Source: a virus
Strand: one strand, 5' to 3'
IMG/VR virus record: IMGVR_UViG_3300037852_000519
Location: 1 to 36,039 of that record
Length of the DNA stretch: 36,039 nt
Below, one piece after another: positions 1-36,039 of the stretch. The position numbers were made by a program, and so were the translations under genes. Below the pieces are notes generated by a model. It did no database searches and was not told the origin of the DNA. It saw nothing but the letters and a program-made list of their open reading frames with translations. Positions within the stretch are counted from its first letter, which is position 1. Every line of letters starts with the position of its first letter.

Positions 1-72
1 TTCACGATCGCCAAACAAGGCGACAAGTTGCAATACGGCATCGACTATCACTTTCTAGCAGTTCCGAAGTAA
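1..72 (+). CDS. 3' end of a gene cut by the window edge, unknown function
   Basis: The first frame is open from base 1 and ends at a TAA at 70-72, giving 23 residues that finish in HFLAVPK. No family can be recognised from so short a piece. It lies on the same strand as, and 30 bp upstream of, the next reading frame, so the two could be co-transcribed. That it is real coding sequence is inferred only from the open frame and its position. Confidence 0.4.
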   Translation, partial: FTIAKQGDKLQYGIDYHFLAVPK

Positions 73-102
73 GCGTGGCCTCACCCAAACAAGGTAAAGG
101 CA

Positions 103-1167
103 ATGGCCGACTGGACCATCCGCGTCGCACAGCTCCCCATCGGATGTGGCACACCTTACAAACATAACATCATCGTTGTTGTGGATCCCGCAGGCAGGGC
201 CGTTTATGAAATTAACGGTGGCCCGGTGGGCGCCGATGGAAAGATCATTCCGCTCAACGATCGGCGTGGTCCTTTGGCCTATTTGTCGGGAGATTTTCCC
301 GTTGGGGCCGAGAAGCTTCCAGGCGGGACTCAATTCTACCGACCTGACCTCGACCAGCGTGTGGTGTTCTCAGGGACAGAGGAGCAGGTCCGTAATCGGA
401 TGTAAGCCGCCGACGCTTGCATTCGTGTCATCAACTCGGCGCAAGAGCGATACACGCTGTTAACCGGCCCGAGCGGGGGGCGTGATGCGTCCTCGACTCC
501 GACCTTCAATAGCAATTCGGTTAATGCATCGCTCCTCCAGTGCATGCGTATTCCGGTCGATGACCCGGCGATCACGAACCAACCCGGTTACGAAAACCCG
601 ATTTTGAATCAGGACCAGGTGCGGCAAATCATCGAGCAGCTAAATCCAACCGCGCCGCCTGCCGGCAATATCCCCATTCCGCGCCCACCCGAGAAGAGGG
701 GCGATGACTGGTCCAGCTCGTATGGTCCGACTATCGGCCAGGCTCGTTCCACTGGCCGAACGATGCCGCAAACTGAGCCAGGCCCTGTAGTGGACGCCGG
801 CCTGCCCCAGCACGTGATCAACGCGGGCAATTATTTGCGCGCCAACGGCCTCGAGATCACGCCGCGGTCGATGTACGTGGCGAGCGTGCTCGGCCCGCAG
901 CGCGCCGTCGATCTGTTCAACCGCACCGGCTCGACCTCCTCCGACGAGGTCCCATCTCCCGACGCGGCGACCGGCCGGCAGGTCCTCTCGTGGGTGCGGG
1001 CGCTGCGATTGGGCCCCGCCGCAGCCGGCGCACCGCCGACGCCCGACTTTGGCCAGTCCGGTGCACCGTCCTTTGCTGCCCAACCTGCTTGGACTCCGGT
1101 TGGCGCGGCGTCGCAGAATAATAATGTAAGCGACGACGCCGGCCTGCCGGTGTATGGCGCGGCCTGA
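103..1167 (+). pseudogene. Hypothetical phage-type gene split by an in-frame TAA
   Basis: ATG at 103 starts a 100-residue ORF (begins MADWTIRVAQLPIG) that ends at TAA 403-405. The same frame stays open from 406 through the ATG at 544 to a TGA at 1165-1167. The 46 codons between the stop and the second ATG read as ordinary protein (ADACIRVINSAQERYTLLTG), so the two pieces look like one 354-residue gene broken by a nonsense mutation. The N-terminal half has a strand-rich pattern (HNIIVVVDPAGRAVYEINGG). The C-terminal part, around 'RSMYVASVLGPQRAVDLFNR', loosely resembles the tails of phage transglycosylases, which is a weak resemblance only. Function is unknown. Alternatives are two separate proteins, or a sequencing error at 403. 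Confidence 0.6.
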
Positions 1168-1261
1168 AATCGACGCGGACCGCAACGGCTACAACCTCAC
1201 CCGCGCCTTTATCGAGGAGGTTTTGTTCTTCCCCTTCGCGCCGCACGACGACTTCGACTGA
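1154..1261 (+). pseudogene. Remnant of phage terminase large subunit C-terminus
   Basis: In frame 2 an ATG at 1154 opens 35 codons ending at TGA 1259-1261. The peptide contains NLTRAFIEEVLFFPFAPHDD followed by F-D-stop. A hydrophobic strand, FPF, then xHDD is the typical end of the terminase large-subunit nuclease domain, where the run normally continues as D-x-x-D-A and a short tail. Here the reading frame stops immediately after HDDFD, and nothing upstream in this frame encodes ATPase or nuclease motifs. I read it as a leftover end of a deleted terminase gene. It overlaps the end of the broken gene upstream by 14 bp, which places a deletion junction close by. Confidence is limited by the length. 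Confidence 0.5.
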
Positions 1262-1287
1262 CCCGTGACAACTTGGGACGGCGGGTA

Positions 1288-1437
1288 ATGGCCAAGATGT
1301 TGGTCGACGCATTCAGGAACGACGTCGTCGACCCGAAGAGCGGAAGTCCGCTGGTCGTTCCGGACAATTACGCCATCGACGCGGCGATCCGACATGCACG
1401 GGCCTTCGGGGGCTTGCGTGCCATCAGCGAAATCTAG
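1288..1437 (+). CDS. Small hypothetical protein (49 aa)
   Basis: ATG at 1288 follows a G-rich stretch (gggacggcggg) that can serve as a ribosome site, and the frame ends at TAG 1435-1437. The 49-residue product (MAKMLVDAFRND…RAFGGLRAISEI) has a normal amino-acid mix, with a short amphipathic segment near its end. No family is recognised. It sits directly after the terminase remnant, so it may itself be a small prophage gene or the tail of something larger. Confidence 0.4.
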   Translation: MAKMLVDAFRNDVVDPKSGSPLVVPDNYAIDAAIRHARAFGGLRAISEI

Positions 1438-1521
1438 CTGTCCCGCGCGCCTGCCCCAAGGATCGGGGTCGCGAAATCTTGGTCCCTTGGCGCGCCAATC
1501 GATCAAAAAAGGATCCTTCGG

Positions 1522-1803
1522 ATGGCTCCCATCGTAGGACCCGGGGCGAACTATCGCCTATCAGGCATCAAGCTCGATGTAACGCGGGTGCCGCATTGGG
1601 CTGCCCCTTTTTCCTGGCAGACGGGTGCCCCTGTCAACGTAGAGGATGGTTCTGTCGTCTCCATCTGGCGGCCTCTATGGCGCGAGCGGGTCGGGCTCGC
1701 GCTTGGCGCACCGGTCCGCATCATCCTCAACTTCGGCCCGTACGGTCCGCTTCACGTCGACACCAAGAGTGAATGGACGGCTCCGACGACGCTTGATTGG
1801 TAG
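1522..1803 (+). CDS. Hypothetical protein (93 aa)
   Basis: The ATG at 1522 has an AAAGGAT-like ribosome site 9-15 bases upstream. The product is 93 residues with many aromatic and Pro/Gly positions (WQTGAPVNVEDGSVVSIWRP), suggesting a small beta-strand protein. No cysteine pair, signal peptide or membrane segment is evident. It ends 10 bp before the end of the convergent DUF2235 gene, with no room for a separate terminator. Function is unknown. A small virion or tail-accessory protein is plausible from the prophage context but unproven. Confidence 0.5.
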   Translation: MAPIVGPGANYRLSGIKLDVTRVPHWAAPFSWQTGAPVNVEDGSVVSIWRPLWRERVGLALGAPVRIILNFGPYGPLHVDTKSEWTAPTTLDW

Positions 1804-1813
1804 CGATCGCGTC

Positions 1814-3169
1814 TTAGGTAAAGAACTTCTTGGCGACATCATGGGTCCTCAACGGCTCTGGCCGATAAGGCCCGTACGTGTCGTAGTTCAGGACCTGTTT
1901 CAGACCGAGTCTGTCGTAGACGGTTTCATGCAGGGGGGCGGCGTTCGGAACGGGTCGCCGCTGCTGTTCCCATGCGAGGCGTCTGTCGCCGCCGGCGCCG
2001 ACCTTGCATTCATCATGTTGCATGCCTGCCGCGGACGGGAACAGGTTGAGATAGAAGGGGTCGACCATAACTCGTCCGTCGGGCGGAAGCTCATTGGCCA
2101 GGATGTCGACCATCCACTTGAGCGTTATGTCGGACAATCGCGCTTCGTTGTCCGGATAGCCGCCGCCGATGTCGGCATGGTTTCCGGCAAACCATATCTG
2201 CTCCAGAGGCTCGGGCTCGCCCTCGCGTCTTGGCGGCGTCCGCTCGCCCCAGGGCACGCGGGCGAAGTCTTTGCGGTATTCGTCGATTGACAGCGCGTGG
2301 CGCGCGAAGTGAACGCCTTCGCCCAGATTCTGATCGTAAAAGCCGAATTTTCGTCTGTTTCTCCTATAAAGCAGAATGGCCGCGAGGTACGCGATCCCCG
2401 CTATTGCCACGAACAGCAAGGCAAAGCAGCCGGGCGAGAATGCATGGCTGATGGAAAGAATGCCCCAGGCAATTAGCGCAACCACCGACGCTCCACCGAT
2501 GGCCATGAGCACCAACGCCCAAACGGGGAAATGCGGACGCAACCCCAGCGCCGCCACCGTATCCCATACGCCGATGAAGTAAGGAACGGCGCCGGTCTCC
2601 GGGCCGGCGAAGGACGCGTGCTTCTCGCGGAAGGTTTGCGCCAATCGCCGGCGTTCCTCGCCATAGCCCGCATGCCGCGTGACGAACCCGTGCTGGTAAA
2701 CGTTTTTGACCGCGGTGGCGGCAACCGCCTCGACCGAATCGTTGTCCAGCTTGAGCGCCGTGCCATCGTCCGCCTTGACCGGAATGCCGCACAACCCAAG
2801 GACGCCGCCGAGGCACCGGGCGGTGTACGCGCCCCGGCTGAAGCCGAACAGGTATATGTGGTCGCCGGGCGCCCACATCCGAATGATCGCCGCGTAGCAT
2901 TCAATGATGTGCTTGGTGATGCCGAGGCCCGTCATCTGGCTGAGCAAATTGTAGAGCTTGCGGACGAAGCCGATCTTGAATTGCTCGCCCGCCGACTGGG
3001 ACCCGAGCCCCGGGTGATAAAAAGCCAGTTGCTTTGACGGATCGATGCGCGACAGGGGGCCGGAGCGCGTGGCGCGGAACAGCTTGTAGACGTTGGTCAG
3101 ATCCTCATCGGCGAGGATGCCGCCGGCGTTCCCCGTGCCGTCGCAGAAAATCAAGATGTTCTTGCTCAC
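1814..3169 (-). CDS. DUF2235 alpha/beta-hydrolase, Tle1-like phospholipase candidate with two membrane segments
   Basis: The protein is 451 aa from a GTG at 3169, which follows GAGG at proper spacing. The frame could extend to 3250, but the family begins at the conserved KNILIFCDGTGN. The DUF2235 domain is complete: the nucleophile motif G-F-S-R-G-A-Y-T-A-R (Ser about 111), an acidic residue in IGVWDTVAALG (Asp about 203) and a late histidine in GNHADIGGGYPD (His about 331). Two hydrophobic segments (about 214-242 and 248-268) interrupt the hydrolase fold and could anchor it in a membrane. DUF2235 proteins include type VI secretion Tle1 phospholipase effectors and many uncharacterised hydrolases. 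No VgrG, PAAR or immunity gene is adjacent, so the effector role is inference. It lies opposite to the phage genes and probably represents cargo at the prophage edge. Confidence 0.85.
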   Translation of the reverse strand: MSKNILIFCDGTGNAGGILADEDLTNVYKLFRATRSGPLSRIDPSKQLAFYHPGLGSQSAGEQFKIGFVRKLYNLLSQMTGLGITKHIIECYAAIIRMWAPGDHIYLFGFSRGAYTARCLGGVLGLCGIPVKADDGTALKLDNDSVEAVAATAVKNVYQHGFVTRHAGYGEERRRLAQTFREKHASFAGPETGAVPYFIGVWDTVAALGLRPHFPVWALVLMAIGGASVVALIAWGILSISHAFSPGCFALLFVAIAGIAYLAAILLYRRNRRKFGFYDQNLGEGVHFARHALSIDEYRKDFARVPWGERTPPRREGEPEPLEQIWFAGNHADIGGGYPDNEARLSDITLKWMVDILANELPPDGRVMVDPFYLNLFPSAAGMQHDECKVGAGGDRRLAWEQQRRPVPNAAPLHETVYDRLGLKQVLNYDTYGPYRPEPLRTHDVAKKFFT

Positions 3170-3300
3170 GGTCGCCTCGATGTTGTGGGACCGATGTCCT
3201 ACAATTGACCGCTGTGCTTGGCAAGTTCGCCATCTGAAACTTTCCGACAAGCTACATCCAGCCCCACCCCGGCGCGCTGCACCACCACAGGAACAACCCC

Positions 3301-3513
3301 ATGCCGCTGCCGACCGAACCCCTTCCGCCCTATTACATGCAGGGCAACGCCATCAACAACCGCGTCACGCACACCGACCGCCCGTGGCTGGTGCTGGTGA
3401 CCCAGGCCGATCCCAACTTCGAGCGCGATAAGCACCACGAGATCGAGTACGAGTTCTCCGGCCGCTGGTTCTATGCCGACCGCAGCAAGCGTGGGGCTTA
3501 CGCGAATTATTGA
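3301..3513 (+). CDS. Small hypothetical phage protein (70 aa)
   Basis: ATG at 3301 is preceded by CACAGGAACAA, a usable ribosome site. The 70-residue product is aromatic-rich (WLVLVTQADPNFERDKHHEI…GRWFYADRSKRGAYANY) and lacks signal or membrane segments. No family is recognised. It is the first of a run of small same-strand genes leading into the portal gene, which suggests a minor virion role. It ends 12 bp before a repeat of family F. Confidence 0.6.
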   Translation: MPLPTEPLPPYYMQGNAINNRVTHTDRPWLVLVTQADPNFERDKHHEIEYEFSGRWFYADRSKRGAYANY

Positions 3514-3524
3514 CCACGAAGATT

Positions 3525-3653
3525 CTCGTCATCGCCCGTGCAGGCATGCCCTCGCGAAGGCGGGGGCGGGCGATCCAGTAATCCGTGCCGGCGCGGCTTA
3601 GCTGCGCGGCCTCGGATTACTGGATGCCCCGCTTTCGCGGGGCATGACGAGTT
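3525..3653 (+). repeat. Family F inverted repeat (copy F1)
   Basis: The arms 'ctcgtcatcgcccg…' and '…cggggcatgacgag' are imperfect reverse complements. The middle carries 'gatccagtaatccg', mirrored by 'cggattactggat'. The same element recurs at 12593. It fills the gap between two small phage genes. Confidence 0.8.
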
Positions 3654-3669
3654 CAGAATAGGAAAGCCC

Positions 3670-3894
3670 ATGCCCGCAGCAGCTCCCGGCGCCGGCCCGC
3701 AGATCGGCCACATGGTGATCTACCGCCAGAACGGCACCACGGCCTACCCCGCCGTCATCGCCGCCGTGAACGCCAACGGCACCGTCTCGCTCACCACGTT
3801 CCCGCCCGGGCAGTCGCCCGGCACGCAGTCGAATGTGGCGCACGATTACAGCGAGAAGAAATCCGGCTGCTGGTACTACGCGCCGTATTTGTGA
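3670..3894 (+). CDS. Small hypothetical phage protein (74 aa)
   Basis: ATG at 3670 lies after AGGAAAG with 3-bp spacing to the start. The 74-residue product opens with a Pro/Ala/Gly stretch, then IGHMVIYRQNGTTAYPAVIA and a strand-turn-strand pattern ending GCWYYAPYL. The compact beta pattern resembles small phage barrel-type proteins, but no family can be named. It is same-strand with and close to the genes at 3301 and 3975. Repeat G1 begins at its stop codon. Confidence 0.65.
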   Translation: MPAAAPGAGPQIGHMVIYRQNGTTAYPAVIAAVNANGTVSLTTFPPGQSPGTQSNVAHDYSEKKSGCWYYAPYL

Positions 3895-3950
3895 TGCCGA
3901 TCGCGGCCTCGCCGCTCGGTCTGTAATGCTCGGCCGCGATCGGCCGCTGG
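3895..3950 (+). repeat. Family G palindrome (copy G1)
   Basis: The stem is 'ccgatcgcggcc…ggccgcgatcgg' around a loop containing 'ggtctgtaatgc'. It is followed by 'ggctgagag', a tail also present after copy G3 (20364). It sits immediately after the stop of the 74-aa gene. Confidence 0.75.
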
Positions 3951-3974
3951 CTGAGAGATTGGACTATCATCCCC

Positions 3975-4397
3975 ATGTCCGACCTTCCCATTCTCCTGCG
4001 CGCGGAGACCGCCCGGGCGCCCGGACGTGCGCTGGTGCGCACCGAGGCGCGGTTCGTGCCGTCGGGCGAGGGCTCGCTGGAGCGCCTGGCCGCCGACTTC
4101 GCCGCCGCCCGCGCGGTGCGGCGGATTCTCGACACCGCTTATCCCGGCCATGGCTGGGAAGTCGTCGCCGACAGCGGCCAGGGTTACGTCGCCTTCCGCA
4201 TCCCGGCGCTGATGGGCGTGAACTACGCCTATCTGGTCAAAGGCAGGGATCTGACCCCGGAGGCGGTGCTCAAGGGCGCCGGCGAGCTGCTCGAGCGTTA
4301 TCGGCTGCCGCGCGCAAAATTCGACCTCGACCGCTTCCTCGAGGCGCGGGCGAAGCATTCGATCTTGCTCGACCGCTCACGCAAAATCCCGTCGTAG
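3975..4397 (+). CDS. Hypothetical phage protein (140 aa)
   Basis: ATG at 3975 starts a 140-residue protein with mixed alpha/beta character: an N-terminal charged helix region (LERLAADFAAARAVRRILD), a central WEVVADSGQGYVAFRIPALM strand pair and a C-terminal helical stretch. It has no signal or membrane segment, and I recognise no family. The TAG stop at 4395-4397 lies inside repeat E1 ('cgTAGggtgggc'), so the last residues may be set by the repeat insertion. It sits 134 bp before the portal gene on the same strand and is likely part of the structural transcription unit. Confidence 0.65.
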   Translation: MSDLPILLRAETARAPGRALVRTEARFVPSGEGSLERLAADFAAARAVRRILDTAYPGHGWEVVADSGQGYVAFRIPALMGVNYAYLVKGRDLTPEAVLKGAGELLERYRLPRAKFDLDRFLEARAKHSILLDRSRKIPS

Positions 4398-4520
4398 GGT
4401 GGGCTAAGGCGGAAGCGCGCGGCGCCGACGCCGTGCCCACCGCGGTCTAGCAACAAATACTGTCCATCGTTGGTGGGCACGCGGCCTTCGCTCCGCTTCG
4501 TCCGCTTAGCCCACCCTACG
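4393..4520 (+). repeat. Family E inverted repeat (copy E1)
   Basis: The termini 'cgtagggtgggctaag' and 'cttagcccaccctacg' are reverse complements, and the interior carries paired 'gtgcccac'/'gtgggcac' blocks. It supplies the stop codon of the upstream gene and occupies the spacer in front of the portal gene. Confidence 0.85.
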
Positions 4521-4531
4521 GAAATCCCCGC

Positions 4532-7000
4532 ATGCTCCGTTCCACGCCCCCCGGCGAAGATCCCGTTGGCGATGCCCGCGTCGCCCAGGTCGGCTTTTTC
4601 GCGGCCGGGTCGCCGCCGGGCGAGGACGGGCTTGACGACCTCTACCAGCACGCCTCGGACCTCGCGACCCCGCCGGGCAGCGCGCCGGAGCGGGTCGGGC
4701 ACGACGCGCCCGACTACCTGCACCTCATCACCATCGCCGAGCAGCAGGCGAACCTCTACGTCCAGCAGGTCAACCGCCGCGCCTGGTCGCGCTCGTACCG
4801 CGCCTTCCACAACGAGCACTTCGTCGGCTCCAAATACGGCCACCGCGACTGGTCGAACCGCTCGAAGATCTTTCGCCCCAAGACCCGCTCGGCGGTGCGC
4901 AAGGACGGCGCCGCGGTGGCGGCCTCGCTGTTCGGCACCGTCGACGCCATCACCTGCTCGGCCGGCGACGAGGCCGACGCGGGCCAGCGCGCCGCCGCCG
5001 CGCTGATGCAGGAGCTGATCAACTACCGCACCGACCGCACCTCCGGCCGCGCCGCCATCCCCTGGTTCCTCACCGCCATGGGGGCCAGGCAGGATGCGCA
5101 GATCGCGGGGATATGTGCGTCCAAGCAATACTGGCGACTCGAACTGCGCAAGTCTCATGACGAAGAACTGCCTGCCGAGATGTCAGATGTCGGAGGTCAG
5201 ATATCAGAAGAAAGGAATCCGACCTCTGACATCCGACCTCTGACATCTACCGGCCGCACCCGGCCGGTCTTCGTCCCCGACATCGACCGCCCCGACATCC
5301 GCCTCTTCCCGCCCGAGAACGTGATCATCGATCCGGCCGCCGACTGGACCAACCCGGCGCAATCCGCCGCCTATTTGCTGCTCAAATACCCGATGCGGCT
5401 CTACGAGGTCGAGAAGAAGACGCGCGACCCGCTCAATCCGTGGAAGGCGTTGCCGCCGGATTTGCTCAAAGGAACGGCCGAGGCGAGCAAGTTCGACGCC
5501 GCCGCCATTCGGCGCGCCCGCGAGTTCGGCCTCGACCGCTTCGACGAGACCCAGAACGCGGCCGAGTTCGACATCATCTGGGTCTACGAGGCGTTCATCC
5601 GCATCGACGGCGAGGACAAGTGCTTCTTCTCCCTCGGCGACAAGGCGTTCCTCACCGACCCGAAGCCGACCCGCGAGGTCTACCCTGAGCAGGCCGGCGA
5701 CCGGCCGGTGACGATCGGCTACGGCGCTTTGGAGGCGCACCGCATCTATCCCATGTCGGCGGTCGAGAGCTGGCAGCAGACTCAAGCTGAGATCAACGAC
5801 GTCGCCAACCTCTATCTCGACACCATGAAGCAGAACGTGGCGCCGGTGACCAAGGTGGTGCGCGGGCGCAGCGTCGATCTGGAAGCCCTGCACCGGCGCG
5901 GGCCCAACAGCCATATTCTCGTGACCCGCCTCGACGACATCGACTTCGCCCGGCCGGTCGACATTCCCCAGTCGGTGATCGTCGGCATGGAGAAGCTCGA
6001 TGTCGACATGGACGACTTGGCCGGCCAGTTCAACGCCGGCTCGGTGCAGACCAACCGGACGCTGAACGACACGGTCGGCGGCCTCAAGCTCATCGCCGGC
6101 GCGTCGAACGCCGTGCAGGAGTTCGACATCCGCCTGTGGATCGAGACCTGGGCGGAGCCGGCGCTCGCCCAGGTCGTGCGGCTCGAACAGTATTATGAGA
6201 GCGACGAGATCATCCTCGGCGTGTGCGGCCAGCGCGCGCAGCTGTGGCAGAAGCACGGCGTCTCGCGCATCACCGATGATCTCATGGACCATCAGGTGAC
6301 GATCCGCATCAACGCCGGCCTCGGCGTCGGCGACCCGCAGCAGCGGCTGGCCAAATTCCGCGACGCCACCGCGGTGGCGGCGCCGCTGCTCGCCCAATCG
6401 AAGGAGTTCCAGACCGGCCAGGTGTCGCTCAACATCGAGGAGGTGATGAACGAGGTGTTCGGCGCGGTCGGCTACCGCGACGGCGGCAAGCGGTTTATCA
6501 CCGTGGCGCCGCCCGATCCCGGCCAGGCGCAACAGCAGCAGATGCAGCAGGGCTTGAGCCTGCAGAACATGCTCGCTGAGATCGCCAAGAAGCGCGCGCA
6601 GGCCCAGCACGCCGCGGCCCAAGCCGGGCATGCGCAGATGCTCGGCACCGCCGCCATCGCCAAGGTCGGCCTCGAGCACCGCCGCCAGCTCCACGACGAA
6701 AGTACTTCAGCCTTCGACCACGCCCATCAGGTGCACGACCGCCTGCTCGCCGCCCACGACCAGGGCCACCGTCACGCGATGGAAATCGGGGATCGGATGA
6801 CGGATGTCAGAGGTCAGGTGCCGGAAGGAACTGATCCGACATCTGATATGCGACTGCCGACATCCGGACCGGCCCAAGGTCCCGACGTCATTCAGCACCT
6901 CATCGCGGCGCTAGCTGCTCCGCGCCAGCGCCAAGTCGAGTTCATGCGCGATCCCGCGACGGGTCGCATCGCCGGCGCGCGGGTGGTGGAAGCGGCGTAG
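4532..7000 (+). CDS. Phage portal protein, podovirus (P22-like) size class
   Basis: At 822 aa this has the size and texture of a podovirus portal: a helical N-terminal region with IAEQQANLYVQQ, a central 'ESWQQTQAEINDVANLYLDT' helix that looks like the portal stem, then 'GQFNAGSVQTNRTLNDTVGG' and a Gln/Ala/His-rich C-terminal coiled region (about 665-750). Portals form the dodecameric ring through which DNA enters and leaves the capsid. Two stretches look foreign: residues about 216-239 and 755-779 both read M-(S/T)-D-V-x-G-Q…P-T-S-D and are encoded by inverted heptamer repeats (H1, H2), yet the frame is kept. The start ATG has only a weak ribosome site (ggaaa) because repeat E1 abuts it. The stop TAG also lies against a repeat. 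Confidence 0.85.
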   Translation: MLRSTPPGEDPVGDARVAQVGFFAAGSPPGEDGLDDLYQHASDLATPPGSAPERVGHDAPDYLHLITIAEQQANLYVQQVNRRAWSRSYRAFHNEHFVGSKYGHRDWSNRSKIFRPKTRSAVRKDGAAVAASLFGTVDAITCSAGDEADAGQRAAAALMQELINYRTDRTSGRAAIPWFLTAMGARQDAQIAGICASKQYWRLELRKSHDEELPAEMSDVGGQISEERNPTSDIRPLTSTGRTRPVFVPDIDRPDIRLFPPENVIIDPAADWTNPAQSAAYLLLKYPMRLYEVEKKTRDPLNPWKALPPDLLKGTAEASKFDAAAIRRAREFGLDRFDETQNAAEFDIIWVYEAFIRIDGEDKCFFSLGDKAFLTDPKPTREVYPEQAGDRPVTIGYGALEAHRIYPMSAVESWQQTQAEINDVANLYLDTMKQNVAPVTKVVRGRSVDLEALHRRGPNSHILVTRLDDIDFARPVDIPQSVIVGMEKLDVDMDDLAGQFNAGSVQTNRTLNDTVGGLKLIAGASNAVQEFDIRLWIETWAEPALAQVVRLEQYYESDEIILGVCGQRAQLWQKHGVSRITDDLMDHQVTIRINAGLGVGDPQQRLAKFRDATAVAAPLLAQSKEFQTGQVSLNIEEVMNEVFGAVGYRDGGKRFITVAPPDPGQAQQQQMQQGLSLQNMLAEIAKKRAQAQHAAAQAGHAQMLGTAAIAKVGLEHRRQLHDESTSAFDHAHQVHDRLLAAHDQGHRHAMEIGDRMTDVRGQVPEGTDPTSDMRLPTSGPAQGPDVIQHLIAALAAPRQRQVEFMRDPATGRIAGARVVEAA
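5178..5248 (+). repeat. Heptamer inverted repeat H1, inside the portal gene
   Basis: The left arm is built of 7-bp units (tgtcaga, tgtcgga, ggtcaga, tatcaga). The right arm is the near reverse complement (tccgacc tctgaca tccgacc tctgaca tct). It is read through in frame as 24 portal residues. Confidence 0.8.
6794..6867 (+). repeat. Heptamer inverted repeat H2, inside the portal gene
   Basis: A more diverged copy: 'cggatgacggatgtcagaggtcag' pairs with 'ctgatatgcgactgccgacatccg'. It encodes portal residues about 755-779, with the same peptide pattern as H1 (MTDVRGQ…PTSDMRLPTS). Confidence 0.7.
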
Positions 7001-7002
7001 GG

Positions 7003-7093
7003 GTGTAGGGCGCATTAGCGGGCGAAGCCCGCGTAATGCGCCGTTTCACGAGAGCGGCGGATTACGGCGCTGCGCGCCTAATCCGCCCTACAC
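7003..7093 (+). repeat. Family E-like repeats between convergent genes (E7)
   Basis: Two adjoining small palindromes, 'gcgcattagcg…cgtaatgcgc' and 'gcggattacggcgc…gcgcctaatccgc', are bounded by 'gtagggcg' and 'cgccctac'. It spans the gap between the portal stop and the convergent zinc-ribbon gene and provides that gene's TAG. Confidence 0.7.
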
Positions 7094-7330
7094 CGGCTCG
7101 TCCGCTCCGGCGACTTGAGCGATCAGGGCGGCGCCGATCCGCTCGCAGCTTTCCGCGGTTTCCTTGATCAGGAAGGCGTTGCGCGGCGTCGTCAGGTCGA
7201 TCGAGGCCTTGCATACAGCGCAGATCATGGTCGGCTTGCGCAAGAGCAGCGTCACCAGCCGCTCGGTGTATTGCTTGCAGCCGTCGCAGCGGATGCGCAG
7301 GAGCGTCAGGTCCGAGGTGGAGAAGCCCAT
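7088..7330 (-). CDS. Small CxxC/CxxC putative zinc-binding protein (80 aa)
   Basis: Start ATG at 7330 follows GGAG nine bases upstream; a GTG at 7354 would add eight residues. The product contains CDGC and, 25 residues later, CAVC, a spacing compatible with one zinc ribbon. The rest is helical and charged. Small zinc-ribbon proteins of this kind act in nucleic-acid or protein binding, but no specific family is recognised. It runs opposite to the portal gene and converges on it. Its TAG stop is contributed by the flanking repeat (gTAGggcgg). Confidence 0.6.
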   Translation of the reverse strand: MGFSTSDLTLLRIRCDGCKQYTERLVTLLLRKPTMICAVCKASIDLTTPRNAFLIKETAESCERIGAALIAQVAGADEPV

Positions 7331-7425
7331 GGCGAATCGCTCCGACCGTGCCACCTGATTCTACGCATTTGTGCGCAGAATAGGGAGTAGCAAGTTGCGA
7401 GCAGAAGGTGCTGCAACACGCGCGC

Positions 7426-7584
7426 TTACCCTCCCCCTTGTGGGGAGGGTCGGCCGCCGGAGCGAAGTGACGGCGGCCGGGGTGGGGGTGGAGCAAGTAA
7501 GATTCGGGGCGGCGAGGAGAAACGCTACATCGACCCCCACCCCGGCGCCTTCGGCGCCGACCCTCCCCACAAGGGGGAGGGTAA
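7426..7584 (+). repeat. Family B long inverted repeat (copy B1)
   Basis: 'ttaccctcccccttgtgggg' is mirrored by 'ccccacaagggggagggtaa'. The interior has 'ggccggggtgggggt', mirrored by 'acccccaccccgg'. It is followed directly by the end of the secreted-protein gene on the minus strand. Other copies are at 23684 and 29878. Confidence 0.85.
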
Positions 7585-7586
7585 CC

Positions 7587-8615
7587 TCACGCCGCCAGGC
7601 GCTGCCACGCCTGCAGCAGCTGGCGCAACGATTGCTCGACGTCGGGCGCCGGCGCCATCGCCTCGGGTGGCACCGGGTCGATCGCCGGTTGGAGCGTCGC
7701 CTCGGCGATATCCTCCCGCATCCATCGTCGAGCGCCGTCCGCGCCTGATGCGCGTGAATCAACGGATGCGGATGAATCGACGGATGCGGATGAATCGTCG
7801 ACCGATGTCTCTGAATCAGCGGAAGGGATTGAATCTCGCCGCAACGCCAGGAACCCGGGAATGACGTCCCGGGCGGGCAGCCCGCATCCGTCGTCGAGCG
7901 CAGTCCGCGACGGATGCGCATGAATCGCCACGCGCTCCCTCAGGCCTACCGGCTCCTGCCAAATGCGCACGCGCCGGCGCGAGGCGCGCACCAGTATCGT
8001 GCCCACGATCGCGAGCAGGAGCGCGATGCCCAACAGCGCCGCCGGCAGCGCCGTGCGTTCGCCCGTGGCCGCGGCCGCCGCGGGTCGTGCCGGTTGCGCC
8101 GGCGGCCGTTCCGTTGTCGTCGCCACCGATCGCGTCGCGATCCAGTCGGGTGCGCGGGTTGCTTGCGGCGTCGCGTCCGGGGGCGGCGCGGAATCGGTCG
8201 TGCCGCCCTGCATCCGTCGCCGAGCGCAGTCCGCGACGGATGCACATGAATCGCTTGGCCAGCGTGTCGTGAAAGCGCCGGCCGGCACGGGCGCCGGAGC
8301 CGGCACTGGTGGTTCGCTGGCGGTCGGCCCGTCCGACGTTGCCTCCGCGACAGCGGGTCCTGCTGGCTCGGCGGGCTCAGCGGGTGCGGGCGTGCGTGTG
8401 CGCGTCGCCGCTCGGCGCACTTTCGTTCCCTGCGCGCCGAGGTACCAGCAATTGCGGTGCTTGGCGCGGTCGACCCGGTAAAACCAATGCCGTCCTTCCG
8501 GCGCCGTGCCGTTCGGCCCGGCGAGACAGGTGTCGGCAGCCGGCGCCGCGCCCGCCGGCGCCGACGTCGCGGCGACAAGCAAGGCGAGGATGATCGGCGC
8601 AGATGATCGCGGCAT
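7587..8615 (-). CDS. Secreted or membrane-anchored hypothetical protein carrying in-frame repeats (342 aa)
   Basis: I place the start at ATG 8615, which follows GGGAGGGACGA; the longer frame to 8930 only reads through repeats. The product has a signal peptide (PRSSAPIILALLVAATSAPAGA, cut after about residue 24), a small Cys-containing domain (DTCLAGPNG…GRHWFYRVDRAKHRNCWYLG), a long Ala/Pro/Glu linker, one membrane helix (LPAALLGIALLLAIVGTILV) and a cytoplasmic tail. Three copies of palindrome A (7718, 7884, 8210) are translated inside it, with an 18-bp tandem near 7750-7800 giving SSASVD-type repeats. Function is unknown; it looks like a host chromosomal gene, not a phage gene. Its end abuts repeat B1. 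Confidence 0.7.
   Translation of the reverse strand: MPRSSAPIILALLVAATSAPAGAAPAADTCLAGPNGTAPEGRHWFYRVDRAKHRNCWYLGAQGTKVRRAATRTRTPAPAEPAEPAGPAVAEATSDGPTASEPPVPAPAPVPAGAFTTRWPSDSCASVADCARRRMQGGTTDSAPPPDATPQATRAPDWIATRSVATTTERPPAQPARPAAAAATGERTALPAALLGIALLLAIVGTILVRASRRRVRIWQEPVGLRERVAIHAHPSRTALDDGCGLPARDVIPGFLALRRDSIPSADSETSVDDSSASVDSSASVDSRASGADGARRWMREDIAEATLQPAIDPVPPEAMAPAPDVEQSLRQLLQAWQRLAA
7718..7751 (+). repeat. Palindrome A, diverged copy A1, inside a CDS
   Basis: 'gcatccatcgtcgagcgccg' then 'tccgcgcctgatgc', a decayed version of the 34-bp palindrome A. It is translated as part of the minus-strand secreted protein. Confidence 0.6.
7884..7917 (+). repeat. Palindrome A copy A2, inside a CDS
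   Basis: 'gcatccgtcgtcgag' and 'cagtccgcgacggatgc' form a stem with outer arms gcatccgtcg/cgacggatgc. It lies in frame in the tail of the minus-strand secreted protein. Confidence 0.8.
8210..8243 (+). repeat. Palindrome A copy A3, inside a CDS
   Basis: Same 34-bp palindrome as A2 (arms gcatccgtcg/cgacggatgc), in frame in the linker of the secreted protein, encoding SVADCARRRMQ-like residues. Confidence 0.8.
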
Positions 8616-8632
8616 TCGTCCCTCCCGCCCAG

Positions 8633-8681
8633 CGATCCGTCCCCGCCTGCGCGGGGACCTCGCGCAGTCCGCGACGGATCG
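8633..8681 (+). repeat. Palindrome A copy A4 (long form)
   Basis: Outer arms are cgatccgt/acggatcg, with an extra inner palindrome 'ccccgcctgcgcgggg'. The long form recurs at 16814 (inverted, in the scaffold gene) and 26647. Confidence 0.8.
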
Positions 8682-8690
8682 GCAGACCAG

Positions 8691-8724
8691 CGATCCGTCG
8701 GCGAGCGCAGTCCGCGACGGATCG
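8691..8724 (+). repeat. Palindrome A copy A5
   Basis: A standard 34-bp copy (cgatccgtcg…cgacggatcg), 9 bp from A4 in the same orientation. The rest of the gap 8616-9047 shows no gene; it holds A4, A5 and about 300 bp of otherwise unremarkable sequence upstream of the pilin. Confidence 0.8.
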
Positions 8725-9047
8725 CCAAAAAAGCCCCCATGCCCCACTCCCATACGCTCGCGCTCGAGTACGCCCGCACTCGAATCAACGCCTTCGATCA
8801 CGGCCGAGGTTTCGCGCGTCATTGGGGCCGCAATAGGCCGCAATCCCGGCATGGATGGTGCAATTGTTTGGATGCGTGAAGCAGCCGACATTGCGGCACG
8901 CGCGCCCCATACGTGTCGCCGATGCGGCAATTGTGGCTGACTACAATTCCTCCGGCGTTTTACCGATGCGCTTAAATGCTGTTGAGCAATTGGCTGGTAG
9001 TTGCGCGATCACGCCAGGGGGCAATCGGCGTGGAAGGGGAGGGACCG

Positions 9048-9224
9048 TTGCGCGAACGGTTCTTACGTTTTTGGCGCGACACCTCGTGCGGCACGACGAT
9101 CGAGTACGGCTTCATCGTCGCCGGGATCGCGCTCGCCATTTTTCTCGCGCTCGAGGAAATCGGCGCCGACGGCCGCGCCGCCGCGCGGGAATTTTTTCAT
9201 ACGCTGAGATTCAGTGATCGGTGA
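9048..9224 (+). CDS. Flp/Fap-type (type IVb) pilin subunit
   Basis: From TTG 9048, which follows GGGAGGGACC, the product is 58 aa, the usual size of Flp pilins. It contains RFWRDTSCGTTIEYGFIVAG and then a hydrophobic stretch. The T-x-x-E-Y-G motif at the start of the hydrophobic helix, with Glu five residues after the Gly, is the signature cut by TadV-type prepilin peptidase. In-frame GTG 9030 and ATG 8976 are alternative starts. Flp pilins form Tad adhesion fibres, but no tad/cpa genes are nearby, so this is an orphan, probably host-derived. Its TGA stop lies in heptamer repeat sequence (cagtgatcggTGAtcgg). Confidence 0.7.
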   Translation: MRERFLRFWRDTSCGTTIEYGFIVAGIALAIFLALEEIGADGRAAAREFFHTLRFSDR

Positions 9225-9227
9225 TCG
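9211..9227 (+). repeat. Heptamer repeat arm H8a
   Basis: Two 7-bp units (agtgatc, ggtgatc). It pairs as the reverse complement of H8b, with repeat E2 enclosed between the arms. It supplies the pilin stop. Confidence 0.6.
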
Positions 9228-9230
9228 GAC

Positions 9231-9306
9231 CGTAGGGTGGGCAAAGGCCGCGCGAGCGGCCGTGCCCACGCGTGGGCACGCGCCTTCGGCGCTTAGCCTA
9301 CCCTAC
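9231..9306 (+). repeat. Family E inverted repeat (copy E2)
   Basis: 'cgtagggtgggcaaag' and 'gcttagcctaccctac' flank paired 'gtgcccacgcg'/'cgtgggcacgcg'. It is nested between heptamer arms H8a and H8b. Confidence 0.8.
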
Positions 9307-9329
9307 AACTGATCACTGATAACTGGTCC
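9305..9329 (+). repeat. Heptamer repeat arm H8b
   Basis: 'actgatcactgataactgg' is a right-arm run of heptamers. Read on the minus strand it gives the last codons and the TGA stop of the secreted protein gene at 9313-9606. Confidence 0.65.
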
Positions 9330-9606
9330 GGCCGCGGGGCCGGACCTGGATGTGCACGCTGCGGCGGCGCGGATAGGAATAGACCGCGTACGGGGAGCAG
9401 TTGCCGCTCGGGCCGCACACCGGCCACGCGTAAAGGCCGGGCCTGGCCCAGGTGAGATCGTAGGGCCCGTAGTCGTGGGTGTAGTCGCAATAGGGCGAGC
9501 ACTCGACCGCCGCCGCGGGCGCTGCGCCCGCGAGCACGAGGCCGAACAGGGTGGCGGTGAGGAGCTTGGAGATCGGCCAGTGACCCGTGATCGTTAGCCT
9601 GATCAC
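9313..9606 (-). CDS. Small secreted cysteine-containing protein (97 aa)
   Basis: The product has a signal peptide (SKLLTATLFGLVLAGAAPAAA) and a mature region of about 65 residues rich in Tyr, Pro and four cysteines (VECSPYCDY, WPVCGPSGNCSPY), ending in a basic strand. It resembles the many small periplasmic proteins of Bradyrhizobium-like bacteria; no activity can be assigned. Both ends lie in heptamer repeats: the start is a GTG inside H8c (caGTGatcagg), with no ATG available before the signal peptide, and the TGA stop is inside H8b. The original start and end may have been replaced when the repeats inserted. Confidence 0.65.
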   Translation of the reverse strand: MIRLTITGHWPISKLLTATLFGLVLAGAAPAAAVECSPYCDYTHDYGPYDLTWARPGLYAWPVCGPSGNCSPYAVYSYPRRRSVHIQVRPRGRTSYQ

Positions 9607-9631
9607 TGGTCACCGATCCCTGGTCACTGGA
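9572..9631 (+). repeat. Heptamer repeat cluster H8c
   Basis: 'gatcggccagtgacccgtga', then 'cctgatcactggtcaccg' and 'atccctggtcactgg', form an imperfect inverted pair. It overlaps the start of the gene at 9313-9606 and the stop of the gene at 9624-9776. Confidence 0.7.
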
Positions 9632-9776
9632 GCGTGGCGGGGCTGATGGCGATCGCCCGCGCGGCAGCCTGGTACCAGCTCATCGATTTGAACAGGCTGG
9701 TGCGCCTGGCGGGTTTGCGCTTCTTGCCGGTTTTCCGGGGTGGGGCGCTGCGTTTCCTCATGCGTTTGCTCAACAT
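9624..9776 (-). CDS. Small basic protein (50 aa)
   Basis: The 50-codon frame runs from ATG 9776, preceded by GAGGAGTAC (an excellent ribosome site), to TGA at 9624-9626. The product starts MLSKRMRKRS and is packed with Lys/Arg in its first 28 residues (KTGKKRKPARRTSLFKSMSW), followed by a short helical tail, YQAAARAIAIS. No family is recognised; nucleic-acid binding is possible from charge alone. Its stop codon is contributed by heptamer repeat H8c (cagTGAccagg). It is divergent from the phage gene at 10070 and follows the same strand as the secreted-protein gene. Confidence 0.6.
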   Translation of the reverse strand: MLSKRMRKRSAPPRKTGKKRKPARRTSLFKSMSWYQAAARAIAISPATLQ

Positions 9777-10069
9777 GTACTCCTCGTCCTGCAAACTGCC
9801 CCGCGGACTTCGCCCCGTTCACGAAGTCCCACCCGGAATCCAGCATAGCGGCTGATCGCAGGATCAGCAAATCTTGCCCGCGCATGCCGGCCATGCGGCG
9901 GCCGGGGATGGAAACGCAAGCCTAATCATAGACTTACCGCAGTTGCTTCGGCGCCGGGGCGAGCCCCCCGACCTTATCGCCTGCTTGATCTCCCGCTTCG
10001 GCGCGAGTCGCGCCCTTTCGACGCAGCTGGACGCCGGCACCCCTCGCATCCCCAAAGGAGACCCCAACC

Positions 10070-10531
10070 ATGGCCAAATACGCCATCACCGGCACGCAAG
10101 CGACCGTGTCCGGCTCGTCCAAGACCGTGCTCTCGACCTTCGCCAGCAACGCCACCGCGACCCGCCGCGGCAAGATCTACGACGTGCTCATCGGCACCAA
10201 CGGCGTGCCCGCCGACAACTATCTGCAATGGGACATTTCCCGCATGACCGTCGACGGCACCGGCACGGCGGTGACGCCCAATCCGCTCGACCCCGCCGAC
10301 GCGGCGGCGCTGGGCGCGGCGAAGAACAACTACACGGTCGAGCCGACGGTCACCGCCAATTCGTCGCTGTTCAACGTCGGGGTCAACCAGCGCGCGTCCT
10401 ACCGCTGGGTGGCCGCGCCGGGCTCGGAGCTGGTGTTTCCGGCGACCAACGCCAACGGGTTGGTGCTGCGGACGCTCTCCGGCGGCTACACCGGCTCCGC
10501 CACCGGCGACTGGATGTACGAGGAACAGTGA
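10070..10531 (+). CDS. Phage structural protein, minor (153 aa)
   Basis: ATG at 10070 sits behind AAAGGAGACCCC, a strong ribosome site. The 153-residue product is Thr/Ala/Asn-rich and strand-rich (MAKYAITGTQATVSGSSKTV), with a 'YDVLIGTNGVPADNYLQWDI' segment, a pattern typical of phage capsid or tail decoration proteins. No named family is certain. The upstream 293 bp (9777-10069) shows no convincing gene and could hold its promoter. The TGA stop is the first heptamer of repeat H5 (cagTGAgcagtgacc). Confidence 0.7.
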   Translation: MAKYAITGTQATVSGSSKTVLSTFASNATATRRGKIYDVLIGTNGVPADNYLQWDISRMTVDGTGTAVTPNPLDPADAAALGAAKNNYTVEPTVTANSSLFNVGVNQRASYRWVAAPGSELVFPATNANGLVLRTLSGGYTGSATGDWMYEEQ

Positions 10532-10626
10532 GCAGTGACCAGTAACCAGTGATCAGTGACCAGTGACCAGTGACCAAGAAGGTTGTTCTGGTCACTGGTC
10601 ACTGGTCGCTGCTCACTGATCACTGA
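10526..10626 (+). repeat. Heptamer inverted repeat H5
   Basis: Seven left-arm units of the form agtgacc (with variants agtgagc, agtaacc, agtgatc), a 14-bp spacer, then right-arm units ggtcact, ggtcact, ggtcgct, gctcact and gatcact. This is the clearest example of the 7-bp unit structure. It separates genes 10070 and 10643. Confidence 0.85.
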
Positions 10627-10642
10627 CAGGAGCATGCGCAGC

Positions 10643-10894
10643 ATGCGACGACCCGGCGGCTACGCCCGCATCGACGATCCCGATCGCGGGCGCCAAGAGT
10701 TCGACACCTTCACCTGCGCCCACTGCAACCGCGTCACGCACGTCAAGCCGAAAGCGCGGCCCGAGGACATCGGCGGCCTGTGCAAGGTCTGCATGGGGCT
10801 CATTTGCGCGGCTTGCGTCGGCGACGCCTGCGTGCCGTTCCTCCGGCGCCTCGACGAGATGGAAGCGAGAGCGCGCTTTCGCGCCGCCATTTGA
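10643..10894 (+). CDS. Small cysteine-cluster (zinc-ribbon-like) phage protein (83 aa)
   Basis: The ATG at 10643 is favoured over 10634 because the AGGAG site would be only one base from the latter. The product has a FTCAHCNRVTHVKPK knuckle and then LCKVCMGLICAACVGDAC, so three CxxC pairs plus one extra Cys in 83 residues, suggesting two zinc sites. It ends in a basic helix (FLRRLDEMEARARFRAAI). Such genes are common among phage tail-region ORFs, but their role is unknown. A diverged duplicate of its last 58 bp lies beyond the tailspike gene (12491), indicating a rearrangement here. Confidence 0.65.
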   Translation: MRRPGGYARIDDPDRGRQEFDTFTCAHCNRVTHVKPKARPEDIGGLCKVCMGLICAACVGDACVPFLRRLDEMEARARFRAAI

Positions 10895-11084
10895 ACTCGC
10901 CGCGCACGCGATGTGCCCTTGGCCACGGCACCGGCCGCCAATTCTTTTCCGCCGCGGTCGCAATTTCGCTCGCTGCCGGACGAAGTAATCCCGTATCCTC
11001 AATCCAAACGGGTTAACCACGCCCGAGCTCGTATTGGCGTCTTTCCAGCGGCCAAAAAGGGCCGGATACAGAGGAGACGACGGC

Positions 11085-12434
11085 GTGACTGACATCCTGC
11101 CGAACCCAACCGCCTTCACCAGCGGCCTGCCGTGGGCCGACGCCTCCGGCTTCAACAACGGCTCCATGGACGACGTGGCGATCAACCAGGCTATCAGCGC
11201 GCTCCAGCGCAACACCTCGACCGGTCATGGCATCGTCTACTGCCCGCCCGGGACCTACACGTTCAACAACACCGTGCAGCCCGGCAACGGCATCAGGATC
11301 ATCGGCGCCGGCAGCGGTGCCACGGTCTTCGTCGCCAATGCCGACCTGCCCTGCGTCAACCTGCAGGGGTTCGAGTCGGAGCTGTCGGACGTTGCCGTTC
11401 TCGGGTGGCGGTTCGGCACCTTGGAGGCGCTGGTGGTCGGCGCCCCTGCCGTGCGCGGCCGGCTCATCCGCGTGCGCGCCTCCGGCGGCTTCAACTGCGT
11501 CCGCGACAGCGGCGTCGACACCTACATGCAGGACTGCAAGTTCGACGAGTTCTACGGCAATTCCGCGGTTCATAAGGACGGCGGCAACTGCTTCTACGAC
11601 CGTCTCGAACTCGACTGCGGTTTTCCCCACGGGATGCCGGCGCTGCAGACCCAGTGGCAGGCGTGGCAGCCAGGCACCTATGGACCGGGATCGATCGTGA
11701 AGATGACGGGGCCGGGCGGACAGACGTACCTTCTTCAGACCCAGAACGGCGGCGCGACCGGATCGCAGCTCCCGACCATTCAGCCGTACGGCCTCCCGAC
11801 GATCGATGGCGCCGTTTCGTGGGCGCTGGTGTGCAACATCAATGCCCGCTGCCTGCACGTTCTCGATAACGCCGAACAGCTTATCGTGTCTCGTTGCGAC
11901 ATGAGTGCTGCCGGGTATTATGCCGGCATCTGGGACGAGGGTTCAGCACAGAACCTCTATCACCACAACACGATCGCCAACCAGACCATCGGCGTCTACG
12001 TGCTCGCCGGCGACGGCGATCAGTTCACCGACAACACGATTCAGCAAGGCATCCGCGGGGCCAACAATCTGACCTACGGCATCCTGTTCCAGAACACCGC
12101 CGGAGGTTCGCACGGCGTCGGCGGGAATCTGATCTACGGTTACGACGAAGGCGTCTACCTCAACGGCGCGAACGCCGGCGCGGGGACGGTCATCCACGAT
12201 AACCGCATTTTCAGCTGCGGCGAAGCCCTCCGATCGGTGTCCGGGGTCGGCGGATTCACCTTCTCGAACAACAAGTGCGGAGCCTCGTCGCGCTTCGGCG
12301 CGAACTCGGTCGCGGCGCGCGTCGACGGCGGCGGCTCCAACATCACCATGATGGGCAATGACGGCCGCGGTTCGGGGGCACCGTCGATCAACCAGTCCGG
12401 CTCCAACAACATCTTCACGCCGAACAATTGGTGA
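11085..12434 (+). CDS. Tailspike-like parallel beta-helix protein
   Basis: A GTG at 11085 behind GGAGACGACGGC is the preferred start (449 aa); the frame also runs to 11034. The N-terminal 'ADASGFNNGSMDDVAINQAI' and 'GIVYCPPGTYTFNNTVQPGN' are the opening rungs of the pectate-lyase-like right-handed beta-helix used by phage tailspikes. Later 'NLYHHNTIANQTIGVYVLAG' and 'GNLIYGYDEGVYLNG' are further rungs with N-x-I repeats. Tailspikes bind and often hydrolyse surface polysaccharide; no catalytic residues can be assigned from sequence alone. It is flanked by a 58-bp near-duplicate, suggesting it arrived as a module. Confidence 0.75.
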   Translation: MTDILPNPTAFTSGLPWADASGFNNGSMDDVAINQAISALQRNTSTGHGIVYCPPGTYTFNNTVQPGNGIRIIGAGSGATVFVANADLPCVNLQGFESELSDVAVLGWRFGTLEALVVGAPAVRGRLIRVRASGGFNCVRDSGVDTYMQDCKFDEFYGNSAVHKDGGNCFYDRLELDCGFPHGMPALQTQWQAWQPGTYGPGSIVKMTGPGGQTYLLQTQNGGATGSQLPTIQPYGLPTIDGAVSWALVCNINARCLHVLDNAEQLIVSRCDMSAAGYYAGIWDEGSAQNLYHHNTIANQTIGVYVLAGDGDQFTDNTIQQGIRGANNLTYGILFQNTAGGSHGVGGNLIYGYDEGVYLNGANAGAGTVIHDNRIFSCGEALRSVSGVGGFTFSNNKCGASSRFGANSVAARVDGGGSNITMMGNDGRGSGAPSINQSGSNNIFTPNNW

Positions 12435-12490
12435 GGGTGGGAGCCTGAAGTTAGGGCGTTCCCGGGTGCGCCGCAGCGCAGACCCGGTGT

Positions 12491-12580
12491 CGTGCCGCTC
12501 CTCAGGCGCCCCGACGCGATGGAAGCGAAGGCGCGCTTTCGCGCCACCGATCGATTTCGGCACGAAGAGGCGAATAGCGA
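12491..12580 (+). pseudogene. Remnant of a second copy of the zinc-ribbon gene 3' end
   Basis: Positions 12491-12550 align without gaps to 10831-10890 at about 85-88 percent identity by eye. The frame VPLLRRPDAMEAKARFRA matches VPFLRRLDEMEARARFRA of the intact gene, then runs into unrelated sequence before a TAA. No upstream cysteine region survives. Confidence 0.6.
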
Positions 12581-12592
12581 ATAACCCAAAGC

Positions 12593-12715
12593 TCGTCATG
12601 CCCCGCGCAGGCCTGTCCTCGCGCAGGCGGGGGCGGGGCATCCAGTAACGCGAGGCATCGCAGCGAAGCCGCGCCGCTACGGATCACTGGATCGCCCGCC
12701 TTCGTGCCGGACTCG
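12593..12715 (+). repeat. Family F inverted repeat (copy F2)
   Basis: 'ctcgtcatgccccgcgcagg' and 'ggggcatccagtaacgcgag', with mirrored 'gatcactggatcg'. The gap 12435-12890 (456 bp) holds the gene remnant, F2, palindrome A6 and two 28-bp direct repeats, but no complete gene. Confidence 0.75.
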
Positions 12716-12752
12716 CGGGATAGGAAGCCGCCTGCGCGCGAGCATGCCCAAG

Positions 12753-12786
12753 CGATCCGTCGTCGAGCGCAGTCCGCGACGGATCG
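12753..12786 (+). repeat. Palindrome A copy A6
   Basis: A standard 34-bp copy (cgatccgtcg…cgacggatcg). It is part of a larger block repeated before the gene at 13152. Confidence 0.85.
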
Positions 12787-12795
12787 CCAGAAAGT

Positions 12796-12823
12796 GCGCG
12801 AGCGCGCTGGCGGCAACGTAAAA
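12796..12823 (+). repeat. 28-bp direct repeat, first copy
   Basis: This 28-bp stretch (starting gcgcgagcgcgctggc, ending aacgtaaaa) is identical to 12851-12878. It precedes a 50-aa gene; a diverged third version is at 13111-13136. Confidence 0.85.
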
Positions 12824-12850
12824 CGCCTGCGCGCGAGCATGAGAAACCAA

Positions 12851-12878
12851 GCGCGAGCGCGCTGGCGGCAACGTAAAA
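12851..12878 (+). repeat. 28-bp direct repeat, second copy
   Basis: Identical to 12796-12823, 55 bp downstream. It ends 12 bp before the ATG of the 50-aa gene, just ahead of its GAGGA ribosome site. Confidence 0.85.
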
Positions 12879-12890
12879 AAGAGGAACTCC

Positions 12891-13043
12891 ATGCTCGGCC
12901 TAGGCGCGCTCGGCGAAATCGCCCTGGGCGAAGCCTCGCCGGTAAAACCGCCGGCGCCGGCCGGCTCCGGCCCGCTGGACATGCCGGTGATTGAAATCGG
13001 CTTCGGGAACGCCGAACGCCGCGTCGAAGTGGTGGGCTATTAG
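12891..13043 (+). CDS. Small phage protein sharing its N-terminus with the EPVR-repeat protein (50 aa)
   Basis: ATG at 12891 lies behind AAGAGGAACTCC; the frame ends at TAG 13041-13043. The product starts MLGLGALGEIALGE, closely matching the first 14 residues of the 377-aa protein at 15081 (MLGLATPGELALGE). It continues with a Pro/Ala linker and a short strand-forming end (MPVIEIGFGNAERRVEVVGY). The shared N-terminal tag suggests a common docking partner, perhaps in the virion, but this is inference. It is followed by a duplicated upstream block in front of the next gene. Confidence 0.65.
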   Translation: MLGLGALGEIALGEASPVKPPAPAGSGPLDMPVIEIGFGNAERRVEVVGY

Positions 13044-13068
13044 CCGCCTGGCGCGCGAGCATGATCAG

Positions 13069-13102
13069 CGATCCGTCGTCAAGCGTAGTCCGCGACGGAT
13101 CG
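13069..13102 (+). repeat. Palindrome A copy A7
   Basis: A 34-bp copy with two changes in the loop (caagcgtag). Flanking 'gcgcgagcatga' upstream and 'gccagaaagtacgcgagcgc' downstream repeat the block around A6. Confidence 0.85.
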
Positions 13103-13151
13103 CCAGAAAGTACGCGAGCGCGCCGGCGGCAAATCTAAGAAAGGACTTTCC

Positions 13152-14423
13152 ATGGCTGGATTGCTCGACGGCGTCGTCCTCAACTGCGCGACCACTGGGA
13201 CCGGCACGCTCACCCTCGGCGCAGCCGTCGCGCCGTACCTGGGAATGGCGGCGGCCGGCGCCGTCTCCGGCAATACCTATTCGTATTCGATCATCGACGG
13301 AACAGCCAATAGCGAGTACGGCACCGGCGTTTGGACATCCGGCGGCGTGAACGGCACGCTCACCCGCGGCCCGATCTGGTCGACCAACTCGAACGCGGCG
13401 ATCAGCTGCTCCGGCAGCCAGCTCGTCCGCATCTCCGCGCTCATGGAGGATCTGATCCCCTCGGCGCAGCTCGGCCCCGAGTTCGTGATGCTCAACGGCA
13501 AGCTCGTCGCCAGCGTCGCCGCGAACAACCTCACCATCGCGGTCAAGACCAAGGCAGGCAACGATCCTTCCGCCGGCGATCCGGTGCTGTTCGTCTTCCG
13601 CAATGCGACGAACGCGACCGGGGACTATACCGTTATCAAGCAAACGGTGGCGCTTTCGTTCACCATCAATTCCGGCAGCACGTTGGGTACCGCCAACGGC
13701 GTCCCGTTCCGGCTGTGGGTGGTGGTGCTCAACAATGGCGGTACCGTGGTGCTCGGAGCGATCAATTGCGTGGCCGGGGGCGCCTCGCCGACCCAAATCG
13801 GTCCGCTCTCCGAAGACGTCCTGCAGAACACGGGAGCGCCTACCAACGGCGGCAATAACGCCCTGCAGATATATGAATCGCACGGTAACCTGGCGGCCGT
13901 CCCGATCCGCATCCTCGGCTACCTGGAATGGTCGAGCGGTTTGACCACGGCCGGCACCTGGGCGAGCGGACCGACCAAGATTCAGCTCTTCAGCCCGGGC
14001 ATAAAGAAGCCGGGCGACGTGGTGCAGACCGTCTGGGCGACGGACACCTTGGCCTTCACCACCACATCGAGCACGTTCCAGACGACGAATACGTCGTTGA
14101 GCATTTCGCCGGTCAGCGCGGCCAATCTCGTTGCCGTGCGGGCGATGGGGACGTTGAGCCTCCCTGGGAACAGCGGCGCTCTTTTAGCCTTTACGCAATT
14201 GTTCCGTGGATCGACCGCCGTTGGCAGTATAACCATCGCGATCAACAATTCGTCCCAGGGTCCCTATTGTCCAGATGCACTCGAAGCATTCGACGCGCCG
14301 GGGTCGACATCAGCGCAGACCTACGCCGTTAAGATCAAAAACAGCGACAATGCTAGCGCGGTGGGATGGAATAATTTTGCTGGCCGAATCGGAACGATCC
14401 GGGGCGATGAGATCATGGCCTAG
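13152..14423 (+). CDS. Phage tail appendage/fibre-like structural protein (423 aa)
   Basis: ATG at 13152 follows AAGAAAGGACTTTCC, a strong ribosome site. The product is Ser/Thr/Asn/Gly-rich with almost no charged helices. Its N-terminal MAGLLDGVVLNCATTGTGTL and 'VWTSGGVNGTLTRGPIWSTN' are typical of phage tail-appendage proteins that wrap a repeated beta domain. The C-terminal 150 residues (QPGHK-free, rich in TTSSTFQTTNTSLS) look like a jelly-roll-type receptor-binding head, inferred from composition only. It stands after the tailspike and before the EPVR-repeat gene, within the adhesion part of the module. No enzymatic motif is seen. Confidence 0.65.
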   Translation: MAGLLDGVVLNCATTGTGTLTLGAAVAPYLGMAAAGAVSGNTYSYSIIDGTANSEYGTGVWTSGGVNGTLTRGPIWSTNSNAAISCSGSQLVRISALMEDLIPSAQLGPEFVMLNGKLVASVAANNLTIAVKTKAGNDPSAGDPVLFVFRNATNATGDYTVIKQTVALSFTINSGSTLGTANGVPFRLWVVVLNNGGTVVLGAINCVAGGASPTQIGPLSEDVLQNTGAPTNGGNNALQIYESHGNLAAVPIRILGYLEWSSGLTTAGTWASGPTKIQLFSPGIKKPGDVVQTVWATDTLAFTTTSSTFQTTNTSLSISPVSAANLVAVRAMGTLSLPGNSGALLAFTQLFRGSTAVGSITIAINNSSQGPYCPDALEAFDAPGSTSAQTYAVKIKNSDNASAVGWNNFAGRIGTIRGDEIMA

Positions 14424-15031
14424 TGCGCGCGCAGCAAGACATGCGTATATGGGATGCGAAGAAGATCGTGAAGGACGGTCGCTGTAACCGATGCGAACGC
14501 GAGAGATGCAAGATGCCTGTAGCCGTTGGGCATCCGAACGAAACGGCCGCGATCCAGTTTAACCGCGAATCGGGCGAAGGGATTCTGCCTCTCAATCAGC
14601 GCGGGGTCGAGTGCCGTGAAGCGCCCTCCGGTGCGGAGCACCATCCTGGCGGCGCGGCAGACCGCCATCGCTGTCTCATCGTCAAGGTGGTGCAGTAGCC
14701 CGACCGCAATCACATGATCGAACCGCCCGAGGTCGGAAAGGTCGGCCTGCGCCGTGAACAGTCGTTCTACAAATCGTGCTCTGTGACCAAATTTTGTGCG
14801 AGCGTCGGCTAAATATCGCGGGCTCACGTCGATCCCACAATAGGTCACATCAGGTAGTGCTCCAAGGATTGCCGCGGGACCGCAGCCAAGATCGAGTACG
14901 GACTCGTTCGGTCTGATCTCGAGCAGGTTGGGAAGCCGCGGCACGCCGCCGCCCTTGGAAAGCATTCGCGCCAATCCGGAGTAGGCGCTCGCATTCGCGA
15001 GGATAGAACGAGGATCTACGCTTGCTTTCAT
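14420..15031 (-). CDS. Class I SAM-dependent methyltransferase (cargo or moron gene)
   Basis: From ATG 15031 the product is 203 aa; the frame reaches 15097, but that start would overlap the divergent gene at 15081. Motif I is SVLDLGCGPAAILGAL (about 44-59), the acidic residue ending strand 2 is in YCGIDVS (Asp about 68), and a late motif is FDHVIAVGLLHHLDD (about 104-118). The region ALDPALIERQNPFARFAVKL is reminiscent of methyltransferases in polysaccharide clusters, so a surface-glycan substrate is possible. It overlaps the end of the appendage gene by 4 bp and is the only minus-strand gene among the tail and head genes from 11085 to 23673. It is probably a lysogenic-conversion type cargo gene; the substrate is unknown. 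Confidence 0.8.
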   Translation of the reverse strand: MKASVDPRSILANASAYSGLARMLSKGGGVPRLPNLLEIRPNESVLDLGCGPAAILGALPDVTYCGIDVSPRYLADARTKFGHRARFVERLFTAQADLSDLGRFDHVIAVGLLHHLDDETAMAVCRAARMVLRTGGRFTALDPALIERQNPFARFAVKLDRGRFVRMPNGYRHLASLAFASVTATVLHDLLRIPYTHVLLRAH

Positions 15032-15080
15032 ATGCTCATCATCGCGGGCATTTCTTCGCTCCGCAAGCGGGCCCATTGGG

Positions 15081-16214
15081 ATGCTCGGCCTAGCCACCCC
15101 CGGCGAACTGGCGCTTGGCGAAGTACCGTCAGGCGCCGCGCCCGAGCCGACGTTCGAATCGAAATATCACCAAGGCTGGCCCGAGCCCGTCCGCGAAAGG
15201 ATAGCGCGCGGGCTCGTCATCGCGCTGATCGCGTCGGGCGCCACCGTCCCGCCGATCGCCCCGTTCCCGGAAACGGTCACCGAGAGCCGCTGGCATCAGC
15301 CGTGGTCGGAGCCGGTCCGCATCAAGCCGGCGCTCGCGGCCGGTGCGCAGCAATTCGTGGCGCCCGATCCGCAGCCGCGGGTGTCGTTTTCGTGGTGGGC
15401 GTGGCTCACCGAGCCGGTTCGTCAGCGCCCCGCGCTGCCGGTCGTCGAGCAGCACGTCGTCGAGTTCGAACCGGCGCCGTTCGTCTCGTTCTCGTGGTAC
15501 CTGCCGCTCTCCGAGCCGGTGCGCACGCGCTGGTTTGCTGCCGCGGAGCAGCAGGCGCTCGCGTCACCGACCCCGTTCTTCGGCGCGGTGCCGAGCGGCT
15601 GGGACGGGCCGCCGCCGGCGCTGGTGCGCCTGCAGTATCAGGCGCAGGCGCGGCCGCCCTGGCCGGATATCTCGATCGCGTGGTGGCAACCGCTCGCCGA
15701 GCCGGTGCGGGTGCGTCCGGCGTTGCCAGCGGCGAGCCAGCAGGTCCTCGCGTTCGACCCGCAGCCGTTCCCGTTTCTGGGCGGTGGCGGCGGCTGGTAT
15801 CTGCCCGGCTCCGCTGAAGCTACGCCGGGCAAGCCGGACCCGCAGCAGCGCAGGACCAAGAAGCCCGGCGCCCCGCGCCAGGTCGAGCCGGCGATCGCGC
15901 CGCCGACTTTCGCCGAGACCATCGCGGCGCAGGAGCCTACGTGTCTCGCCGACCTGCTCGGCTCGACCTTCGCGCCACAGCTCGCGGCCCTGGCGCCGCC
16001 CACGCTCGATCTCTACACGCCCGCCTTCGCCGTTCCGGCTTCGGCGGGCAAGCCGCCCCCGATCTCGCGGGCGGTCACCGACGCCGCGGCCGACCACGTC
16101 GACGCGATCGACGCCATGGAAGCATTGCAGGCCCTCGACATGCTCGAACAGCAGGAGCGGGAAGCCGTGATCGCGATTCTGCTGCACCTGGCGAACGGTA
16201 ATGACCACGCGTGA
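15081..16214 (+). CDS. EPVR-repeat phage protein (377 aa)
   Basis: ATG at 15081 begins MLGLATPGELALGE, the same N-terminal tag as the 50-aa protein at 12891. Five copies of an E-P-V-R motif preceded by aromatic W-x-x-L/W (about residues 35, 77, 111, 145 and 207) mark a tandem repeat of about 34 residues, each with a following R-P-A-L…Q-Q segment. The C-terminal 110 residues are helical and end in a Glu/Gln-rich segment (MEALQALDMLEQQEREAVIA). No enzyme family fits. A tail or head-associated scaffold-like role is inferred from its position before the capsid genes. The stop overlaps the next start by 14 bp, suggesting translational coupling. Confidence 0.7.
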   Translation: MLGLATPGELALGEVPSGAAPEPTFESKYHQGWPEPVRERIARGLVIALIASGATVPPIAPFPETVTESRWHQPWSEPVRIKPALAAGAQQFVAPDPQPRVSFSWWAWLTEPVRQRPALPVVEQHVVEFEPAPFVSFSWYLPLSEPVRTRWFAAAEQQALASPTPFFGAVPSGWDGPPPALVRLQYQAQARPPWPDISIAWWQPLAEPVRVRPALPAASQQVLAFDPQPFPFLGGGGGWYLPGSAEATPGKPDPQQRRTKKPGAPRQVEPAIAPPTFAETIAAQEPTCLADLLGSTFAPQLAALAPPTLDLYTPAFAVPASAGKPPPISRAVTDAAADHVDAIDAMEALQALDMLEQQEREAVIAILLHLANGNDHA

Positions 16215-16590
16215 TCCGGTCGTCTCCCTCGCGCTCGACCGCGCGGCGCTGATTTCCGCCGACATCGAGGAGCAGCTCACCGCGCGCAAAGAGCACGGCA
16301 TGCGCCCGCTCATCGCCGTGCTGGCGAAGGCTAGAGCTGAGGCGGCGGACGCGCTGACCCGGCTCGTCGACGTCGACGCCAAACAGGTCGACGAAGTGCG
16401 GCGGCTGCAGCATCAGGTGTGGCGGTTCGCCGATCTGGTGCGCTGGCTCAAGGAGATCGTCAACGAGGGCCTCGATCAGCGCTACGAGGTCGCCGACGCC
16501 GAGCGCGACGAGCTGGAGCGCCTGGTGGCGCCGCCCGACGACCGGCTGGACGCGGACGCCAAGGCCGACCGCGCGGCGCTGGGGATTTAA
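16201..16590 (+). CDS. Small coiled-coil phage protein (129 aa)
   Basis: ATG at 16201 lies inside the end of the EPVR-repeat gene, so the two are likely translationally coupled. The 129-residue product is almost fully helical and charged, with heptad-like Leu/Val spacing through 'DEVRRLQHQVWRFADLVRWL' and a strongly acidic tail. No signal or membrane segment is present. It could be a chaperone or assembly factor for its upstream partner, inferred from the coupling. It is followed by repeat D1 and then the scaffold gene. Confidence 0.65.
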   Translation: MTTRDPVVSLALDRAALISADIEEQLTARKEHGMRPLIAVLAKARAEAADALTRLVDVDAKQVDEVRRLQHQVWRFADLVRWLKEIVNEGLDQRYEVADAERDELERLVAPPDDRLDADAKADRAALGI

Positions 16591-16593
16591 ATC

Positions 16594-16688
16594 CGTCATT
16601 GCGAGGCGCCGCATGGCGGCGCCGAAGCAATCCAGGGGCCCGTGCACGCGGCCCTGGATTGCTTCGTCGCTTCGCTCCTCGCAATGAC
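16594..16688 (+). repeat. Family D inverted repeat (copy D1)
   Basis: 'cgtcattgcgaggcg…gaagcaatccagggg' mirrored by 'ccctggattgcttcgtcg…ctcctcgcaatgac'. Other copies are at 19619 and 29466. Confidence 0.85.
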
Positions 16689-16706
16689 CAACTGAAGGAT
16701 CACCGC

Positions 16707-18026
16707 ATGACCGACACGTCTGCCACTGCCGCGCTTGCGGCGGAGACTGAAGCATCGCGCGCGCTCGCGGCCGAGGCCGCGCCGGACAACCCGAATCCGA
16801 CGGACGTTTCTGACGATCCGTCGCGGACGACGCGAGGTCCTCGCGAACGCGGGGACGGATCGCATGGCAGTGAGCCGGCGCCCGCGGAGCCGAAGCCGCT
16901 GGAGCGCATCACCGCCGCCGACCGCGGCCGCTCGGAGATCGCGGGCCGCTTCAAGGAGAAGCGCGCGGCCCAAGGCGGGCAGGTCGAGTTCCACGGCGAC
17001 ATGCGGGATCCGTCGCAGACCTACGGCCCATACGTGGGCCAGATGTCAGATGTCGGAGGTCAGAGAACAGAAGAGACGCCGCAGCCAGCGGAGCAGCAGC
17101 AGCCGACCGCCGAGGCGGCACCGGCGCTTCAACCACCGCCCCCGACCTCTGAGCTCCGTCCTCCGACCTCTGAAGCGCGCCTCGTGCCGCTAAAAGTGCA
17201 CGGGGTGGACATGTTCCTGCCCGAGGACAAGGTCATCGCCGAGGCGCAGAAGTCGCTTGCCGCCGGTAATTTGCTCGAATCGGCCAAGGAGGCCCTGGCG
17301 ATCGCGCGCCAGCCGGCGACGCCCGACGCAGGGCCGGGCGCCGATCCGGCCGCGCCCGACCCCTATCTCGAGCTGGCGCAGACCATTCAGCTCGAGGATG
17401 CCGCCGCGGCCGGCACGAAGCTCAAGCAGACCATCGAGAGCGAAACCGCCAAGGCGCGCCAGGAGGCCGCCCGCGAGGCCGCGCGCCAAGTGCGCATCGA
17501 GACCGAGCTGGCCGCCTCGCAAAAGGCGATGCAGACGTTCGAGAAGGCGCATCCCGAATTGGCGTCCGACGAGTTCGCCCGCGACGCGGTCACCACCCAG
17601 GTGCAGCGCGAGATCAACGCCGACCTGCAAGCGGCGGTGACGCAGGGCATCCTCAAGGAGCTGCCGCGCTCCCAGGACGAGCGCAACGGCCTGCACACCC
17701 AGCTTCGCGCCTTCGGCGCGCCGGTGCGGCCGATGACCGATATTTTCGACGCGGCGGGGACTAAGTATCAAACGTGGCGGGGCGGCACACCAGCGCCCCG
17801 GCCGACTTCACCCCAGCCGCCGACCACCCAAACCAATACGGCCGCCGCGCCCCGGGTCGAGCTCACCACGGCTCGCCAGGAGCGCCGCGCCGCCATCCCG
17901 ACCCAACCGACCAACGGCACCGTGCCGCCGCGCGCGCCGGCGCTGCCGCCCGAGCAAACCACGGCTCAGCGGCGCAGCGCCGCCGTCATGGCGATGCGCA
18001 AGGCCCGCGGTCAAATAGTCGCGTGA
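16707..18026 (+). CDS. Capsid scaffold/assembly protein candidate carrying two in-frame repeats (439 aa)
   Basis: ATG at 16707 follows GAAGGATCACCGC. The position directly before the major capsid gene, the acidic low-complexity N-terminus, the long central helix (AGTKLKQTIESETAKARQEA) and the basic C-terminus (RRSAAVMAMRKARGQIVA) together fit a scaffolding protein, which guides procapsid assembly and is then lost. Two chromosomal repeats are translated inside it: palindrome A8 (about residues 36-52) and heptamer repeat H3 (about 112-156). The latter gives MSDVGGQ on one side and PTSELRPPTSE on the other. Both lie in flexible linker-like regions, where insertion would be tolerated. The assignment rests on gene order and composition, not on a conserved motif. 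Confidence 0.7.
   Translation: MTDTSATAALAAETEASRALAAEAAPDNPNPTDVSDDPSRTTRGPRERGDGSHGSEPAPAEPKPLERITAADRGRSEIAGRFKEKRAAQGGQVEFHGDMRDPSQTYGPYVGQMSDVGGQRTEETPQPAEQQQPTAEAAPALQPPPPTSELRPPTSEARLVPLKVHGVDMFLPEDKVIAEAQKSLAAGNLLESAKEALAIARQPATPDAGPGADPAAPDPYLELAQTIQLEDAAAAGTKLKQTIESETAKARQEAAREAARQVRIETELAASQKAMQTFEKAHPELASDEFARDAVTTQVQREINADLQAAVTQGILKELPRSQDERNGLHTQLRAFGAPVRPMTDIFDAAGTKYQTWRGGTPAPRPTSPQPPTTQTNTAAAPRVELTTARQERRAAIPTQPTNGTVPPRAPALPPEQTTAQRRSAAVMAMRKARGQIVA
16814..16862 (+). repeat. Palindrome A copy A8 (long form), inside the scaffold gene
   Basis: 'cgatccgtcgcggacgacg' and 'cgcggggacggatcg', the inverted orientation of A4. It is translated in frame as SDDPSRTTRGPRERGDGS. Confidence 0.75.
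17041..17173 (+). repeat. Heptamer inverted repeat H3, inside the scaffold gene
   Basis: The left arm 'agatgtcagatgtcggaggt' pairs with the right arm 'cctctgagctccgtcctccg' and 'acctctgaa'. The arms are separated by about 65 bp of Gln/Pro/Ala-coding sequence. It is in frame throughout. Confidence 0.75.
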
Positions 18027-18028
18027 TC

Positions 18029-18130
18029 CGTAGGGTGGGCAAAGCGGCGCGCGAGCGCCGCGTGCCCACGCGGATTGCGTGATGAACAGAACGCGTGGGC
18101 ACGCGCCTTCGGCGCTTTGCCCACCCTACG
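18029..18130 (+). repeat. Family E inverted repeat (copy E3)
   Basis: 'cgtagggtgggcaaagc' and 'gctttgcccaccctacg' are exact reverse complements, with inner 'cgtgcccacgcg'/'cgcgtgggcacg'. It occupies the whole scaffold-capsid gap; the capsid ribosome site GAAAGGA starts at its last base. Confidence 0.9.
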
Positions 18131-18145
18131 AAAGGACTATCCCCC

Positions 18146-19132
18146 ATGGCAGGCCAGCTCTGGTCTGTCTCCGCGGAAGGCGGGTTCATGTACTCGGACG
18201 AGTTGTCCGACGTGCTCCGCCAGCAGGTCCAACCGCTCACCAAATTCCGTCAGCTCTGCGACGCGAAGGACGGCAGCGAGAAGGGCCTCAACCGCGGCGA
18301 CAAGTACCACTGGAACGTCTATTCGACCGTTGCCACCCAAGGACGGCAGCTGCTCGAAACCGATCCGATCCCGGAGAGCAATTTCACCGTCAGCCAGAAG
18401 ACGCTCACGGTCAACGAGGCCGGCAACTCCATCCCCTACACCGGCAAGCTCTCGGATCTCGCCAAGCACGACGTCGTGTCGATCCTCGACAAGACGCTCA
18501 AGGACGACGCGCGCAAGTATTTCGACATCGCCGCGCAGGCACAGTTCAACGCCTGCCAGCTGCGCGCATCCACCGCCACCTCCACCACCTCGATCACGTT
18601 GGACACCAACGGCACGGCGTCGCAAACCAACAACGTCGCGCTCGGCACCGGCCACGTGAAGGCGATCGTCGACACGATGAAGGAGCGCAACATCCCGCCC
18701 TACATCGCCGACGACTACGTGGTGATCAGCCACCCGACCACCTACCGCAACTTCAAGAACCAGCTGGAGACGATCCACCAGTACACCGAGACCGGCATCG
18801 TCTTCATCTTCAATGGCGAGGTCGGCCGCTACGAAAGCTGCCGCTTCATCGAGCAGACGTTCATCCCCAAGGGCGGGGCCGCCAACGCCACCACCTGGGA
18901 CCCGTACGCCGGGACGGCGCAAGCGTGGACCAACGCGCAGTCGTCGTGGGCGTTCTTCATGGGCGGCGACACGGTCACCGAGGCGCTGTGCATCCCGGAG
19001 GAAATCCGGGCGAAGATCCCCGGCGACTTCGGCCGCTCCAAGGGCATCGCCTGGTACTACCTCGGCGGCTTCGGCCTCGTTCACGATGATGCCACCAACG
19101 GCCGCATCGTGAAGTGGGACTCGGCGGCGTGA
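18146..19132 (+). CDS. Major capsid protein, N4-gp56-like family
   Basis: ATG at 18146 follows GAAAGGACTATCCCCC. At 328 aa the product has the layout of the N4-gp56 major capsid family (HK97-type fold): an N-terminal arm (MYSDELSDVLRQQVQPLTKF), a spine helix region (LSDLAKHDVVSILDKTLKDD), then 'PYIADDYVVISHPTTYRNFK' and 'GEVGRYESCRFIEQTFIPKG', the segments by which I recognise the family. It is flanked by the scaffold gene upstream and a decoration-like gene 19 bp downstream, the usual head-gene order. No repeat has entered it, and it shows no frame damage. Confidence 0.85.
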   Translation: MAGQLWSVSAEGGFMYSDELSDVLRQQVQPLTKFRQLCDAKDGSEKGLNRGDKYHWNVYSTVATQGRQLLETDPIPESNFTVSQKTLTVNEAGNSIPYTGKLSDLAKHDVVSILDKTLKDDARKYFDIAAQAQFNACQLRASTATSTTSITLDTNGTASQTNNVALGTGHVKAIVDTMKERNIPPYIADDYVVISHPTTYRNFKNQLETIHQYTETGIVFIFNGEVGRYESCRFIEQTFIPKGGAANATTWDPYAGTAQAWTNAQSSWAFFMGGDTVTEALCIPEEIRAKIPGDFGRSKGIAWYYLGGFGLVHDDATNGRIVKWDSAA

Positions 19133-19151
19133 GCAGGAAAGGAACAAACCC

Positions 19152-19610
19152 ATGACCATTCCGGCTCATTACGCCCAGCCGCAGACCGAGACGATCTGCC
19201 TCGGCTCGCAGGCGTTCGGCAACTCGACCACGACCTTCAACTACATCGGCCCCAAGGGCCGCGAGGGCCACGTCGAGGACATCATCGCCGACGTCACCGC
19301 CGACATGGTGGGCACCACCACCGTGCCGGAGGTCGACGTCGGCACCGCCTCGGGCGACACGACCTACGCGCGCTACCGCCTCGGCACCGCCGCCGGGGCC
19401 GGCTACACTGCCGCGCAAGGCATCCGCCGCGCGCAGCAGGAGGCGTGGACCGGCAATCCGCCGATCACACTCTCCGACTTCGCCGGCCACGTCGCGCTCA
19501 ACACGGCGCGCATCCCCAAGGACACCGCGTTCGTGATCACGCTCAAGGCCGGCACCGGCGGCTCTCCCGCCGGCACCGCGCGCGTCTACGTGGTCATCAA
19601 GTGGTTCTGA
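19152..19610 (+). CDS. Head decoration-like protein (152 aa)
   Basis: ATG at 19152, with GGAAAGGAACAAACCC in front, begins a 152-residue strand-rich, Thr/Gly/Ala-rich protein (TTTFNYIGPKGREGHVEDII, then GHVALNTARIPKDTAFVITL, ending in VYVVIKWF). Its position directly after the major capsid gene is where phages place a decoration or minor head protein. No family motif can be named. It is probably co-transcribed with the capsid gene. Confidence 0.65.
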   Translation: MTIPAHYAQPQTETICLGSQAFGNSTTTFNYIGPKGREGHVEDIIADVTADMVGTTTVPEVDVGTASGDTTYARYRLGTAAGAGYTAAQGIRRAQQEAWTGNPPITLSDFAGHVALNTARIPKDTAFVITLKAGTGGSPAGTARVYVVIKWF

Positions 19611-19618
19611 GGCAAAAC

Positions 19619-19702
19619 CGTCATCGCGAGCGAAGCGAAGCGATCCAGGGGCAACGCGTGACGCCCTGGATTGCTTCGTCGCTTCGCTCCTCGCAATGAC
19701 GG
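19619..19702 (+). repeat. Family D inverted repeat (copy D2)
   Basis: 'cgtcatcgcgagcgaagcg…gatccaggggc' mirrored by 'gccctggattgcttcg…ctcgcaatgacgg'. It lies between two small head genes. Confidence 0.85.
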
Positions 19703-19718
19703 AGGAGAGAGCGAGCCC

Positions 19719-19931
19719 ATGTTCGGCAACCTGCGCAACGTTCCGGAGAAGCTGAAACCAGCCAATCCGCTTCCCGCGAACGCAAAAGTTTCCGCCACCG
19801 GCGATGCCGGTTGCGACGGCTACACCTGCCTGTCCCGCGCCGAGCGCGAGACCGGCGTGCGCCCGCCCGCCGGCGGCGGCACCCGCGTCGACTGGCCGCC
19901 CAAGTCGGACGCGGAAGACTTCGCGCCGTAA
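19719..19931 (+). CDS. Small hypothetical head-region protein (70 aa)
   Basis: ATG at 19719 is preceded by GGAGGAGAG about 10-18 bases upstream. The 70-residue product is Pro/Ala/Gly-rich (EKLKPANPLPANAKVSATGD) with two Cys in DAGCDGYTCLSRAERE and no predicted fold that I recognise. It is a compact same-strand gene between repeats D2 and G2, probably a minor virion or assembly protein. Confidence 0.5.
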   Translation: MFGNLRNVPEKLKPANPLPANAKVSATGDAGCDGYTCLSRAERETGVRPPAGGGTRVDWPPKSDAEDFAP

Positions 19932-19949
19932 GGCAGTCCAATCTCTCCA

Positions 19950-20005
19950 CAGCGGCCGATCGCCCGCTTGCATTACAGACCAAGCGGCAAGCGGGCGATC
20001 GGCAA
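19950..20005 (+). repeat. Family G palindrome (copy G2), half of an inverted pair
   Basis: Its stem 'ccgatcgcccgcttg…caagcgggcgatcgg' holds a loop with 'cattacagacc'. It is the reverse complement of G3 at 20364-20418, so the two copies flank the gene at 20031. Confidence 0.9.
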
Positions 20006-20030
20006 ACGCATAAACAGAAGGATCATGATC

Positions 20031-20360
20031 ATGGCAGATAACTATGGAAGAACCCGCCGGCCCGATGCCCGCTTCGGCAAGTTCACCGAGGCCGAGGTCA
20101 GGGCCGGCACCGACGCCGGCACCGGCCGCGGCAATCCCAAGCTGCACGAGTCGTCGGGCATCGTCGACCTGCCGGCCGCGCGCGGCCAGCAGATCAAACG
20201 TGCTTATCCGCTCGACACCTCCGACATGGAGCTGCCGAACGAGACCGGCATGGCCGGCTTCAAAGGCGGCACCGACAACGTGCGGCACTCCCTCGACGGC
20301 GCCTCCGCCGTCATGGGCCCGAACGACGGGAACGAGAGTCCGTACATTCCCAATCATTAA
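20031..20360 (+). CDS. Hypothetical head-region protein flanked by inverted repeats (109 aa)
   Basis: Start ATG 20031 has AAGGA eight bases upstream; ATG 20025 would be too close to it. The product is highly charged and Gly-rich, with RTRRPDARFGKFTEAEVRAG and 'DMELPNETGMAGFKGGTDNV', and shows no hydrophobic core or known motif, so it may be partly disordered. The 55-bp repeats G2 and G3 lie in inverted orientation on each side; the transcript could fold back on itself. Function is unknown. Confidence 0.55.
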   Translation: MADNYGRTRRPDARFGKFTEAEVRAGTDAGTGRGNPKLHESSGIVDLPAARGQQIKRAYPLDTSDMELPNETGMAGFKGGTDNVRHSLDGASAVMGPNDGNESPYIPNH

Positions 20361-20363
20361 ACG

Positions 20364-20418
20364 TTGCCGATCGCCCGCTTGCCGCTTGGTCTGTAATGCA
20401 AGCGGGCGATCGGCCGCT
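20364..20418 (+). repeat. Family G palindrome (copy G3), second half of an inverted pair
   Basis: Reverse complement of G2 over 55 bp, with no mismatch seen by eye. It starts 3 bp after the stop of the 109-aa gene and is followed by 'agctgagag', as at copy G1. Confidence 0.9.
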
Positions 20419-20449
20419 AGCTGAGAGTCGAAGCAAACACGCTCTCTCG

Positions 20450-20523
20450 CCTCCCTCCCCCGCAACGGGGTCCCCGCGACGCTCGCGTCGCGGGGTGCCC
20501 CTCGGGGGAGGGGCGGGGAGGGG
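20450..20523 (+). repeat. Family B-related GC-rich inverted repeat
   Basis: 'cctccctcccccgcaacggg' opposes 'ggggcggggagg', with inner 'gtccccgcgacg'/'cgtcgcgggg'. It fills the gap in front of the gene at 20542. Confidence 0.7.
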
Positions 20524-20541
20524 GCGCTTGAAGGAAATCGC

Positions 20542-21021
20542 ATGCCCGATCCGCATCCGCTCCGCCTCGACCGCTCGCGCTATCATTCGTCGATCCACGG
20601 CGACTTCGACAGCAACGTCCGTTTCTATCAGGACGGTCTGCCGTTCGACGCCCACGGTCATCTGTGCGTCGAGTACTGCAGCGCCGAGCGGCTCACCAAG
20701 GCCGAGGCCAAGGCGCCGGCGCGCCAGATGTCAGATGTCGATGGTCAGATGTCGGAAGGCACCGATCCGACCTCCGACCTCCGACCTCCGGCATCCGAGG
20801 TGAACCTCGAGCTGTGGGCCAAGGGCGAGGCGCGCTATCCGCCCTTCAAGGTCTTCGCTGCCATCCGCGAGCGCTACAGCAAGAGCGTGTCCACCTTCGC
20901 CGACGCGATCGAGTTCCTGGTCAGCGACGTGAAGCTAATCCCGCAGCGCGAGGCGTCGAAGAAGCTGCTCGCCGGCGGTTCCGTTGCACCAGCAATCCCG
21001 CCACGCGAAGAAGAGGCCTAA
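20542..21021 (+). CDS. Hypothetical phage protein with in-frame repeat (159 aa)
   Basis: ATG at 20542, with GAAGGAAATCGC in front, starts a 159-residue protein. Residues about 62-86 read RQMSDVDGQMSEGTDPTSDL and come from heptamer repeat H4. The flanking parts look like one protein: an N-terminal strand region (SSIHGDFDSNVRFYQDGLPF) and a C-terminal helix (YSKSVSTFADAIEFLVSDVK). No family is recognised. Its location between head genes and the adaptor makes a minor structural or assembly role likely, but that is inference. Confidence 0.6.
   Translation: MPDPHPLRLDRSRYHSSIHGDFDSNVRFYQDGLPFDAHGHLCVEYCSAERLTKAEAKAPARQMSDVDGQMSEGTDPTSDLRPPASEVNLELWAKGEARYPPFKVFAAIRERYSKSVSTFADAIEFLVSDVKLIPQREASKKLLAGGSVAPAIPPREEEA
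20725..20799 (+). repeat. Heptamer inverted repeat H4, inside a CDS
   Basis: 'cagatgtcagatgtcgatgg', then 'tcagatgtcgg', is mirrored by 'ccgacctccgacctccgacc' and 'tccggcatccg'. It is translated in frame as MSDVDGQMSE…PTSDLRPPASE. Confidence 0.8.
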
Positions 21022-21024
21022 TCA

Positions 21025-21140
21025 CCGCCGTCACCCTGAGGTGCGCGGCGAAGCCGCGCCTCGAAGGGTGGAGTACGCACCGAGCTTGCCGCCATCCTTC
21101 GAGGCTCGCCCTTCGGGCTCGCGCCTCAGGATGACGGCGG
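21025..21140 (+). repeat. Family C inverted repeat (copy C1)
   Basis: 'ccgccgtcaccctgaggtgc' is mirrored by 'cgcctcaggatgacggcgg'. The interior has 'cctcgaagggtgg' and 'ccatccttcgagg'. Other copies are at 22111, 24399 and 30484. Confidence 0.9.
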
Positions 21141-21170
21141 CGTTTGTTGCGGCAGCGGGCAGGAGAGAGC

Positions 21171-22079
21171 ATGACCTATTCCATGTCCTACACCTCGCTC
21201 GTCGCCGACAAGAACACCGCCGGCTCGATCGCGCGCTGGGTGAATTATTCCAAGCTCGACGCCGACCAGATCCTGCAGGAGGCGCAGAGCCTCATCTATT
21301 CCATGCTGCGCGTACGCGAGATGCGCACGCACTTTAACTTCGACATGGGCATCGGCGGCGACCGCGTCGCGCTGCCGGGCGGGTTCCTCGACCCGATCGG
21401 CAAGATCGCCATGCTCGGCACCGGCGCGAAGATCGAGCAGCGCTATCAGAACTTCATCCAGCGCCGGCGCACTTACACGGAGACGACCGGCAGCCTCGGC
21501 AGCAACCCGTTCACCACCACGGCGGGCTCGACCCTGGTCACCGTGAACCTCCCCAATCATGGTTTCGCGCAAGGCTCGACCTTCTTCACCGCCGGCGCCG
21601 CCGCCTTCAACGGGGTGACCGTCGCCGGCACCTTCGACGTGGTCGCGGTCGTCGACGCCAACGACTTCGTAATCGACATCACGCCGCTCGGGGCAACCCC
21701 GAACGCGAGCGGGACCGGGGGCGGCGCGGCTGCCACCTACGTCTGCGACAACCTGGTCCAGGGCATGCCGATGTATTGGGGCGTGTGGGACGAGACCATC
21801 TTCTTCGACGCGGCGTTCAGCCAGCAGACCAACTGCAATCTGCAATACTTCAAGGCGCTGCCGCTGCTCTCGACGGCGAACCCGTCGAACTTCCTCACCA
21901 ACCGCTACCCGCACCTGCTGCGCAAGGCCTGCACCGCGCAGGCGTGGGACTTCCTGCGCAACGACACGGAATATCAGAAGGACGTGGCGGCGCTCAGTGC
22001 GCTGGTCGAGCAGACCAACGCCGAGGCCGATTTCCTCTACCGCGGCGCCGCGTTCGACACCTACCTGCACGACGAGTAG
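21171..22079 (+). CDS. Head-tail adaptor protein (SU10-adaptor-like) with an inserted beta-domain
   Basis: ATG at 21171 follows AGGAGAGAGC. The 302-aa product has helical ends that together resemble SU10-type phage adaptors: DADQILQEAQSLIYSMLRVR, then a strand with ALPGGFLDPIGKI, and at the C-terminus NRYPHLLRKACTAQAWDFLR. Adaptors sit under the portal and connect it to the tail. Between these halves (about 112-190) is an inserted strand-rich domain, NPFTT…V.V…NHG…GS…G.F.VV.V.DAN.FVI…GGGAA, resembling the E1-FCCH-like module often found in phage proteins. The same insert occurs in the tail-hub protein at 24737. The gene is intact and flanked on both sides by C repeats. Confidence 0.7.
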   Translation: MTYSMSYTSLVADKNTAGSIARWVNYSKLDADQILQEAQSLIYSMLRVREMRTHFNFDMGIGGDRVALPGGFLDPIGKIAMLGTGAKIEQRYQNFIQRRRTYTETTGSLGSNPFTTTAGSTLVTVNLPNHGFAQGSTFFTAGAAAFNGVTVAGTFDVVAVVDANDFVIDITPLGATPNASGTGGGAAATYVCDNLVQGMPMYWGVWDETIFFDAAFSQQTNCNLQYFKALPLLSTANPSNFLTNRYPHLLRKACTAQAWDFLRNDTEYQKDVAALSALVEQTNAEADFLYRGAAFDTYLHDE

Positions 22080-22110
22080 CGGCGCGGTGTTACCTCTGGC
22101 GCAACAAACA

Positions 22111-22235
22111 CCGCCGTCATCCTGAGGCGGCCGCCGAAGGCGGCCCTCGAAGGATGGCATCACGCTCGGTGCCGGCTTCCATCCTTCGAGGCTCCCCCGG
22201 CTCAAGGCCGGGGTCGCACCTCAGGATGACGGCGG
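22111..22235 (+). repeat. Family C inverted repeat (copy C2)
   Basis: 'ccgccgtcatcctgaggcgg' is mirrored by 'cacctcaggatgacggcgg', with inner 'cctcgaaggatgg'/'ccatccttcgagg'. Confidence 0.9.
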
Positions 22236-22243
22236 AGCGTATC

Positions 22244-22272
22244 GACTGATTACTGATCACTGGTTACTGACC
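22244..22272 (+). repeat. Heptamer right arm H9, next to a start codon
   Basis: 'gactgattactgatcactgg', then 'ttactgacc', runs directly into the ATG of the tail-collar gene. No left arm and no ribosome site are visible. Confidence 0.65.
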
Positions 22273-23673
22273 ATGGCTGACACATATACCACCACCCTCG
22301 GCACCATCGTGATGTCGGTCGGGGGCGACAACAACACCTGGGGCACCAACCTCAACAACGCCGTCTTCCAGATTTTGGAGGACGCGATCGCCAACCAGCT
22401 CACGTCGGCGGTCAGCGGCGGGACGCTTGACCTGTCGACCAATCCGCCGCCCAATGGTCCCTCGGCGGCCCGCTATGCGATCCTGAAATTCACCGGCACC
22501 CTGGCGGCGAACCAGATCGTCAAGGTGCCGAACCTCACGAAAATCTGGCTCGTCAACAACACGGGCTTGACCAACGCCGGCTTCACGCTGACGTTTCAGA
22601 CGCCGTCGGGCTCGCCCTCGAACTTTGTTCCGGCCGGCGGCTGGTGCTGGGTCTTTTGCGACGGCGCCAACAACGTCTATGTGAGCCCGTTCGCCAGCAA
22701 CCTCGCGCTGATGCCGAACGGCAGCGCGGCGGCGCCAAGCTATGCGTTCTACAGTGAGGTCAGCGGCTGGTACCGCAACGGCTTAAACGACATCCGCTTG
22801 GCGATCGGCGGCGCCGACGTGCTGCAGGTGACCGGCGCGGGTGCCGGCTCCCCGTCGGTCGTCAACGTGCTCGCGCCCAACGTGCTGCAGCAGCAGGGCG
22901 CGCAGATCGTTCCCGCCGGCACCGAACTCGCCTACGCGGGCGTCAGCCTGCCGGCCGGCGGCTGGCTGTGGGAGGACGGCTCGGCCTACAATCGCGCCGC
23001 GTACGCCACTCTATTTAATGCGCTCACCGCCACGGTGACGGCGACCGTCAACGGCACCACGGCGGTGACCGCGCTCTCCGCCGACTTGCGCGGCCAGGGC
23101 CTCAACGGCGCCGTGGTCGAAGGCACGAACATCGCCAGCGGCACCACCATCACCTTCACCGCGGCGACGACCGCGACCCTGAGTCAGGCGGCGACCGGCA
23201 GCGGCAGCGTCACGTTGCGCGTCTTCCCGTGGGGCAACGGCAACGGCTCGACCACCTTCAACGTGCCCGACCGGCGCGGCCGCGCCTTGTTTGCCCGCGA
23301 CGACCTCAACGGCAGCGCCGCCAACCGCATCACGTTCAATGCCGGCACGCATCTCAATACGGCCGGCGGCGAGGAGCTGCACACCCTCGTCACCGGCGAG
23401 ATGCCGTCGCACAATCACGGTGCCACCGTCAGCGAGCCGAACGGCGGCCAGGGCCATCAGCACGGCCTGCCGTTCAACGTGACGGTGTTCGGCGGCCAGG
23501 CGCAGACCACGGTCGGCGGCGGCATCGCCAACCTGCTGCAGAACAACGGCGCCGCCGCGAATACCAGCCTCGCCGCCACCGGCATCGGCGTCTCGACCGC
23601 GGCCACCGGCGGCGGCGCGGCCCACAACAACATGCCGACCTTCGGCATCAGCAATTATATACTAAAGACGTAG
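22273..23673 (+). CDS. Tail fibre with C-terminal phage tail-collar domain
   Basis: The 466-aa product starts at ATG 22273, immediately after heptamer sequence and without a visible Shine-Dalgarno. The N-terminal half is strand- and Asn-rich with 'SVGGDNNTWGTNLNNAVFQI', an opening I associate with phage tail fibres. The C-terminal part is a tail-collar domain: 'LPAGGWLWEDGSAYNRAAYA', then FNVPDRRGRALFARDD, 'EELHTLVTGEMPSHNHGATV' and a terminal GGGAAHNNMPTFGISNYILKT-like end. A predicted Ig-like segment with TVTATVNGTTAVTALSADLR splits the collar. Collar fibres contribute to host attachment. The gene is followed by a composite repeat cluster. Confidence 0.8.
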   Translation: MADTYTTTLGTIVMSVGGDNNTWGTNLNNAVFQILEDAIANQLTSAVSGGTLDLSTNPPPNGPSAARYAILKFTGTLAANQIVKVPNLTKIWLVNNTGLTNAGFTLTFQTPSGSPSNFVPAGGWCWVFCDGANNVYVSPFASNLALMPNGSAAAPSYAFYSEVSGWYRNGLNDIRLAIGGADVLQVTGAGAGSPSVVNVLAPNVLQQQGAQIVPAGTELAYAGVSLPAGGWLWEDGSAYNRAAYATLFNALTATVTATVNGTTAVTALSADLRGQGLNGAVVEGTNIASGTTITFTAATTATLSQAATGSGSVTLRVFPWGNGNGSTTFNVPDRRGRALFARDDLNGSAANRITFNAGTHLNTAGGEELHTLVTGEMPSHNHGATVSEPNGGQGHQHGLPFNVTVFGGQAQTTVGGGIANLLQNNGAAANTSLAATGIGVSTAATGGGAAHNNMPTFGISNYILKT

Positions 23674-23683
23674 CGATGAAGCT

Positions 23684-23832
23684 TACCCTCCCCCAGATTC
23701 TTCCGATCCGTCGCGGACTACGCTCGCGACGGATCGATGACTTGGGGAGGGTCGGCCGCCGCAGCGGAGCGAAGGCGGCCGGGGTGGGGGTGGAGCGATC
23801 CAGTGAGCAAACAACGACCCCAACCCCGCCGC
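23684..23832 (+). repeat. Family B inverted repeat (copy B2) with palindrome A nested in its arm
   Basis: 'ttaccctccccc' opens the arm; palindrome A9 with short flanks sits at 23704-23736; then 'ggggagggtcggccgcc' resumes the arm. The far arm 'gaccccaaccccgccg' is decayed. The gap 23674-23979 (306 bp) contains this, half-copy E4 and a short promoter-sized stretch, but no gene. Confidence 0.75.
23704..23736 (+). repeat. Palindrome A copy A9, nested in repeat B2
   Basis: 'cgatccgtcgcggac' and 'tcgcgacggatcg' lie between 'agattctt' and 'atgacttgg', inside the CCCTCCCC arm. The same arrangement is inverted at 29967-30034. Confidence 0.85.
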
Positions 23833-23850
23833 CCGTTTTGGTTGAGTCTA

Positions 23851-23893
23851 ATCCGCGTGGGCACGCGCGCTGCGCGCGCTTAGCCCACCCTAC
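23851..23893 (+). repeat. Family E half-copy (E4)
   Basis: 'ccgcgtgggcacgcg' and 'gcttagcccaccctac', the right half only of the family E element. Confidence 0.7.
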
Positions 23894-23979
23894 ATCCCAC
23901 CCTCCCTCCTCCCGCCGTTGTCATTCTCCGCCAGATCGTGTCGAATGATTTCGCGCATTAACCAGGAGTGGAGGATGCG

Positions 23980-24336
23980 ATGAGGGCTACCAGCCTTACC
24001 ATAGCAGTATTCTGTGCCGCCGCGTCGGTCATGCCCGCGGTTGCGGCCTCGTCTGTTTGTCGCCCGAATCTCACTGCGAGTTTCGGGCCCCAATTGGACC
24101 CGTTTGTAAGCGGGCCCACGGTACGAAGTAGAGCCGCGGCGCGATGCCCTTCCCCGGCGAGACGCCACGCCGGCGAGCTGCCGACTTGCACATCCGGCCC
24201 ATCGACAACCTGCAGGGGGACCTGCTCGGGTGGCGCAGAGTGGTTTTCCTGGCAATGTTGCATCGGCCAGGACGGCTGGCCCTCGGCATGCTACCTCGAT
24301 TGTAGGAGAGAGATTGCCGACTGTCTGGGGCAGTGA
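23980..24336 (+). CDS. Small secreted cysteine-rich protein (118 aa)
   Basis: ATG at 23980 is preceded by GGAGTGGAGGATGCG, a good ribosome site. A signal peptide is clear (MRATSLTIAVFCAAASVMPA, then VAASSV). The mature part has about ten cysteines with CTSGPSTTCRGTCSGG and WQCCIGQDGWPSACYLDCRR, which suggests a disulfide-rich secreted protein. No family is recognised. It does not look like a phage virion protein and probably belongs to the host set that is interleaved here. Confidence 0.6.
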   Translation: MRATSLTIAVFCAAASVMPAVAASSVCRPNLTASFGPQLDPFVSGPTVRSRAAARCPSPARRHAGELPTCTSGPSTTCRGTCSGGAEWFSWQCCIGQDGWPSACYLDCRREIADCLGQ

Positions 24337-24398
24337 TCGCGCCGTCGTTACCCGATAACTGGATCATCAAGGCGCGACCGCGCTCGGCTGCGCGGCAT

Positions 24399-24537
24399 CA
24401 ACAAACACCTTCGTCATCCTGAGGTGCCCGAGCGAAGCGAGGGCCTCGAAGGATGGAAGCAAGCTCGGAGTTTGCTGCCATCCTTCGAGGCTCGGCGCTG
24501 CGCGCCTCGCACCTCAGGATGACGGTGGTGTTTGCTG
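24399..24537 (+). repeat. Family C inverted repeat (copy C3)
   Basis: 'caacaaacaccttcgtcatcc' is mirrored by 'ggatgacggtggtgtttgctg', so this copy shows the outer ends (caaacacc/ggtgtttg) more clearly than the others. The gap 24337-24736 (400 bp) holds C3, E5, a family I palindrome and a G fragment, with no gene. Confidence 0.9.
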
Positions 24538-24549
24538 TTCGACGCTCGA

Positions 24550-24610
24550 AATCCGCGTGGGCACGCCCGCCTCCGCGCTTCGCGCTACGGCGCGGCTTAG
24601 CCCACCCTAC
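24550..24610 (+). repeat. Family E half-copy (E5)
   Basis: 'atccgcgtgggcacgcccgc' and 'cggcttagcccaccctac', right half only, as at E4. Confidence 0.7.
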
Positions 24611-24643
24611 TGCGCCCTGATAGAGCCGTCGCCCCGAGCATTC

Positions 24644-24692
24644 GCGCATGATCCCGAAAAGTGGATACCGGTTTTCGGAAAAGATCATGCGC
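24644..24692 (+). repeat. Palindrome of the 'cgaaaagtgg…ccggttttcgg' type (family I)
   Basis: 'gcgcatgatcccgaaaagtg' is mirrored by 'ggttttcggaaaagatcatg' and 'cgc'. This palindrome type is widespread in rhizobial and Bradyrhizobium genomes and supports the taxonomic guess. Confidence 0.85.
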
Positions 24693-24697
24693 CGGCA

Positions 24698-24730
24698 TAG
24701 ACTCCAAGCGGCGAGGCCGCGATCGGCGAT
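24698..24730 (+). repeat. Family G fragment (G4)
   Basis: 'ccaagcggcgaggccgcgat' then 'cggcgatg' is the reverse complement of half of G1. It occupies the space where a ribosome site for the gene at 24737 would be expected. Confidence 0.55.
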
Positions 24731-24736
24731 GTAAAG

Positions 24737-26569
24737 ATGCCCGACCCCATTCCCATTCCCATCACGCCGCCGCCGGGCATCGTCAAGACCGAGACCGGCA
24801 AGGTGGCGGCGGGCCGCTGGACCGACGGCGATGCCGTCCATTTCGTGCGCGGGCTGCCGCAGAAGATCGGCGGCTGGGTGCGCCAGACGACGACGCCCAC
24901 GTCGGGCCAGCCGCGCGCGTCGCACGCCTGGCGCGACAACTCCGCCAACCAGTTCATCGCCGTTGGCACCTACCGCAAGCTCTATGTCTACGACTCGAGC
25001 CTCGCGCAGAACGACGTGACGCCGTTCCGCCGCACCAGCGGCGGCATCGGTGGCGGGGCGGCGCTCACCAACCCGTTCACCACCAACACGACGGCCGGTA
25101 CGCAATCGCAGGTGTCGGTGCATGACGCGGGCCACGGGGTGAACATCGGGGACACCGTGATCTTCACCTCGGTCGGGTCCGCGGTCGGCGGCATCGGCGC
25201 GGGCGCGCTCACCGGCGCTTTCCTCGTGCTGTCCGTCACCGACGCCGACCACTACGTGTTCGACTGCGGGGTCAACGCCACCGCGGCCGCGACCGGCGGT
25301 GGCACCGTGCAATACCAATACGAGATTACCATCGGCACCGAGCTGGGCGCCGAGGGCACGGGCTTCGGCGTCGGGCAGTTCGGCGCCGGCACCTTCGGCA
25401 CCGCGCGCTCGGGCTCCTCGATCTTCATCGAGCCGCGGGTGTGGTCGCTCGACCACTTCGGCCAGCTCTTGCTCGCCTCCTACAACACCGGCCAGATCTA
25501 CGTGTTCGATCCGACCCAGGCGCAGCCGTGGCCGCGCGCGGTCGCCGCCTCGAGCGATCCGGCGGCGCCGACCACCTGCCGCTACATGTTCGTGACGCAG
25601 GAGCGCTTCGTCGTCGCGTTGCTCACCGGCATGATCATCCAATGGTGCTCGCAGGGCGACTACACCACCTGGACGCCGTCGGCGACCAACACCGCCAACG
25701 CGCGTACCCTCACGGTCGGCACCAAGCTCGTGGCCGGGCGCGTGCTCGGGCCGTTCCTCTCGCTTATCTGGTCGGACGCCGCCTGCTATCTGATGCAGTG
25801 GACCGGCAGCCTCTACGTCTACAACACGTCGATCCTGGCGACCGAGTGCGGCCTGATCTCGCCCGGCGCCGCGGTCACCGTCAACGGCGTCGCCTACTGG
25901 ATGGGGTGGGATAATTTCTTCATGTACGACGGCGCGGTGCACCCGATCGCCAACGTCGAGGACATTCGCAAGTTCGTGTTCGATCAGGTCGACAAGATCG
26001 TCGGGCCCTACCAGTGCCACGCGGTCTATGTGCCGAAGTACAACCGCATCGACTTCCACTACACCACCACCGGCAGCGCCAACCCGACCCTGCTGGCGCG
26101 CTATCACATCAACGATCAGGTGTGGGCGCCGGGCACGGCCGGCGGCACCCGCTGCTCCGGCACGCACTTTGCGCAAGGGGATACGCGGGTCATCGCCTTC
26201 GACGTCGACGGCTACGGCTACCAGCACGACAACGGCAACGACGCCAACGGCTCGGCCCTGCCGTGGACGCTCACCTTGGCGCCGTTCGCGCTCGATAAGT
26301 CGCTCTCCGTGTGCGAGATCGACGGCATCGAGTCCGACTTCAAGGACCAGGCCGGCACGATCACCTTTACGCTCGCGACCTATGACCGCCTCGGCGACGC
26401 AACGCCGGAGGACTCGGAGACCGAGACCGTCTCGCCCGGCGACCAGCTCATCGACTGGCATTCGTCCGGCCGCTACTTGAGCCTGGCGATCTCCTCGTCC
26501 GACCTCGGCAGCTATTTCCGCTGGGGCGTGCCGCAGGCCTACGTGAAGCCGCTGGGGCTGCGGCGGTAG
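24737..26569 (+). CDS. Tail hub / packaged-DNA stabilisation-like protein (P22 gp10 type candidate)
   Basis: The 610-aa product begins MPDPIPIPITPPPGIVKTET, continues with strand-turn repeats such as 'WSLDHFGQLLLASYNTGQIY' and 'YLMQWTGSLYVYNTSILATE', and ends in GSYFRWGVPQAYVKPLGLRR. This beta-propeller-like layout and the position between adaptor, fibre and ejection genes fit the P22 gp10-type tail hub that seals the packaged DNA, but I cannot confirm the family by search. Residues about 112-196 contain an inserted domain very like the one in the adaptor at 21171 (NPFTT…GHG…GD…G.F.V..V.DAD.YVFD…GGGT). No strong ribosome site is present upstream. The TAG stop comes from repeat E6 (ggTAGggtggg). 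Confidence 0.65.
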   Translation: MPDPIPIPITPPPGIVKTETGKVAAGRWTDGDAVHFVRGLPQKIGGWVRQTTTPTSGQPRASHAWRDNSANQFIAVGTYRKLYVYDSSLAQNDVTPFRRTSGGIGGGAALTNPFTTNTTAGTQSQVSVHDAGHGVNIGDTVIFTSVGSAVGGIGAGALTGAFLVLSVTDADHYVFDCGVNATAAATGGGTVQYQYEITIGTELGAEGTGFGVGQFGAGTFGTARSGSSIFIEPRVWSLDHFGQLLLASYNTGQIYVFDPTQAQPWPRAVAASSDPAAPTTCRYMFVTQERFVVALLTGMIIQWCSQGDYTTWTPSATNTANARTLTVGTKLVAGRVLGPFLSLIWSDAACYLMQWTGSLYVYNTSILATECGLISPGAAVTVNGVAYWMGWDNFFMYDGAVHPIANVEDIRKFVFDQVDKIVGPYQCHAVYVPKYNRIDFHYTTTGSANPTLLARYHINDQVWAPGTAGGTRCSGTHFAQGDTRVIAFDVDGYGYQHDNGNDANGSALPWTLTLAPFALDKSLSVCEIDGIESDFKDQAGTITFTLATYDRLGDATPEDSETETVSPGDQLIDWHSSGRYLSLAISSSDLGSYFRWGVPQAYVKPLGLRR

Positions 26570-26741
26570 GGTGGGTTAGCGGGCGACCCCCGGGACGAAG
26601 TGCCCGGGGGCGCGTAACCCACCAAACAATCGAGCAACCGGCTGCTATCCGTCCCCGCCTGTGCGGGGATCTCGCGCAGTCCGCGACGGATCGCCAGAAG
26701 ATGGTGGGTTACGCGCCTTCGGCGCTAACCCACCCTACGAT
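26567..26741 (+). repeat. Family E repeat (copy E6) with palindrome A10 inside
   Basis: Outer arms are 'gtagggtgggttagcggg' and 'cgctaacccaccctac'. An inner hairpin 'acccccgggacg…cccgggggcg' follows the first arm, then palindrome A10 (26647-26693). It supplies the stop codon of the tail-hub gene. Confidence 0.75.
26647..26693 (+). repeat. Palindrome A copy A10 (long form)
   Basis: 'atccgtccccgcctgtgcgg' and 'gcgcagtccgcgacggatcg', the same long form as A4. It is nested within E6. Confidence 0.75.
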
Positions 26742-26744
26742 CCT

Positions 26745-27206
26745 TCAGCAGCGCGTCACCGACACCTTCACCACGCCGCCGCCTTCGCTCGGCACGTCGT
26801 AGGCGCGCGACTGGCAGCCGACGCGCTCGGACGGAGCGGGCGCCGGCGGCGCGAACACGGTTGAGCCCGGGCCGGCGGCCGTTCCGGTGACGTCGCTCGG
26901 ATAATAAGTGCCGCCGTAGCTGCCGGCGTCGCCCCCGTACCCGTAGCCGGTGTTCGCGCCGTTGTTGTGGTGGAACTTCCACTGGTGGAACCGCCACGCG
27001 AACCGCGCCGGCCAGCGCCGGGCAAAGCCGTGCGCCAGCCCATGATGCACCGCGGGACGCGGGAAGCCGAACACCGGCCCGACGTGGATGGCGCCGTGGA
27101 ATCCGCCGCGGAACCCGCCACCACCCCCGCGCGCGAGCGCGCCGGCCGGAAGGATGAGTGTCGCGGCAAGCGCGGCAAGCGCCACGGTCTTCGACAAGGT
27201 ACGCAT
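26745..27206 (-). CDS. Small secreted Gly-rich protein (153 aa)
   Basis: ATG at 27206 begins a clear signal peptide (RTLSKTVALAALAATLILPAG). The mature part is Gly/His/Phe-rich (GGGGGFRGGFHGAIHVG), then has a basic aromatic stretch with FAWRFHQWKFHHNN, and a conserved-looking end with a Cys pair (VGCQSRAYDVPSEGGGVVKV and a terminal Cys). Such proteins are common in the envelope of Bradyrhizobium-like bacteria, but their role is unknown. It faces the phage genes and is separated from them by repeat E6. Confidence 0.6.
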   Translation of the reverse strand: MRTLSKTVALAALAATLILPAGALARGGGGGFRGGFHGAIHVGPVFGFPRPAVHHGLAHGFARRWPARFAWRFHQWKFHHNNGANTGYGYGGDAGSYGGTYYPSDVTGTAAGPGSTVFAPPAPAPSERVGCQSRAYDVPSEGGGVVKVSVTRC

Positions 27207-27314
27207 ACGCCTTACTCCTGCTACGCCTTGTTAATCTTTCGTTCACCTTGTCGTGTTGGCGCGGGGGTGTCCAGGTGCTCCGACGCTCCGGAGCGTGGCG
27301 TAGTTAATGCCCGC

Positions 27315-27389
27315 CAGTGATCGGTGATCAGTGGTCGGTGACCAGACGGCTCCCCTTTCCGGTCACTGGTCAGTGATCACCGATCACTG
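27315..27389 (+). repeat. Heptamer inverted repeat H6
   Basis: 'cagtgatcggtgatcagtgg' and 'tcggtgaccag' are mirrored by 'ggtcactggtcagtgatcac' and 'cgatcactg'. It sits in the divergent promoter region between two secreted-protein genes. Confidence 0.8.
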
Positions 27390-27442
27390 TCCGGAACCAT
27401 CGCCGGCGGCAGACGTTTTTAGTCAAACCAGAGGAGGTTTGC

Positions 27443-27949
27443 ATGAAACGAGTCCTGCTTGTCGGCGCGTCGGCGCTGGTGCTCGCCGGAGCGATGACCG
27501 GCGCTGCGTTTGCCCGCGGCCCGGGTGGTGGCGGTGGCGGCGGGGGCGGCGGCCACGCCGCGGTTGGCGGCGGCGGCGGCCATGCCGCGTATGGCGGCGG
27601 CGGAGGCGGGGGCTTTGCTCGCGGTGGCGGCGGCTTCGCGGCTCCGCGCGCGTCGGTCGGCGGCGGCTTTGCCGCACCTCGCGCTTCAGTCGGCGGCAAC
27701 TTCGCCCGCGGCGCCACCGTGAACCCCGGCTTTGCGCGCGGCGGCGTGGCGCAGGGCAATTGGGGCGCGCGCGGCTGGAACGGCGGCACTTGGAACCACC
27801 ACCGCCGCGGCTTCGTCCCGTTCGCCGGCGTGGCGGCGGGCATCGCCATCGGCAGCGCCTACGCCTACGATTACCCGGACTACGGCTATTACTCCGGCGA
27901 CCAGTGCATCCAGTGGAACGGCTGGGCCTGGATCAACGTCTGCTACTGA
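27443..27949 (+). CDS. Small secreted Gly-rich protein (168 aa)
   Basis: ATG at 27443 follows GAGGAGGTTTGC, a strong ribosome site. A signal peptide (KRVLLVGASALVLAGAMTGA) is cut near 'AFA'. The mature part is a Gly-rich low-complexity region with a duplicated FAAPRASVGG unit, then a folded-looking end (GDQCIQWNGWAWINVCY) with two Cys and four Trp. It is divergent from the secreted protein at 26745 and shares its signal-plus-Gly-rich style, so the two could be a host pair. Envelope or extracellular location is inferred; no activity can be named. Confidence 0.65.
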   Translation: MKRVLLVGASALVLAGAMTGAAFARGPGGGGGGGGGGHAAVGGGGGHAAYGGGGGGGFARGGGGFAAPRASVGGGFAAPRASVGGNFARGATVNPGFARGGVAQGNWGARGWNGGTWNHHRRGFVPFAGVAAGIAIGSAYAYDYPDYGYYSGDQCIQWNGWAWINVCY

Positions 27950-27969
27950 GGCCGGAAACGCAGCGGGGG

Positions 27970-28034
27970 TCGGGGATCTAGAAGTCGGGAAGCGGGCGTA
28001 AATCGCTTCCCCGACCGGATTCCCGACGCCCGCC
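27970..28034 (+). terminator. Nested hairpin after a secreted-protein gene (possible terminator or repeat)
   Basis: Stem 'gtcgggaagcg' (27984-27994) pairs with 'cgcttccccgac' (28004-28015), with one bulge. Outer 'gtcggggatc' pairs with 'gattcccgac'. There is no T-tract, so this could equally be another repeat. The gap 27950-28316 (367 bp) otherwise holds only the regulator's upstream region. Confidence 0.4.
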
Positions 28035-28095
28035 CCGGCCGCAGCTTCCCCAGCGTCACGTCGCCGCTGCCGGGTTTTCTAGCCCATTACCGGCC

Positions 28096-28121
28096 GTTAT
28101 ACGTATTTCAGGTGTTATACG
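28096..28121 (+). promoter_or_regulatory. Direct repeat upstream of the XRE regulator (candidate operator)
   Basis: GTTATACG occurs at 28096-28103 and again at 28114-28121, 18 bp apart, the first overlapping a perfect atacgtat palindrome. Shortly after lies 'ttgacaaattgactgac' (28131). Two half-sites about two helical turns apart ahead of an HTH gene would fit autoregulation; this is inference. Confidence 0.3.
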
Positions 28122-28316
28122 ATCCGCCGATTGACAAATTGACTGACGCATTGTTGGTGGCGCCCCCCGACAAACCACGCTCGTTCGCGCGGCGAACATG
28201 TGCTATCGCTCGCACACGTTCGATGCGGGGCGAGTCGCGAACGGGCGCGCCGGACAATCGTCTCGACGCGAAGTTGCGGCAACATAAGACTGTGGCAAGA
28301 GAAGGAGAATGCTTCG

Positions 28317-28778
28317 ATGGCGGCCGAGGCACGAGATCCGCGAAGACCGGACAACATCGACGTTGAGGTGGGGCGGCTGGTGCGCGTTCAACGTATCGCG
28401 AAGGGCCTGTCGCAAACCGAGCTCGGAAACGAGATCGGCGTCACGTTCCAGCAGGTGCAGAAATACGAGAGCGGCGCCAACCGCATCTCGATGGGCCGGC
28501 TGACCAGGATCGGGCGCGTGCTCGGGGTGCACGTGACGTACCTGCTCGGAGCGAACCGGCGCTCGACTCCGGTCGCGAGCAATCCGAGGGAGCAGGCCAA
28601 ATTCTCCGAGGCAGTGGGCATGCTCGGCAAGATCGGCGCGCTGCGGCTGCTCAAGGCCTTTTCCGCGATTCCCAGCAGGCCGCCCTCGCTGCGCGAAAGC
28701 ATCGTGCAGATGGTCGAGGGCGCGGCGTCGGCGTCGGAGCGCGAGAAGGCGGCGCGCAAGAAGAGCCGCCGCCATTAG
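28317..28778 (+). CDS. XRE-family helix-turn-helix regulator (153 aa)
   Basis: ATG at 28317 lies after GAGAAGGAGAATGCTTCG. The HTH_3 domain spans about residues 17-79: VGRLVRVQRIAKGLSQTELG leads into the helix-turn-helix (about 31-53) with the recognition helix FQQVQKYESGANRI. The 75 C-terminal residues are helical and basic at the end (KAARKKSRRH). XRE proteins of this length are frequent in Bradyrhizobium-like chromosomes and in prophages as repressor-like regulators. It may or may not control the surrounding phage genes; no convincing shared operator upstream of them was seen. Confidence 0.8.
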   Translation: MAAEARDPRRPDNIDVEVGRLVRVQRIAKGLSQTELGNEIGVTFQQVQKYESGANRISMGRLTRIGRVLGVHVTYLLGANRRSTPVASNPREQAKFSEAVGMLGKIGALRLLKAFSAIPSRPPSLRESIVQMVEGAASASEREKAARKKSRRH

Positions 28779-28783
28779 CCGGG

Positions 28784-28873
28784 AATCAGAGGTCAGTAAT
28801 CAGTAATCAGGTCAGCGATCGGTAGTCAGAAGTTCATTCTGATTACTGGCCGCTGATTACTGATTCCTGTCAG
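28784..28873 (+). repeat. Heptamer inverted repeat H7
   Basis: 'gaatcagaggtcagtaatca' and 'gtaatcag' are mirrored by 'ctgattactggccgctgatt' and 'actgattc'. It separates the regulator from the convergent coiled-coil gene and overlaps the latter's stop. Confidence 0.8.
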
Positions 28874-29385
28874 GCGGCTATGCCGACTGACGAAGCATGC
28901 GCTTCGCGCAGCAGCTTGGTGCGGATCGCGTGCTCGATGTTCCTCAGCGCCGCTTCCGCCTCGAGCGAGCGCGCTTCGGCCGCCTGTGCCCGCGCTTCCG
29001 CAGCGTCCGCATCGGCCTCGGCGGCGGCGATGCGCGCCTCGGCCCGCTTGAGCGCCTCGACCGCTTCCTGCAGCCGCGCCGCGGTGTCGGCGATCGCTTC
29101 CCGGTGCGCCGCTTCGGCCGCCTGGATGCGCGCTTCCGCCGCGTGCAGTTTGTCGATCGCGCCGCGCACCAGCGCCTTTGCCCGCGCCTCCGTTTCGTTG
29201 GCGCGCTCCTCGATGTCGTCGATGGCCGCGGCGGCCTGATGCACCAGCTCGAGGGCGGCGGTGCCGCGGCTCTTCGCCGGGCCCGGCGCCGTGCGCTCGA
29301 GATTGACGATGTTTCTCGGCGCGCCGGGCGCGCGGGCGAGATGCTCGCGCATTTGCCCGCGCAGCCAGTTGGGGTCCTGGGACAT
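28870..29385 (-). CDS. Alanine-rich coiled-coil protein (171 aa)
   Basis: The start is taken at ATG 29385 (MSQDPNWLRGQMREHLARAP), preceded by AAAGGG; the longer frame to 29430 lacks support. From about residue 45 to the end the protein is one long coiled coil, with heptads rich in Ala, Glu and Arg (EARAKALVRGAIDKLHAAEA and AEADADAAEARAQAAEARSL). No domain is named. Proteins of this kind recur in Bradyrhizobium-like chromosomes, so a host origin is likely. Convergent with the regulator; heptamer repeat H7 abuts its stop. Confidence 0.65.
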   Translation of the reverse strand: MSQDPNWLRGQMREHLARAPGAPRNIVNLERTAPGPAKSRGTAALELVHQAAAAIDDIEERANETEARAKALVRGAIDKLHAAEARIQAAEAAHREAIADTAARLQEAVEALKRAEARIAAAEADADAAEARAQAAEARSLEAEAALRNIEHAIRTKLLREAHASSVGIAA

Positions 29386-29465
29386 CGGTCGAACCCTTTC
29401 GAAAAGGTTAAGCTCGCCGATAATTAGCACCAGATGGTGAACGGGCTGTTAACGGGGCCATGCCC

Positions 29466-29553
29466 GCCATTGCGAGGCACGCAGTGCCGAAGCAATCCAG
29501 GGCAGCGCGTACGGGCCCCTCGATTGCTTCGTCGCTGCGCTCCTCGCAATGAC
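29466..29553 (+). repeat. Family D inverted repeat (copy D3)
   Basis: 'gccattgcgaggcac…gaagcaatccagggc' is mirrored by 'cctcgattgcttcgtcg…ctcctcgcaatgac'. It lies between the coiled-coil gene and the small gene at 29584. Confidence 0.85.
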
Positions 29554-29583
29554 ATGGTTTTGCCCGGCCGCGGAGTGTCTCAA

Positions 29584-29850
29584 ATGAAACCCGTCGCCCT
29601 GCCGCCGGCGCCGCCGGGCGCCGATCCCGCCGCCCAGTTCGCCTGGATCAAAGCCTGCCTGCAGCAGATCGAGCGGGCATCGCAGGAGGAGCCGGCGCAG
29701 ATTTTCGACAGCTATTCGACGGATTCCACGCCAACCGCCACGAGGCAGCTCCTTGTCACGTCGCCGACGCAAGCGAACATCGCCGCCGTCCTCGCCACCC
29801 TTATCGCCGATTTCCGCGCCCGCGGCGTCAAGCGAACCGGACCGACGTGA
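29584..29850 (+). CDS. Small hypothetical phage protein (88 aa)
   Basis: ATG at 29584 has GGAG about eight bases upstream. The 88-residue product starts with a Pro/Ala stretch (MKPVALPPAPPGADPAAQFA), has a short helix (WIKACLQQIERASQEE) and ends in TQANIAAVLATLIADFRARG. Its composition is like other small phage structural ORFs in this module, and it lies upstream of the ejection genes. No family is recognised. Confidence 0.55.
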   Translation: MKPVALPPAPPGADPAAQFAWIKACLQQIERASQEEPAQIFDSYSTDSTPTATRQLLVTSPTQANIAAVLATLIADFRARGVKRTGPT

Positions 29851-29877
29851 CGGGCAACACGCTGCGGCCTCTCGGTT

Positions 29878-30037
29878 CCCCTCCCCCTTGTGGGGAGGGG
29901 TCAGGGGTGGGGGTGGCGAGATGGCGCGCGACAACAACGACCCCCACCCCGGCGCCTCCGGCGCCGACCCTCCCCAAGTCATCGATCCGTCGCGAGCGCA
30001 GTCCGCGACGGATCGGAAGAACCTGGGGGAGGGTGGA
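29878..30037 (+). repeat. Family B inverted repeat (copy B3) with palindrome A nested in its arm
   Basis: 'ccctcccccttgtgggg' opens it; 'acccccaccccggcg' follows; the second arm is interrupted by palindrome A11. The 68 bp at 29967-30034 are the reverse complement of 23685-23752. It overlaps the first 39 codons of the GNAT gene. Confidence 0.85.
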
Positions 30038-30496
30038 GCGCAGGCACGGCCACAGCGAAATGTTCGCGCCGCCGCCGGCGACCACGACGTCATCGCCATC
30101 CACCGCTTCCTCTGCCGCGTGGCGCGGCCGGTGCTGCATTGCCCGATCAATCCGGAGAAGTCGCTCGCGGAGGTGCGGCGCGTGGCCGCCGAGCGTGACT
30201 ACGGCTTTGCCCTGATGGCGCTCGAGGGCGATGCGCTGGTCGGCACGATCGGCGCGATCTTCGTGCCGTGGTGGTACGGCGACGACCACTTCTTCACCGA
30301 CCGCTGGTTCTTCTCAAGCGCCGGTCACCGCTGGGCCGGTCCGCGACTATTGGCCGAGGCCGACGCGATCGCCCGCGAGGTCGGCGTGCCGCTGATCGTG
30401 AACTTGAAACAGCGGCGCACCACCGCCGCGGTGACGTTCGTCAAGCCGGCGTTGTTGGGCGACGATCATCGCGCCACACACTCACCGTCACCCTGA
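29921..30496 (+). CDS. GNAT-family acetyltransferase-like protein with repeat-encoded ends (191 aa as read)
   Basis: The core from about residue 50 onward looks like a GNAT acetyltransferase: DHDVIAIHRFLCRVARPVLH, the strand pair FALMALEGDALVGTIGAIFV, 'HRWAGPRLLAEADAIAREVG' at the place of the acetyl-CoA motif, and a final PLIVNLKQRRTTAAVTFVKP. GNATs transfer acetyl groups to amines; the substrate is unknown. The first 39 residues from ATG 29921 are encoded by repeat B3/A11, so this start is suspect. An ATG at 30060 opens MFAPPPATT in another frame and may be the original start, separated by a frameshift near 30090. The TGA stop is formed by repeat C4. It lies between phage genes. Confidence 0.5.
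   Translation: MARDNNDPHPGASGADPPQVIDPSRAQSATDRKNLGEGGAQARPQRNVRAAAGDHDVIAIHRFLCRVARPVLHCPINPEKSLAEVRRVAAERDYGFALMALEGDALVGTIGAIFVPWWYGDDHFFTDRWFFSSAGHRWAGPRLLAEADAIAREVGVPLIVNLKQRRTTAAVTFVKPALLGDDHRATHSPSP
29983..30015 (+). repeat. Palindrome A copy A11, nested in repeat B3
   Basis: 'cgatccgtcgcgagcg' and 'cagtccgcgacggatcg' lie inside the second arm of B3, in the inverted orientation of A9. Confidence 0.85.
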
Positions 30497-30596
30497 GGAG
30501 CCGGCGAAGCCGGCGTCTCGAAGGGTGGCAGCAGGCGCGGTGCGTGTTTCCATCCTTCGAGGCTCGCTTCGCTCGCACCTCAGGATGACGGTGGTG
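30484..30596 (+). repeat. Family C inverted repeat (copy C4)
   Basis: 'accgtcaccctgaggagccg' is mirrored by 'gcacctcaggatgacggtgg', with inner 'ctcgaagggtgg'/'ccatccttcgagg'. Its first TGA terminates the GNAT frame. Confidence 0.9.
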
Positions 30597-30640
30597 TTTG
30601 TTGCAAGCGCTGCGACGAGTGTGCTGCCGCTGATAATTGG

Positions 30641-30662
30641 CAACCAATCACTGGTGACTGAA
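30641..30662 (+). repeat. Heptamer fragment H10, next to a start codon
   Basis: 'aatcactggtgactga' leads directly into the ATG of the first ejection-protein gene, as H9 does at 22273. No ribosome site is visible in front of that ATG. Confidence 0.45.
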
Positions 30663-30664
30663 TC

Positions 30665-31711
30665 ATGTGCTTTGGAATGACCACGACGCAGCAGACGACG
30701 AACACGCCTTCGTCGTTCGTCCAGGGCGCCGGGCAGACCGCGTTCAACTTCGCCCAGAACCTCGCCACCCAGCCCTTCAATGCGCCGCTGCTCGGCACCG
30801 CCGGCTTCACGCCCCAGCAGCTGCAATCGTTCGCGCAGGTCGGCAACCTTGCGAGCGCGCCGAACGCCGGCAATCCGTTTTACAGCACGGTCGCCAACGA
30901 TTACGCCAATTACGGCGCGGCCCCGGCCGCGAGCATCGGCGCGCCGAGCGTTCTCGGCGCGACCGTCAATCCGGCGACGGCGACGCTCAACCAATATATC
31001 GACCCGAACCTGCGGCGCGAGCTGCAGCCGACCCTCGATGCGATCACGCGGCAGGCGGCGATCGCCAAGACCGCCCCGGGCGGGGTTGGTTCGGCGGCGA
31101 CCGCCGCCGGCGCCTTCGGCGATGCGCGCCAGGGCGTCGAGAACGCCAACGTCGACGAAGCGGCCATGCGCCAGGCGGCGCAGGCGACCGGGCAGGCCTA
31201 CCAGAACGCGTTCCAGAACGCGGCCAACCTGCGCGGCATCGACATTTCCAACCTGATCGGCACCCAGACCGCCAACGCCGGCCTCAACGAGCAGGCGCTC
31301 GGGCGCGTGCTCGGCTCCGGCAACGCGCTCACCAACCTGGCGCAATACACCACCGGCACCGGCCTCAACCTCGCCCAGGCGCTCGGCCAGGCCGGCACCC
31401 AGCAGCAGCAGCTGGCGCAGCAGCAGCTCGGCAGCCTCTACAACCAGCAGCTCCAGAACCTGCTCGGGCCGTATCAGTATCAGATACCCGCGCTCAACTC
31501 GACGCTCTCCGCGCTCGCGCCGACGCAGCCGTCGACGCAAACCGTGCAGCAGCCGAACAACGCCGGATGGCAGCTCGCCGGCGCGCTCGGCGGCGCCTTG
31601 CTGGGCGGGCTCGGCACCGGCTTCGGCCAGGGCATGGGGCTCGGGACGTTCGGCAACCTGTTCGGCAGCGGCAAGGCGGGCTGGGCTTCGCAGAGCGATT
31701 CATTACCATAG
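30665..31711 (+). CDS. Internal virion / DNA-ejection protein candidate (348 aa)
   Basis: ATG at 30665 comes directly after heptamer sequence without a clear ribosome site. The 348-residue product is Ala/Gln/Asn/Gly-rich and low in charge, mostly helical, with long Gln-rich stretches (GQAGTQQQQLAQQQLGSLYN). The C-terminus is glycine-zipper-like and hydrophobic (AGALGGALLGGLGTGFGQGM), suited to membrane insertion. This style and the position as first of three similar genes fit podovirus internal virion proteins that are injected ahead of the DNA. No named family motif is seen, so the call rests on composition and order. Confidence 0.6.
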   Translation: MCFGMTTTQQTTNTPSSFVQGAGQTAFNFAQNLATQPFNAPLLGTAGFTPQQLQSFAQVGNLASAPNAGNPFYSTVANDYANYGAAPAASIGAPSVLGATVNPATATLNQYIDPNLRRELQPTLDAITRQAAIAKTAPGGVGSAATAAGAFGDARQGVENANVDEAAMRQAAQATGQAYQNAFQNAANLRGIDISNLIGTQTANAGLNEQALGRVLGSGNALTNLAQYTTGTGLNLAQALGQAGTQQQQLAQQQLGSLYNQQLQNLLGPYQYQIPALNSTLSALAPTQPSTQTVQQPNNAGWQLAGALGGALLGGLGTGFGQGMGLGTFGNLFGSGKAGWASQSDSLP

Positions 31712-31721
31712 GACGCCTGAC

Positions 31722-32609
31722 ATGGACTCCGCCTTCGGTACCGACGTGCTCGGCCTGGATTCTCTGCCGCCGTCGCCGCTCTATCCGATCGGACAGTTGC
31801 CGCCGTCGGCAGCGGCCGCGCCGGGCGGCGCCGATTCCCCATCAAGTCCGCGCCTGAGCGTGCCGCTCGCACCGCCGGCATCGGCGCTGCCTGCGTCCGC
31901 AATCGATCTCGCCCAGCAGCTTGGGACGAGCGCGCCGTCGCCGGTGACGCCCGGCCCGGGCGGCCTCGATCTCGGCCCGCTCATCCGTAGCGCCTTCACG
32001 CCGCAAGGCGGCGTGTTTGGAGCGAACACCGGACAGTTCATGTCGGCGCTCGGTGGCGGGCTCTCCTCGGCGGGACAGAATTGGAACAAGCCGGCGATGG
32101 CCGCCTTCGCGAGTGGCGCCGGCGCGGCGCTCCAGGGCGGCCAGCAGTGGCAGGCCCAACAGCAGGAGGCGAAACTCAAGGCGCTCAACGCCGCCATCGC
32201 CGCCTGGAAGACCGGCGACATGACGAGCTATCATCAAGCGCTGGCGCATTATCACGCCGCGGTGGCGCAGCAACGTTTGGCGAACTTGACGGGGCCACGC
32301 CCCGACACCCGGGTTGCCCCGCCCGCGGGCCTCGCCGCGGCAAACGCCGCAGCGTCCGCGCCCGCTCCGCAATCCCCCGGACAGGACAGCACGCCCGGGC
32401 AAGGCGCCGGCGGCGGTTCGTTTGCTCCGCCGGCGATCGTCTACGGAAGTGCACCCGCTGCCGGTTCCACCGCGCCGGCCGTGCGCCAGACCGCCGCCAC
32501 GCCGGCCGATCCGCTCGCGCAGGCGCGCGACGCCGTTGCCCGCGGCGCCCCGCGCGACGCGGTGATCGAGCGGCTGCGCGTCAACGGCATCGATCCCGCC
32601 GGTCTGTGA
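31722..32609 (+). CDS. Second putative internal virion protein (295 aa)
   Basis: ATG at 31722, 10 bp after the previous stop, starts a 295-residue Ala/Pro/Ser/Gln-rich protein. A Pro/Ala-rich first third leads to a helical middle (SALGGGLSSAGQNWNKPAMA, then QQWQAQQQEAKLKALNAAIA) and a further Pro/Ala linker; the end, DAVIERLRVNGIDPAGL, looks like a small helical tail. Spacing to both neighbours (10 and 6 bp) indicates one operon of three. The role as an injected protein is inferred from that context. Confidence 0.6.
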   Translation: MDSAFGTDVLGLDSLPPSPLYPIGQLPPSAAAAPGGADSPSSPRLSVPLAPPASALPASAIDLAQQLGTSAPSPVTPGPGGLDLGPLIRSAFTPQGGVFGANTGQFMSALGGGLSSAGQNWNKPAMAAFASGAGAALQGGQQWQAQQQEAKLKALNAAIAAWKTGDMTSYHQALAHYHAAVAQQRLANLTGPRPDTRVAPPAGLAAANAAASAPAPQSPGQDSTPGQGAGGGSFAPPAIVYGSAPAAGSTAPAVRQTAATPADPLAQARDAVARGAPRDAVIERLRVNGIDPAGL

Positions 32610-32615
32610 CGTCCC

Positions 32616-33863
32616 ATGTTCGACGATCTGATTCCATCGGCGTCGGCAGCCCCGGCGCCGGCGCCCGGTATGTTCGACGATCTCATTCCGGCAGGTGGAG
32701 CAGCCGGGGCGGCCGCCGGCGGCATGTTCGACGATCTGATTCCGGCGTCCGCTCCTTCTTCCGCTGTTGCGTTTGGTGCAAACAGCGGCGCCTCGCCACC
32801 GAGCGACGCTGGACCGAATCCGCAGACCGGCGCGGCCGGCGTCGTCCCCAGCATCCCCCGAGTCGTCGGCGAAGCGTTCGGAGCCGGCCCTGCCTTGGAT
32901 TTGCTCGACCCCGGCGTTCTTGAGCGCGGCTGGCAAGGCGCGAAGCAGGGATTTGGATCGCAGCCGCTCGGATTCTCGGACGAGAACCGGCGCAATTATC
33001 CCGTGGCCCGTTTTGCGCAGCCGTTCGTCGCGCCGATCGACGCGGCGCTGCGGCTGCCCGGCGCAATTGTCGGAGGAGGGGCGGGGCTGGGCGCCGGCAT
33101 GTATCGGGCGCATGGCGGCGGCCAAGCCGAATCCGACCGTCTCGAGCGGGATCTGAACATCCTCGGCCAGGGCGCGCTGATCGAATCGGGGATGCGACCG
33201 GCGCATACCCGTACCGTCCTCGACAATCTCGGTCGCCGCGATGGCGATGTCGGCAATTTGCCGGCGGATACGGTCAAGCAGCCCGTTGAGTCTAACGGTG
33301 ACGGTCCGCCGCCGATCTCGCTCTCGGCCGCCTCACCTGATTTCCGCGCCGGAGTGCTGCGGATCGCCGGTAAGGCATTGGAGGCCGCGCGTGGGTCGTT
33401 GCGCGACATGTTCGAGGGCGTACGTCTTGAGCCGCCGAAGCAGAACAGCGTCATCGACCTCGGTTTCGTCACGCCCGAAGGCGCGGCGCACCTTAACACG
33501 CTGTTTCGCGGGGCAGGCGTCGACCTCGACGTGAGCGGGTTCCGCCACACGGTCGATACCTATGCGGCGCAACATTCGTTCACGCGGCACGGAAGCGCCG
33601 CGAGCGAGGTGCCGCGTGGCCAAATCCCGCTCACTGCCGACGACTGGGCATCGATCCCCGATGTGCTCGCGACCCCCGATCTTGTGCGTTATCTCGGGCG
33701 TACAAGCGTCGGGCGGGAGAGCATCGGCTATTGGAAACGCGTCGACGGACACATTCTTTATGTCGAAGAAGTGCGAACCGGGCGCAGGACGCTCGCCGCA
33801 GTGTCGATGCGCAAATATCGCGCCGGCGACGCAGAGGTGCCGGGACGACCTCATGGCCCTTGA
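32616..33863 (+). CDS. Virion ejection protein with C-terminal BECR/MuF-C-like nuclease domain
   Basis: ATG at 32616 lies 6 bp after the previous stop. The N-terminus is a perfect-period tandem: MFDDLIP at residues 1, 19 and 37, each followed by an Ala/Gly/Pro spacer of 11 residues. The middle (about 80-180) has a Gly/Ala hydrophobic stretch (ALRLPGAIVGGGAGLGAGMY) suited to membrane contact. From about residue 277 a compact domain follows: SFTRHGSAASEVPRGQIPLT, DDWASIPDVLATPDLVRYLG, then ESIGYWKRVDGHILYVEEVR and TLAAVSMRKY. H-G…E…RGQ.PLT..DW..IPD, followed by a strand with EEVR and a final RKY, is the pattern I associate with phage BECR-fold nuclease domains (PBECR/MuF-C) seen in polyvalent and MuF proteins. 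RNase activity is inferred. Degenerate copies of its 3' end follow downstream. Confidence 0.7.
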   Translation: MFDDLIPSASAAPAPAPGMFDDLIPAGGAAGAAAGGMFDDLIPASAPSSAVAFGANSGASPPSDAGPNPQTGAAGVVPSIPRVVGEAFGAGPALDLLDPGVLERGWQGAKQGFGSQPLGFSDENRRNYPVARFAQPFVAPIDAALRLPGAIVGGGAGLGAGMYRAHGGGQAESDRLERDLNILGQGALIESGMRPAHTRTVLDNLGRRDGDVGNLPADTVKQPVESNGDGPPPISLSAASPDFRAGVLRIAGKALEAARGSLRDMFEGVRLEPPKQNSVIDLGFVTPEGAAHLNTLFRGAGVDLDVSGFRHTVDTYAAQHSFTRHGSAASEVPRGQIPLTADDWASIPDVLATPDLVRYLGRTSVGRESIGYWKRVDGHILYVEEVRTGRRTLAAVSMRKYRAGDAEVPGRPHGP

Positions 33864-34052
33864 GCCCCGCGTCAAACGTCCAAAACGCTTCCCGGCGGAT
33901 CAAACCTAAGCCGGCTTCCGGCTGACGGCAACCCGTCAGCGAACACCACAGCCGTTACTCGAGGCCAATCTAGACCACCAAAAATCGTCCCGCGATCACC
34001 GCGCGATCTTCCCGGGCTGCACGGGGGCACCACGGTCCTGGGAGAGCTCATC

Positions 34053-34233
34053 GACGGCGTTCTTTATGTCGAAGAAGTGCAACGGGGCGGGGACGCTCGC
34101 AGCGGAATCCGTGCGCAAGTATCGTCTGGGAAGGAGAGGTGCCGGGACGACCACATGGCCTGAGGCCCCGCGTCGTACGTTCGAAACGCTCCCCGACGCG
34201 TTGAACGTAAGCTCGCTTCCGGCCGGCGTCAAC
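34053..34233 (+). pseudogene. Degenerate copy 1 of the nuclease-domain 3' end
   Basis: 'ggcgttctttatgtcgaaga' restarts the nuclease sequence (GVLYVEEVQ). A frameshift follows; the next frame reads GTLAAESVRKYRLGRRGAG, matching RTLAAVSMRKYR of the intact gene. It ends with the same noncoding tail (gcttccggccggcgtcaac) found after the intact copy. Confidence 0.75.
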
Positions 34234-34244
34234 TCGTTGCTTGG

Positions 34245-34470
34245 TATTGGAAGCGTATCAACGGGCGCATTGTTTATATCGAAGCGGTGCGAACTGGGCG
34301 CAAGACTCTCGCCGCGGTGTCCATGCGCAAATATCAGACGGGGAGGGAAGAGGTGCCGGGACGACCACATGGCCCTGAGGCCCCGCAGTCATAACGACGC
34401 ACTTCCCGGCGACTCGAATGTAAGCCCAATTTCGCTTGGTGGCAACGCTGAGCTGAATCCACAGCCGTTG
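34245..34470 (+). pseudogene. Degenerate copy 2 of the nuclease-domain 3' end, in-frame remnant
   Basis: The frame from 34245 to TAA 34392-34394 reads YWKRINGRIVYIEAVRTGRK and then TLAAVSMRKYQTGREEVPGR, so the last 49 codons of a variant nuclease domain are intact but lack any start or upstream domain. The tail continues to about 34470. Confidence 0.8.
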
Positions 34471-34509
34471 ATCAAGCAATCCGGAGCGGTATGAGAGGCG
34501 CTGCCGGAA

Positions 34510-34556
34510 AATCTGGAGTGCCGGGAGGACCGGATGGGCCTGCGCCCCCCCGGTCA
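34510..34556 (+). pseudogene. Possible further fragment of the same cassette
   Basis: 'gagtgccgggaggaccggat' and 'gggcctgcgcccc' resemble 'gaggtgccgggacgaccaca' and 'tggccctgaggcccc' of the other copies, with more substitutions. Weak on its own. Confidence 0.4.
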
Positions 34557-34620
34557 ACGGCCGATACCGGTCCCGGCAAGTGAAAATATAAAACCGGCGT
34601 ATCGCAATGACAATGTTCCA

Positions 34621-34779
34621 GGCTCCGCTCACCGCGGAGTCCGTGCGCAAGTATCGTCTGGGAAAGATTAGGTGCCGGGACGACCGCATGGCCCTTAGGC
34701 CCCGCAGTCCCACGTCCGAAACGCACTTCCCGGCGGATCAAATTTAAGCCTGCCTCAAGCTGACGGCAACCTATCAGCG
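34621..34779 (+). pseudogene. Degenerate copy 3 of the nuclease-domain 3' end
   Basis: 'accgcggagtccgtgcgcaa' and 'gtatcgtctgggaaag' match copy 1 (TAESVRKYRLGK). The tail 'ggatcaaatttaagcctgcc', then 'agctgacggcaacc', matches the region after the intact gene (33898-33934). The stretch 33864-34857 holds these copies and no complete gene. Confidence 0.75.
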
Positions 34780-34819
34780 TAGCCACGGCGCCGATCATGC
34801 GTCGCTGCACCCACCATCC

Positions 34820-34841
34820 GGGCCGCGTTGCGGCCCTTTTT
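34820..34841 (+). terminator. Rho-independent terminator
   Basis: Stem gggccgc/gcggccc with a gtt loop, followed by five T. It would end transcription of the ejection-protein operon and the cassette remnants. It lies just in front of the HNH gene. Confidence 0.75.
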
Positions 34842-34857
34842 CATTTGCGAGAGCGCC

Positions 34858-35367
34858 GTGCAAAGCAGGCCGCGCCTGACCTACGAGCGGCTGCGCGAGA
34901 TTTTGCACTACGACCCGAAGACCGGGATATTTCGCTGGCGCCAGCGCGTGAGCTACGCCATCCAGGTCGGCGACGTGGCCGGCTCGGTGAACAAGACCAG
35001 CGGCTACCGGCTCATCCATATCGACGGCCGCAATTACAAGGCCCACCGGCTCGCCTGGCTTTATGTGACCGGCACATGGTGCCGGCCGATGGTCGACCAT
35101 CGCGACCGCAACCGGGCGAACAACCGCTGGAGCAACCTGCGCCGCGCCACCGCGTCGACCAACGCCGCCAACCGCGGACGTCCGCGCACCAACGCCTCCG
35201 GATTCAAGGGCGTGCACCGGCGCCGCGACACCGGCCAATGGCGCGCGCAGATCTGGAAGGACGGACGCGCCCGTTACCTCGGCCAGTTCGCGACCCCGCA
35301 GGCCGCTCACGACGCCTACGTCCGCGCCGCGCGGGAGCTGTTCGGCGAGTTTGCCGGGGAAGGATAG
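34858..35367 (+). CDS. HNH homing-type endonuclease with AP2 domain (169 aa)
   Basis: A GTG at 34858 is the most sensible start (the frame also opens at TTG 34828, inside the terminator). The HNH_3-type core is 'NYKAHRLAWLYVTGTWCRPM' and VDHRDRNRANNRWSNLR, with His about 63, the Asp-His pair about 80-81 and Asn about 93. An AP2-type DNA-binding domain follows (about 114-158): SGFKGVHRRRDTGQWRAQIW, then RYLGQFATPQAAHDAYVRAA. HNH-AP2 proteins are free-standing selfish endonucleases common in phages, cutting DNA and promoting their own spread. It stands alone between two hairpins, so it probably has its own transcription. Confidence 0.9.
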   Translation: MQSRPRLTYERLREILHYDPKTGIFRWRQRVSYAIQVGDVAGSVNKTSGYRLIHIDGRNYKAHRLAWLYVTGTWCRPMVDHRDRNRANNRWSNLRRATASTNAANRGRPRTNASGFKGVHRRRDTGQWRAQIWKDGRARYLGQFATPQAAHDAYVRAARELFGEFAGEG

Positions 35368-35388
35368 GGAGTTTGCGCTTCAGGCAAA

Positions 35389-35410
35389 GGGCCGCTCCGA
35401 AGAGCGGCCC
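35389..35410. terminator. Hairpin between convergent genes (bidirectional terminator candidate)
   Basis: Perfect 9-bp stem gggccgctc/gagcggccc. Read on the minus strand the loop is TTCG and is followed by TTTG, so it suits termination of the minus-strand gene at 35443 best, while also following the HNH stop. Confidence 0.6.
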
Positions 35411-35442
35411 CAATTCCATAACAGTCTCGCCAGCCCCGCTCG

Positions 35443-36039
35443 TCAGCGCGGGAGCGTCGAAGACCGGGCCGGCGGCGGCGCGGATTTGCTCGCCGGCGCA
35501 GCGGCAGGCCGCTGCGCCGCTGCCGCGATCTGCTGCCGCATCTCTTGCTCGGCCGCCTGCAGCTTGGCGATGTCGCTCACCATTTGCACTTGGCCGGCGC
35601 CGAGCTGATCGATCCGGTACATCATCGCGCTCAGCGTCTCCATTATCGCGTCAAGCTGCCGCTGGTCGGGGGCAGGGGCGGCCGGCGCGGTCGGTGCGAC
35701 CGCTTGCGCCGCCATCGGCACCGCCGGGCTCGGCTCGTCCGCCGCGCGGTCGGACAGCCACGGCAGCGACCAGCCGTACTGCGCGGCCCAGCCCGCCGCC
35801 ATCTGTTTGGCGGCGCCGCCGTAGGACTGCCATGCCAAGGTGGCGGCGACGCCGAGGCCGACCAGGAACACGAAGCGGAGGAACGCCCGCGTGGCTCGCC
35901 TGGTGCGCGAGGGCTTCTCGACGAACAAAGGTCGTTCGACGAACTCGGTGTCGGTGGGCCGTCGACGCAGCGACGGGCTCTCGGCGACCACGAGATCGTC
36001 GGGAAACTCGGATTGGGTCGAGCTCAGCCGGGAAATCAT
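35443..36039 (-). CDS. Inner-membrane protein with C-terminal coiled coil (198 aa, N-terminus may extend beyond the window)
   Basis: The frame begins with ATG exactly at the window edge, so a longer N-terminus cannot be excluded. A polar, Arg/Glu-rich cytoplasmic region (about 1-47) precedes one hydrophobic helix (FLRFVFLVGLGVAATLAW), then an Ala/Pro-rich linker, a coiled coil (RQLDAIMETLSAMMYRIDQL…SDIAKLQAAEQEMRQQI) and a low-complexity Ala/Pro/Ser end. No enzyme motif is seen. Proteins of this layout are common in Bradyrhizobium-like chromosomes and unrelated to phage morphogenesis, so this probably marks the return to host DNA on the right side. Confidence 0.65.
   Translation of the reverse strand: MISRLSSTQSEFPDDLVVAESPSLRRRPTDTEFVERPLFVEKPSRTRRATRAFLRFVFLVGLGVAATLAWQSYGGAAKQMAAGWAAQYGWSLPWLSDRAADEPSPAVPMAAQAVAPTAPAAPAPDQRQLDAIMETLSAMMYRIDQLGAGQVQMVSDIAKLQAAEQEMRQQIAAAAQRPAAAPASKSAPPPARSSTLPR

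What the first reader, a model, noticed from the sequence alone, without database searches (positions are those of the whole stretch)
32616..33863. Virion ejection protein tipped with a predicted nuclease toxin domain
The third gene of the ejection operon joins a MFDDLIP tandem N-terminus and a membrane-contact segment to a C-terminal domain that reads like the BECR-fold PBECR/MuF-C nucleases of polyvalent and MuF phage proteins (RHG…E..RGQ.PLT..DW…EEVR…RKY). If correct, the particle would deliver a nuclease into the recipient cell together with, or instead of, DNA. No immunity gene is recognisable next to it.
Basis: partly seen in the sequence, partly recalled or inferred. Interest (0 to 1): 0.75.

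Follow-up and report, generated by a model that had tools for sequence, protein, structure and literature searches.

The report
Phage injection protein with swappable toxin
A short-tailed phage-like element of soil bacteria carries, in the slot for a protein that its particle probably injects, a nuclease-like toxin domain, and its relatives carry other toxins in the same slot, some with antidote genes beside them.

Summary
ORF 32616-33863 (415 aa) is the third gene of an ejection-type operon, and residues 303-403 match Pfam PBECR3 (E 9.9e-18). The domain models well (pLDDT 91) with a RelE/BrnT-like arrangement. His320 and His325 are kept in 34 of 34 sequences, and Ser/Thr397 in the 31 that reach it. 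It is not a MuF protein, and the 'membrane segment' is only weakly hydrophobic.

The larger result is that this slot behaves like a polymorphic-toxin locus. Against its nearest relative (L005), homology stops at residue 26 of gene 3 and resumes inside the 3' end; L005 has a PBECR1 protein there, and the headless PBECR3 end survives downstream. The window has three to four more displaced PBECR3-type ends. Relative L023 has an LHH nuclease with SUKH-like immunity; L024 has a toxin module shared with an Rhs protein plus its immunity gene.

The constant part is a tandem MFDDLIP tag. A position-blind search found it in 38 distinct ORFs, 30 of them at the extreme N-terminus, in 12 unrelated groups, and an isolated Rhizobium phage has it on an annotated injection protein. 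I propose that it loads cargo into particles. Delivery, toxicity and tag function are untested.

The parts
32616..33863 (+). gene 3 of the ejection-type operon, 415 aa: tandem tag, low-complexity linker, helical middle, C-terminal PBECR3 domain
   Evidence: ORF; Pfam
32616..32693 (+). residues 1-26, the only part of gene 3 shared with L005 (85% identity); holds the first two MFDDLIP motifs (32616-32636, 32670-32690)
32724..32744 (+). third MFDDLIP motif (residues 37-43)
32693..33688 (+). variable cassette: no similarity to L005 between flanks of 79% and 84% nucleotide identity; replaced in L005 by about 1.87 kb coding for a PBECR1 protein
33444..33860 (+). PBECR3 nuclease-like domain as modelled (residues 277-415; Pfam match 303-403); His320 at 33573, His325 at 33588, Ser397 at 33804
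34051..34237 (+). displaced 3' tail, copy 2 (ESVRKYR allele, frame broken), 78% to the gene's 3' end; orthologous to the second tail in L005
34239..34446 (+). displaced 3' tail, copy 3; frame still open for 51 codons from 34239 (YWKRINGRIVYIEAVRTGRKTLAAVSMRKYQ...)
34506..34555 (+). weak fourth remnant of the tail (50 nt)
34626..34778 (+). displaced 3' tail, copy 5 (ESVRKYR allele)
30665..31711 (+). ejection-type gene 1 (348 aa), weak match to phrog_4287 'DNA ejection protein' (E 0.0054)
   Evidence: relatives
31722..32609 (+). ejection-type gene 2 (295 aa), conserved NWNKPA.AAFA..AGAA motif
34828..35367 (+). HNH endonuclease gene that closes the slot; kept in L005, L006, L008 and L023

Best explanation
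Gene 3 encodes a cargo protein of a SU10-like short-tailed phage particle. Its tandem MFDDLIP tag recruits it to the particle together with two ejection-type proteins made from the genes just upstream (inferred). On infection it enters the recipient cell, where the C-terminal PBECR3 domain cuts RNA with a His/Ser active site (fold and residues predicted, activity inferred). The slot is polymorphic: whole cassettes between the tag and the gene's 3' end are replaced by others (PBECR1, LHH, an Rhs-type toxin), leaving headless toxin tails and immunity genes downstream (shown by comparison). In lineages with immunity genes the cargo most likely works as a toxin against cells that lack the element. 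In the window, which has no recognisable immunity gene, it may equally serve host take-over early in infection.
For: PBECR3 match E 9.9e-18. Model pLDDT 91.1, pTM 0.84. Best VIA-align neighbours 7vd7 toxin Z 7.3 (3.5 A over 88 residues), BrnT Z 7.1 (2.7 A over 74), RelE Z 5.6 to 4.8. His320 and His325 in 34 of 34 rows, Ser/Thr397 in 31 of 31 rows that reach it; the published PBECR active site is a helix His plus a C-terminal Ser/Thr (PMC5512222, passages). Cassette swap against L005 with the orphan PBECR3 tail downstream. L023: LHH E 1.4e-10, then an ORF with a second LHH piece (E 2.5e-9) and SUKH-1 (E 3.4e-5). L024: toxin module 48% identical over 114 aa to the C-terminus of an Rhs-type protein, and followed in Photobacterium by a homologue (41%) of L024's own downstream gene; SUKH-1 E 1.2e-12 nearby. 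Tag: 30 of 38 distinct tandem-motif ORFs have it within residues 1-9; a weaker search found it on a 'putative injection protein' of Rhizobium phage RHph_Y1_10. Portal and capsid dN/dS 0.14-0.22, so the particle genes are maintained.
Against: No experiment shows packaging, ejection, RNase activity or toxicity. The window and L005 have no recognisable immunity gene, which a true inter-bacterial toxin would normally need. PBECR3 has no convincing sequence relative among solved structures, and Foldseek's best E is only 0.013; Z values are below 8. The displaced-tail comparison rests on one relative contig. The slot-3 immunity pairs are in relatives 72% (L023) and 45% (L024) identical in gene 1, not in the window. 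Upstream neighbours of tagged genes mostly lack informative PHROG matches: of 10 scanned, 6 had none at E 0.001 and only 1 matched a family with a named function.
Confidence: 0.6

Rival explanations
1. Infection effector, not a competition toxin: the PBECR3 domain is injected to cut host RNA, or RNA of host defences, early in infection, as proposed for PBECR domains of polyvalent proteins.
For: No immunity gene in the window or L005; more distant relatives have polyvalent proteins of about 2100-2950 aa in the same slot, two of which (L009, L035) scanned by Pfam gave InPase and, in L035, LPD1; the 2017 paper suggests mRNA or CRISPR RNA targets (PMC5512222, passages).
Against: Relatives in the same slot carry LHH and Rhs-type toxin modules with SUKH-like or dedicated immunity genes; displaced tails are typical of toxin loci.
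Confidence: 0.25
2. The domain is catalytically dead and acts as a structural or RNA-binding part of the particle, as proposed for MuF of phage Mu.
For: Published proposal of an inactive PBECR in Mu gp30 (PMC5512222, passages).
Against: Both His and the Ser/Thr are fully kept across the sampled family and in the window.
Confidence: 0.07
3. The downstream copies are ordinary tandem duplications or an intergenic repeat, not remnants of replaced toxins, and the L005 difference is a single unrelated gene insertion.
For: Copies 2, 4 and 5 are short and frame-broken; no PBECR3 head is left in any copy.
Against: Copy 3 keeps 51 open codons of a different PBECR3 allele; two allele groups exist and each has a counterpart in L005; in L005 the tail sits behind a different toxin-type gene.
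Confidence: 0.15
4. The MFDDLIP tandem is a DNA recombination site used for module swapping rather than a peptide signal.
For: Homology between the window and L005 stops inside the tandem region.
Against: The peptide is kept with different codons: 50 distinct 15-nt versions in 76 copies, 35 of 38 pairs differ within one gene, mean 2.8 of 15 nt; it mostly sits at the extreme N-terminus of unrelated proteins.
Confidence: 0.12

Closest known systems
PBECR domains of phage polyvalent proteins (Iyer et al. 2017, PMC5512222; Pfam PF18812 PBECR3)
   Same: The C-terminal domain is a member by profile and key residues; late-gene phage context; distant relatives have full polyvalent proteins in the same slot.
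   Different: The window protein has one recognised domain only; cassettes swap behind a 26-residue tag and leave tails; some relatives have immunity genes, while the words 'immunity protein' occur 0 times in that paper's main text.
MuF polymorphic toxins of temperate phages (Jamet et al. 2017, PMC5576092)
   Same: Phage-borne constant N-terminus with exchangeable C-terminal toxin, often nuclease, and small downstream ORFs taken as immunity genes; proposed delivery by particles (passages).
   Different: No MuF domain here; the carrier is an ejection-type third gene of SU10-like elements; the constant part is a tandem short motif; displaced tails.
Bxa prophage toxin family of Bacteroides (PMC11699363)
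   Same: Prophage-encoded, N-terminal domain fused to diverse toxins, with cognate immunity proteins (abstract and outline read).
   Different: Different domains, host and phage by description; N-termini not compared here.
CDI and Rhs polymorphic toxins with orphan C-terminal modules (general description recalled)
   Same: Replaced toxin ends left downstream; L024's toxin module is shared with an Rhs-type protein.
   Different: The carrier is a phage ejection-type protein instead of a contact-dependent or Rhs shell.

Membership tests
PBECR3 (PF18812) | profile score above the curated cut-off | tested here: met
   64.6 bits against 30
PBECR3 (PF18812) | helix His and C-terminal Ser/Thr | tested here: met
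   His320, His325 34 of 34; Ser/Thr397 31 of 31 rows that reach it
PBECR3 (PF18812) | BECR fold (N-terminal helix, four or five strands) | tested here: met
   model and secondary structure; toxin neighbours Z 7.3 and below, (Z under 8, so supportive rather than decisive)
PBECR3 (PF18812) | RNase activity | not testable with these tools
   needs biochemistry
Polymorphic toxin | constant N-terminus with exchangeable C-terminus | tested here: met
   window and L005 share residues 1-26 only, window and L023 the tagged N-terminus (residues 1-43 against 1-57); PBECR3, PBECR1 and LHH follow
Polymorphic toxin | cognate immunity gene directly downstream | tested here: not met
   none recognised in the window or L005; present in relatives L023 and L024
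Polymorphic toxin | toxin modules shared with other toxin classes | tested here: inconclusive
   met in the relative L024, shared with an Rhs-type protein; not shown for the window's own module
MuF polymorphic toxin | MuF domain | tested here: not met
   Pfam scan of the whole protein gives PBECR3 only
Polyvalent protein | two or more domains of disparate activity in one protein | tested here: not met
   one Pfam domain at E up to 10
Virion ejection (injection) protein | presence in the particle and transfer into the cell | not testable with these tools
   inferred from operon position and from the tag on an annotated injection protein

The most novel reading that the evidence does not exclude
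The tandem (G)[ML]FDDLIP tag is a short, general loading signal that puts any fused cargo (antirestriction polyvalent proteins, ejection proteins, toxins) into short-tailed phage particles, and this lineage has turned that loading slot into a polymorphic-toxin launcher distinct from MuF, in which a 26-residue peptide replaces a delivery domain.
Probability: 0.4. Interest if true: 0.87.

Novelty: new variant of a known kind. Interest (0 to 1): 0.72.

Why it matters
The phage-delivered polymorphic toxins that I met in the papers are MuF fusions and the Bacteroides Bxa family. This would add a carrier built on ejection-type proteins and name a minimal peptide that might suffice for loading. How short-tailed phages choose cargo for ejection is, as far as I recall, poorly understood; a seven-residue motif in two copies makes it testable with a reporter fusion. 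It also suggests that polyvalent proteins and polymorphic toxins are two uses of one slot.

Tried and rejected
MuF membership: rejected, no MuF domain. A full-length search for close homologues of gene 3 failed in viral and genome collections; neighbouring genes were used instead. The Ntox44 guess for L150 (from memory) failed. A host-wide repeat origin of the tail could not be tested in the host, since the record is a virus record; in the record itself the tail occurs only here. PBECR3 is rare in the order of L023: 4 of 397 genomes at E 0.001, 2 over the cut-off. The ejection gene is rare too: 3 of 296 genomes of the family and 1 of 2 of the genus. NCBIfam gave nothing for 8 of 8 proteins. 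The PBECR3 profile against PDB sequences gave only de novo TIM barrels and other unconvincing rows. PDB sequence searches with the L024 toxin and immunity gave nothing useful. The middle segment of gene 3 found no phage record; it aligns weakly with L148 together with the tag (E 2e-7). A megablast of the window's last 23 kb found no phage record. Tandem N-terminal motifs in general (not only FDDLIP) beat all 60 shuffles in 12 of 18 slot-3 or PBECR3 proteins, but six did not, and in 7 of 18 an internal window scored as high, so I treat that as a lead only.

Full report
What is there. The window is a linear IMG/VR virus record of 36,039 bases. It holds an SU10-like portal (4532-7000, PF23899, E 4e-24), a major capsid gene (18095-19132), an SU10-type adaptor (21144-22079) and a tail collar gene (22273-23673). 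A relative has a terminase-like gene upstream of the portal (L016 577-2355; matches to annotated terminases, best E 8e-13). Two ejection-type genes (30665-31711 with a weak match to a DNA ejection protein family, E 0.0054; 31722-32609) run straight into gene 3, 6 nt later.

The domain. Gene 3 (32616-33863, 415 aa) matches Pfam PBECR3 over residues 303-403 (E 9.9e-18, 64.6 bits against a cut-off of 30). A viral scan with a PBECR3 alignment gave 71 related loci; I read 34 of the 71 and aligned 33 of them with the window. His320 and His325 are present in 34 of 34 rows, and the C-terminal Ser/Thr (Ser397 here) in all 31 rows that reach it. Gly335, Thr340 and Asp343 are also invariant, but the search pattern imposed or favoured those. 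[quoted passage not shown] The AlphaFold model (mean pLDDT 91.1, pTM 0.84) has N-terminal helices followed by four strands. Foldseek's first match is a toxin of a Salmonella toxin-antitoxin complex (E 0.013). In VIA-align the first 17 rows are toxin-antitoxin entries, two contact-dependent inhibition entries, a sequence-specific ribonuclease and one Helicobacter protein listed only as hypothetical, with Z from 7.3 to 4.5. Z is under 8, so the fold match is supportive rather than decisive. Sequence-profile search in the PDB found no convincing relative.

The slot is exchangeable. The nearest relative, L005 (gene 1 84% identical by tblastn), is collinear with the window. Homology (79%) runs through genes 1 and 2 and stops at window 32692, codon 26 of gene 3. 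It resumes at window 33689, inside the 3' end of gene 3, at 84% for 484 bases. What lies between differs: L005 has a 545-aa protein with PBECR1 (E 9.5e-7, residues 250-334). The resumed homology lies downstream of that gene, so the L005 copy of the PBECR3 end is headless. The PBECR3 profile alone finds it there (positions 69-109, E 1e-6, below the family's cut-off). At protein level the window and L005 gene 3 share only residues 1-26 (85%).

Displaced tails. The window itself has more such ends between the stop codon and the HNH gene: 34051-34237, 34245-34426 and 34626-34778 at 78-79% identity with the gene's end, plus a weak 50-nt remnant. Copy 3 still reads for 51 codons as a different PBECR3 end, and copies 2 and 5 belong to a second allele group that also occurs in L005. 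The simplest reading is repeated replacement of the cassette with the old 3' end left behind, as is described (recalled) for CDI and Rhs loci. Simple duplication remains a rival, and only one relative contig shows the swap.

Relatives with immunity genes. L023, in a Hyphomicrobiales MAG contig (gene 1 72% identical), has three F[DE]DLIP motifs and then an LHH nuclease domain (E 1.4e-10, residues 436-501). Three bases later an ORF begins that contains a second LHH-like piece (34% over 64 aa, E 2.5e-9) and a SUKH-1 match just under the cut-off (24.9 against 25.4 bits). L024 (gene 1 45% identical) carries a tandem NPFDxFD motif and a C-terminal module that Pfam does not name. The same module ends an Rhs-type protein of Streptomyces sp. 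NBC_01483 (48% over 114 aa; Rhs type read by eye from its repeats), lies next to an annotated RHS protein and a SMI1/KNR4 protein in S. dangxiongensis, and is found in Photobacterium directly followed by a homologue (41%) of the gene that directly follows it in L024. In Caballeronia the immunity homologue is preceded by a 20-residue toxin remnant. L024 also has a second copy of that gene (62%) and a SUKH-1 gene (E 1.2e-12). So slot 3 does receive polymorphic toxin-immunity cassettes in relatives. More distant relatives have polyvalent-size proteins of about 2100-2950 aa in the slot (InPase in L009 and L035, LPD1 and FtsK-gamma in L035), and in L006 and L008 no gene 3 is seen between gene 2 and the HNH gene.

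The tag. The constant region is essentially two MFDDLIP motifs. I searched viral contigs with a DNA pattern for two F(D/E)DLIP motifs 22-52 nt apart, blind to position: 33 stretches. The same pattern in 391 genomes of L023's family hit 6 genomes, 8 sites, with the reversed control pattern at 0 in every genome. After dropping three of the 41 stretches because their first 100 residues repeat another, 38 distinct ORFs remain, and in 30 the tandem starts within residues 1-9. Of the other 8, L171 has it near the C-terminus; L150 and L179 have a single motif near residue 5 and the tandem further in. F, D, L, I and P are imposed by the pattern; the N-terminal position, the Gly at -2 (48 of 66 motifs in the first 60 residues) and Met or Leu at -1 (34 of 66) are not. 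Outside the first 40 residues the 37 proteins longer than 120 aa fall into 12 clusters. Pfam over 33 tagged proteins (31 of the 38, the complete L023 protein and the window's) finds ddrB-ParB in 4, RadC in 3, LPD1 in 3, ART, InPase, LPD5 and PBECR1 in 2 each, and others; PHROGs finds DarB-like antirestriction in 2 and a DNA ejection protein in 1. Codons vary: 50 distinct versions among 76 copies, and 35 of 38 pairs differ within a gene, so the peptide is what is kept. In isolated Rhizobium phage RHph_Y1_10 a tag of this kind (FDDLVP, FDDLIP) starts the second of two adjacent 'putative injection proteins' that follow an S74 structural protein; RHEph18 has a similar pair (FDDLIP, FDDLIA) on the second gene after its S74 structural protein, annotated hypothetical. 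The short-query E-values were weak, 0.4 and 5, but the translations show the motifs. The word FDDLIP occurs in no paper of the library; this says nothing of papers not held or of the motif described in another form.

How it probably works. Inferred chain: late expression, tag-dependent loading with the ejection proteins (SU10 heads contain ejection proteins, PMC9509320, abstract in the search listing), release into the recipient, RNA cleavage. Shown by computation: domain, residues, cassette exchange, tails, immunity pairs in relatives, the tag's distribution, purifying selection on portal and capsid (dN/dS 0.14 to 0.22). Not shown: packaging, injection, activity, toxicity. The absence of an immunity gene in the window leaves open whether its PBECR3 is a competition toxin or an infection effector.

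Known and new. PBECR domains in virion-linked proteins are known (PMC5512222). Phage polymorphic toxins with MuF are known (PMC5576092, passages read), and so is a prophage toxin family in Bacteroides (PMC11699363, abstract and outline). New here, as far as my searches reach, are a non-MuF ejection-slot toxin locus with displaced tails and the tandem tag as a candidate loading signal. I file it as a new variant of a known kind.

Noticed in passing
window 1-36039: Late genes are spaced out among host-like genes and repeats, yet order is conserved with relatives and structural genes are under purifying selection; no PF00589 integrase in any of 8 close records, all possibly fragments. A domesticated, GTA-like particle is possible.
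   Followed up: partly
window 1814-3250 (-): Tle1-like phospholipase of the type VI effector family (PF09994, E 2.1e-64) encoded within the phage region; no counterpart found in L016 or L018.
   Followed up: partly
L011, L014, L026, L027, L030, L031, L035 (N-termini of slot-3 proteins): Polyvalent-size slot-3 proteins have other tandem N-terminal motifs (such as DFSEYGTP, PPSAYGDLV, WWQSLP), perhaps equivalents of the FDDLIP tag; the statistics are mixed.
   Followed up: partly
L058 4717-6447: A PBECR3 protein close to the window's (53% by tblastn) starts with a tandem FDFSxIPD motif, similar in style to MFDDLIP.
   Followed up: partly
L005 residues 466-545, L023 203-291 of gene 3: A segment of about 80-90 residues is shared by the slot-3 proteins of L005 and L023 (62%) and, weakly, of L024, and by eye by gene 2 of L006; no family name found.
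   Followed up: no
L023 residues 397-410, L024 residues 412-425 of gene 3: A short NG[VA]PSGAVS motif precedes both toxin domains (71% of 14 residues, E 0.07), perhaps a toxin junction.
   Followed up: no
window 8976-9224: Flp/Fap pilin-like ORF between portal and later structural genes (PF04964, E 6.8e-8).
   Followed up: no

What the first reader, a model, noticed from the sequence alone, without database searches (positions are those of the whole stretch)
33724..34779. Graveyard of 3'-end cassettes behind the nuclease gene
Behind the intact gene lie at least three (possibly four) degenerate copies of its last 50 or so codons together with a shared noncoding tail. Copy 2 keeps a clean reading frame (YWKR…YIEAVRTGRKTLAAVSMRKY). 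Copy 1 has a frameshift, and copy 3 retains only the last codons and tail. The pattern resembles displaced C-terminal tips in Rhs, CDI and other polymorphic toxin loci, where new tips replace old ones by recombination. In a prophage ejection protein this would be a new setting for tip exchange.
Basis: partly seen in the sequence, partly recalled or inferred. Interest (0 to 1): 0.8.

Follow-up and report, generated by a model that had tools for sequence, protein, structure and literature searches.

The report
Swappable toxin slot in a phage
A soil phage carries, beside its DNA-injection genes, a slot where a short fixed protein start is joined to different nuclease domains in different relatives, with broken ends of earlier domains left behind the gene, much as bacterial toxin loci swap their tips.

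Summary
Behind the 415-aa gene (32616-33863: three FDDLIP repeats, then a PBECR3 nuclease domain) lie four degenerate, 5'-truncated copies of its last codons plus a shared noncoding tail. Sister phage L059 has the same ejection-region genes and the same FDDLIP start, but joined to a different nuclease (PBECR1). The window's PBECR3 end lies stranded behind it, out of frame, followed by the ortholog of copy 1. Homology breaks just after the FDDLIP repeats and resumes near codon 359 of PBECR3. A third relative (L137, in a bacterial genome) carries FDDLIP plus an LHH DNase, a SUKH-like immunity region and an orphan LHH fragment. A fourth (G002) has no cargo gene. So the slot behaves like a polymorphic-toxin locus in a phage ejection operon. 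Not shown: that each of the four copies is a separately displaced tip. Copies 1 and 2 start at nearly the same codon, so tandem duplication and decay remains possible for their number. The window has no recognisable immunity gene, and delivery is inferred. Phage-borne variable-tip toxins (MuF) and mosaic PBECR proteins are known, so this is a new variant of a known kind.

The parts
30665..31711 (+). gene A, ejection-protein homolog upstream of the slot
   Evidence: 84% aa to L059, 70% to G002/L060, 72% to L137; relatives L063 and L065 match PHROG 4287 'DNA ejection protein' at 1.8e-25 and 5.9e-6; own match weak, 0.005
31722..32609 (+). gene B, second protein of the ejection region
   Evidence: 70% aa to L059 gene B; N-terminal part shared with G002
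32616..33863 (+). live cargo gene: FDDLIP start joined to a C-terminal PBECR3 nuclease domain, 415 aa
   Evidence: Pfam PBECR3 E 9.9e-18, 64.6 bits against a cut-off of 30
32616..32743 (+). three FDDLIP repeats at 54-nt spacing, near-identical at DNA level; left edge of the exchanged part lies just behind them
   Evidence: homology to L059 stops at window 32692 / L059 9003
33522..33824 (+). PBECR3 domain, residues 303-403
   Evidence: AlphaFold model pLDDT 88
33690..33863 (+). live tip: stretch whose ortholog is stranded behind the PBECR1 gene in L059 (10871-11011)
33864..34020 (+). noncoding tail behind the live gene, colinear with L059
   Evidence: 67-93% in 30-base steps, most steps 90% or more
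34028..34237 (+). copy 1: tip end plus tail, frameshifted; ortholog present in L059 (11212-11350)
34245..34480 (+). copy 2: open frame for 44 codons, no start codon in frame near its 5' end, plus tail
34499..34600 (+). copy 3: weak, mostly tail
34626..34795 (+). copy 4: last codons plus tail
34828..35367 (+). HNH endonuclease gene that closes the slot; same place in L059 (89% aa) and G002

Best explanation
The gene is the cargo slot of a phage ejection region. A short FDDLIP repeat start, probably a tag for packaging or ejection, stays fixed, and the rest is exchanged by recombination: PBECR3 RNase here, PBECR1 in L059, LHH DNase in L137. In L059 the incoming module joined just behind the FDDLIP repeats and cut into the old gene near codon 359, so the 3' end of the old tip stayed behind and decayed. 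The four window copies are most likely ends of earlier PBECR3 tips displaced in the same way. Shown: different tips on the same start, stranded old tip, edges of the exchanged part, no cargo gene in G002. Inferred: delivery with the phage DNA, RNase activity, and serial displacement as the source of c1-c4.
For: L059: same genes A, B and HNH; FDDLIP start with PBECR1 (PF18809 E 9.5e-7, over cut-off; 40% identity to the domain in phage BPP-1 Bbp10); then PBECR3 remnants at 10838-11350. Left break right behind FDDLIP, right break near codon 359. In the tree, live W0 pairs with L0, and c1, c4 and L1 group apart from them (support 86), so the remnants predate the split of the two phages. L137: FDDLIP with LHH (PF14411 1.4e-10), SUKH-like immunity region and an orphan LHH fragment (9e-9). 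G002: no cargo gene; its gene B ends in the module found at the C-terminus of the L059 protein (42%, 3e-17). A phage contig of another kind, L039, has a PBECR3 protein followed by an orphan end of an LPD3 domain with the same terminal motif. The remnants are 5'-truncated and keep the 3' end.
Against: Only one close sister phage covers the slot with a different tip and the stranded PBECR3 end. All four window copies are of the same type, and c1 and c2 start at about codons 370 and 371, which a duplicated unit also predicts. Selection tests on the remnants are too small to decide. No immunity gene is recognisable in the window. In L137 the LHH part is reached by reading through an overlapping small gene in another frame, so the fusion could be secondary. 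The PBECR3 model has no PDB match better than E 0.03.
Confidence: 0.7

Rival explanations
1. The four copies are tandem duplications of the gene's own 3' end that decayed in place; tip exchange in L059 happened but did not make them.
For: All copies are PBECR3 type with the same tail; c1 and c2 start at about the same codon (370-371); no foreign tip was recognised in the window.
Against: Copies diverged before the two phages split; c4 and the stranded end in L059 start elsewhere (about codons 388 and 359); c2 keeps its frame without indels while its tail has several; live-c2 dN/dS is about 0.3, though the live branch alone could lower that; L059 and L137 show displacement at work.
Confidence: 0.3
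2. The remnants are kept because they serve as homology anchors or donors for tip switching (a silent-cassette reservoir).
For: L059 shares the colinear tip end, tail and c1 (84% over about 470 bases); the window gene could itself have been rebuilt on a remnant 3' end.
Against: Remnants hold only the last ~45 codons without the helix histidine of the active site; copies carry frameshifts; no switching event was seen.
Confidence: 0.12
3. The repeats are a structured RNA or a regulatory element unrelated to tips.
For: The tail is shared by all copies and parts of it are over 90% conserved with L059.
Against: No Rfam match up to E 1; the most conserved part encodes EVPGRPHGP in the live gene; the copies keep coding sequence of the nuclease.
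Confidence: 0.05

Closest known systems
MuF polymorphic toxins of temperate phages (PMC5576092)
   Same: phage-encoded, fixed N-terminus, variable C-terminal toxin, proposed delivery with the phage
   Different: no MuF domain match here; the fixed part is a short FDDLIP repeat start in an ejection-gene slot; stranded tip ends found; a term search of that paper found no mention of orphan or displaced tips
Polyvalent proteins with PBECR domains (PMC5512222)
   Same: PBECR nuclease in a protein encoded among virion genes; mosaic domain exchange described in Helicobacter prophages; cassette-like small ORFs noted in one Verrucomicrobium locus
   Different: a small protein with one recognised domain rather than a giant multidomain one; remnants of displaced ends lie directly behind the gene
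Rhs main/orphan tip loci (PMC3967940)
   Same: live tip followed by displaced C-terminal fragments without start signals; L137 adds an immunity-like region and an orphan tip
   Different: phage ejection region instead of an Rhs gene; window copies are shorter than a full toxin domain and lack immunity genes

Membership tests
PBECR3 (PF18812) | profile match above the curated cut-off | tested here: met
   64.6 bits against 30
PBECR3 (PF18812) | helix histidine and strand serine/threonine of the BECR site | tested here: met
   H32, H37 and G38 invariant in A7, S/T before the invariant M110; their catalytic role is from PMC5512222, not tested
PBECR3 (PF18812) | RNase activity | not testable with these tools
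   needs an assay
Polymorphic toxin system | same N-terminus joined to different C-terminal toxin domains in relatives | tested here: met
   PBECR3 (window), PBECR1 (L059), LHH (L137) on FDDLIP starts
Polymorphic toxin system | displaced or orphan tips downstream | tested here: met
   L059 PBECR3 remnants; L137 orphan LHH fragment
Polymorphic toxin system | cognate immunity gene next to the toxin | tested here: not met
   none recognised behind the window gene; in L137 a SUKH-1 region at 3.4e-5, 24.9 bits against a cut-off of 25.4
Polymorphic toxin system | delivery into other cells | not testable with these tools
   inferred from the ejection-gene neighbourhood only
MuF toxins | N-terminal MuF domain | tested here: not met
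   no MuF match in the window gene or in the L059 and L137 proteins
Polyvalent proteins | large protein with two or more recognised domains encoded among virion genes | tested here: inconclusive
   among ejection genes, but only one recognised domain in 415 aa; distant relative L138 has a giant multidomain protein in the slot

The most novel reading that the evidence does not exclude
A family of phages of Bradyrhizobium-like hosts keeps a dedicated tip-exchange locus in the ejection operon, in which FDDLIP repeats and a shared 3' tail act as recombination edges and old tips persist as a record or reservoir, so that injected nucleases turn over like Rhs tips.
Probability: 0.3. Interest if true: 0.8.

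Novelty: new variant of a known kind. Interest (0 to 1): 0.62.

Why it matters
It gives a traceable record of toxin-tip replacement in a protein encoded among phage ejection genes, with edges, stranded ends and several alternative tips in one slot. That makes it possible to test how phages renew the effectors they are thought to inject, and whether host or rival defences drive it. It also points to a simple handle, the short FDDLIP start, for finding further candidates.

Tried and rejected
Single-protein scans of viral and genome collections with the live protein found no relative; alignment-based scans were needed. The tail DNA pattern found only L059 and three unrelated loci. Other PBECR3 loci: the viral ones besides L039, and those of the bacterial genomes with enough sequence downstream to test, showed no self-copies behind the gene, so the pattern is not a general trait of PBECR3. 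Structured RNA: no Rfam match. dN/dS on remnants: values below 1 but too few codons to decide. A second direct repeat flagged in the survey (21020-21140 and 22106-22235) is a palindromic intergenic element, not a gene end. Isolated phages hold no relative of gene A or of the L137 cargo protein.

Full report
What is there. The window is a 36,039-base virus record. Near its right end, gene A (30665-31711) and gene B (31722-32609) precede a 415-aa gene (32616-33863) that starts with three FDDLIP repeats and ends in a PBECR3 domain (PF18812, E 9.9e-18). Behind it lie four degenerate copies of its 3' end with a shared tail (c1-c4), then an HNH gene (34828-35367). Blastn E-values are 2e-38 (c1), 3e-43 (c2), 1e-6 (c3) and 6e-33 (c4); for c3 none of 300 shuffles reached its score. 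c2 keeps an open frame over 44 codons. The stretches upstream of c1, c2 and c4 show no significant homology to the live gene.

Neighbourhood. Gene A relatives match the PHROG family 'DNA ejection protein' (1.8e-25 and 5.9e-6), so the cargo gene lies in an ejection region. That its product is packaged and injected is inferred from this and from published work on PBECR proteins (PMC5512222).

The comparison that decides. A viral scan with gene A gave L059 (IMGVR_UViG_3300037491_000131), 84% identical in gene A. It has gene B (70%), then MFEDLIPSALAAPAPPPGLFDDLIPAS..., and further on HNH (89%). Its cargo protein carries PBECR1 (PF18809, 29.7 bits against a cut-off of 27.6), which is 40% identical to a domain of Bbp10 of phage BPP-1. 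Behind it, L059 10838-11350 aligns colinearly with window 33659-34168 at about 83%: the end of the window's live gene, its tail and c1. The stranded end matches residues 359-405 at 79% and is frameshifted before the terminal motif. DNA homology breaks right after the FDDLIP repeats (window 32692, L059 9003) and resumes near codon 359.

Other states of the slot. G002 and the matching contig L060 have genes A, B and HNH but no PBECR3 gene or copies; gene B there ends in a module found at the C-terminus of the L059 cargo protein. In a bacterial genome reached through a host clue, L137 carries gene A (72%), gene B and a 538-aa protein with FDDLIP-type repeats ending in an LHH nuclease (PF14411, 1.4e-10). 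The next ORF holds a fragment similar to the end of that LHH tip (34% over 64 aa, E 9e-9) and a SUKH-1-like region just under the curated cut-off. One caution: between FDDLIP and LHH this ORF runs over a small gene in another frame. More distant relatives have giant proteins in the slot. Separately, contig L039 has a PBECR3 protein followed by an orphan LPD3 end that shares its C-terminal motif.

History of the copies. In a tree of the copies, the live tip groups with the L059 stranded end, and c1, c4 and the second L059 remnant form another group (support 86; c2 apart). The copies are thus older than the split of the two phages, and L059 most simply lost a PBECR3 gene when PBECR1 came in. The alternative, that the window gene was rebuilt on an existing remnant, is not excluded. 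dN/dS is below 1 in all pairs (0.24 for live against the L059 end over 47 codons, 0.3 for live against c2), but the numbers are small and the live branch alone could cause part of it. c1 and c2 begin at nearly the same codon, which leaves tandem duplication open for their number.

How unusual. Among 635 ORFs of 100 fetched loci, the window gene is the only one with several downstream copies of its own 3' end at E <= 1e-12; most other hits were weak or came from repeats of another kind. Other PBECR3 genes tested showed no such copies, apart from the different case in L039.

Structure. The domain model (pLDDT 88) has helices followed by four strands; the copies cover only the last strands and not the helix histidine. 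The best PDB matches include RelE-type toxins, but only at E 0.03 or worse, so this is weak support for the BECR fold.

Literature. MuF toxins (PMC5576092) and PBECR mosaicism with cassette-like ORFs (PMC5512222) are precedents for phage-borne exchange; orphan Rhs tips (PMC3967940) are the precedent for stranded ends. My searches of the openly licensed library turned up no paper on stranded tips of phage-ejected proteins; this does not show that none exists.

Verdict. Tip exchange in an ejection-region slot is well supported. Serial displacement as the origin of all four copies is likely but not shown. New variant of a known kind.

Noticed in passing
window 21020-21140 and 22106-22235: Two palindromic intergenic repeats (CCGTCATCCTGAGG...CCTCAGGATGACGG), 78-93% alike, on either side of a virion gene; of a kind I recall from Bradyrhizobium-like chromosomes, and used here as a host clue.
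   Followed up: partly
window 32616-32743; starts of cargo proteins in L047, L039, L113, L065, L138: Proteins in this or similar slots start with short acidic, aromatic motifs, often repeated: FDDLIP, NPFDEFD, WWDEAPVVE, MGLWDELGAP, MAFEDLI. Perhaps a common packaging or ejection tag.
   Followed up: no
L039 1691-4854: PBECR3 protein with an EHIxLxG motif before and after the domain, followed by an overlapping ORF with the end of an LPD3 domain and the same motif: an independent case that looks like tip displacement.
   Followed up: partly
L137 (reverse complement 3560-3860): The long FDDLIP-LHH reading frame overlaps an intact small gene (MNTEALQHLQMARLL...) in another frame, whose homolog in L059 overlaps the end of the cargo gene and runs on behind it.
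   Followed up: partly
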